Below are positions 1-36,051 of a DNA stretch of 36,051 bases, piece by piece (positions within the stretch are counted from its first letter, which is position 1; each line of letters begins with the position of its first letter). Source of the DNA: Elusimicrobiaceae bacterium (GTDB lineage Bacteria; Elusimicrobiota; Elusimicrobia; Elusimicrobiales; Elusimicrobiaceae); the NCBI GenBank assembly GCA_016283355.1, contig JAEEMS010000007.1:1-36051 (forward strand), written 5' to 3'. Under the pieces are notes generated by a model. That model was not told where the DNA came from. It did not search any database and saw nothing but the letters and a program-made list of their open reading frames with translations. The position numbers and the translations under genes are program-made.

Positions 1-174
1 ACGTTTGAATTTGACTTGACCGCCAAATATGACTATAACGACAACGTGCAATTGTTTGCCGGTGTAGGTTATGCCAAATACGGTTCTGACGAATCCAACT
101 GGTCTGGCGACTATAACGAAATGTTTGGCCCGGATAACACCAAAGGCCAACTCGGCATGCTCGTTCGCTTCTAA
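1..174 (+). CDS. outer-membrane beta-barrel protein, C-terminal end (5' truncated)
   Basis: The frame is open from the window edge to the stop at 172-174, so only the last 57 residues are visible. Alternating hydrophobic and polar residues and the terminal GQLGMLVRF, ending in Phe, fit the last strands of an outer-membrane barrel with the C-terminal aromatic used by the BAM machinery. The end is nearly identical to that of the next gene (GQLGVLVRF), and the identity runs through the stop codon into the 3' UTR, so the two are tandem paralogs. A terminator follows at once. Likely role: porin-like OM protein; substrate unknown. Confidence 0.8.
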   Translation, partial: TFEFDLTAKYDYNDNVQLFAGVGYAKYGSDESNWSGDYNEMFGPDNTKGQLGMLVRF

Positions 175-197
175 TCTAATTTAGAAACAACAGTATA

Positions 198-229
198 AAA
201 CCCCTGCTCGCAAGAGTGGGGGTTTTTTA
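198..229 (+). terminator. Rho-independent terminator after the first OM protein gene
   Basis: A CCCC-TG-CTC arm pairs with GAG-TG-GGGG around a GCAA loop (two G-U wobbles) and is followed by a run of six T. Confidence 0.85.
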
Positions 230-230
230 T

Positions 231-258
231 TTGACTTTTTACAATATGTATTTATAAA
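231..258 (+). promoter_or_regulatory. putative sigma70-type promoter of the second OM protein gene
   Basis: TTGACT at 231-236 and TATAAA at 253-258 are separated by 16 bp, directly after the preceding terminator. The predicted leader is about 35 nt and carries a strong ribosome binding site AAAGGAG at 288-294. The bases just before the ATG form the perfect palindrome GGAGTACTCC (291-300), which includes the Shine-Dalgarno core. Confidence 0.6.
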
Positions 259-300
259 ATAACAAAGTAGTTTATTTAACTCATTATAAAGGAGTACTCC

Positions 301-1575
301 ATGAAAAAGCTTCTGGGCTTATTACTGGTAGCCGTTATTGCCTTCCCGGCCAGCGCTGCAGTAATTAAGAACGTTGAACTCAAAGGTGAAATACAAACCA
401 TCGCCTCCGACGTAAAATATAGCGCAAATAATATGTTTGACCGCGGTGCCAAAACACGTGCCATCGCCGGTTTTTCCTTTGACGTTGTAGAAGATGTTAA
501 AGCTAACTTGTTGTTTCAATATGCATATCGTTGGGGTGACCAAAACTACACCAACAACGGTTTTGCCGGCGCCAAAGGAATGAGATTGGTCAATGCCAAT
601 TTGGTGTTATCCAATTTATTCTGCTGTTTGGAAGCTACCATCGGCCGCCAATTCTATGGCGAAGACAACAGCCCAATCATTTATTTTGGTCCTAACCATT
701 ATAATGCTGAAGGAATGGGTTTAGCTAGCGCGTTGGATGGTGTAACCGTGCGTTACAGTGACGATTTCAAAGATTTTACTTTACTGGCCGGAAAAGTTGA
801 AGATATTATGTTTAATTATTCGGGCTTAGGTAACTTTGACCTTCGTGCCAATATCTTTGGAGCAGATTTAAAACTCCACTTTTCTGATGCGTTAACAACT
901 CAAGTGTATGGTTATGATTTAACCAATGAAAAAGTATATTACGGAAAAGATAACTATTTCGGCACATTTGAAGAGTTCATGGGATCGGACGTTGTTAGAG
1001 GTCACACCGGTTTTTACGGTGCCAAACTTAATTGGAATACGGACGTTTTGCGCATGAGCGCCGAATATGCCCGCAACTTCGACGGTCACCGTTTGATTAA
1101 GGAAAGACATACGACCCCCTACATGGTAAAAGCAGATATCGCCACCGATATAGACGCTTTCACTGTTCGCGGTACTTTTGTGTATTCCAAAGGAATGTTT
1201 ATTGCGTTAGGGAATTATGCTCCGGGTATGATTTGGGGCCATTACTTTGGTTCGCTTGGTTTTCTCTATAATGTCCTTAACTATGGAACCCTTGCTAGCC
1301 CAAACAATGGGGCTCGTATATTTAATGTCGGCGTTGATGTAAAACCAAGCGCAAAATGGACCCTATCTTTGGACGGATTCTCTTACCAAGACCGCTTTGC
1401 CCGCCATTCTGCTACGTTGGAAGCTGATTTAACTGCTAAATACGCTCACACGGAAGCCGTGGAAATATTTGGTGGTCTAGCTTACGCCAAAAATAGTGCT
1501 GGTATAAGAGAATTCTCATTTGATGCTACTACGGAAAATTATAAGGGCCAACTCGGCGTGCTCGTTCGCTTCTAA
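301..1575 (+). CDS. porin-like outer-membrane beta-barrel protein
   Basis: The 424-residue product starts with a classical Sec signal peptide (MKKLLGLLLVAVIAFPASAA, cleavage after about residue 19-20). The mature part has many short amphipathic strands rich in Tyr, Phe, Gly and Asn, and ends GQLGVLVRF with the C-terminal Phe expected of a BAM substrate. Start choice: AAAGGAG six bases upstream of the ATG. It has its own promoter and terminator, so it is probably monocistronic. It is the tandem paralog of the truncated gene at 1-174. A channel role is inferred from architecture only; no family name can be given from sequence reading. Confidence 0.82.
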   Translation: MKKLLGLLLVAVIAFPASAAVIKNVELKGEIQTIASDVKYSANNMFDRGAKTRAIAGFSFDVVEDVKANLLFQYAYRWGDQNYTNNGFAGAKGMRLVNANLVLSNLFCCLEATIGRQFYGEDNSPIIYFGPNHYNAEGMGLASALDGVTVRYSDDFKDFTLLAGKVEDIMFNYSGLGNFDLRANIFGADLKLHFSDALTTQVYGYDLTNEKVYYGKDNYFGTFEEFMGSDVVRGHTGFYGAKLNWNTDVLRMSAEYARNFDGHRLIKERHTTPYMVKADIATDIDAFTVRGTFVYSKGMFIALGNYAPGMIWGHYFGSLGFLYNVLNYGTLASPNNGARIFNVGVDVKPSAKWTLSLDGFSYQDRFARHSATLEADLTAKYAHTEAVEIFGGLAYAKNSAGIREFSFDATTENYKGQLGVLVRF

Positions 1576-1593
1576 TCTAATTTAGAACAACGT

Positions 1594-1624
1594 AAAACCC
1601 CCGCTATGCAAGCGGGGGTTTTCT
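1594..1624 (+). terminator. Rho-independent terminator
   Basis: AAAACCCCCGCT pairs perfectly with AGCGGGGGTTTT around a five-base ATGCA loop; the T-rich tract is built into the 3' arm. Confidence 0.9.
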
Positions 1625-1738
1625 GTTTTGTAAGCAAAATGAAAAAATGCTTTTTATAAGGTTAGACGGAAAGTTCCATTTGTACCCAGAAAAAAAATAG
1701 GTCCAAATGCCCTTGCCAAGTTGATTTGTATCTGTTAC

Positions 1739-1744
1739 TATAAT
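1739..1744 (+). promoter_or_regulatory. -10 element TATAAT directly in front of a start codon
   Basis: A perfect TATAAT ends three bases before the ATG at 1748. No good -35 is present at 16-18 bp (TTGCCA at 1713-1718 is 20 bp away). No Shine-Dalgarno sequence precedes the ATG, so the mRNA may be leaderless. Confidence 0.45.
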
Positions 1745-1747
1745 GGT

Positions 1748-3079
1748 ATGAAAACACAAAAAATTATCACATTAGCAGTATCGTTGTTTGTATGTTCCGG
1801 CTTTGCTACAGCTGAGGTGATGACAGGCCTTACAAAAGGCCTCATCAAGAGAACTTCGAAGTGCGTAAAAATACAAAAGTTCACTCCCAAGCAATGGGTG
1901 GAAGGTATGGCGGGAGTAAGGAATGGCACTATTGTGCCGAAAGTTTCGCGATTGGCAAAAGCATCGCGTCAATTAGCCAAAATGCGAGCTGACCTTAATA
2001 ATATGCCTCAGGACATCGCAAGCCAGGTGCAACTGCCTACCCCGGAGAAATTGGCTGAGGAAATGAGTTCTGGTGTGCGGACTTATCAATTGAATGGTGA
2101 ATCCCCGGTGCTTCCCCAGCAGGATGCGCTCCTTATGCAGTCCCTACGGAACAAAGAAATGCCGATTCACTGGAACCCGGAAAAAGGATATCTGGAAACT
2201 ACTGACGGACACGGAAATGTTGTTCCGTTTGACTCTTTGTCTAAGGAAGAACAACGTGTTAGGTGGGTTCAGCAGCAAGAGCGGACGTCACTTTCCTCTC
2301 AACCATTGGGAAAAGGTGCCCCAGAAGCTACGGAACTCCCGTCCCACATAACAATGCAACGTCTAACTCCTGCACAACAGTTAGAAGCTATGGCAGGGGT
2401 AGGGCAGAATGGCGTTGTGACGACTTTGCCAACTTATCGATTAAATGGTGAATCCCCGGTGCTTCCCGAGCAGGATGCGCTCGTTGCACAGTACTTACGG
2501 GACAAAGAAATGCCGATTCGCTGGAACCCGGAAAAAGGATATTTGGAAACTACTGACGGACACGGAAATGTTGTTCCGTTTCACTCTTTGTCTAAGGAAG
2601 AACAACGTGTTAGGTGGGCTCAGCAGCAAGGTCGGACCCTGCTTTCCTTGGGTGTCAATCCAAATCCTGAGGTTGTTTTACCGGTGAACGGCCATTCAAT
2701 ACTGGTGGATAGCAGACCCTACGTACCCGGAGAAGATTGTACATCCCTTTTGGGAAAAAATGATTACTACTTTTTCAATTGGAAAATACAATTGTGGATG
2801 TATCACCATCGCAATGGAAAGGTTACTTATCAGGAACAATTTTTTACAGGAGAGAACGGCGAACCAGTGCTTGCTGTTGAAGACAAAGAGGCTTTCTCAG
2901 GATGGCTGGAAGGGGAATATTCGATTTTTATCCCCAGTTTTAAGCATGGAAAGGTGAACGTCTTTACTCATCATTCCGATGGTACGATAACGTATAAAAA
3001 GACAGAGTTTCCCCCGGAATGGATGAAACCTATTTTTGAACCGGGTGGTAAAATATCTCTGATATCACCAGCGGATTAA
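1748..3079 (+). CDS. exported hypothetical protein with an internal duplication
   Basis: The 443-residue product has a signal peptide (MKTQKIITLAVSLFVCSGFA) and no membrane segment after it, so it is periplasmic or secreted. Residues about 112-183 and 229-300 are near-identical copies (TY.LNGESPVLP, EMPI.WNPEKGYLETTDG, SLSKEEQRVRW). A weaker copy of a preceding motif (TPKQWVEGMAGV, TPAQQLEAMAGV) lies before each block, so the duplicated module is larger, with a deletion in the second copy. The remaining C-terminal part (about residues 301-443) is not repeated and is rich in aromatics. I chose the start at the signal peptide; an upstream in-frame TTG at 1721 adds nine residues that spoil it. 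No known family recognised. Confidence 0.7.
   Translation: MKTQKIITLAVSLFVCSGFATAEVMTGLTKGLIKRTSKCVKIQKFTPKQWVEGMAGVRNGTIVPKVSRLAKASRQLAKMRADLNNMPQDIASQVQLPTPEKLAEEMSSGVRTYQLNGESPVLPQQDALLMQSLRNKEMPIHWNPEKGYLETTDGHGNVVPFDSLSKEEQRVRWVQQQERTSLSSQPLGKGAPEATELPSHITMQRLTPAQQLEAMAGVGQNGVVTTLPTYRLNGESPVLPEQDALVAQYLRDKEMPIRWNPEKGYLETTDGHGNVVPFHSLSKEEQRVRWAQQQGRTLLSLGVNPNPEVVLPVNGHSILVDSRPYVPGEDCTSLLGKNDYYFFNWKIQLWMYHHRNGKVTYQEQFFTGENGEPVLAVEDKEAFSGWLEGEYSIFIPSFKHGKVNVFTHHSDGTITYKKTEFPPEWMKPIFEPGGKISLISPAD
2081..2296 (+). repeat. direct repeat copy 1 inside the exported protein gene
   Basis: 216 bp (72 codons), repeated in phase at 2432-2647 with an offset of exactly 351 bp. Most differences are single substitutions, so the duplication is recent or kept homogeneous. 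Confidence 0.9.
2432..2647 (+). repeat. direct repeat copy 2 inside the exported protein gene
   Basis: Second copy of the 216-bp unit at 2081-2296. It encodes the same motifs (NGESPVLP, WNPEKGYLETTDGHGN) with a few replacements. Confidence 0.9.
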
Positions 3080-3110
3080 TTAAGCTATAACCGGAAGTAA
3101 TATTCTTTTA

Positions 3111-3138
3111 ATCTCCCCGGCAACCCGGGGAGATTTTA
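3111..3138 (+). terminator. Rho-independent terminator
   Basis: ATCTCCCCGG and CCGGGGAGAT form a perfect 10-bp stem around a CAAC loop, followed by a T-rich tract. It separates the exported protein gene from dnaB. Confidence 0.92.
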
Positions 3139-3225
3139 TTTTCCCGCGGGTTCTTATAAATTGCTACAATAATAAAGTACCCTTTTGCCCCCAAAAGGGA
3201 GTGATTTTCGGATGCAGAGGTTTTT

Positions 3226-4647
3226 ATGGCAAGTAATTTACTGGAAGAACGTGTGCCGCCACAAGCAATAGATGCGGAAATGGCCGTGTTGGGCTCCATG
3301 ATGCTCGACAAAGACGCCGTGAATGACGTGATGGAAATTTTAAAGCCGGAACATTTTTATAAATCCGCGCATGAAAAGATATTTTCCGTCATGCAAGAAA
3401 TGACGGACCGTAACCAGGCCATTGATATCATTACGCTGGCGGCAGAGCTTAAACGCGCCGGTGCGTTGACGCAGGTGGGGGGCGAACTTTACTTAACACA
3501 ATTAGAAGAAAAAGTATCCACCGCGGCCCATGCCAAATACTATGCAGAAATCGTGTACAAAAAATTTGTCGTGCGCGATTTAATCAAAACGGCTACTGCA
3601 CTCGTGCAACGCTGTTACAAAGAGGATGACGACGACCCGCAGATGTTGGTGGATACCGCGGCCGACCAAATTTATAAACTCAGTCAAAAGCAAAAACTGA
3701 CCGGGTTTGTATCGGCCAAAGATTTGGCCCCCGAAGTGATGGAATCGTTGGAGCGGGCGTTCCATAATAAAAGCTCTATCCAGGGTGTTCCTACGGGGCT
3801 TTCCGACTTTGACCGTAAAACAGGAGGGTTGCGTAAGTCGGACCTAATTATTTTGGGTGCGCGCCCCAGCCAAGGGAAAACCGCTTTGGCCTTAAATATT
3901 GCCCACCACGCGGCGGTAGAGTGTAAAATCCCGGTGGCGTTTTTCTCTTTAGAAATGGGAAAAGAAATTTTGTGTGAACGTATGTTGGGCGCAGCCGCGA
4001 TGGTGGAAATTTATAAACTGCGTACCGGCTACTACGAACAATCCAAATGGAAAGATTTAACGCGCGAAGTAGGCCGCTTGGGCAATGCTCCGTTGTTTAT
4101 TGATGATACCTCGGCTTTGTCCATTACCGAACTGCGCATGCGTGCGCGGCGTTTAGCCAGCGATTTAAAAAAACAGGGCAAAGAATTAGGCCTTATTGTC
4201 ATTGATTATTTGCAACTCATTCGCGGCGGGGAACGGCGCACCGAAAGCCGCCAACAGGAAGTATCCGAAATTTCACGTATGCTCAAAGATTTGGCCCGTA
4301 CGCTCAATGTGCCGGTATTGGCACTTTCACAGTTGAGCCGTAAAAATGAAGACCGGACCCGTACCGATAATAAACCGCAACTTTCCGATTTGCGCGAATC
4401 CGGCTCTATCGAACAAGATGCCGACGTGGTGGCACTCATTCACCGCGAAGCGTATTACAAACGGGATGATGAATCCCTTAAAAACAAAGCTACGCTCATT
4501 ATTGCCAAACAACGTAACGGCCCTGTGGGGGATATTGATTTGGCATTCTTCGGGGAATATGCGCTGTTTACCAACCCGGCACCGGAGCATATGGAAAGTG
4601 CGCAGACCGCTGCCCCGAATATGACCGTAATGGAGATTCCCGAATAA
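3226..4647 (+). CDS. dnaB: replicative DNA helicase DnaB
   Basis: The 473-residue product is the hexameric 5'-3' helicase that unwinds DNA at the replication fork. The N-terminal DnaB domain (PPQAIDAEMAVLGSMM onward) is followed by a linker and a RecA-like ATPase domain. That domain has Walker A GARPSQGKT at residues 211-219 and a Walker B-type LGLIVIDYLQL. Length is normal for the family. Start: AGAGG at 3216-3220, five bases before ATG. Upstream, TACAAT (3165-3170) is a possible -10, and CCCTTTT/AAAAGGG around a C-rich loop (about 3179-3199) can form a small 5' UTR hairpin. The stop overlaps the alr start by one base (TAATG), implying coupled translation. First gene of the long dnaB-alr-mla run. 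Confidence 0.97.
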   Translation: MASNLLEERVPPQAIDAEMAVLGSMMLDKDAVNDVMEILKPEHFYKSAHEKIFSVMQEMTDRNQAIDIITLAAELKRAGALTQVGGELYLTQLEEKVSTAAHAKYYAEIVYKKFVVRDLIKTATALVQRCYKEDDDDPQMLVDTAADQIYKLSQKQKLTGFVSAKDLAPEVMESLERAFHNKSSIQGVPTGLSDFDRKTGGLRKSDLIILGARPSQGKTALALNIAHHAAVECKIPVAFFSLEMGKEILCERMLGAAAMVEIYKLRTGYYEQSKWKDLTREVGRLGNAPLFIDDTSALSITELRMRARRLASDLKKQGKELGLIVIDYLQLIRGGERRTESRQQEVSEISRMLKDLARTLNVPVLALSQLSRKNEDRTRTDNKPQLSDLRESGSIEQDADVVALIHREAYYKRDDESLKNKATLIIAKQRNGPVGDIDLAFFGEYALFTNPAPEHMESAQTAAPNMTVMEIPE

Positions 4648-5762
4648 TGCAACTCCCTCTTTTACGCCCGACGGTGGCCGAAATCGATTTGCAAAAATTG
4701 GCTGCCAATATGCATAAAAACGCTGCGCTCGTTGCGCAAGCGGCGGGACGGCGCGTAAAAATTTTATCGCTCTTAAAAGCCAATGCGTACGGACATGGTG
4801 CGGTACGTATCGGTCAATTTTTGGAAGAAAAAAAACTCAGCGATTTTTTTGGAGTTGCCAGCGTAGAAGAGGGAATGGAACTGCGCGCGGCGGGACTCCA
4901 AACTCCTATTTTGGTACTGGGAAGTATTTATCCGTTTGAAGCATTCGAATATGCCATTCAAAACCGTTTGGCTGTCACCATAGCCAGTTTAACGGCTGCC
5001 CAAGCCGTGGAAACCATTGCTAAAAAAATGGGCCAAAAGGCCTACTGCCACGTCAAGCAAGATACCGGAATGGGGCGCATCGGCACGCGCCGCGGCGCGA
5101 TTATGGATGTGCTTACGTTTGTGGATCGCAGCCCGCATTTGATTTTGGACGGGCTTTACAGTCATCTTTCCAGTGTTACGTCGGACCCGGCCTACACGGA
5201 AGAACAAATCGGCTACTACCGCGACACGTTAACCAGCGTACAATTAAAACAAATTCACATCAATCATTGCCACTTAGCTGCCAGTACGGCTATTCTGAAA
5301 CGGCCCGACATTTATTTTGATATGGTGCGGCCCGGACATAGTATTTACGGTCTGGAAGAAGGATTTGAACCGGTGCTTTCGCTCAAAACACGTATTGTGT
5401 ATTTGAAAGATGTTCCTGCCGGCAGTAGTATCAGTTACAACCGCAGCTTTGTGGCCGATAAACCCATGCGGGTGGCTACCCTTCCCCTGGGATATGGGGA
5501 TGGCTATTTGCGCGCTTTGTCTAACAAAGCGGATATACTTATCGGCGGACAACGTTGCCGGGTGCTGGGAAATATCACCATGGATATGTTGATGGTGGAT
5601 GTTTCGCATGTTCCCGGTGTGAAAGTGGGGGACGAAGCCGTTGCGGTTGGTGCGCAGGGCGGTCAAACAATTTCGTTAGCGGAGTTGGCAGAAAAAGCCG
5701 GTACGATTGATTACGAATTATGCACACTGCTCAAAACGCGGGTGCCGAGGATTTATAAATGA
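4647..5762 (+). CDS. alr: alanine racemase
   Basis: The 371-residue PLP enzyme interconverts L- and D-alanine, supplying D-Ala for peptidoglycan. The PLP lysine is K44 in LLKANAYGHG, and the second catalytic base is Y264 in SISYNRSF, matching the two-base mechanism of the family (Lys39/Tyr265 in Geobacillus numbering). The N-terminal TIM-barrel domain and C-terminal beta domain (PLGYGDGY, GNITMDMLMVDV) are complete. It overlaps dnaB by one base upstream and mlaE by four bases (ATGA) downstream, so it is in the same operon. Confidence 0.96.
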   Translation: MQLPLLRPTVAEIDLQKLAANMHKNAALVAQAAGRRVKILSLLKANAYGHGAVRIGQFLEEKKLSDFFGVASVEEGMELRAAGLQTPILVLGSIYPFEAFEYAIQNRLAVTIASLTAAQAVETIAKKMGQKAYCHVKQDTGMGRIGTRRGAIMDVLTFVDRSPHLILDGLYSHLSSVTSDPAYTEEQIGYYRDTLTSVQLKQIHINHCHLAASTAILKRPDIYFDMVRPGHSIYGLEEGFEPVLSLKTRIVYLKDVPAGSSISYNRSFVADKPMRVATLPLGYGDGYLRALSNKADILIGGQRCRVLGNITMDMLMVDVSHVPGVKVGDEAVAVGAQGGQTISLAELAEKAGTIDYELCTLLKTRVPRIYK

Positions 5763-6553
5763 AAAAGGTTTCCAGACCATTACAGTGGGTAGGACGTTAT
5801 GTGACACACGTGCTTGACGAAGTCGGCGGGTGTACACAAATGATCCGTTCTTGCTTTTTTTGGTTGTGGCGTTCCCGCTTTGAATGGAGCCAAGCCATGG
5901 AACAAAGTGTAGCCATCGGTGTTGCTTCCCTGGGGGTAGTAGGGCTGACGAGTTTATTTACCGGCATGGTGCTTGCATTGCAAGCCGGTAACACGATTAA
6001 CAATATTTTTGGTGATCCGATTTTTGTAGGCACGATTGTGGCCTTTTCGCTCATCCGCGAATTAGGCCCGGTGCTTACCTGTGTGGTGGTGTCCGGTCGG
6101 GCCGGGGCTGCCGTAACGGCACAAATCGGTACGATGGCCGTTACCGAACAGATTGACGCACTTTATACATTGGGCACAAACCCGGTGCGGTATTTGGTAA
6201 TTCCGCGCTTGTTCGGGTTTGTATTTACATTGCCCATTCTCACGTTATTTGCCAACGTATTCGGTATTATCGGCGGGTACTTAGTAGCGGTGTATACGCT
6301 GGGCGTACCCGGTGAAATTTATATTACGGATATCACCTCCTATATGGGAGTGGCGGACTTTATGCACGGGTTTATTAAAACGTTTGTATTTGCGTTTATG
6401 GTCGGTACCGTGTGTTGTTACAAAGGGATTAGCACCACGGGCGGTGCCGAAGGGGTAGGGAAATCTACTACCGGGGCCGTCGTTACCACGATTGTGATGG
6501 TGCTTGTACTGGATTATTTCTTAACGGCTATTTTAACAGCTTTTGGGATATAA
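5759..6553 (+). CDS. mlaE: MlaE-type ABC transporter permease
   Basis: This 264-residue inner-membrane protein belongs to the MlaE/YrbE family, the permease of the phospholipid transporter that keeps outer-membrane lipid asymmetry. The family signature is seen around residues 95-130 (SLIRELGPVLT, SGRAGAAVTAQIGTM, TEQIDALYTLG). Several hydrophobic helices follow, the last near the C-terminus (VLVLDYFLTAILTAF). It overlaps alr by four bases and is one base from the ATPase gene. MlaA, MlaB and MlaC are not in this window. Confidence 0.93.
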   Translation: MKKVSRPLQWVGRYVTHVLDEVGGCTQMIRSCFFWLWRSRFEWSQAMEQSVAIGVASLGVVGLTSLFTGMVLALQAGNTINNIFGDPIFVGTIVAFSLIRELGPVLTCVVVSGRAGAAVTAQIGTMAVTEQIDALYTLGTNPVRYLVIPRLFGFVFTLPILTLFANVFGIIGGYLVAVYTLGVPGEIYITDITSYMGVADFMHGFIKTFVFAFMVGTVCCYKGISTTGGAEGVGKSTTGAVVTTIVMVLVLDYFLTAILTAFGI

Positions 6554-6554
6554 C

Positions 6555-7319
6555 ATGATTGAAATTAAAAATTTAAAAAAAGATTTCGGCCCCAAACACG
6601 TTCTAAGAAACGTGAATTTGACGATTCCCAAAGGAGAAACGACTGTTATTTTGGGCGGTTCGGGTTCCGGGAAAAGCACGCTGATTAAATGCTTGATTGG
6701 CCTGGAAGAAGCGACGGATGGCCACATTTTAGTGGGGGGCCGTGATATTACCAAAATTCATAGCGAAATGAAAATGGCCGCCCTACGGCGTAAGTTTGGA
6801 TATCTGTTTCAAGAAGGGGCTTTATTTGACTCTATGACCGTGGGGGAGAATGTCACGTTCGGGTTGCGTTATTTAACCGATGTGCCGGAAAAAGATTATC
6901 CAAAAATCATCCGCGAAAAATTAGCGTTGGTAGGCCTGGGGGAAGACGTAGCCCGGCTCAACCCCAGCGAACTATCCGGCGGGATGAAAAAACGTGTTTC
7001 ACTGGCGCGCGTATTGGCCATAGAGCCGGAAGTGATTTTATACGACGAACCAACCACCGGGTTGGATCCGATTATGTCGGACATTATCAGTGATTTGATT
7101 ATCGATTTGAAACAAAAACTGGGAGTAACGTCCGTAGTAATTACGCATGATATGCGTTCGGCTTTTAAAATTGCCGATCACATTGCGTTTCTTTACGAGG
7201 GGCAAATTTTACTCCACGGTACGTCGCAAGATTTTAAGAAAACGGAGAACCCGTACGTTAAGCAATTTGTCAACGGCAGCAGCCACGGGCCTATCCAAAT
7301 GAAACTTATGAAAGAATAA
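6555..7319 (+). CDS. mlaF: MlaF-type ABC transporter ATP-binding protein
   Basis: The 254-residue ATPase energises the MlaE permease. Walker A GGSGSGKST lies at residues 34-42, the ABC signature LSGGM at about 140-144, and Walker B VILYDEPTTGLD follows, with the switch His in VITHDM. Start: ATG at 6555, one base after the mlaE stop; an upstream in-frame TTG at 6543 would overlap mlaE and is less likely. The order mlaE-mlaF-mlaD matches the conserved Mla core. Confidence 0.94.
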   Translation: MIEIKNLKKDFGPKHVLRNVNLTIPKGETTVILGGSGSGKSTLIKCLIGLEEATDGHILVGGRDITKIHSEMKMAALRRKFGYLFQEGALFDSMTVGENVTFGLRYLTDVPEKDYPKIIREKLALVGLGEDVARLNPSELSGGMKKRVSLARVLAIEPEVILYDEPTTGLDPIMSDIISDLIIDLKQKLGVTSVVITHDMRSAFKIADHIAFLYEGQILLHGTSQDFKKTENPYVKQFVNGSSHGPIQMKLMKE

Positions 7320-7329
7320 AAGGGGACTT

Positions 7330-8625
7330 ATGAAACCAGAAACCAAAGTAGGTATTTTTACTATAATAGGGCTTGCTTTATTCGGTTTTTCGCTCTACTT
7401 TTTAGGGGGAATTTCCGTTACCAAATCATACGATTTGAACATCAAGTTTGAAGACGTGTCCGGCTTGCCGGTAAAAGCCGCAGTAAAATTGTCCGGCGTG
7501 GAAGTGGGACGCGTGAAAAAAATCAAAATAGAAAACGGCCAGGTAATTGTAGTGGCGGAACTCAACAAAGAGGTTCGTTTGCATGAAGGAGCCCGTTTCA
7601 GTGTAGTAATGACGGGGATTATCGGTTCCAAATATTTGCGTGTGGTGCAAGGGCCGTTGTCTGCTCCGTTGATTGAGGAAGGGGCTTATGTAACGGGGGC
7701 AGATGAAATCCCGATGGATGTGATGATTGCACAAACCATGGGCAGCATTCGGGAATTTGTAGACAGCGTTAACAACAACGGCCAAATGGGTGCACAGCTC
7801 AACCAAACCATGACCGAAATCCGTCAACTCTCTGCCAATTTGAATCAAATGGTAGCGTCGTTGCGGCCTTACATTACTTCTTCCGTACAAAATTTGGATG
7901 TAGCTTCGGCCCATCTTACCGATTTAATGGCTAAGGCCGATGCGTTGTTGGCCAGTATTAACAAAGGGGAAGGTGTCATCGGCGGACTCATGAAAGACGA
8001 AACGATGAAAGATGATGTGAAACAAAGTTTGACCGATTTGAAAACTACGTTGGCGGATGTGAAACAATTTGTAGGAAAAATGGGACGGTTTAAAGTGGAT
8101 TGGAATTATGATTTCTTCTATATGCCGCAGGATAAAATTTCCACCAGCGATTTAGGGTTGGATATCTATACCCCCAGCGGATATACTTTCTACCATGTAG
8201 GAATGGCTAACCTGGGGAACGAAGACGATAAGTTAAAAGAGAAAGATTATTACGAGAAAAATAAATTTGACGTCCGTTTGGGCTTGTACAACGATTGGGC
8301 CAAATTCTCAGCCGGGCTTATTCGCGGTGCCGGCGGTGTAGCGGTGGAGTTCAAACCGTTCTACAAGCAACGCTTCCTGGACCGCTTAACGGTAGGTGCC
8401 GAAGCTACAGATTTTGGACGGGACCGTATTATCAACGGGCGTGAATTTACCAAACCGAATCTTAGCTACGGGGTAGATTTCCGCTTTAACCGTTTCTTCC
8501 GCGCCGGTGCTTGGATGCGCGATGTGTTAGAGACCAACAATGTGGCGGTACGCGCCAACGTCACATTTACCGATGAAGATATTTCCTCTTTCTTCGGGTT
8601 GGCTGCGGTGGCAGGTTCACGGTAA
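7330..8625 (+). CDS. mlaD: MCE-domain lipid transport protein (MlaD-like) with barrel-like C-terminal extension
   Basis: The 431-residue product has one N-terminal membrane anchor (about residues 7-27, IFTIIGLALFGFSLYFLGGI) and one MCE domain (about 33-115; YDLNIKFEDVSGLPVKAAVK, GSKYLRVVQG). A long helical, coiled-coil-like stretch (about 135-255) follows. The last about 170 residues have alternating aromatic and polar beta pattern (RLGLYNDWAKFSAGLIRGAG, VDFRFNRFFRAGAWM) resembling barrel strands. E. coli MlaD is about 183 residues, so this is more than twice as long. It probably anchors in the inner membrane as the MlaEF partner; the C-terminal part might reach the outer membrane (inference). 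It starts 10 bp after mlaF with a good AAGGGG site. Confidence 0.88.
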   Translation: MKPETKVGIFTIIGLALFGFSLYFLGGISVTKSYDLNIKFEDVSGLPVKAAVKLSGVEVGRVKKIKIENGQVIVVAELNKEVRLHEGARFSVVMTGIIGSKYLRVVQGPLSAPLIEEGAYVTGADEIPMDVMIAQTMGSIREFVDSVNNNGQMGAQLNQTMTEIRQLSANLNQMVASLRPYITSSVQNLDVASAHLTDLMAKADALLASINKGEGVIGGLMKDETMKDDVKQSLTDLKTTLADVKQFVGKMGRFKVDWNYDFFYMPQDKISTSDLGLDIYTPSGYTFYHVGMANLGNEDDKLKEKDYYEKNKFDVRLGLYNDWAKFSAGLIRGAGGVAVEFKPFYKQRFLDRLTVGAEATDFGRDRIINGREFTKPNLSYGVDFRFNRFFRAGAWMRDVLETNNVAVRANVTFTDEDISSFFGLAAVAGSR

Positions 8626-8682
8626 TTTTAAAGAAACTTTTGCAAAGAAGTTACGGAACAACGTTTGGCCAAAGGAGTGGGG

Positions 8683-10050
8683 ATGAAATTTAAAACAGTA
8701 TTTGTTTGCCAGCAATGCGGGTTTGAATCGCTCAAATGGGCGGGCAAATGTCCCGACTGCGGTGCGTGGAATACGTTGCAGGAAGAAGTAAAAGCGCAAG
8801 AGAACAAAAAAGCCCCTTCGCGCACGCGTAGTTTCACGGATTTTTCATCCGAAGTTGTTAAACTTTCCGAAAGCAAAGCTTCTAAAGAAGATCGGATTCC
8901 CACGCATTTAGCGGAATTTGACCGTCTGTTGGGTGGGGGACTGGTAAAGGGGCAACTTACTTTGTTGGCGGGTGCACCCGGTATCGGTAAAAGCACGCTC
9001 ATGTTGCAAGTGGCGGCAGAACTGGCCAAAGACAAAAAAGTGCTTTATATTTCCGGCGAGGAAAGTGTGGGGCAAATTTCCGGACGTGCGCAGCGTTTGG
9101 GAATAAAAGGGGAAAATATCTTTTTGCATTGCGAAACGGATATTCAAAAAATCGTAGAGTCCGTGGAAAATGTAAACCCCGACGTGTTGATTCTGGATTC
9201 CATCCAAACGGTTTATCATCCGGAGTTTAATTCTTCGGCCGGTACGGTAGCGCAAGTGCGCGAGTGTACCAGTGAACTCGTGCGGTTGTGCAAACCCAAA
9301 GGGATGATTACTTTTGTGCTAGGGCACGTTACCAAAGACGGCGAATTGGCCGGCCCGAAAATTTTGGAACACATGGTGGACTGTGTTCTCTATTTTGATA
9401 CAGAGAAGGACAATGTGTTGCGTTTGTTGCGCCCACATAAAAACCGTTTTGGTTCTACCGGCGAAATAGGCCTTTTTAAAATGACAAGCCACGGGCTGGT
9501 GGGGTTGGAAAATGCCAGTGAATATTTTGCCCAAACTTCGCGCGAGCGTGCCATCAAAGGGCGTGCCTATTGTTTGGCGTTGGAAGGAAGCCGCCCGTTG
9601 CTGACGGAAATTCAAGCACTCGTTTCTCCCACGCGCTACCCGTTCCCGCGCCGCGTGGCGACGGGGGTAGATTTGAACCGGTGCCTGATGTTATTTGCGG
9701 CTTTAGAAAAACACATTGGGTTGGCACTGGATAACAAAGATATTTTCGTCAGTTTAGCGGGCGGGGTAAAACTCAAAGACCCGGCCTTGGATTTGGCCGT
9801 GTGTGCGGCCGTCATCAGTTCCTGCAAAGATATTGCCATCCCACACGATAGTGTTTTTATGGCCGAAGTAGGCATTCTGGGTCAAGTGGCCAAGGTGCCG
9901 CTTTTGGACCGTCGTTTGGATGAGGCACAGCGATTGGGTTTTACCCGTGCGTTTACCGCACCTGTCAGCAAGGAAGAAAAAACCAAAATCAAACAGATGA
10001 ATCTTGCGGAACTGCTTGATTTAAACGATTTATCTTTGCGGCTGAAATAG
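8683..10050 (+). CDS. radA: DNA repair protein RadA/Sms
   Basis: The 455-residue RecA-like ATPase processes recombination intermediates. Zinc finger cysteines are C9, C12, C23 and C26 (CQQCGFES, CPDCGAW). Walker A GAPGIGKST is at 97-105, and the RadA-specific KNRFG motif at 253-257. A Lon-protease-like C-terminal domain completes the family architecture. Start: ATG at 8683 with AAAGGAG at 8671-8677; an earlier in-frame TTG at 8665 overlaps that site and is rejected. It lies 57 bp after mlaD. In Firmicutes radA neighbours disA and yacL; here a pilin gene takes the place of disA. Confidence 0.96.
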   Translation: MKFKTVFVCQQCGFESLKWAGKCPDCGAWNTLQEEVKAQENKKAPSRTRSFTDFSSEVVKLSESKASKEDRIPTHLAEFDRLLGGGLVKGQLTLLAGAPGIGKSTLMLQVAAELAKDKKVLYISGEESVGQISGRAQRLGIKGENIFLHCETDIQKIVESVENVNPDVLILDSIQTVYHPEFNSSAGTVAQVRECTSELVRLCKPKGMITFVLGHVTKDGELAGPKILEHMVDCVLYFDTEKDNVLRLLRPHKNRFGSTGEIGLFKMTSHGLVGLENASEYFAQTSRERAIKGRAYCLALEGSRPLLTEIQALVSPTRYPFPRRVATGVDLNRCLMLFAALEKHIGLALDNKDIFVSLAGGVKLKDPALDLAVCAAVISSCKDIAIPHDSVFMAEVGILGQVAKVPLLDRRLDEAQRLGFTRAFTAPVSKEEKTKIKQMNLAELLDLNDLSLRLK

Positions 10051-10105
10051 GACTGCTTGTATTCAAAATTACAAATAGTACAACGGAAAGGATAGGGCTG
10101 AATAA

Positions 10106-10633
10106 ATGAGAAGAGGTTTTACATTATTAGAACTTTTAGTAGTTGTACTCATTATTGGTATTTTGGCGGCAGTTGCGTTGCCGCAGTACCAAAGAGCGGT
10201 GGCAAAGTCACGCTTTACAGAGGCCATTATAACGTTAAGCTCCATCCAAAAGGCGCTAATAGCACAGCAATATGAAGTGGGCGACGTTCCTTTGGGAGGA
10301 GTCGAGATGGATTCTCTCGCGATAGACATTCCGGGGGAAGTGAGTGAAACAGCGGGGGGAGTTTTGGAGTGTAAGAAAACCGAGAATTTTGAATATTGTG
10401 CCAGAGGGGCTAATGGCGTTGCCGGCATCAATGCACTTTACCTAAAAGACAATGTTTGTTTATGTTATCATGCTACTTCTATAGACGACCTTGCTAAATA
10501 TAATAAAATGGTGTTGGGAATAAACCAACATAATACCAAAATAGATTATGCCAAGTTGTTGCAAATTCCGGAAGCACCGGAAGATGTTTGGACCGGATGT
10601 TTCTGCCGACATGCCAGCTGGATTGGCGGATAA
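10106..10633 (+). CDS. type IV pilin-like protein
   Basis: The 175-residue product has a very short leader and class III signal, MRRG^FTLLELL, with Glu at +5, followed by a hydrophobic helix ([20 protein letters not shown]). The C-terminal globular part is cysteine-rich (for example VCLCYH and GCFCRH near the end), suggesting disulfide-stapled loops. The product is cleaved by prepilin peptidase and assembled into a pilus or secretion pseudopilus. A Shine-Dalgarno-like AGGG lies at 10094-10097; TTGTAT and TACAAC (10057, 10079) are a weak promoter. It interrupts the otherwise conserved radA-yacL neighbourhood and ends at its own terminator, so it is probably an independent unit. Confidence 0.88.
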
Positions 10634-10657
10634 TAAAGCATTGCTTGAAAATTTCTA

Positions 10658-10688
10658 AATACCCCGTGTAAAAACGGGGTATTTTATT
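10658..10688 (+). terminator. Rho-independent terminator after pilin gene
   Basis: AATACCCCG and CGGGGTATT form a perfect 9-bp stem with an A-rich 8-base loop, followed by T-rich sequence. Confidence 0.9.
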
Positions 10689-10792
10689 TCTCCGCGCGCG
10701 TTCATATTTTCCTAGTCAAACCCGCTGCAAAGTAGTAAAATATAAAAGACCCGGTTTTGTCCGGGGTAATTCTATTTTTTTGTGGAGGTTGT

Positions 10793-11740
10793 ATGCCTAT
10801 TTGGATTTTTCGTTTTTTTACGTTAACGGCCTTCCCGCTTTTAGTTTTCCAATACATTAACCAAAATTGGCGTTATTTGTTGGGTGGACTTTTGTGCGGT
10901 GCGATTGTTTTAGCCGGTGAGGTGCTTTTCAAACGGATGCGACTGATTAAGATTATGATCGGTTGTACCGGGTTTATGATCGGCTACCTGATGTTCCTGT
11001 TGTTGGAAGCATGTTTGCAATCTTTCGGTACGTCCAATATGCTTACTTTTTGGAGTGAATATTCCTTCTACATTCAAATGGGGTTGGAAATTTTTGGTGT
11101 AGTAGTAGCAATGATCAAAGCACGGGATTTGGAAGGGTTGTCTTACACCGGGCACCACTTAAAAGTGACCGATATCTCCGCGCTTATCGACGGACGTATT
11201 GTAGATTTGTGTGATATTAACTTTCTTTCTGGCATCGTGGTATTGCCAGTATTTGTGATGGAAGAACTCCAAAAAATGGCTTCCGCCAAGGACCCGCTTG
11301 AACGGGCCAAAGGCCGCCGCGGTATGGATGTGGCTTCCCGCTTACAGGAAAACAAAGAAGTGGAAGTACGCATTACGTCCAAAAATCCAAAAGGCGATTC
11401 CATGGAAGAAAAAATCGTAAAGCTGGCCAAAAGTTTAGATGCGGAAATCGTTACGCTTGATTTTAATATTGATAAATTGGCCGGGTTGAAAAAAGTACCC
11501 GTAAAAAATATTGCGGACTTGGCAACCGCGTTAAAACCGGTAGTGCTGCCCGGGGAAACAATGTCCCTTTTTATCATGAAGGACGGCAAAGAAAAAGAAC
11601 AGGGTATCGGTTATTTGGATGACGGTACGATGGTAGTGGTGGAAGAAGGGCGCAAACATATCGGAAAACGGACCGAAGTGTCTGTTTATTCCATTTTGCA
11701 AACTTCGTCCGGCCGAATGATTTTTGCCAAAATTAAATAA
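10793..11740 (+). CDS. membrane-anchored PIN/TRAM domain protein (YacL family)
   Basis: The 315-residue product has about four N-terminal membrane helices (residues 1-110), then a PIN-type nuclease fold with conserved acidic residues (TDISALIDGRIVDL, ERAKGRRGMD, VTLDFNIDKLA), then a C-terminal TRAM RNA-binding domain (about 240-315). This is the YacL architecture of Bacillus subtilis. The cellular role is not well established; ribonuclease activity is predicted from the fold. Start: ATG at 10793 preceded by GGAGG at 10784-10788; an upstream in-frame start at 10757 lacks such a site. The ispD part of the next gene begins three bases after its stop, the same order as in Firmicutes. Confidence 0.9.
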   Translation: MPIWIFRFFTLTAFPLLVFQYINQNWRYLLGGLLCGAIVLAGEVLFKRMRLIKIMIGCTGFMIGYLMFLLLEACLQSFGTSNMLTFWSEYSFYIQMGLEIFGVVVAMIKARDLEGLSYTGHHLKVTDISALIDGRIVDLCDINFLSGIVVLPVFVMEELQKMASAKDPLERAKGRRGMDVASRLQENKEVEVRITSKNPKGDSMEEKIVKLAKSLDAEIVTLDFNIDKLAGLKKVPVKNIADLATALKPVVLPGETMSLFIMKDGKEKEQGIGYLDDGTMVVVEEGRKHIGKRTEVSVYSILQTSSGRMIFAKIK

Positions 11741-11743
11741 TAT

Positions 11744-12898
11744 ATGACGCAACAAACAGGTTTCGCTTCCGCGGTAATTGTAGCAGGGGGAAAAGGGAGC
11801 CGTATGGGCCGCCCCAAACAACTTTTGCCGTTGGCCGGGAAACCTGTTTTAGTACGTACGATAGAAGCTTTTAAAAAATGCCCCCGCGTGCGGGAAATTG
11901 TGGTGGTTACCCCGCCGGAGAACCAGGATGTTTTACGGGGGTATTTCTCGGATTTAATTTATGCTTTGCCCGGGGTGACACGTTTGGCTTCCGTGCAAAG
12001 TGGCTTGGCTTGCGTAAGCGCGCAAGCCGGGTTGGTGGCCATTCACGACGGGGCCCGTCCGCTGGTAAACCCTGTAGCTGTGGAGAATTGTTTAGCCGCG
12101 GCCGAAAAAAAAGGCGCAGCCGTGTTGGCGGTTCCCGTGAAAGATACCATCAAACAAGTGCAAGACAAAACGGTGGTAAAAACATTGGACAGAGCCCAGC
12201 TGTGGGCTGCGCAAACACCGCAGTGTTACCGAGTGAATATCTTGAAACAAGCGCTTGAAAAATTTGGCAGTGAGCAAGACGCCACGGACGAATCGCAGCT
12301 GGTAGAAAAAGCCGGAACGAAGGTGCAAATCGTGAAATCGGATTATAAAAACAATAAAATTACGACGCCGGAAGATTGGGTATGCGCGCAAGCTTTAGTG
12401 GATGAAGAGGTGGTGCAACGCACCGGTTTTGGATTTGATTTACACCGTTTAGAACCGGGACGCAAACTATTTATCGGCGGAGCGGAAATTGCACATTCTA
12501 AAGGTTTTTTGGGCCATAGCGACGGCGATTTAGTTTTGCACGCTTTGTGTGATGCCGTGTTGGGTGCCCTTTGCGCGGGGGAAATCGGTATTTTATTCCC
12601 GCCCACGGATCCGACCATCAAAGGGATTGATAGTAAAGAAATTGTCAAACGGGTGTTGCAAATCGTGCACGAACATCACGCGGAAATTGTTCACCTGGAT
12701 GCCACTATTATTACGGAAGAACCCAAAATTAAGCCGCACTATGAAACGGTGCGTAAATCGCTTTCCAACGTATTCGAACTGCCGCTTGAAGCGGTCAGTT
12801 TTAAATCCAAAAGTCACGAACATGTAGGCGAAATCGGCCGCGGTGAAGCGGCCATGTGCCATGCGGTGGCTACACTGAAAATAAGGAGACCAAAATGA
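11744..12898 (+). CDS. ispDF: bifunctional IspD/IspF (MEP pathway)
   Basis: The 384-residue fusion covers two steps of non-mevalonate isoprenoid synthesis. The N-terminal IspD (about 1-222) has the CTP-binding loop AGGKGSRMGRPKQ and converts MEP to CDP-ME. The C-terminal IspF (about 226-384) has the metal site GFDLHRLEPG and the motifs HSDGD and HVGEIGRGEAAM, and forms MEcPP. The intermediate kinase IspE is not in this window. Known IspDF fusions occur in alpha- and epsilonproteobacteria. Here the fusion sits where Bacillus has separate ispD and ispF. The stop overlaps the lipoprotein start by four bases (ATGA). Confidence 0.95.
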   Translation: MTQQTGFASAVIVAGGKGSRMGRPKQLLPLAGKPVLVRTIEAFKKCPRVREIVVVTPPENQDVLRGYFSDLIYALPGVTRLASVQSGLACVSAQAGLVAIHDGARPLVNPVAVENCLAAAEKKGAAVLAVPVKDTIKQVQDKTVVKTLDRAQLWAAQTPQCYRVNILKQALEKFGSEQDATDESQLVEKAGTKVQIVKSDYKNNKITTPEDWVCAQALVDEEVVQRTGFGFDLHRLEPGRKLFIGGAEIAHSKGFLGHSDGDLVLHALCDAVLGALCAGEIGILFPPTDPTIKGIDSKEIVKRVLQIVHEHHAEIVHLDATIITEEPKIKPHYETVRKSLSNVFELPLEAVSFKSKSHEHVGEIGRGEAAMCHAVATLKIRRPK

Positions 12899-13440
12899 AA
12901 GTAAGCAAAATTTTTCTAATCGGAATTGTTTGTTTGTTGGCGGCTTGTTCCGGCGGACGGAAACGTGTTACACAAAGCATTGATTATTCCAACCCGCAGG
13001 CCGGCAGATCGTATTATGATTTTTCTCCTTACGAATTAGAGGATCCTTCCGTGTTGGACGATCGTTATAATACGCAAGAACGGGTGCTGGGAGAAGATGA
13101 AGATTTTACATCGGAAAATATTTCCAGTTCGTACGGCACGTACGGGGATGTGGTCATTACCGTTGCCACCCGCAAATTTAAACTGGGGGCCAATGCTTCC
13201 CGGCGGGAAATGGCACTTTTCCAAAAAGCAATGGATCAAGCGTACAACGTAGCCCTGCATCAATACCGACCGACGGGGTTTACGTATTCGCTTAGCAGTG
13301 TGGGCGCGGTAAATCCGTTGTCGGACTTGGAAGTTACGTGCAAGATGAGCGAGCACTCTGCCAACGCCGTGGGGCAGGCATCCTGCAACACATTTTTTAA
13401 CAACGTAGCAACCGGCTACCGTCAATTGTCATCTAATTAG
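12895..13440 (+). CDS. hypothetical lipoprotein
   Basis: The 181-residue product has a lipoprotein signal: MKVSKIFLIGIVCLLAAC with lipobox LAAC and the lipidated Cys at residue 18, followed by SGG (no Asp at +2, so outer-membrane sorting is plausible). The mature part is acidic at first and later has a compact region (VVITVATRKFKL, REMALFQKAMDQAYNVALHQ). The start is chosen for the signal peptide and for AAGGAG at 12883-12888. Translationally coupled to ispDF and seven bases ahead of cysS. No family recognised. Confidence 0.85.
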   Translation: MKVSKIFLIGIVCLLAACSGGRKRVTQSIDYSNPQAGRSYYDFSPYELEDPSVLDDRYNTQERVLGEDEDFTSENISSSYGTYGDVVITVATRKFKLGANASRREMALFQKAMDQAYNVALHQYRPTGFTYSLSSVGAVNPLSDLEVTCKMSEHSANAVGQASCNTFFNNVATGYRQLSSN

Positions 13441-13447
13441 AGGTTTT

Positions 13448-14848
13448 ATGTTACTATACAATACGGCTACCCGCCACAAAGATGAGTTTACCCCGCAAAA
13501 TCCGGAACAGGTAACGATGTATTGCTGCGGGCCGACCGTGTACAATTATGCGCATATCGGCAATTTGCGTACCTACATTTTTGAAGATTTATTATCGCGT
13601 ACAATTCGTTTGAAATATTCACTCAAGCATGTAATGAACGTAACGGATGTGGGACATTTGGTATCTGATGCCGATGACGGCGAAGATAAAATGGAACTGG
13701 GTGCTGCGCGCGAAGGGAAGAGTGCCTGGGATATTGCCAAATTTTACGAGGATAAATTTTGGAAAGATTATGATGCCCTACACTGCACGCGCCCTACTAT
13801 CATTTCCCGTGCTACAGCGCACATCCCGGAGATGATTGCCTTGGTGAAAACATTGGAAGAAAAAGGATACACCTATCGCACCAGTGACGGCATTTACTAC
13901 GATACTTCCAAATTTGACCGGTATGATGCGCTTGTGGGCCATGCACGTATTCAAGGGTTGCAAGGCGGCGCGCGTGTAGAGATGAGCGACGAAAAAAGAA
14001 ACCCGACCGATTTCGCTCTTTGGAAATTTTCCCCGAAAGACAAAAAACGCCAAATGGAATGGGATTCCCCGTGGGGGGTAGGGTTCCCGGGGTGGCATAT
14101 TGAGTGTTCCGCTATGGCTATGAAATATTTGGGGGCAACACTGGATATCCATTGCGGTGGTATTGACCACGTAACCATTCATCACACCAATGAAATTGCC
14201 CAGAGCGAAAGTGCTACCGGTAAGAAATACGTCAACTACTGGGTGCATGGGGAATTTTTAATTTTGCGTTCCGGAAAGATGAGTAAATCCGGCGGAACAT
14301 TTGTAACGGTAGATACGTTGCGTGAGAAAGGGTACGAGCCGTTGGCGTACCGTTATTTATGTTTAACGGCCCATTACCGTACACAGTTGGAGTTTTCATA
14401 CGAGAGCTTAGACAGTGCAGCCAAAAGTTTGAAGAATTTACGCCAGTTGGCCTGGCAGGCAAAAATGCAAACACCCGGTATGGCGCTGGTTAGTGAGAAT
14501 GTGCAAACATGGAACGATAAGTTGACGGCTGCTATGGAAGATGACCTCAATGCACCGCGCGCGTTGGCTCTAACGTGGGAAGCCCTCCGCTCGGAAACAT
14601 TAACCCCGGCGGAAAAATTGTCGTTTGTCCATTTTGCCGATTCGATTTTAGCGCTCGATTTGCTCCAAGCACCTGTCGCGCAAGCACCGCTACAGTTGCC
14701 CGGGCAAGTACAGCAATTATTGGACCAACGAGCCCAAGCCCGGCAGAATAAAGATTGGAAAACATCGGACGTGTTGCGTGACCAAATTGCAGCATTGGGC
14801 TATGTAGTCAAAGACACCCCTCAAGGTCAACAAATAGAGAAAAAATAG
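13448..14848 (+). CDS. cysS: cysteinyl-tRNA synthetase
   Basis: The 466-residue class I aminoacyl-tRNA synthetase charges tRNA-Cys. The HIGH-type motif is HIGN at residues 36-39, just after the zinc/substrate Cys in YCCGPTVYNY. The KMSKS motif is at 277-281 (GKMSKSGGTF). Zinc ligands are visible in WHIECSAMAM and IDHVTIHHTNE. Length matches the family. AGAGG lies four bases before the ATG. It closes the radA-yacL-ispDF-cysS cluster. Confidence 0.97.
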   Translation: MLLYNTATRHKDEFTPQNPEQVTMYCCGPTVYNYAHIGNLRTYIFEDLLSRTIRLKYSLKHVMNVTDVGHLVSDADDGEDKMELGAAREGKSAWDIAKFYEDKFWKDYDALHCTRPTIISRATAHIPEMIALVKTLEEKGYTYRTSDGIYYDTSKFDRYDALVGHARIQGLQGGARVEMSDEKRNPTDFALWKFSPKDKKRQMEWDSPWGVGFPGWHIECSAMAMKYLGATLDIHCGGIDHVTIHHTNEIAQSESATGKKYVNYWVHGEFLILRSGKMSKSGGTFVTVDTLREKGYEPLAYRYLCLTAHYRTQLEFSYESLDSAAKSLKNLRQLAWQAKMQTPGMALVSENVQTWNDKLTAAMEDDLNAPRALALTWEALRSETLTPAEKLSFVHFADSILALDLLQAPVAQAPLQLPGQVQQLLDQRAQARQNKDWKTSDVLRDQIAALGYVVKDTPQGQQIEKK

Positions 14849-14849
14849 C

Positions 14850-16076
14850 ATGCTCAAAAATGTGCCGATTGAATTTTTGCAACGGATTCCCAAGGCCGAT
14901 TTACATGTGCATTTGGGTGGTTCGATGCGTTTGTCGACACTGATAGAGTTGGCCAAAAAACAAAAAATCAAATTGCCTTCTTATACCGAAAAGGGATTGC
15001 GCCAGCGTGTGTTTAAAGACCGCTATGCATCGTTGTCGGAATATTTAAATGGGTTTTCGTATACGGAATCGGTGTTGCACACGGCTGAGAATATCGAACG
15101 GGTGGCATATGAGTTGGGGCAGGATGCTATTGCGGAAGGCGTGCGGTACATGGAAGTGCGGTTTTCACCCCAAAAACGCATTAACCGCCATCTTACTGCG
15201 CAGGAAGCTATCCGCGCGGCCGTGCGTGGGTTAGAACGGGCCCGGCGGGAACATAATGATTCTACTGTAGTACAACATGGAAAGGATTTGCCGTTTTATT
15301 TCGGTATCATTGTTTGTGCCATGCGCAACTTTGATGAAAATAGTTCTCCGTATTATCGTGCGTTACTCCAAGTATTGGAACAATCTTCCAAAGCGGAAAT
15401 TATCGGTACGGCTTCTTTGGAGTTAGCCAAATTGAGTGTAAAGTTGGCACACGAAGAAAAATTGCCTATTGTTGGATTTGATATTGCCGGGGAAGAAGCC
15501 GGTTATCCGGCGGCGGACCACTTTGCTGCTTACCAGTATGTGCACAAACATTTTATTTACAAAACGGTGCACGCTGGCGAGGCCAACGGCCCGGAAAGTA
15601 TTTTTAGCGCGCTCACCGATTGCTACGCCAACCGCATCGGCCACGGTACAAATTTGTTTCGGGCCGATCTCATCAAAGATAAAACAGTGAAAGACAAAAA
15701 AAATTACATCCGTGCGTTGGCCAATTATTTGGCCAGCGGACGTATCGGTATAGAAGTGTGTTTGACGAGCAACTTGCAAACACGACCCGATATTAAAAGT
15801 ATTGCAAAACATCCGGTGCGAAAAATGATTCATTGCGGTCTTCCCGTTACGATCAATACGGATAACCGCCTTGTTTCCAACACGACTGTTACCAAAGAAC
15901 TCAAACTGTTAGCGGACCATATTCCGTTGCGCCCGCAGGAATTAAAGAATATCGTTATTGCCGGTTTTAAAAGTGGGTTTTTCCCGGGCAGTTACATGGA
16001 AAAGCGGCGTTTTGTGCGCAAGGTAATTGACCGCTACAACGAATTGGCCCGCGCTTACAACATACCGTTGTATTGA
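14850..16076 (+). CDS. adenosine deaminase family protein
   Basis: The 408-residue product has the amidohydrolase metal motif ADLHVHLGGS (H19, H21), the catalytic HAGEANGPES, RIGHGT, and the terminal metal Asp in TINTDNRLVS. The TDN form, instead of TDD, is common in bacterial members. It deaminates adenosine or a related purine nucleoside to inosine in salvage; another aminopurine substrate cannot be excluded. The ATG lies one base after the cysS stop, so it is the last gene of the long forward operon. It faces the CLC gene tail to tail with only 18 bp between stops, and no clear terminator hairpin is seen there. Confidence 0.88.
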   Translation: MLKNVPIEFLQRIPKADLHVHLGGSMRLSTLIELAKKQKIKLPSYTEKGLRQRVFKDRYASLSEYLNGFSYTESVLHTAENIERVAYELGQDAIAEGVRYMEVRFSPQKRINRHLTAQEAIRAAVRGLERARREHNDSTVVQHGKDLPFYFGIIVCAMRNFDENSSPYYRALLQVLEQSSKAEIIGTASLELAKLSVKLAHEEKLPIVGFDIAGEEAGYPAADHFAAYQYVHKHFIYKTVHAGEANGPESIFSALTDCYANRIGHGTNLFRADLIKDKTVKDKKNYIRALANYLASGRIGIEVCLTSNLQTRPDIKSIAKHPVRKMIHCGLPVTINTDNRLVSNTTVTKELKLLADHIPLRPQELKNIVIAGFKSGFFPGSYMEKRRFVRKVIDRYNELARAYNIPLY

Positions 16077-16094
16077 GGTTTTTTCAAAAATCGT

Positions 16095-17471
16095 TTATTT
16101 CTTTATTTTTTTGTGTTTGCGTTTATCCGGCCAATAATGTTTGGCTGAATTTTTCATTTGGTTGAGCAACGCTTTACGGTGAGGCATATATTGCTGGAAA
16201 TCCGTTGATCGCCGGCGTAAGTGAGAGGGGGTGGCGGAGGGGTCAATATCTTTACCGCTGTCCATGGAAATACGTTGGTGCGGATAAATACTTTGGCGTC
16301 CCGTTACCAAAAAACTAATCACGCATGCTACCGTAGCATAGGGAGCAATCTTTGCACCGAAAAGTTCAATGGCCATTACACTGGCAGCCAGTGGGGTGTT
16401 AGCGGCGCCGGCCAATACCGCTACCAGTCCGATAGCGGCCAAGGTGGCAGAATCCACACGTAAAATATCCGAAATCATCGCCCCGGCTTGTGCCCCGACA
16501 AAGAAAATAGGCGTAACCACTCCGCCGAGTCCTCCGGCCGCGAACGTGATAGAAGTTGTTATGATTTTATAGAAAAATCCAAACGGCGATTCCAAAGCCC
16601 CGCCGCTAAGCGGTCCGTCAATACCGGCCATGCCCAGCCCTAAGTATAACGGCGAGATCACATACCCGATGGCTACCAGCACCGCCCCGCCTATCATACA
16701 AGCCCAGAACAAGCGGGTCCGTGCAGCCAAATAGCGGAATACCACCCGCATAAATTTATTGATTTCAATAAATAAAATGGAAATCAACCCGAAGCACACG
16801 CCGGCCGCTACTACTTTCAAAAAGACCAATTCGGACAAAACCGGGTGAAACGGAAGCGAATGATAAATATAGTTGACTCCCAACCGTGAGGTTACCTGAT
16901 AGGCGGTGATTCCGGCTACCAACGCGGGGAAAAGTACCTCATAAAAAATATGCCCTACCCACAATACTTCCAACCCGAAAAGTGCCCCCGATATCGGCAC
17001 GCCGAATACTCCGGCAAACCCTGCGCTTACACCGCAAATCATCATTTTGCGGCAATCTTGCTGATTTAAATGCAAGAGTTTGGATAAAAAAGAACCCATT
17101 CCGGCCCCCACGTCGGCACAAGGGGCTTCTTTTCCGGCCGAACCGCCCGTTACCATAGTGGCAATGGATAGAAAAAACGCTTTTAAAATAGAGATAAACG
17201 AGACCGTTTGATAACTGTTGATATTTTGAATGACATCATCGGTGGAGTAATCTTTATCGCGCGGAGCGACCTTGCGCGAGAGGACCACAATAGCATAGAG
17301 TGCGAACGGCAAGGGCAAGTAAAACAGTTCCACATGATTGCGCAGTCGCAACGCGCGGTCCAATAATTTTAGAAACGCTGCATCCAACGTTCCCACTACA
17401 ATCCCCACCAAAGTGGCTAGGATAAACCATTTTATAATATGCAGTACGCTATGGGCAGATTCGTCAAACAT
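16095..17471 (-). CDS. CLC-family chloride channel/transporter
   Basis: The 458-residue polytopic membrane protein has the CLC signature GGSAGKEAPCADVGAG, which carries the gating-type Glu in GKEAP (canonical GREGP), and GGLGGVVTPIFFVGAQAG matching the GGIFAP region. No CBS domains follow. The selectivity motif GSGIP near the start of the family core is not recognisable; the aligned region reads about KDYSTDDVIQNIN. The reading frame stays open far upstream antisense to marC, but similarity begins at MFDESAHSVLH, so I place the start at 17471. Likely an H+/anion antiporter or anion channel. Confidence 0.85.
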   Translation of the reverse strand: MFDESAHSVLHIIKWFILATLVGIVVGTLDAAFLKLLDRALRLRNHVELFYLPLPFALYAIVVLSRKVAPRDKDYSTDDVIQNINSYQTVSFISILKAFFLSIATMVTGGSAGKEAPCADVGAGMGSFLSKLLHLNQQDCRKMMICGVSAGFAGVFGVPISGALFGLEVLWVGHIFYEVLFPALVAGITAYQVTSRLGVNYIYHSLPFHPVLSELVFLKVVAAGVCFGLISILFIEINKFMRVVFRYLAARTRLFWACMIGGAVLVAIGYVISPLYLGLGMAGIDGPLSGGALESPFGFFYKIITTSITFAAGGLGGVVTPIFFVGAQAGAMISDILRVDSATLAAIGLVAVLAGAANTPLAASVMAIELFGAKIAPYATVACVISFLVTGRQSIYPHQRISMDSGKDIDPSATPSHLRRRSTDFQQYMPHRKALLNQMKNSAKHYWPDKRKHKKIKK

Positions 17472-17542
17472 ATGTATTATCTTACAAAATTGGAGTCCGT
17501 TCGCCAATGTTTCTCCCCTGGAAACATCCTTTTTTGCTATAC

Positions 17543-17548
17543 TATAAT
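17543..17548 (+). promoter_or_regulatory. -10 element for marC
   Basis: TATAAT at 17543-17548, in the 94-bp divergent region between the CLC gene and marC. A -35 is not clear. GAGAGGG (17552-17558) serves as ribosome binding site for the ATG at 17566, so the leader is only about 11 nt. Confidence 0.5.
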
Positions 17549-17565
17549 TAAGAGAGGGTTTGTTT

Positions 17566-18165
17566 ATGAATGCTTTTATTTCTTCAGTTATTACGTTAGC
17601 ATTAGTATTGGACGCGTTTGGAAATATCCCGTTGTTCGTAACGGCATTAAAGAAAGTATCGCCGGAGCGTCGGCATATTGTATTGCTACGCGAGTTGGGG
17701 ATTGCCTTGGCCATTATGATTGCATTTGTATTTATGGGCCAATGGTTTTTAAGCTGGTTTGGAATTGAAGAATATTCTTTAAGTATTGCCGGCGGCATTT
17801 TGCTTTTCCTGATTTCGCTCGATTTGGTGTTTGGGCACCCGGAAGATGCAGCCGCCAAAAACCAGGACCCCAAAAAAGAAGACGAACCGTTCGTCGTGCC
17901 GTTGGCCATCCCGCTTGTGGCCGGGCCGGGGGCGCTGTCTATGATTATGATTATTTCGGCACAGACCCCTAGCCGTTGGACAACGTTGGGGGTGGTGTTA
18001 GCAGCATCGTTGATTAACTCGGCTATTTTAATGGCATCCTCTTTCATTAGCAATGTATTGGGCAAGCGCGGGTTATTAGCCCTCGAACGCTTGACCGGAA
18101 TGATTTTGATTTTAACGTCCGTTAATATGGTGATGGGTGGAATTTCGGAGTTTATTAAACTATGA
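17566..18165 (+). CDS. MarC family integral membrane protein
   Basis: The 199-residue membrane protein has six predicted helices and the family hallmarks DAFGNIPLFV near the N-terminus and VVPLAIPLVAGPGALSMIM in the middle, plus TGMILILTSVNMVMGGI at the end. MarC/YchE/YhgN proteins have no firmly established transport substrate; the name comes from the mar locus of E. coli but resistance has not been confirmed. Start: ATG at 17566 with GAGAGGG seven bases upstream. The stop overlaps the next gene by four bases (ATGA), so the two are co-translated. Confidence 0.9.
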   Translation: MNAFISSVITLALVLDAFGNIPLFVTALKKVSPERRHIVLLRELGIALAIMIAFVFMGQWFLSWFGIEEYSLSIAGGILLFLISLDLVFGHPEDAAAKNQDPKKEDEPFVVPLAIPLVAGPGALSMIMIISAQTPSRWTTLGVVLAASLINSAILMASSFISNVLGKRGLLALERLTGMILILTSVNMVMGGISEFIKL

Positions 18166-19322
18166 AGAAATGGGTGATTTTGTGTCTGTTGGGGCTCGGT
18201 CTGTGGACAAGCGGTTTTGCCCAAACGGAAGAAAAAGTTGATTTTGTATTATTTGTCAGCCCGACGTGTGTACATTGCAATAAACTCAAAAGGGAATACT
18301 GGCCCGTACTCAAAAAGAAATACAAGGATACGGTTCATTTTATCGAATACGATATTACCGTTCCCGGCAATAATTTAATCTTTTCCGATACGGCTCATGC
18401 ATATGGACTGAGCGACAAGCAAATAGGATATCCGGCCGCCGCGGTAGGTAGCACTTTTTTGGTGGGATACCCAATGGAAATCGGGACTTACGCGGAGGCG
18501 GCTATTGAAAAAGCCCAACTTTTGCAGGAAAAAACAAATCTGGTTTTGGATTCTCAAGAGAATACTGCCGAAGCGGTCCGGACGAATTTTCAGAAAATTA
18601 CTTTCTGGGCGATTATCGGAGCAGGTTTGGTGGATGGGGTTAATCCATGTGCCTTTGCGGTTATTGTTTTCTTCATTTCGTTCTTAACCGTTTATAAATA
18701 CAACCGGCGCGAAATTATCTTAGTGGGCAGCGCGTATTGCTTAGCCGTTTTTTTGGCTTATTTCCTTTTAGGATTTGGGGCCTTCAAATTTCTCTACGCG
18801 ATGCGCGGATTTTCGTATGTAATTAAAGCATTTTATATCTTAACGGCTGCCGTTTGTTTACTGTTTTTTGCATTGAGCATTTACGATTTTTGGATATATA
18901 CCAAAACTAAAAAATCCGATAAGATGATTTTACAATTGTCGCAAAACTCAAAAGTGCGCATTCATAAAATTATGGGATTTTTCTTGCGGGATAAGCAAAA
19001 ATCAACCTTTCGTTTGGTATTGGCGGCGTTGATAGTAGGTTTTACGGTATCGTTGGTTGAGGCGGTGTGCACGGGGCAGGTTTACTTGCCCACTTGCGTG
19101 TTAATTATGCAGGAGCCGCAATTTCGTGTACGCGCGGCCTTTTATTTGGTATTATACAATTTGATGTTTATTGTGCCACTCATTACGGTATTTGTATTGG
19201 CACTTATAGGTTATGAGTCAAAAGGGTTGAGTGATTTTTTTAAGAAACATTTAGGGATTACAAAGTTGTTGTTGTGTTTGGTATTTTTAGGATTGTTTTT
19301 GTTGTTGATTGGGAACATTTAA
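18162..19322 (+). CDS. thioredoxin-CcdA/DsbD-like membrane fusion protein
   Basis: The 386-residue product has a signal peptide (MKKWVILCLLGLGLWTSGFA), then a periplasmic thioredoxin/glutaredoxin-type domain with C36-V-H-C39, then a six-helix membrane domain of the CcdA/DsbD type. The membrane-domain cysteines are C163 (DGVNPCAFAV) and C303 (EAVCTGQVYLP), the pair that carries electrons across the membrane. The order, periplasmic domain first, differs from CcdA alone; DsbD has periplasmic domains on both sides. It probably delivers cytoplasmic reducing power to periplasmic disulfides or cytochrome maturation. Co-translated with marC. Confidence 0.85.
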   Translation: MKKWVILCLLGLGLWTSGFAQTEEKVDFVLFVSPTCVHCNKLKREYWPVLKKKYKDTVHFIEYDITVPGNNLIFSDTAHAYGLSDKQIGYPAAAVGSTFLVGYPMEIGTYAEAAIEKAQLLQEKTNLVLDSQENTAEAVRTNFQKITFWAIIGAGLVDGVNPCAFAVIVFFISFLTVYKYNRREIILVGSAYCLAVFLAYFLLGFGAFKFLYAMRGFSYVIKAFYILTAAVCLLFFALSIYDFWIYTKTKKSDKMILQLSQNSKVRIHKIMGFFLRDKQKSTFRLVLAALIVGFTVSLVEAVCTGQVYLPTCVLIMQEPQFRVRAAFYLVLYNLMFIVPLITVFVLALIGYESKGLSDFFKKHLGITKLLLCLVFLGLFLLLIGNI

Positions 19323-19338
19323 CATAAGGATAAAAATC

Positions 19339-19923
19339 ATGATTAAATCTAAAAAAGGTTTTACCCTGATTGAAATGCTGGTAGTGTCGATTATCGTTGC
19401 CATTTTGGCAGCGACGGCACTTTTGTACTATGGACGTTTCATGGAACGTATGCGCATGACAGAGGTTTTGCAACTGTTTGGCACGGTTGTGGCTTCACAG
19501 GAGCGGACGTTGTTTCAAAAACATCATTACACAAAATATTGGAATCGTTTGGATGCAGGACCCAGCCAAACATTGACTTCTTCCTCTGATAAGCACCACA
19601 CGGATGAAGAAAAGACCCATTATCACACGCGTCGTTGTTGTACCGACAACCAATGCGACCAATGTAAAAATGATTCTTTCCGTCCGGGTTTTGATGTGTA
19701 TTTTTTGGAACCGGGCGTTGAAGGGAATGCCACTAGTAACTGGTTTATAGTAGCGGAGCGCGAAGGCGGTTGGGGCGGCTATAAATATACATTGTTGCGG
19801 CAACTGGGGGATACGCGTATTTATTGTATTCCCGGCGAGGACGAAGACAGTGTAACTTTGTGCTCGGATTTTATGGGTGTAAGTTCCGCAGAGGAACTAC
19901 CTGCCGATCCGCGTGGCGTGTAA
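19339..19923 (+). CDS. type IV pilin-like protein
   Basis: The 194-residue product has leader MIKSKKG^FTLIEMLV with Glu+5 and a hydrophobic helix, followed by YYGRFMERMRMTEV. The globular part contains a dense cysteine loop (RRCCTDNQCDQC) within a His-rich stretch (KHHTDEEKTHYHT) and a C-terminal region with further Cys residues. The His/Cys density could bind metal or form disulfides (inference). AAGGA at 19326-19330 lies eight bases before the ATG. It starts just after the Trx-CcdA gene (17-bp gap), a disulfide-related neighbour that would suit a Cys-rich pilin. A terminator follows. Confidence 0.85.
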   Translation: MIKSKKGFTLIEMLVVSIIVAILAATALLYYGRFMERMRMTEVLQLFGTVVASQERTLFQKHHYTKYWNRLDAGPSQTLTSSSDKHHTDEEKTHYHTRRCCTDNQCDQCKNDSFRPGFDVYFLEPGVEGNATSNWFIVAEREGGWGGYKYTLLRQLGDTRIYCIPGEDEDSVTLCSDFMGVSSAEELPADPRGV

Positions 19924-19960
19924 GGATATTTTTAGGTCTTTCAAAAGATTCGCAAAATAG

Positions 19961-19990
19961 ATACCCCGTATTTTATGCGGGGTATTTTTT
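19961..19990 (+). terminator. Rho-independent terminator after second pilin gene
   Basis: ATACCCCG and CGGGGTAT form the stem, with a T-rich loop and a six-T tract downstream. It resembles the terminator of the 10106 pilin gene. Confidence 0.88.
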
Positions 19991-19995
19991 GTTTG

Positions 19996-20025
19996 TTGAC
20001 GAATCGGGCCGAAAACAATTATTAT
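19996..20025 (+). promoter_or_regulatory. putative promoter of the third pilin-like gene
   Basis: TTGACG (19996-20001) and TATTAT (20020-20025) are 18 bp apart. The predicted start point falls at about 20032, the first base of the ATG. AAAGG at 20026-20030 is too close to the ATG to be a normal Shine-Dalgarno site. A leaderless transcript is likely if this promoter is used. Confidence 0.5.
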
Positions 20026-20031
20026 AAAGGT

Positions 20032-20769
20032 ATGACAAAAGAAGAAATGCAACGCGAGTTATCGTTGCTCAAAGAGCAACAAAAAAAATGCCAAGGTCCG
20101 GCTTGTTTTGTATACGGAAAAACGGATTTAGCCCAAGGGATTCCTTCCCGTTTGAACGGTTGCTGCATGATGCCCGCTAAACGAACCGATTTAACATCGT
20201 CTTCCTGCCGCAAAAAAGGGTTTACTTTATTGGAAACATTAATTGTTGTATTTATCGTTGTAGTTTTGTTTTCGATTGCCTTGCCGCAGTACCTAAAAGC
20301 GGTGGAACGCAGCCGCATGACAGAAGCGGTGGCATTACTTGCGAATGTGGCACAGGCACAGGAATTGAAATTTGCGCAATTGGGGCACTTTGTCTCCACG
20401 TATGACGGTTTAAGTATGGGGCCGCGCGGGGCTTCTTCGGATAAATACTGTACGCGGGGGGCAAAAGCGGCCGATACGTATACACGGGATGCTTGCGGCC
20501 CGGAAGCGGGCTTTGTGGTACGATTATCCCAAGATACAAAATATAACGAAGGAAAAACACAAGCGTTGCGTACGGGAAACAGTTTTTTGCAATACCAATA
20601 CGAATTGGAACGTTACTACGCTGATTACGGCACGTTGTGCCGTGCTTTAAACCAAAACGGGGAATCGCTGTGTGCCGATTTTTGCGGTGTAGATACGTAT
20701 ACAGGCCCTTGCTGTTCGGTACTTAACGGAATGGGCGGATGTAACGGTCCTTCCCAAACACTTCCATAA
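20032..20769 (+). CDS. type IV pilin-like protein with long cysteine-rich leader
   Basis: The 245-residue product carries the prepilin cleavage and helix motif CRKKG^FTLLETLIVVF, then SIALPQYLKAVERSRMTEA as in the pilin at 10106. The motif lies unusually late: from ATG 20032 the leader would be 63 residues with cysteines at about 20, 25, 44, 45 and 59 (normal leaders are 5-25). An internal start at Met46/47 would give a leader of about 17 residues, but no ribosome binding site precedes it. The C-terminal part is Cys-rich (CADFCGV, CCSVLNGMGGC). The pilin identity is secure; the start is not. Confidence 0.75.
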   Translation: MTKEEMQRELSLLKEQQKKCQGPACFVYGKTDLAQGIPSRLNGCCMMPAKRTDLTSSSCRKKGFTLLETLIVVFIVVVLFSIALPQYLKAVERSRMTEAVALLANVAQAQELKFAQLGHFVSTYDGLSMGPRGASSDKYCTRGAKAADTYTRDACGPEAGFVVRLSQDTKYNEGKTQALRTGNSFLQYQYELERYYADYGTLCRALNQNGESLCADFCGVDTYTGPCCSVLNGMGGCNGPSQTLP

Positions 20770-20798
20770 GTATAACCCCATTTCACAAGGAGAAAAAC

Positions 20799-21545
20799 AT
20801 GAAAATTATTGCGCTAAAATACTATGACGGTGGATTTATGACACAGGCCTTTGCCTTCGGCGGTACTCGCCCCAAAGAACAATGTGAAGCCATTACCTAT
20901 CGTTCCAGTTTACAGAACTTTTTGATTGATGACGGGAAAGATGTCATTTTGTCAGATACCGGACTCCCTAACGAAAGCCCCGATATTGCCAAAAAAGAAG
21001 GTGCCGCTTTGTGGATGGGCGATAAAGTCGCCACGTTCAAAGACGCGTTGGCTAAAGCAGGATACAAGCCGGAAGATATCACTAAAATCTTTGTAACGCA
21101 CAAACATCCGGACCATACGGGCGAGTTGCGTATGTTCCCCCATGCCAAAATTTACATAGCCGCCAAGGAAGCCGACGCCATGAAACTGACCGGAGATAAC
21201 GTGGTACGTGTGGAATTTACAGACGGACCTTACAAAAACTTTCCGCACAGTGAGCGCATTACGGATAACTTGGTACTGGTGCAGGCAGAAGGCCATACAA
21301 AAGGTAATTCTGTGGGCATTTTGGAAGACAATGGGATATATTACATGTTTCACGGAGATGTAACGTACTGTGATGCGGCTTTACAAGCCGACGCACTTTC
21401 TATCATTTTTGAAGATAAAGAAAAAGCCCGCGAAACCTTAACCCGTGTGCGCGAGTTCATCCAACATAACCCGACGGTCTATTGCTCTACGCATTGCCCC
21501 GAAGGATATGAGAACTTGGAACAAAAGAAGATAATGAAATTATGA
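20799..21545 (+). CDS. metallo-beta-lactamase-fold hydrolase
   Basis: The 248-residue cytoplasmic protein has the metal motif H-K-H-P-D-H at about residues 101-106 (VTHKHPDHTGEL), a further ligand region EGHTKGNSVG, the bridging Asp in MFHGDVTYCD, and a late His in STHCPEGY. It has no signal peptide. This superfamily includes lactonases, glyoxalase II-like enzymes and nucleases; the substrate cannot be assigned. AAGGAG at 20787-20792 gives a clear start. The stop overlaps the CDF transporter start by four bases, so the two are coupled. Confidence 0.9.
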   Translation: MKIIALKYYDGGFMTQAFAFGGTRPKEQCEAITYRSSLQNFLIDDGKDVILSDTGLPNESPDIAKKEGAALWMGDKVATFKDALAKAGYKPEDITKIFVTHKHPDHTGELRMFPHAKIYIAAKEADAMKLTGDNVVRVEFTDGPYKNFPHSERITDNLVLVQAEGHTKGNSVGILEDNGIYYMFHGDVTYCDAALQADALSIIFEDKEKARETLTRVREFIQHNPTVYCSTHCPEGYENLEQKKIMKL

Positions 21546-22666
21546 GTACGCAAGAACTAGAACTCAACCGCGAAAAAGTTATTGTAAAGACCAGTATTAT
21601 CGGTATTGTTGCCAATGTAGTGCTGGCCGCTTTTAAGGCAGGTGTAGGGCTGCTTTCCAACTCCATTGCCGTTATATTAGATGCCGTCAATAACCTTTCC
21701 GATGCTTTGTCTTCGGTCATTACGATTATTGGGGCAAAATTAGCCAACCGTGCTCCGGATAAAAAACATCCGCTAGGACATGGGCGACTTGAGTATATTA
21801 GTTCTATGTTGGTGGCCGCCATCGTGCTCTATGCCGGGGTGACGGCTCTCGTGGAATCTGTCAAAAAAATATTCCACCCCGAACAATCTGAATATACCCT
21901 CACTTCACTTATTATTATTGCGGTGGCGGTGGTCGTAAAATTGGTATTGGGTCGCTACGTAAAAGGACAGGGAGAAAAGGTCAACTCCGGTGCGTTGGTG
22001 GCCTCGGGGTCAGATGCCTCTTTTGATGCTATCTTGTCTGCCTCTGTGCTGGTTTGTGCGATTATCCATATGCTCTTTCCTATCTCTTTGGAAGCGTATA
22101 TGGGTGTAATTATTTCTATCGTGATTATCAAAGCGGGCATGGGGATGATACAAGACACGGCTAACGATATATTGGGCAAACGTGCCGACGTACAACTTAC
22201 CAAAGACATCAAACAAATTATCAAGGAAGAACCTGAAATTCGTGGTGTATATGATTTGCTGATTAATGATTACGGCCCAAACAAGCACTACGCTTCCGTG
22301 CATATTGAACTGCCCGACACCATGACCGTGGACGAAGTGGACTGTTTAACACGCAAAATAGAAGAAAGCGTATACCACAAAACAGGCGTTATTTTAACGG
22401 GCGTAGGCGTGTATTCTTACAACACCAGAGACGAAGAAGCTGCGTTAATACGCAACAACGTACAAAAAATGGTACTGACGCACGATTGGGCCTTACAACT
22501 GCATGGGTTCTATGTGAGTATTGCCGAAAAGAACATGCGCTTTGATGTGGTGCTTAGTTTTGATATCACTAGGGACCAGGCATTAGAAACACTCCGAAAA
22601 GAACTCCAAACGGCCTACCCCGACTACAAAGTGCAAATTACACCGGATGTGGATTTGACGGATTAG
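21542..22666 (+). CDS. cation diffusion facilitator (CDF) transporter
   Basis: The 374-residue product has the CDF core: six helices, with DAVNNLSDALSS in TM2 and SGSDASFDAILSAS in TM5 supplying metal ligands, and PDKKHPLGHGRLEY in the loop. A cytoplasmic ferredoxin-like domain follows (KHYASVHIELPDTM). About 70 extra residues at the C-terminus form an additional soluble region. It probably exports divalent metals (Zn, Fe or Mn) by proton antiport; the metal cannot be told from sequence. Co-translated with the metallohydrolase, whose metal supply may be connected (inference). It ends in a strong terminator. Confidence 0.92.
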   Translation: MSTQELELNREKVIVKTSIIGIVANVVLAAFKAGVGLLSNSIAVILDAVNNLSDALSSVITIIGAKLANRAPDKKHPLGHGRLEYISSMLVAAIVLYAGVTALVESVKKIFHPEQSEYTLTSLIIIAVAVVVKLVLGRYVKGQGEKVNSGALVASGSDASFDAILSASVLVCAIIHMLFPISLEAYMGVIISIVIIKAGMGMIQDTANDILGKRADVQLTKDIKQIIKEEPEIRGVYDLLINDYGPNKHYASVHIELPDTMTVDEVDCLTRKIEESVYHKTGVILTGVGVYSYNTRDEEAALIRNNVQKMVLTHDWALQLHGFYVSIAEKNMRFDVVLSFDITRDQALETLRKELQTAYPDYKVQITPDVDLTD

Positions 22667-22683
22667 ATTGTTAAATAAAAGAT

Positions 22684-22717
22684 ACCACCCTTTACGTAAC
22701 GTAGAGGGTGGTTTTTT
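22684..22717 (+). terminator. strong Rho-independent terminator
   Basis: ACCACCCT...AGGGTGGT plus an inner TACG/CGTA extension makes a stem of about 13 bp (one G-U) closed by a TAA loop and followed by six T. Confidence 0.93.
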
Positions 22718-22893
22718 ATCACTTCTATCGTGACCAGAAAAAGTAAAAAGACACTGTAAAATGTCTGTTCGATAGTAATTAGTCCCAGCATTTTTTAGTG
22801 TTATAGTGTCCAAAATCTGCTTTTTGTGTGCTCAAAATGGGGATTTTGAGTTTTAAGAAAACGAGCAAAATGGGGGGATTTGTCGCCCCAAAA
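22718..22893. other. intergenic stretch without a supported gene
   Basis: No coding sequence is supportable. The only structure seen is a weak hairpin CTCAAAA-TGGGGA-TTTTGAG at 22831-22850 followed by four T. Confidence 0.5.
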
Positions 22894-22897
22894 TGAT

Positions 22898-22922
22898 AAA
22901 AAACCGTTCTTTTTCAGAACGG
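22898..22922 (-). terminator. Rho-independent terminator, minus strand (distal)
   Basis: On the minus strand CCGTTCT pairs with AGAACGG around a five-base loop, followed by six T. It lies after the displaced tRNA-Glu 3' fragment, just as the proximal terminator lies after the intact tRNA-Glu. Confidence 0.85.
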
Positions 22923-22939
22923 GTATATTAAAAGAAAAA

Positions 22940-22957
22940 CGCCCTCTAGGAGAATCG
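22940..22957 (-). repeat. displaced copy of the tRNA-Glu 3' end (18 of 18 nt)
   Basis: Identical to 23114-23131, that is, from the CGA of the T-loop through the acceptor 3' strand and discriminator G of tRNA-Glu. The encoded CCA is not included. Identity stops sharply on both sides. This is the pattern of a tRNA-targeted attachment site or of a tRNA-headed repeat. Confidence 0.85.
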
Positions 22958-23072
22958 CATTTTTGCCTTCGGCAAAACCGCAAAATTTTCAATTTCGCTT
23001 GCTTGTTTACCCGCTCGCCCTCGTTTCCACTCGTGCGACGGTTAGGAGTTCGCTCCTGCATAGTGTGGGCGC
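22958..23072 (-). repeat. structured spacer element between tRNA-Glu 3' copies (copy A)
   Basis: About 115 bp with several hairpins: TTTTGCC/GGCAAAA (22961-22977), an A/T-rich stem GCAAAATT/AATTTCGC with one mismatch (about 22981-22999), and AGGAG-TTCG-CTCCT (23044-23057). It shares the TTTGCC/GGCAAAA hairpin, an A/T-rich hairpin, and a GCTCC(T/A)TGC motif at its far end with copy B at the right end of the window. No real protein is supported. Confidence 0.6.
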
Positions 23073-23097
23073 AAAAAAAAGAACGCCAAAGCGTTCT
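23073..23097 (-). terminator. Rho-independent terminator of the tRNA operon, minus strand
   Basis: On the minus strand AGAACGC pairs with GCGTTCT around a TTTG loop and is followed by eight T. It lies 13 bp downstream of the tRNA-Glu CCA. Confidence 0.9.
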
Positions 23098-23110
23098 AAT
23101 TACTTAAAAA

Positions 23111-23185
23111 TGGCGCCCTCTAGGAGAATCGAACTCCTCTTTTCGGATTGAAAATCCGACGTCCTAACCGATAGACGAAGAGGGC
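23111..23185 (-). tRNA. tRNA-Glu (anticodon TTC)
   Basis: On the minus strand the acceptor GCCCTCT pairs with AGAGGGC, the anticodon arm is TCGGA-TTTTCAA-TCCGA (anticodon TTC), and the T-arm is AGGAG-TTCGATT-CTCCT. The discriminator is G and CCA is encoded (23111-23113). D-arm GGTTAGG is present. It lies eight bp downstream of tRNA-Lys and is cotranscribed with it. Confidence 0.95.
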
Positions 23186-23193
23186 CTAAAAAG

Positions 23194-23265
23194 TGCGCCC
23201 GGTGAGACTTGAACTCACGGCCCCCCGCTTAAAAGGCGGATGCTCTACCACTGAGCTACGAGCGC
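23194..23265 (-). tRNA. tRNA-Lys (anticodon TTT)
   Basis: On the minus strand the acceptor GCGCTCG pairs with CGGGCGC (one T-G), the D-arm is GCTCAGTGGTAGAGC, the anticodon arm TCCGC-CTTTTAA-GCGGG (anticodon TTT), and the T-arm GTGAG-TTCAAGT-CTCAC. The discriminator is A. CCA is not encoded, unlike the neighbouring tRNA-Glu, so CCA must be added enzymatically. Confidence 0.95.
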
Positions 23266-23313
23266 AAAAAACTTATGGGTCTAATCTAGCTTCGGGTTAA
23301 ACCCAACAGATAC

Positions 23314-23342
23314 ATTGTACTACATTTTAAAAGGTCATGCAA
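23314..23342 (-). promoter_or_regulatory. promoter of the tRNA-Lys/tRNA-Glu operon
   Basis: On the minus strand TTGCAT (23337-23342) and TACAAT (23314-23319) are separated by exactly 17 bp, about 48 bp upstream of tRNA-Lys. Confidence 0.75.
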
Positions 23343-23451
23343 GAAAAATTCTTCAATTTTACTGCTGCCTTCTTTCTCTTTTTTTATTATAGCAGTTTTG
23401 AAAAGAATGTTCAAATGATTTGTTTTTAGAAGAGAATTTTTGCAGATTTAT

Positions 23452-23485
23452 TTGACAGTTCCCCGAGGGTTTTATACCATATACT
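23452..23485 (+). promoter_or_regulatory. probable promoter of ridA-malQ
   Basis: TTGACA at 23452-23457 is a consensus -35. TATACC at 23473-23478 is 15 bp away, and TATACT at 23480-23485 is 22 bp away, so the spacing is not ideal. The 23343-23451 stretch upstream shows no other feature. Confidence 0.4.
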
Positions 23486-23525
23486 ATATGTTCTTTGCTT
23501 TGCGTCAAAGAAAAGGGGTTTGCTT

Positions 23526-23903
23526 ATGAAAAAAATTGTCAGTTCGCTACAAGCGCCACGTGCAATCGGGCCGTACTCTCAAGCCGTGGAAGACGGTGGC
23601 TTTATTTTTACTTCCAGTTTATTACCCATGGATCCCGTTACCGGTGAAATTTACAACGGAGACGTACAAGTACAAACCGAACTTATCTTAAAAAATTTAG
23701 AAACTATTTTAAAAGAAGCTAACTGTTCGTTGAAGCATGTTTTGAAAACGACTGTCTATATGACGGACTTAACTAAATTTGCCGAAATGAACGCCACCTA
23801 CGAAAATTTCTTCAAAGATAATCCGCCGGCCCGTTCCACGGTGCAGGTATCTGCGTTGCCCAAAGGCAGCGTGGTAGCCATTGATGCCATTGCTAAGAAA
23901 TAA
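23526..23903 (+). CDS. ridA: RidA family reactive-intermediate deaminase
   Basis: This 125-residue cytoplasmic protein of the RidA/YjgF/UK114 family hydrolyses reactive enamines and imines such as 2-aminoacrylate. Family motifs seen: IGPYSQAVEDGGF near the N-terminus, LKHVLKTTVYMTDLTKF in the middle, and NPPARSTVQVSALPKGS with the conserved Arg near the C-terminus. AAGGGG at 23513-23518 lies seven bases before the ATG; an in-frame TTG six bases upstream is not needed. One base separates the stop from malQ, a combination that suggests co-transcription rather than a shared pathway. Confidence 0.93.
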   Translation: MKKIVSSLQAPRAIGPYSQAVEDGGFIFTSSLLPMDPVTGEIYNGDVQVQTELILKNLETILKEANCSLKHVLKTTVYMTDLTKFAEMNATYENFFKDNPPARSTVQVSALPKGSVVAIDAIAKK

Positions 23904-23904
23904 T

Positions 23905-25479
23905 ATGGCCACTTTGCACGAACAAATTTTGAAAAGTCGTTTGAACGGAATCCTTCTGCCGCTTTCTGCCATGAAGACAGAAAAGGATTGGGGCGTGGGG
24001 GATTTTGGCTCTCTGGTGGAGTGGATCGGCTTACTTTCCCGGCAGGGCACACGCATTTTGCAAATTCTGCCGCTGCAAGAAACAGCCCCGGGTATCAATT
24101 GCCCTTATTCGGCATTGACGTCTTTTGCGGTGGACCCTATCTACGCAGATGTGTCCCAATTAAAAGATATTCAAAACAATGAACCCGCACAGGAATTTAT
24201 CCAATCCATTGTGCACAAAATCAATGAGTGGAACCAAGCGGCGCGTGTCCCGTTTGCGGAAGTAAAAAAAGCCAAATTACAGGTATTGTGGTTAGCCTAC
24301 CGCCAATTTTTAAGCAAAGAAGTTTCCCAACAAACCGACCGCTACCGACAGTTTCAAACCTATTGCCAAAGCCAGGCTGCCTGGTTAGACGGATATAAAG
24401 TGTTTCGGGCCCTGAAACAATTTTATCATTGGCAAAGTTGGACAGAGTGGCCCGCAGAATTGCAAAATTATCACAGCGAAGGGGTCCGCACGTTTGAAAA
24501 ACAACACCACGAGTATGTCCAATTTTATGCCTATATTCAATGGGTGTTAGATTTGCAACTTCAAGCAGCCAAAGCCGCCGCCCAAGAAAAAGGTGTATTT
24601 ATTTTTGGGGACATTCCCTTTGCTACCAATTTGGACAGTGCCGAAGTTTGGGCCGAACGGGAAAATTTCCGTATCGGGTGGGAGATCGGTGCTCCGGCGG
24701 ACCAGTTTTCCCAAAACGGCCAGCGTTGGGGCTTGCCTGCCTACGATTGGCACTACTTGCGCACACACAATTTTGATTTATGGCGCCGTAAAATCCGTCG
24801 CGCAACGCAGCTGTACGATATTTTCCGGCTGGACCATTTGGTAGGGTTTTTCCGTACCTACGTTTTTGCTCCCGGGCAGGAAAAAGGCGGCTTTGATTTG
24901 GAAGGAGACCAAAACCAAATTGACCGGGGTTATGAATTTTTAAAAATGGTGTTGGAAGAATCCGGCGGAAAACTTCCCGTCGGTGAAGATTTGGGAGTAA
25001 TCCCCAATTATGTGCGCCGTATGTTGGTTGATTTGCGTATTCCCGGCTACAAAGTATTGCGTTGGGAACGGGAAGATAACGGATACTACCGCGAACCGCG
25101 TCATTACCCGGTTGCGTCGCTGGCAACTACCTCCACGCACGATACCGAAACTTTACGCGGTTGGTGGGAAACCATGGATAATAACGAACGGCGTAACATT
25201 TGGGAAATGATTTCTGCCCAAAAAACAGACGGACATGTTCCTTTCACGTTGGAAAACGAACGCGCTATTTTGCGCCGGGTGCTTGACAGCAGCGCGGCCC
25301 TGACGCTTTTTTCGTGGCAAGATTTAGCCGGCTCGCTGGAGCGTATCAATACGCCCGGTACCGTGGGAGACGAAAACTGGACATACCGTACCGAATGTAC
25401 TGCCAAAGAAGCTCCGGTAAAATATGCGCCGCAACTGGCTATGTATCGCCAATTGCTCAAAGAAACATCCCGCGCTTAG
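23905..25479 (+). CDS. malQ: 4-alpha-glucanotransferase (GH77, amylomaltase)
   Basis: The 524-residue enzyme transfers alpha-1,4-glucan segments in glycogen or maltodextrin metabolism. GH77 landmarks are in order: WGVGDFGSL near the start, the nucleophile Asp in DIFRLDHLVGF, the acid/base Glu in PVGEDLGVIP, and the third carboxylate in TSTHDTETLRGWW. Length matches bacterial MalQ. The ATG is one base after the ridA stop. A strong terminator follows. No other glycogen gene is visible in the window. Confidence 0.95.
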   Translation: MATLHEQILKSRLNGILLPLSAMKTEKDWGVGDFGSLVEWIGLLSRQGTRILQILPLQETAPGINCPYSALTSFAVDPIYADVSQLKDIQNNEPAQEFIQSIVHKINEWNQAARVPFAEVKKAKLQVLWLAYRQFLSKEVSQQTDRYRQFQTYCQSQAAWLDGYKVFRALKQFYHWQSWTEWPAELQNYHSEGVRTFEKQHHEYVQFYAYIQWVLDLQLQAAKAAAQEKGVFIFGDIPFATNLDSAEVWAERENFRIGWEIGAPADQFSQNGQRWGLPAYDWHYLRTHNFDLWRRKIRRATQLYDIFRLDHLVGFFRTYVFAPGQEKGGFDLEGDQNQIDRGYEFLKMVLEESGGKLPVGEDLGVIPNYVRRMLVDLRIPGYKVLRWEREDNGYYREPRHYPVASLATTSTHDTETLRGWWETMDNNERRNIWEMISAQKTDGHVPFTLENERAILRRVLDSSAALTLFSWQDLAGSLERINTPGTVGDENWTYRTECTAKEAPVKYAPQLAMYRQLLKETSRA

Positions 25480-25500
25480 TTTTTCAGTAAAATTGTTACT

Positions 25501-25547
25501 TTTGCAGCCTTCTCAACGTAAAATCAGAGAAGGCTGCAAATTTTTCT
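25501..25547 (+). terminator. Rho-independent terminator of ridA-malQ
   Basis: TTTGCAGCCTTCTC and GAGAAGGCTGCAAA form a perfect 14-bp stem with a 12-base loop, followed by a T-rich tract. Confidence 0.93.
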
Positions 25548-25656
25548 AGGCCCTTTTTACCCTTTAAATTAGGTCTAAAGACCCTGGTCCTTTCCTCCTT
25601 GCCTTTTTTACAATAGAAATGTAGTGAAATCTATAGACACAACCGCGGAGGAAAAA

Positions 25657-26160
25657 ATGAAGAAAGTAATCATGCTGTTATGTATGTGTGGCTTGGCTAT
25701 TCCCATGTTTGCCCAATCTACTTCTTTTACAGCAAAACAATCTCTTGATGTCTACAAAGAGGATGCAAAGCAAGAACAATATAACCCAGACAGCCTTTCT
25801 CAAAAGGTACTTTATTGGGAATCTACAGGTTTCTTAAATGAATATACCTCTTTTGTGACGGTGGCAGAACTGGTCGTACGTGCAGCAGCTATAGATGTAG
25901 ATATGGATGCGTTAGTACAAATCATAAAAGCGATTGAACCTGAAAAAAGAGACAAAGGACAGACGGCCGTTTTGTACGGATTTTTGCAACTGTCCGATTT
26001 AAGCAAAAAAGAATTAGCTTCTATGAAAAAACTTTTGGGTGATCCAAACGAATTAAGTCCTGCCGATAGAGAAGATTATCAAAAATGGTCGGACATATTC
26101 TCAGAAGTTGAATTGAGCGTTTTTGAAAAGGAAAATGCGAAAGAATGGGGAACCTATTAA
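25657..26160 (+). CDS. small exported hypothetical protein
   Basis: The 167-residue product has a signal peptide (MKKVIMLLCMCGLAIPMFAQ, cleavage after FAQ). The mature part is mainly helical, acidic and Lys-rich, ending ENAKEWGTY. Start: GGAGG at 25647-25651, five bases before the ATG. A TACAAT at 25609-25614 could be its -10, and GGTCT-AA-AGACC at 25572-25583 is an inverted repeat further upstream. The signal peptide (PMFAQS) and the ending resemble those of the protein at 28915 (PLFAQS, DWGTF), but the middle parts do not clearly align. Function unknown. Confidence 0.72.
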   Translation: MKKVIMLLCMCGLAIPMFAQSTSFTAKQSLDVYKEDAKQEQYNPDSLSQKVLYWESTGFLNEYTSFVTVAELVVRAAAIDVDMDALVQIIKAIEPEKRDKGQTAVLYGFLQLSDLSKKELASMKKLLGDPNELSPADREDYQKWSDIFSEVELSVFEKENAKEWGTY

Positions 26161-26180
26161 TAGGAGCATTTCACATACAA

Positions 26181-26216
26181 AAACTCCGCGGTTAAAAATC
26201 CGCGGAGTTTTTTGTT
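26181..26216. terminator. bidirectional terminator between convergent genes
   Basis: AAACTCCGCGG and CCGCGGAGTTT form a perfect 11-bp stem around an eight-base loop. T-runs lie on the 3' side of both strands, serving both the 25657 gene and the convergent 26224 gene. Confidence 0.92.
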
Positions 26217-26223
26217 TTTTAAT

Positions 26224-26757
26224 TTATTTTGTAGCGGAAGTTGTGGAAACTTTTGTTTCCGTAGAGGGAGCAGACGCAACGGTTGAATTGTTTGTTTGAA
26301 CGTCAGCCTCTTGCGGTTCTTCTTTCGGTTGGGGCGGAAAAAGTTCCTGTGCCATTTTGGTAACGGCTTTCAAAGAATCGTTATATTGGGAAGTGGCCTG
26401 CGTGAATTGCGTAGTTGGGCGGTTGGTGTCAATATTTTTAGCCATTTCCAATTCCAACTGCGCTTTCTTTAATTCAAATTCCTGCATGGAAAATAATAAT
26501 TTAATCTGGTTTACTAAGCGGTCTTTTTCTTCTTCAATAACAACTGGGCAAGAAGAAAGAGCCTGGTTAAGCGTGTCTAAATTTTTTTCTGCCAAGGGGC
26601 GGTTGAGCTGTTGGAAAATGGGTTCTTCTTCCGGTAAACCCGGTACGGCTACTGCGGCAGAGCGCGCCGAGGAACGATCCGGCAAATACAGGTTTCCTAC
26701 TACCAAACCCGCGGAAAATAAAATCAACGCAGTAAGAACATAAAAAACGTATCGCAT
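26224..26757 (-). CDS. membrane-anchored hypothetical protein
   Basis: The 177-residue product has one N-terminal membrane helix (RYVFYVLTALILFSAGLVVG) that serves as signal anchor. It is followed by a helical, probably coiled-coil region with charged heptads (about residues 85-115) and a low-complexity Thr/Ser/Pro-rich tail. It likely sits in the periplasm. The ATG at 26757 is seven bases downstream of a TATAAT (26764-26769, minus), with no Shine-Dalgarno sequence, so the mRNA may start at the ATG. An in-frame TTG at 26772 would lie inside the -10. No family recognised. Confidence 0.68.
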   Translation of the reverse strand: MRYVFYVLTALILFSAGLVVGNLYLPDRSSARSAAVAVPGLPEEEPIFQQLNRPLAEKNLDTLNQALSSCPVVIEEEKDRLVNQIKLLFSMQEFELKKAQLELEMAKNIDTNRPTTQFTQATSQYNDSLKAVTKMAQELFPPQPKEEPQEADVQTNNSTVASAPSTETKVSTTSATK

Positions 26758-26763
26758 ACATAT

Positions 26764-26794
26764 ATTATACAAAAAGCGCGGATTTAATTATAAT
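26764..26794. promoter_or_regulatory. divergent promoter region with two TATAAT boxes
   Basis: TATAAT on the minus strand at 26764-26769 faces the 26757 start; TATAAT on the plus strand at 26789-26794 precedes the 26812 gene. The two genes share a 54-bp intergenic region. No convincing -35 is seen on either side. Confidence 0.55.
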
Positions 26795-26811
26795 AAAGGA
26801 AGGAGGCCTCT

Positions 26812-27402
26812 ATGGCAAAGATTAAACTTGGAAAAACAAAAAATATAGAGTTAGAAATCACACCTCTTTCTGTGTGGCAAGTAGCGGGAAGTGAAGAAGA
26901 ATATATGAAATACCAGGTGTCCTTTAGCGTGGATGGAAAAAATATCCTGAATCTACCGGAGGGGACTTCTTTATTTACGATAAAAGAGAAAGAGAGCGAT
27001 TTCTTGGCCGATTATTTCACCGAAGTGTTGGAAAAGAGTGAAACAGATAAAACAGAAAATTGGTTTACGGTCGCGTCTTGTCCAGTGGACTCTTTTTGTT
27101 TGCAGCCGGTTTTTATCAGTGAGAACGAAAGCGAAAATAATTTTGTCATAGGATTGTTTGTTTCCATGAAGGCCTGTGTGGCGGAGGGAATTGACGTAAC
27201 AGACCGCGCCGGGATATGGATTGATTTGGGGGAAGCTTCCTCAGAAACCTGGCGGCAATTTGCCGACCAATTATACCAAGAGGAAGAAAATGCCCCGGAA
27301 ACAACAGACGAGGCCGCCCCGGCTGTGGAAAAACCGGCTCAAGCGGAACCCTGGCATGATATTTTTTCACAAGAAGTTGAAATCACCCGTCATAAAAGAT
27401 AA
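26812..27402 (+). CDS. cytoplasmic hypothetical protein
   Basis: The 196-residue product has no signal peptide or membrane helix. Its first about 150 residues alternate beta strands and helices (IELEITPLSVWQV, MKYQVSFSVDG, GIWIDLGEASSETWRQFADQ), followed by an acidic Ala/Pro/Glu-rich tail that ends basic (ITRHKR). GGAGG at 26802-26806 is five bases before the ATG. Divergent from the membrane-anchored gene at 26224. No family recognised. Confidence 0.7.
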   Translation: MAKIKLGKTKNIELEITPLSVWQVAGSEEEYMKYQVSFSVDGKNILNLPEGTSLFTIKEKESDFLADYFTEVLEKSETDKTENWFTVASCPVDSFCLQPVFISENESENNFVIGLFVSMKACVAEGIDVTDRAGIWIDLGEASSETWRQFADQLYQEEENAPETTDEAAPAVEKPAQAEPWHDIFSQEVEITRHKR

Positions 27403-27485
27403 AGGAGTGAAGTGCGTTCAAGTAAGTAGCAGACGGTAATTTTTGGAAATAAAATTGTCAGAACAGCGTTTTTACAGGAGCGTAT

Positions 27486-28025
27486 ATGTCTAAAAAAGTG
27501 CTTGTATTATCCGGCAGTCCGCGCAAAGGCGGCAACTCGGACCTGTTGTGCGACCAGTTTGTTAAAGGGGCCAAGGAAGCAGGGCACCAAGTGGAAAAAG
27601 TGTTTGTAAGCAGCAAGAAAATTTCTCCCTGCAAGGGATGCTATTATTGTGAAAATCATAACGGCTTGTGTTCCATTAAAGATGATATGGCTGTTATTTT
27701 GGACAAAATCCAAGCAGCCGACGTGGTAGTGTTGGCCAGCCCGGTTTATTTTTACAGTATCAGTGCCCAAATGAAAACGGTAATAGACCGTTGCGTAGCC
27801 CGGTGGCAGCAAATTGAAAACAAGGATTTTTATTATATCATGACGGCAGCAGATGATTCCAAAGCCGTCGAGGACTGCACCCTGGAATGTTTCCGCGGGT
27901 TTGCCAGTTGTTTGGAAGGGTCGCAAGAAAAAGGGGTGCTCTGCGGAAAAGGCGTACACACCAAGGGTGAAATTAAAGAAAAAGCCGTTTTCAAAAAAGC
28001 CTACGAAATGGGCCGCAAAGTGTAA
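27486..28025 (+). CDS. flavodoxin-fold NAD(P)H-dependent FMN reductase / iron-sulfur flavoprotein-like
   Basis: The 179-residue protein has the FMN phosphate loop LSGSPRKGGNSDLL at the N-terminus and the flavin-contacting ASPVYFYSISAQMKTVIDR. Between them lies the cysteine cluster SPCKGCYYCENHNGLC (C-x2-C-x2-C then a further Cys), which in iron-sulfur flavoproteins binds a 4Fe-4S cluster. Length fits the flavodoxin_2/NADPH-FMN reductase families. It is the first gene of a three-gene unit; the TSCPD gene begins 14 bp after its stop. Probably a redox enzyme; electron partner unknown. Confidence 0.88.
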   Translation: MSKKVLVLSGSPRKGGNSDLLCDQFVKGAKEAGHQVEKVFVSSKKISPCKGCYYCENHNGLCSIKDDMAVILDKIQAADVVVLASPVYFYSISAQMKTVIDRCVARWQQIENKDFYYIMTAADDSKAVEDCTLECFRGFASCLEGSQEKGVLCGKGVHTKGEIKEKAVFKKAYEMGRKV

Positions 28026-28039
28026 CAAAGGAGTAAAAA

Positions 28040-28297
28040 ATGAAACATTATACGTATTACCCCATGGGGGTATGTTCCCAACAAATTGATTTTGATTTAG
28101 ACGAAAACAACTGTTTGCACAACGTTCGTTTTTCCGGCGGTTGCAACGGTAACTTAAAAGCGGTGGGTAAATTGGTGGAAGGCAAAGACGCCACCCAAAT
28201 CGCCACGTTGCTAAAAGGAAATGATTGCGCCGGGCGCGGGACTTCTTGTGCAGACCAATTGTCCCAAGCGTTGGCAGAAGCGGTAACACGGAAATAA
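28040..28297 (+). CDS. TSCPD domain protein
   Basis: This 85-residue protein has the motif GTSCADQLSQAL, the TSCPD-type signature, and conserved Cys in MGVCSQQIDFD, SGGCNGNLKAVG and GNDCAGRG. It matches the small stand-alone TSCPD family related to a domain found in some vitamin B12-dependent ribonucleotide reductases. Function of the stand-alone form is unknown. An AAAGGAG site precedes the ATG. The next gene starts one base after its stop. Confidence 0.88.
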   Translation: MKHYTYYPMGVCSQQIDFDLDENNCLHNVRFSGGCNGNLKAVGKLVEGKDATQIATLLKGNDCAGRGTSCADQLSQALAEAVTRK

Positions 28298-28298
28298 T

Positions 28299-28754
28299 AT
28301 GACAAAAGGCGAAGAAGCAAAAGAAAGTTTTTTAGGTGGGCTCAACTGCGCGCAGGCCGTGTTGTGTACCTTTTGTAAGGAAACCGGGCTGGATGAAAAG
28401 ACTGCTTTGGCTGTGTCGGCCTGCTTTGGCGGTGGGCTCGGGCGCCAGCGTGAAGTGTGTGGGGCCGTAAGCGGAATGTGCATGGCCCTTTCGCTTCTTT
28501 ATGCACCCAAAGACCCCTCTAACCAGGCGGAAAAAGGTGCTTTTTATGCGCGCATACAAGAAGTATGTAACCGGTTCAAAAAAGAAAACGGGTCCATTAT
28601 TTGCCGTGAGTTATTGGGTTTGCCTGCCGGGCCGTCTGTGCCGCAACCGCAAGCGCGTACCCCCCAATACTACGATCACCGGCCTTGCGCAGACAAAGTA
28701 AAAAGTGCAGCGGCCATTTTACAAGCTTATCTTCAAGAAAACCATAAAAATTAA
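28299..28754 (+). CDS. C_GCAxxG_C_C family redox protein
   Basis: The 151-residue protein has FLGGLNCAQAVLCTFCKETG, FGGGLGRQREVCGAVSGMCMAL, and late cysteines (SIICRELLG, HRPCADKV), matching the C_GCAxxG_C_C family of probable redox-active or metal-binding proteins. In this copy the core motif reads CGAVSGMC. Last gene of the unit with the flavoprotein and TSCPD genes; the gap to the TSCPD gene is one base. A terminator overlaps its stop codon region. Confidence 0.9.
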   Translation: MTKGEEAKESFLGGLNCAQAVLCTFCKETGLDEKTALAVSACFGGGLGRQREVCGAVSGMCMALSLLYAPKDPSNQAEKGAFYARIQEVCNRFKKENGSIICRELLGLPAGPSVPQPQARTPQYYDHRPCADKVKSAAAILQAYLQENHKN

Positions 28755-28780
28755 AAAGCCCCGCAAGGGGCTTTTATTTT
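28754..28780 (+). terminator. Rho-independent terminator of the cysteine-motif operon
   Basis: AAAAGCCCC and GGGGCTTTT form a 9-bp stem with a GCAA tetraloop, followed by ATTTT. Confidence 0.93.
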
Positions 28781-28793
28781 GTCAGTTGATGAG

Positions 28794-28820
28794 GGGCCCA
28801 GAAATAATCTAGGCCCAAAA
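28794..28820 (+). repeat. GGGCCC-N12-GGCCC-AAAA repeat, copy 1
   Basis: 27-bp motif just after a terminator and upstream of the 28849 promoter; 23 of 27 bases match the copy at 29547-29573. Each copy contains an inverted repeat GGGCC/GGCCC. A further GGGCC-TTCA-GGCCC hairpin lies at 28835-28848. Confidence 0.75.
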
Positions 28821-28848
28821 TATCTTCGTTTTTTGGGCCTTCAGGCCC

Positions 28849-28877
28849 TTGAATTTTCCTTGCATTCCTTTTATACT
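28849..28877 (+). promoter_or_regulatory. sigma70-type promoter of the 28915 gene
   Basis: TTGAAT (28849-28854) and TATACT (28872-28877) are 17 bp apart. The -10 is the left arm of TATACT-AAC-AGTATA (28872-28886), a possible operator. Confidence 0.65.
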
Positions 28878-28914
28878 AACAGTATAGGGAAAACAAACAC
28901 AAGGAGAAACCAAA

Positions 28915-29463
28915 ATGAACGTAAAGAAAATGATGCTAGCAGTAATGGTAGTATGCTTAGGGATGCCGCTTTTTGCCCAATCACAAATCAACACAGAGGA
29001 ACTGAAGGGTAGAATTACCGAAAAGGTTGATATCCAAGATATTATAAAGCAAGACAAAGATATTATGCAGTATGAAGCACTTATAAAAGAGCATAAGAAG
29101 AGAATGGATTCCATCGGAGAAAAGGAAAAGAAAATGGAGCCTACTATTCACTTTTTTCTAACCCGCCATGAAGTGGCAAAAGAAATTCTCCAAGAAGTTT
29201 GGGAAAGTAAAGCTGCCCCCAATGTGACCCCTGCACAATGGGAAAGAATCATTGAAGGTGCCGCCCAAGACACAACTGTTGAGGAATTATCTTACGTAGC
29301 AATAGAAATGGCTGAGAGAGGGGAAAAAGTTGATACTCGCAAAATTATGAAAATGATCATGCACGCAAAGGTTGTAGTAGGATTTGTGAATAAAATTCCG
29401 CAAGAGGATTGGGGCACATTTATCGCGAAGGCTGAAGGGCCCCATGCACCGACTAATCAATAA
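28915..29463 (+). CDS. small exported hypothetical protein
   Basis: The 182-residue product has a signal peptide (MNVKKMMLAVMVVCLGMPLF, cleavage after FAQ). The mature part is strongly helical and charged (KQDKDIMQYEALIKEHKKRM), then continues with predicted helices and ends near DWGTFIAKAEG. An AAGGAG-type site precedes the ATG. It has its own promoter and terminator, so it is monocistronic. It shares signal-peptide style and a W-G-T-aromatic ending with the protein at 25657, but clear homology is not visible. Function unknown. Confidence 0.72.
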   Translation: MNVKKMMLAVMVVCLGMPLFAQSQINTEELKGRITEKVDIQDIIKQDKDIMQYEALIKEHKKRMDSIGEKEKKMEPTIHFFLTRHEVAKEILQEVWESKAAPNVTPAQWERIIEGAAQDTTVEELSYVAIEMAERGEKVDTRKIMKMIMHAKVVVGFVNKIPQEDWGTFIAKAEGPHAPTNQ

Positions 29464-29494
29464 GCAGTTTCAAAAATCTTATTAAAACTTACAG

Positions 29495-29524
29495 AAACCC
29501 CGGGTTATAAGCCCGGGGTTTTTT
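29495..29524 (+). terminator. Rho-independent terminator
   Basis: AAACCCCGGG and CCCGGGGTTT form a perfect 10-bp stem with a seven-base loop, followed by T5. Confidence 0.93.
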
Positions 29525-29546
29525 ATGGGAAAGCCCGGTTTTTGCA

Positions 29547-29573
29547 GGGCCCGGAAATAGCATAGGCCCAAAA
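29547..29573 (+). repeat. GGGCCC-N12-GGCCC-AAAA repeat, copy 2
   Basis: Second copy of the motif at 28794-28820, again between a terminator and a promoter. The spacing between GGGCCC and GGCCC is identical (18 bp start to start). Confidence 0.75.
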
Positions 29574-29578
29574 AACAC

Positions 29579-29613
29579 TTGACAAATAAACAATTTACTA
29601 GTAAACTATTTAT
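29579..29613 (+). promoter_or_regulatory. MarR promoter with overlapping palindromic operator
   Basis: TTGACA (29579-29584) and TAAACT (29602-29607) are 17 bp apart. The perfect 12-bp palindrome TTTACTAGTAAA (29594-29605) lies in the spacer and overlaps the -10. With ATAAA/TTTAT flanks it extends to an imperfect 28-bp palindrome (29586-29613) that ends at the ATG. This is the classic layout for MarR autorepression. The predicted +1 coincides with the ATG and there is no Shine-Dalgarno site, so the mRNA is probably leaderless. Confidence 0.8.
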
Positions 29614-30102
29614 ATGGAAACTATTAAAACCGATTTGCGCCCCTACGGTATTGTGCCGGCCAAAGGGCGCAGCTATGAAAACATTGTGTATGTATTGGCA
29701 CTGGTGCACAACCGTCTGCAAGCACAGGCGGAAGATTACCTGTCGGCTTATGGTTTATCGGCAGTGCAATTTAATTTGCTGATGTTGGCGGCCTATCAAA
29801 ACAAAGGGCACGGTATCAGCCAAGTGCAGGCGGCGGCGCATTTGATTGCGTCGGCCAGCAATGTAACCAAGCTGGTGGAAAAATCGGTACGTTTAGGGTT
29901 GTTAACGCGCAAAACCAACCCTAATTCCCGCCGGGAAAATGTAATTTGTATTACAAAAAAAGGCCAACAATTAATTGACCGCGTGTGGCCCGGTTACGAT
30001 AAATTAATGTGCCAATTAACGGAAAAGATACCGGCCTCTCGCCGCGGCGCTATCGAGCAAATTTTACGCAACTGGTTCAACCAATTACAAGAGGAGAAAT
30101 AA
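29614..30102 (+). CDS. MarR family transcriptional regulator
   Basis: The 162-residue winged-helix protein has the MarR layout: an N-terminal dimerisation helix, a helix-turn-helix (SQVQAAAHLIASASNVTKLV), the wing with conserved basic residues (TRKTNPNSRRENVICITKKG), and a C-terminal helix. It probably represses its own promoter through the palindrome that covers the -10. Its only cotranscribed partner visible is the phospholipid acyltransferase/synthetase fusion, one base downstream, so the effector may be a fatty acid or lysolipid (inference). Confidence 0.9.
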   Translation: METIKTDLRPYGIVPAKGRSYENIVYVLALVHNRLQAQAEDYLSAYGLSAVQFNLLMLAAYQNKGHGISQVQAAAHLIASASNVTKLVEKSVRLGLLTRKTNPNSRRENVICITKKGQQLIDRVWPGYDKLMCQLTEKIPASRRGAIEQILRNWFNQLQEEK

Positions 30103-30103
30103 T

Positions 30104-33100
30104 ATGTTATCACTACTGAAAACATTTTTTAACCGTTCGTTTTTAGCCTTGTTTTGTACCCAATACCTGGGGGCTTTTAACGATAATTTTTTCCGCACCG
30201 CTATGGCTACGTTTATCACTTACAAAGTAACCACGATGACCGCGGGGAACAAATCGGTGGTGGTTTCGTTGGCCGTGGCATTATTTATGTTGCCGTTCTT
30301 TTTATTTTCGGCACTGGCAGGGGAATTGGCCGATAAATTTCGCAAAGATATTTTGATCAAAGCCACCAAAGGTTTGGAAGTGTTGATTGTTTGTTTGGCC
30401 GGGATCGGTTTTATCAAAGTCAATGTTCCGCTGTTACTGGGAGTATTGTTTTTAATGGGTACGCAATCGGCTTTCTTCGGGCCGGTAAAATACAGTATTT
30501 TGCCTGACATTTTGGCTCAAAAACAATTAATTGCCGGGAATGGTATTATTGAAGCCGGTACGTACGGTGCTATTTTACAGGGAACGATTTTCGGCGGAAT
30601 TATTATCACACTTAACGAGTGGTGTTTACCCGGTATTATTTTAGGAGTTGCGGTATTGGGGTTGTTGTGCAGTTTGTTGATTCCCGCCCGCCAACCGGCC
30701 AACCCAAATCTTCATGTAGATAAAAATTTCGTACGCAGCACGTGGAAAAACATGGCGTTCGCCAAGCAAAATCATGACATCTTCTTATGTGTTTTGGGGA
30801 TTTCCTGGTTTTGGATGTTGGGCACAGCGCTCATTGCCCAAATGCCTTCTTTGGCACATGATATTTTAAACGGCACGCCGGATTTGTTTACATTTTTACT
30901 TACGCTGTTTTCGTGCGGTATCGGGTTAGGTTCTTTGTTGTGCCAGTTCCTGGTAAAAGGAGAAATTACCAGCAAATACGTGCCGGTCAGTGCGTTGATT
31001 ATGACGGTATTTCTGGCCGATTTGGCTTTTGCCACAGCCGGCTACGCAGTACCGGCAGAACCGGTTAATTACAAAGCGTTTTTGATGATGTTTGCCGGCA
31101 AACGGATTACAATTGATTTGCTCGGCTTTGCGGTGTGCGGCGGTCTTTATGTGGTGCCTTTGAATGCTATGTTGCAGTTTTTAGCGGTTGAAGATACCCG
31201 CTCGCGCGTGATTGCCACTAACAATATTATCAATTCGCTTTTCATGGTATTGGGCAGCGGTTTTTGTGCGTTGTTGTTGGCCATGCACCTCACGATTCCC
31301 ATGGTGTTTGGTGTAATTGCCTTTATCAATGCATTGGCCGCCATTTACATTTGCGGGCTTTTGCCGCACCATATTATCCGTATGATTATGACGCGCGTAC
31401 TGAATTTTGTGTACGGTGTTAAAATCAGCGGGTTGGAACACTGGAAAAACTTAAAAGGCAATGCACTGATTATTGCCAATCACACTTCCTTTTTAGATGC
31501 GGTGCTGTTGTGGTTTTATATTCCCGGCAATTTGTATTTTGCTATTGATACGTACGTCAGTCAAAAGTGGTGGGTAAAGCCCTTTTTGCACTTGGTAAAA
31601 TATTTCCCCATAGACCCTACCAACCCCATGGCGGTAAAGTCCATTATCGAGGAAGTAAAATCGGGCAAACGGGTGGTTATTTTCCCGGAAGGTCGCATTA
31701 CCACTACCGGGGGACTGATGAAAATTTATCCCGGCCCGGCCATGATTGCCGACAAAAGCAACGCACAACTGCTCCCCATCTATTTAGAGGGCAGCCAGTA
31801 TTCGCTTTTTTCCCGTTTTGGCACGCAACTTAAAACGCGCCCGCAGAGTAAAATTTCCATCACTGTACAAGCGCCCAAGAAGTTGCAAATAGATGAATCG
31901 GTGAAGGGCAAAGCGCGCCGTTTGGCCGCTTCCCGCGGGCTTTATGACATTATGGTAAATATGAAGTATGAAGCCGGCAACGCCCAGGAAACGTTATTTG
32001 ATTCGCTTATTGACGCTTACAAATTGGTCGGGCGTAACAAACGCATTATCAATGATGCCACTCGTCATCCGCTTAATTTCGGTGAATTTTTAACAGCTGT
32101 TTTTGTGATGGGTAAACAAATTGCCAAACACCAAAAACAAGGCGAGATGGCCGGGTTTTTACTGCCCAATATGACGGCCAGCGTGGTAACGTTTTTTGGA
32201 ATGCGCGCCTTTAACATTACACCGTGTATGCTCAATTTCTCCACAGGCATCAAAAATATGTTGGCCTGTTGTAAGGCGGCAAAAATTTCCACCGTGTTTA
32301 CTTCCAAAGCGTTTTTGGAACGGGGGGGACTGTTGGAAACGGCGGCCGCACTGAAACAAAACGGACTTCAACTGATTTACTTGGAAGATCTGAAAAGACA
32401 GGTGACGCTGCTGGATAAATGTGTCGGGTGGTTGGCGTCGTTTTTCCCGCGCCGTTACTATAAAATGGTACGGGGCAATGTGTCGGCCAAAGATCCGGCG
32501 GTTGTACTTTTTACTTCCGGCAGTGAAGGAACCCCCAAGGGCGTAGTACTCTCGCACGAAAATATCCAAGCCAACCGCTTGCAACTGCAAAGCATTTTGG
32601 ATTTTGGTATCAAAGACCGTATGTTTAATGCCATGCCTATTTTCCATTCCTTTGGTTTAACGGCGGGAACATTGATGCCGTTATTGTGCGGCATGCCGGT
32701 ATTTTTCTATCCGTCGCCGCTACATTACCGTATTGTGCCGGAACTCATTTATGACAGCAACGCTACCATTATTTTCGGTACGGACACATTCTTCAACGGT
32801 TATGCCAAAATGGCGCACCCGTATGATTTTTACTCCGTGCGTTTAGCGGTAGTGGGGGCAGAAAAATTAAAAGAAGAAACCATCCGCAAATACTACGACC
32901 AATTCGGTTTGCGCATCATGGAAGGATACGGCGCTACCGAAACGGCCCCCGTAATGGCCGTCAATACACCCATGTATTTCAAACGCGGCAGTGTGGGGCG
33001 GTTGTTGCCGGGTATTGAATACCAGTTGGAAAAAATCCCCGGGGTGGAAGAAGGCGGCAAACTGCTTGTCAAAGGGGCCAACATTATGGCCGGGTATCTG

Positions 33101-33508
33101 CGCGATACCAACCCCGGCGTGTTGGAGCCGCCGCAAGACGGGTGGTATGACACCGGCGATATTGTGCGCGTAGATGAAGACGGTTTTGTGTTTATTTTAG
33201 GCCGTGCCAAACGGTTTGCCAAAGTGGCGGGAGAAATGATTTCTCTGACGGCCGTGGAGACGGAAATCAATGCGTTGTGGCCGGGCAAGATGCATGCAGT
33301 GGTCAATATCCCCGACGATAAAAAAGGCGAGCAACTGGTGCTTTTCACCACCGAACCTACCGCCCAGCGCGCTGCCTTGCTGGCCGATTTTAAGACCAAA
33401 GGCTTGAGCGAACTGGCCGTTCCCAAAACGGTGCGTGTCGTGGAAGAAATCCCGCTGATGGGAACCGGTAAAGTAGATTACGTCAAACTCAAAGAAAGTT
33501 TATTATGA
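30104..33508 (+). CDS. aas: LplT-PlsC-acyl-ACP synthetase fusion (Aas-like)
   Basis: The 1134-residue inner-membrane protein has three modules. Residues about 1-430 are an MFS transporter of the LplT lysophospholipid flippase type (FCTQYLGAFNDNFFRTAM, SALAGELADKFRK). Residues about 440-640 are a PlsC-type acyltransferase, with NHTSFLDA (H460, D465) and FPEGR (527-531). Residues about 650-1134 are an AMP-forming acyl-ACP synthetase with TSGSEGTPKG (804-813), GYGATETAP, YDTGDIV and the terminal catalytic Lys of GTGKVDY (about K1123). Known Aas/LplT systems re-acylate lysophosphatidylethanolamine; here import and re-acylation are in one chain. It lies one base after marR and shares its promoter. 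Confidence 0.95.
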   Translation: MLSLLKTFFNRSFLALFCTQYLGAFNDNFFRTAMATFITYKVTTMTAGNKSVVVSLAVALFMLPFFLFSALAGELADKFRKDILIKATKGLEVLIVCLAGIGFIKVNVPLLLGVLFLMGTQSAFFGPVKYSILPDILAQKQLIAGNGIIEAGTYGAILQGTIFGGIIITLNEWCLPGIILGVAVLGLLCSLLIPARQPANPNLHVDKNFVRSTWKNMAFAKQNHDIFLCVLGISWFWMLGTALIAQMPSLAHDILNGTPDLFTFLLTLFSCGIGLGSLLCQFLVKGEITSKYVPVSALIMTVFLADLAFATAGYAVPAEPVNYKAFLMMFAGKRITIDLLGFAVCGGLYVVPLNAMLQFLAVEDTRSRVIATNNIINSLFMVLGSGFCALLLAMHLTIPMVFGVIAFINALAAIYICGLLPHHIIRMIMTRVLNFVYGVKISGLEHWKNLKGNALIIANHTSFLDAVLLWFYIPGNLYFAIDTYVSQKWWVKPFLHLVKYFPIDPTNPMAVKSIIEEVKSGKRVVIFPEGRITTTGGLMKIYPGPAMIADKSNAQLLPIYLEGSQYSLFSRFGTQLKTRPQSKISITVQAPKKLQIDESVKGKARRLAASRGLYDIMVNMKYEAGNAQETLFDSLIDAYKLVGRNKRIINDATRHPLNFGEFLTAVFVMGKQIAKHQKQGEMAGFLLPNMTASVVTFFGMRAFNITPCMLNFSTGIKNMLACCKAAKISTVFTSKAFLERGGLLETAAALKQNGLQLIYLEDLKRQVTLLDKCVGWLASFFPRRYYKMVRGNVSAKDPAVVLFTSGSEGTPKGVVLSHENIQANRLQLQSILDFGIKDRMFNAMPIFHSFGLTAGTLMPLLCGMPVFFYPSPLHYRIVPELIYDSNATIIFGTDTFFNGYAKMAHPYDFYSVRLAVVGAEKLKEETIRKYYDQFGLRIMEGYGATETAPVMAVNTPMYFKRGSVGRLLPGIEYQLEKIPGVEEGGKLLVKGANIMAGYLRDTNPGVLEPPQDGWYDTGDIVRVDEDGFVFILGRAKRFAKVAGEMISLTAVETEINALWPGKMHAVVNIPDDKKGEQLVLFTTEPTAQRAALLADFKTKGLSELAVPKTVRVVEEIPLMGTGKVDYVKLKESLL

Positions 33509-33576
33509 GGAGAAAATCCTTATGAAAAAAAACTACAGATTGTTTACGCTTATCAGCGCATTGGCCGGGTATGTGG
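33482..33576 (+). repeat. 95-bp direct repeat, copy 1 (aas end plus start of small membrane protein gene)
   Basis: 91 of 95 bases match 34685-34779. It covers the last eight codons and stop of the aas-like gene, the intergenic ribosome binding site, and the first 18 codons of the 33522 gene. Confidence 0.92.
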
Positions 33577-33857
33577 GGCCTGCATTCATTGTTTGGGGGT
33601 ATCAAGCTAATCATGGTGCTGTTTGGAAATTTGCATTGCTTGACATATTATGTGCCGCAATGATATGTGTAACTTTCAATTTACTATTGTGGGGTCTCTA
33701 TTTTTTGGAAAAATGGTATGACAAAAAACATCCGCTTAAAAAATGGAATGTTCCGTCTTGGTGTGTAATCCCGGGGATAGTGCTTAATCTGGTAATTGTA
33801 TATGGAACTCTTATTCCCCTGGCCTTCGTGGGCGCGGACGTGTTAGGAATGTGGTAG
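33522..33857 (+). CDS. small membrane protein, paralog 1
   Basis: The 111-residue product begins MKKNYRLFTLISALAGYV and has three predicted membrane helices; the middle is tied to a basic loop (DKKHPLKKWNVPSW), and the last helix is VIPGIVLNLVIVYGTLIPL. Its first 18 codons are identical to those of the 34725 gene, and the C-terminal halves are similar (KKH.LK.WNVP, CVIPGIVLN), while the middle has diverged. A GAGGA site precedes the ATG. Function unknown; the position suggests cotranscription with aas. Confidence 0.75.
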   Translation: MKKNYRLFTLISALAGYVGPAFIVWGYQANHGAVWKFALLDILCAAMICVTFNLLLWGLYFLEKWYDKKHPLKKWNVPSWCVIPGIVLNLVIVYGTLIPLAFVGADVLGMW

Positions 33858-33867
33858 GAAAATTGTT

Positions 33868-34680
33868 ATGAAAAAATGGCTGAAACGGATTTTGTGGGTA
33901 TGTATAGGAATTTTGGCTTATGTAGGTGCTTTGTATTTGCTACAAGATCACTTGTTGTTTTTTCCGGATATAAGATATGTTCCCCCGCAGGAAACGGGAG
34001 TGGAAAAATTCCGGGAGATTTCACTTGTAGCAGATGACGGAAATCCTATTCGGGCCTGGTATGCCGTGGGCGATAAAACAAAACCGGCTGTGCTGTTTCT
34101 TCACGGCAATGCCGGGCAAATTGCCACATTCGCCGGGCAACTGGATGTGTTGGTCCAAGCCGGATACGGAGTGCTTGCTATGGAATATCGTAGTTTTGCG
34201 CGTGTTCCCGGCTCGATACGGCAAGATGTTATTTTTGCCGACGCAGCGAAATCGTTTGATTTTTTGCAAGAACAGGGATATCCTAAAATCGTTGTATATG
34301 GGTATTCGTTCGGTGCGGCGTTTGCGTCGGGGCTGACTTCCTTGCGCCCGGCAGATGGATTGATTTTAACCGCCCCTTTTTATTCGTTGAAGCGGGAAGT
34401 GGGAGACAAACCCGTACCGTTTGCCAAACAAGTACTGCGTGATGAGTATCCCTCTTACCGGTATGTGGAAAAATTTACCCAACCGCTACTTATTATTACC
34501 AGTAAAAATGACCGGTTGATTTCTTGGCAACATGCACAGGATTTATTCAAACTTTCCCCATCCGCACAAAAAGAAATTTTTGTATTAGAGGGGCCCACCC
34601 ACAATTCCCTTTATTTTGAAGGAAGCAATTTGCCGTACATATTAAAATTTTTGGCGAATTTGGAAACGTCTGTAAAATAG
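33868..34680 (+). CDS. alpha/beta hydrolase (BEM46/YfhR-like), membrane-anchored
   Basis: The 270-residue product has one N-terminal membrane helix (ILWVCIGILAYVGALYLLQ), then an alpha/beta hydrolase domain with the oxyanion region FLHGNAGQ and a catalytic triad of S147 (GYSFGAA), D215 (SKNDRLI) and H245 (PTHNSLY). Spacing and motifs fit the BEM46/ABHD13 group of esterase-like enzymes; the substrate is unknown, though an acyl ester is plausible given the aas-like neighbour. It lies 10 bp after paralog 1 and four bp before the second copy of the 95-bp repeat. Confidence 0.9.
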   Translation: MKKWLKRILWVCIGILAYVGALYLLQDHLLFFPDIRYVPPQETGVEKFREISLVADDGNPIRAWYAVGDKTKPAVLFLHGNAGQIATFAGQLDVLVQAGYGVLAMEYRSFARVPGSIRQDVIFADAAKSFDFLQEQGYPKIVVYGYSFGAAFASGLTSLRPADGLILTAPFYSLKREVGDKPVPFAKQVLRDEYPSYRYVEKFTQPLLIITSKNDRLISWQHAQDLFKLSPSAQKEIFVLEGPTHNSLYFEGSNLPYILKFLANLETSVK

Positions 34681-34684
34681 ATTT

Positions 34685-34779
34685 GTCAAACCCGAAGAAA
34701 GTTTATTATGAGGAAAAAATTCTTATGAAAAAAAACTACAGATTGTTTACGCTTATCAGCGCATTGGCCGGGTATGTGG
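34685..34779 (+). repeat. 95-bp direct repeat, copy 2 (with aas 3' scar)
   Basis: Copy of 33482-33576 with four mismatches. Its first 27 bases reproduce the end of the aas-like gene (codons and stop) where there is no such gene, so this is a duplication scar in front of the 34725 gene. Confidence 0.92.
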
Positions 34780-35087
34780 AAACAGTATTTTTTATCTGGT
34801 TTTGTAACGATATAGGCCTGGACCGTATTTTGGGAAGAGAAGGTTTTGATCCTTTCTTTTTTAGTCAGGCGTTTGTGATTTTGACCGCGCTGGGTATGGG
34901 GGTCGTGAACCTTTTGTTGTGGGGTGGCTTTGGTTTGGAACAGCTATACGCCAAAAAACATACACTCAAGCGGTGGAATGTACCCGCATTTTGCGTAATC
35001 CCCGGAATTGTGTTAAATATAATTTTTATTGGGGCGGTAGTTCTGGCACTCTTGTTTTTTGTGGGGGCTAATATACTGGTTTCTTAA
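34725..35087 (+). CDS. small membrane protein, paralog 2
   Basis: The 120-residue product begins MKKNYRLFTLISALAGYV as in the 33522 gene. It has three to four membrane helices, a basic loop (KKHTLKRWNVPAF) and a final helix (VIPGIVLNIIFIGAVVLALL). Start: ATG at 34725, after a GAGGA-type site retained in the duplicated DNA; a further upstream start at 34683 would translate the aas scar and is unlikely. Function unknown. Confidence 0.75.
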   Translation: MKKNYRLFTLISALAGYVETVFFIWFCNDIGLDRILGREGFDPFFFSQAFVILTALGMGVVNLLLWGGFGLEQLYAKKHTLKRWNVPAFCVIPGIVLNIIFIGAVVLALLFFVGANILVS

Positions 35088-35112
35088 CCCCGCATTTTGC
35101 GCAAAAATTTTC

Positions 35113-35141
35113 TTGATTTTTTTCGTACCACTGCTTATACT
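35113..35141 (+). promoter_or_regulatory. sigma70-type promoter of the ankyrin-like gene
   Basis: TTGATT (35113-35118) and TATACT (35136-35141) are 17 bp apart, 32 bp upstream of the ATG. AAAGGAG lies before the ATG. Confidence 0.7.
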
Positions 35142-35172
35142 ATAGATATGAGTTTTCAAAGGAGATAAAATT

Positions 35173-35691
35173 ATGAAACGTATGAAAGAGATGGCGGTAA
35201 TTTTGGTAGCGGCGTTGCTGGTGTGTCCTGTTTTTTCTTGGGCCGAAGAAGAATACAGGAGTGATTTATCTGTAGCCGAGTTGTACTTGTGTTTCGCAGC
35301 CGAAACAGGGGACAAAGCAACTTTTCGTGATTTGATGAAAGAGTCTCCTAAACCGAACTTAAACTGCAAGTGTTATAATGACGGATCAACTCCATTGACC
35401 CTCTCCGTTGTAAGGGGATATCATACTTTTGCTGAAATGTTGATAGAGGCCGGAGCCCAAGTTGATGCACTATCTTTACAATGGGCAATTGAGAAGGAGT
35501 ATGGTGCCCTGGTTGATCTTTTCTTGTCAAAAAATCCGGACTTATGTCTTCCTTCGCAAGAAGGCCCGTTTGGTTATCCTGCTTCTACATATGCGCCCTC
35601 TGATTGGATGCAGAAGAAGTTATTGAATGCCGAAAAAAAGGCCAACTTAAAAGTAGATTCCCAAGGAAGATGTACGGTTAAGAAATCTTGA
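35173..35691 (+). CDS. exported ankyrin-repeat-like protein
   Basis: The 172-residue product has a signal peptide (MAVILVAALLVCPVFSWA core, after a basic MKRMKE start) and two to three ankyrin-like units: about residues 36-60 (ELYLCFAAETGDKATFRDLM), about 72-98 (DGSTPLTLSVVRGYHTFAEM with LIEAGAQVD) and a third weaker one (LQWAIEKEYGALVDLFLSKN). Ankyrin units mediate protein contacts; partner unknown. A few cysteines in the mature part could form disulfides. It is monocistronic, with its own promoter and terminator. Confidence 0.8.
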   Translation: MKRMKEMAVILVAALLVCPVFSWAEEEYRSDLSVAELYLCFAAETGDKATFRDLMKESPKPNLNCKCYNDGSTPLTLSVVRGYHTFAEMLIEAGAQVDALSLQWAIEKEYGALVDLFLSKNPDLCLPSQEGPFGYPASTYAPSDWMQKKLLNAEKKANLKVDSQGRCTVKKS

Positions 35692-35712
35692 TGTTATTTT
35701 GTAAACTCTATT

Positions 35713-35747
35713 AAAAAAGACCTTCACTGTTTTGGAAGGTCTTTTTT
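35713..35747. terminator. bidirectional Rho-independent terminator
   Basis: AAAAAAGACCTTC and GAAGGTCTTTTTT form a perfect 13-bp stem, with A-run and T-run built into the arms. It serves the ankyrin-like gene and could also end minus-strand transcription from the repeats to the right. Confidence 0.93.
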
Positions 35748-35781
35748 GTGTTGTTGTCGTCGTGAATAATCAAAATATCTT

Positions 35782-35950
35782 CGGAAGGGGAGGGGTTTCG
35801 CCTTCCGGTAAAATTCCTAACGGAATTTTCCTGCAGGCCGGGCTCGCGGTACTCGCCTTTGCCTTTTAGGCAAAACTCGTACATCGCTGTGCCTTTCGAA
35901 TCCCTACGCAACGCAAAGCAGTTTGCGTTGCTCCATGCTTGTCATATAAT
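35782..35950 (-). repeat. tRNA-3'-end-headed structured repeat (copy B)
   Basis: On the minus strand it ends CGAAACCCCTCCCCTTCCG (35782-35800), which reads as a tRNA T-loop remnant, T-stem strand CCCTC, acceptor strand CCCTTCC and discriminator G. The tail contains perfect hairpins AAAATTCC/GGAATTTT (35810-35829) and GCAACGCAAA/TTTGCGTTGC (35908-35931), and TTTGCC/GGCAAA (35858-35874). Its first 67 bases align with copy C at 35985, and its hairpin set with copy A at 22958. Confidence 0.65.
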
Positions 35951-35979
35951 TAAAAAGCACCACAAGGGTGCTCTTTTAA
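35951..35979 (-). terminator. terminator between repeat copies B and C
   Basis: AGCACC/GGTGCT with a five-base loop, followed on the minus strand by five T. It stands in the same position relative to copy C as the 22898 terminator does to copy A. Confidence 0.75.
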
Positions 35980-35984
35980 TTATA

Positions 35985-36051
35985 CGGAAGGGGAGGGATT
36001 TCGCCCTACATAAATTTCCTGACGGGAATTTTGTCCGGGCCCGCCCTCGCG
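35985..36051 (-). repeat. tRNA-3'-end-headed structured repeat (copy C, cut by window edge)
   Basis: On the minus strand it ends CGAAATCCCTCCCCTTCCG (35985-36003), again T-loop remnant, T-stem CCCTC, acceptor CCCTTCC and G. AAATTTCC/GGGAATTT (about 36012-36032) keeps the hairpin of copy B with a G-U pair. The tail continues beyond the window. It likely belongs to a serine-type or other G-discriminator tRNA located to the right. Confidence 0.65.

What the first reader, a model, noticed from the sequence alone, without database searches (positions are those of the whole stretch)
22894..23265. A displaced tRNA-Glu 3' end plus its own terminator lies behind the intact tRNA-Glu, separated by a structured spacer
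Seen: 18 of 18 identical bases (22940-22957 and 23114-23131), starting at the CGA of the T-loop and ending at the discriminator; each copy is followed on the minus strand by a terminator; between them lie about 115 bp with at least three hairpins. Known: integrases that target tRNA genes leave such 3' copies as att sites. Inference: either a minimal remnant of an integrated element, or a small mobile repeat that carries a tRNA 3' end and terminator and regenerates the tRNA on insertion. The spacer is too short to encode an integrase, so it would be non-autonomous.
Basis: partly seen in the sequence, partly recalled or inferred. Interest (0 to 1): 0.75.

Follow-up and report, generated by a model that had tools for sequence, protein, structure and literature searches.

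The report
Mobile hairpin repeats behind tRNA genes
Behind this tRNA-Glu gene sits one copy of a small self-complementary DNA repeat that ends in a spare copy of the tRNA's own 3' end; repeats of the same design follow about 20 kinds of tRNA gene in gut Elusimicrobia, and most of them belong to one family also found in Patescibacteria, so this looks like an undescribed kind of tiny tRNA-targeting mobile DNA rather than a one-off scar.

Summary
In detail: 18/18 identical bases, period 174 bp, a terminator after each copy. It is not an isolated scar. About 12 of 37 sister genomes (Elusimicrobiaceae) carry a homologous 146-213 bp unit behind tRNA-Glu. A second core family (covariance model R1) follows about 20 other tRNA species, including tRNA-Ser units at this window's own end (35782-36051). 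Each R1 unit has an inverted copy of the local tRNA's 3' end split by a hairpin, a structured core, then a displaced direct copy (C56 to discriminator). Cores are shared between different tRNAs and species while the arms match the local tRNA. Orthologous tRNA-Arg loci are occupied in some species, empty in others. R1 hits 101/295 Elusimicrobiota and 73/286 Patescibacteria genomes. Stems are almost purely Watson-Crick with no G.U excess, favouring a DNA hairpin over a selected RNA; two mismatches are conserved. No mobilising enzyme was found: RAYTs are mostly absent, extra integrases unlinked. E. coli tyrT repeats look alike but fail the R1 search. tRNA-Glu units also fail R1, so they join the class by architecture only.

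The parts
23193..23265 (-). tRNA-Lys(ttt), upstream in the same transcription unit
23111..23185 (-). intact tRNA-Glu(ttc) with encoded CCA (23111-23113)
23114..23131 (-). proximal 18-bp repeat: C56 of T-loop to discriminator of tRNA-Glu
   Evidence: family D1
23080..23097 (-). proximal terminator hairpin plus T run
23067..23072 (-). short inverted acceptor remnant GCGCCC (longer, GCGCCCTCTAGG, in G033)
23044..23057 (-). inverted T-arm copy AGGAGCGAACTCCT (left arm of the unit)
   Evidence: pair I2; alignment of 11 tRNA-Glu units
22980..22998 (.). imperfect hairpin GCGAAATTGAAAATTTTGC of the unit core
22961..22977 (.). right-end hairpin TTTTGCCGAAGGCAAAA next to the displaced tRNA end
   Evidence: varies with compensation between species
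22940..22957 (-). displaced direct copy of tRNA-Glu 3' end, no CCA
22904..22922 (-). distal terminator
22801..22957 (-). distal flank, 79.6% identical to the sequence directly behind tRNA-Glu in G036
35790..35907 (-). R1-family unit behind a tRNA-Ser end (117.7 bits, E 5e-32)
35993..36051 (-). second R1-family unit of the tRNA-Ser array, cut by the contig end (33 bits)
35782..35800 (-). displaced tRNA-Ser 3' end CGAAACCCCTCCCCTTCCG
35985..36003 (-). displaced tRNA-Ser 3' end CGAAATCCCTCCCCTTCCG

Best explanation
The locus is one tRNA-Glu-specific copy of a class of short, non-coding, quasi-palindromic DNA repeats that live directly behind tRNA genes. Each unit brings a tRNA 3' end (C56 to discriminator, with or without CCA) and a terminator, so the tRNA stays intact while the original 3' end is displaced by one unit length (SHOWN as arrangement). 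Units are gained and lost at orthologous tRNA genes and amplify in tandem; in the R1 family the core also moves between different tRNA genes (SHOWN by comparison, not by experiment). The outer arms are copies of the local tRNA, inverted on the left and direct on the right, and probably stay matched by hairpin template-switch correction (INFERRED). Movement most likely uses a folded single-stranded DNA form of the unit, recognised through its hairpins and conserved mismatches and joined at the T-loop (INFERRED; enzyme unknown).
For: tRNA-Glu units in about 12 of 37 sister genomes and absent from about 19, with variable core and constant logic. Tandem copies: G003 has a full plus a partial unit; R1-family pairs in G004, G007, G015. 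Count in the genus: of 76 units, 56 lie 60-300 bp behind a tRNA, 6 in arrays, 6 at contig edges, 8 other. The inverted T part matches the own tRNA at least as well as every other-amino-acid tRNA in 51/54 units; the displaced copy does so in 47/54. Core nearest neighbour is at another tRNA in another genome for 49/73 units; G033 Arg and Thr cores are identical while acceptor arms differ. tRNA-Arg(ccg): filled in G013, empty in G008, G016, G010 with the same downstream gene; filled in G022, empty in G014, G002, G024, G021. Structure: 20/33 pairs with double changes, 91.5% paired versus 27-53% when slid. hpA 671 WC, 1 GT, 0 AC; hpC 562 WC, 7 GT, 5 AC; G.A/A.G mismatches conserved 70-71 of 72. R1 in 101/295 Elusimicrobiota and 73/286 genomes of a Patescibacteria class; of 32 sampled there, 24 are within 400 bp behind a tRNA and 18 have a displaced end with at most 4/17 mismatches.
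Against: R1 does not detect tRNA-Glu units and the tRNA-Glu core is seen only at tRNA-Glu, so for this exact locus movement between tRNAs is not shown. No enzyme was identified; no circles or excision products can be seen in assemblies. The absence of G.U pairs could reflect mutation mechanism rather than DNA-level function. Several outer tRNA-Glu bases are degenerate in this copy.
Confidence: 0.66

Rival explanations
1. Scar of a conventional integrated element: a tyrosine-integrase island used the tRNA-Glu 3' end as attB and later lost its interior, leaving attL, a short residue and attR.
For: The tRNA 3' end is a classical att site. The distal flank matches what directly follows tRNA-Glu in G036. 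In G006 a CCA-bearing 3' end and terminator like the window's proximal ones lie about 5.2 kb behind tRNA-Glu with genes between. Extra phage-type integrases exist in many of these genomes.
Against: The same unit architecture with near-constant length recurs in a dozen species at tRNA-Glu and at about 20 other tRNAs, often in tandem; random deletions would not give this. Integrases are not adjacent to units.
Confidence: 0.12
2. Local tandem-inversion duplication by replication template switching at the terminator hairpin produced direct-inverted-direct copies of the tRNA 3' end, with no mobility.
For: Direct, inverted and direct copies plus duplicated terminators; near-perfect stems with paired changes fit quasipalindrome template switching (PMC7202029, PMC8794818).
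Against: A specific core with conserved hairpins and mismatches is shared between different tRNAs, species and two phyla. Local duplication cannot supply a shared core. It remains possible as the way arms are matched.
Confidence: 0.1
3. The unit is a functional RNA made from the tRNA transcript, like the annotated rtT sRNA of the E. coli tyrT operon, for example a tRNA-end decoy or regulator.
For: Strong pairing conservation; E. coli tyrT repeats are annotated as rtT sRNA and also end in a displaced tRNA 3' end.
Against: Virtually no G.U pairs, unlike selected RNA helices; terminators precede the unit and no promoter-like site is seen; no Rfam family matches.
Confidence: 0.08
4. The displaced 3' ends are kept because they act as decoy attachment sites that draw phages and islands away from the real tRNA gene.
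For: The displaced tRNA-Glu end in this window is joined to sequence that elsewhere directly follows tRNA-Glu; islands and a prophage lie at unit-bearing tRNA-Ser genes.
Against: In those tRNA-Ser cases the insertion lies at the tRNA, upstream of the unit, not at the displaced copy. No selection signal was tested; many displaced ends are degenerate.
Confidence: 0.06

Closest known systems
Escherichia coli tyrT 178-bp repeats / RtT sRNA (RF00391)
   Same: Tandem repeat units of similar length behind a tRNA, each ending in a displaced 19-nt copy of the tRNA 3' end; an inverted T-part GAAGGATGAGAA and a GCAGGC hairpin inside (by inspection).
   Different: Looked at here for one tRNA only; R1 does not match it; no split inverted acceptor or CTGC-loop hairpin A seen.
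REP / REPIN elements mobilised by RAYT (Y1 transposases)
   Same: Short palindromic, non-autonomous, single-stranded-DNA-type hairpins with conserved irregularities (PMC3733652).
   Different: PF01797 absent from most genomes that carry units; units sit behind tRNAs and have target-matched arms.
Integron attC cassettes
   Same: Imperfect palindrome with conserved unpaired bases as recombination substrate, tandem arrays (general knowledge).
   Different: No integron-type integrase recognised among the extra recombinases by inspection; no cargo gene; boundary lies in a tRNA T-loop.
tRNA-integrating islands and prophages
   Same: The tRNA 3' end is regenerated on insertion and the old end displaced.
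   Different: 174-200 bp, no gene, tandem; R1 core shared by about 20 different tRNAs.

Membership tests
tRNA-end-bounded insertion unit (class described here) | Direct copy of the local tRNA 3' end displaced by 146-213 bp | tested here: met
   18/18 at 22940-22957; 9 of 28 tRNA-Glu loci in the sample
tRNA-end-bounded insertion unit (class described here) | Inverted copy of the local tRNA T-arm at the unit's left side | tested here: met
   23044-23057; conserved AACTCC in 11/11 tRNA-Glu units
R1 core family | Match to covariance model R1 | tested here: not met
   tRNA-Glu units not detected; window 35790-35907 and 35993-36051 detected
E. coli tyrT/rtT repeats | Displaced tRNA 3' end in tandem units | tested here: met
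   searches compared
E. coli tyrT/rtT repeats | Sequence/structure homology (R1 hit in E. coli, or Rfam RF00391 hit here) | tested here: not met
   R1 does not hit L237/L238; no RF00391 hit in loci scanned
REP/RAYT | Y1 transposase in the genome | tested here: not met
   PF01797 absent from G000 and found in only 3 of the 25 genomes of the genus searched
Integron cassettes | Integron integrase | tested here: inconclusive
   12 extra tyrosine recombinases look phage-type by inspection; no IntI model was run
Classical integrative island | Own or adjacent integrase gene | tested here: not met
   unit has no coding capacity; extra integrases carry no unit motif within about 5 kb
Conserved functional RNA | Covariation including G.U intermediates | tested here: not met
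   GT 7 versus AC 5 in hpC, 1 versus 0 in hpA (R1-family units, not tRNA-Glu)

The most novel reading that the evidence does not exclude
A categorically new class of minimal mobile DNA, shared by Elusimicrobiota and Patescibacteria, that targets the T-loop of many different tRNA genes, moves as a folded single-stranded hairpin recognised by conserved mismatches, and carries or copies the target tRNA's own 3' end as its terminal arms so that the tRNA is always regenerated; tRNA-Glu units are a second core family and E. coli tyrT repeats may be a third.
Probability: 0.4. Interest if true: 0.9.

Novelty: new variant of a known kind. Interest (0 to 1): 0.72.

Why it matters
If right, tRNA genes of two phyla host a hitherto undescribed kind of sub-200-bp mobile DNA whose ends adapt to the target. 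That bears on how tRNA genes become integration hot spots, would give the unexplained tyrT repeats of E. coli a general context, and poses a testable question: which host enzyme moves them. It also warns that contigs in such genomes break at tRNA arrays.

Tried and rejected
(1) Known RNA family: Rfam at gathering and at permissive thresholds gave only tRNAs and chance matches. (2) RAYT/REP: transposase mostly absent. (3) Extra tyrosine integrases as mobiliser: phage-type, no unit nearby. (4) A unit as the att site of the 16-kb defence-type island in G021: that island carries its own large serine recombinase gene and appears inserted at CCGTAT between tRNA-Ser and the unit, so it is independent; G007 has a prophage-like region with a reverse transcriptase gene beside a tRNA-Ser array. 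(5) G036 as a simple empty site for the window's unit: weakened, because in G006 the two 3'-end types occur in reverse order around about 5.2 kb of genes. (6) Homology with E. coli rtT by R1: no hit. (7) Viral and phage collections: no match to the tRNA-Glu 18-mer, the R1 motif or a unit. (8) RNAalifold on the tRNA-Glu alignment gave no usable consensus, so R2 is effectively a sequence profile.

Full report
WHAT IS THERE. On the minus strand the order is tRNA-Lys, tRNA-Glu with encoded CCA, terminator, 118-bp spacer, an exact 18-bp copy of the tRNA-Glu 3' end (C56 to discriminator, no CCA), terminator. The spacer contains an inverted partial copy of the tRNA T-arm and several hairpins. An 18/18 match in register with a tRNA end, followed by a second terminator, is not chance.

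SAME TRNA IN SISTER SPECIES. The genome (1.4 Mb, 29 contigs) belongs to a genus of gut and rumen Elusimicrobiaceae; named records carrying the R1 motif are nearly all Elusimicrobium or Elusimicrobiaceae MAGs. The Lys-Glu tRNA pair was compared in 37 genomes. About 12 carry a unit at tRNA-Glu: G000, G003, G004, G011, G013, G015, G018, G019, G023, G029, G030, G033. About 19 have nothing comparable. Where both copies are present, tRNA end and terminator are usually near-identical within a genome and different between genomes. G003, the closest relative at this locus, has one full and one partial unit in tandem. The tRNA-Glu core (model R2) is found only behind tRNA-Glu.

TWO TYPES OF TRNA-GLU 3' END. 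In the window the CCA-bearing end with its terminator is proximal, and a CCA-less end with another terminator is distal. In G036 the CCA-less type is directly attached to the tRNA; its flank is 79.6% identical to the window's 22801-22957. In G006 the CCA-less type is proximal, and a CCA-bearing end plus terminator like the window's lies about 5.2 kb away with genes between. The order of the two types is thus reversed between genomes, as expected if different elements successively insert at, and regenerate, the same tRNA end. The distal flank of the window may therefore be part of another tRNA-Glu-targeting element; this was not resolved.

OTHER TRNAS: THE R1 FAMILY. In the same genome tRNA-Arg(ccg) and tRNA-Pro(cgg) also have displaced 3' ends, and the window's right end is a tRNA-Ser array. 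A 21-base motif in front of the displaced ends occurs in 33 of 61 relatives, nearly all in the genus, with next to no hits for the reversed control pattern. The units have a common design: tRNA; terminator; inverted acceptor 3' strand; hairpin A (loop CTGC); inverted T part; GGC-GCAGCGATG; hairpin B; CCGCGAGCC; hairpin C (loop GTCA); displaced C56 to discriminator; next terminator. Hairpin A sits at the T-stem/acceptor boundary of the inverted copy. tRNAs involved include Arg, Asn, Cys, Gln, Leu, Met, Pro, Ser, Thr, Tyr and Val species. In 76 de-duplicated units 56 lie behind a tRNA, 6 follow another unit, 6 are at contig edges and 8 have no tRNA near. Of these eight, at least L128, L159 and L176 show a disrupted or displaced tRNA.

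MOBILITY. Cores (inverted to direct T part) are closest to a unit at a different tRNA in a different genome in 49 of 73 cases. G033 carries identical cores behind tRNA-Arg and tRNA-Thr, each with its own acceptor arms. Inverted T parts match their own tRNA at least as well as any other-amino-acid tRNA in 51/54 units, displaced copies in 47/54, inverted acceptor parts in 32/54. Orthologous tRNA-Arg(ccg) sites are occupied in G013 and G022 and empty in relatives with the same downstream gene. R1 finds the family in 101 of 295 Elusimicrobiota genomes, in several families, and in 73 of 286 genomes of a Patescibacteria class reached through Candidatus Staskawiczbacteria. Of 32 Patescibacteria units examined, 24 are within 400 bp behind a tRNA and 18 have the displaced end, several perfect. 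In L322 a tRNA-Arg with the unusual T-loop TCCGATT has a unit with the corresponding AATCGG. Vertical inheritance and horizontal transfer between the phyla were not separated.

DNA OR RNA. The proposed structure covaries strongly: 20 of 33 pairs have double changes, against 2-13 when slid. But the strictly paired stems show no G.U bias: hpA 671 Watson-Crick, 1 GT, 0 AC; hpC 562, 7 and 5. Selected RNA helices normally show many G.U pairs. Paired changes without intermediates fit hairpin template switching, a known process (PMC7202029, PMC8794818). At the same time two non-pairs in hpC are kept as G.A and A.G in 70-71 of 72 units, and by inspection appear as G.T in Patescibacteria, which suggests that a protein reads a folded strand. 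This is inference.

MECHANISM, COMMITTED VIEW. Most likely the unit is a non-autonomous DNA element whose folded single strand is a recombination substrate with the crossover near C56. The T-loop sequence TTCRA is common to nearly all tRNAs, which would allow many targets; the arms are kept matched by template switching or copied from the target. How the first insertion into a new tRNA keeps that tRNA functional is not explained. No candidate enzyme stands out: RAYT is mostly absent, phage-type integrases are sporadic and unlinked, and tyrosine recombinases of XerC/XerD size are universal but untested.

COMPARISON WITH KNOWN SYSTEMS. The E. coli tyrT repeats, fetched as a yardstick, share the displaced tRNA end and by eye an inverted T part. 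They are not hit by R1, so membership is not claimed. REP/RAYT fails the transposase test; integron membership is open. Eight literature searches in the open-access library found no description; subscription papers are not covered.

LIMITS. The locus in question (tRNA-Glu) is tied to the R1 family by architecture, not by sequence. Most tRNA loci beyond Glu, Arg(ccg) and Pro(cgg) were fetched through the motif, so occupancy rates for them are not estimates. Genomes are MAGs and contigs often end in the arrays.

Noticed in passing
window 35782-36051 (-): tandem tRNA-Ser displaced 3' ends with R1-family units at the contig end; the intact tRNA-Ser(tga) is on another contig (G000:C3:13434-13520).
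   Followed up: yes
L239 2383-18700 (G021:C6): about 16-kb defence-type island (by inspection a CD-NTase-like, a patatin-like and an E2-like protein; large serine recombinase) between tRNA-Ser(tga) and its unit.
   Followed up: partly
L240 (G007:C9): prophage-like region with a reverse transcriptase gene (379 aa) that may be a diversity-generating retroelement, next to a tRNA-Ser array that has lost its intact tRNA.
   Followed up: no
L393 (G006:C50) 3289-8607: about 5.2-kb insertion between tRNA-Glu and a displaced CCA-bearing 3' end, with ankyrin-repeat and membrane-protein-like genes and repeated GGACACTATAA segments; similar segments behind tRNA-Glu in G036 and in the window's distal flank.
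   Followed up: partly
L061, L057, L136, L160, L202: a different, longer palindromic repeat (CTTCGTTGTTGCTCA..GCGCCTAGAA) replaces the left half of some units and also occurs elsewhere in these genomes.
   Followed up: no
G000:C3:1-114: second tRNA-Lys with 96% identical flank starts a contig just before a tRNA-Glu would follow, so a second Lys-Glu pair or an assembly break is likely.
   Followed up: no
L238 1035-1641 (E. coli O157:H7 tyrT): the rtT repeat holds an inverted T-part GAAGGATGAGAA not discussed in the sources seen here.
   Followed up: partly
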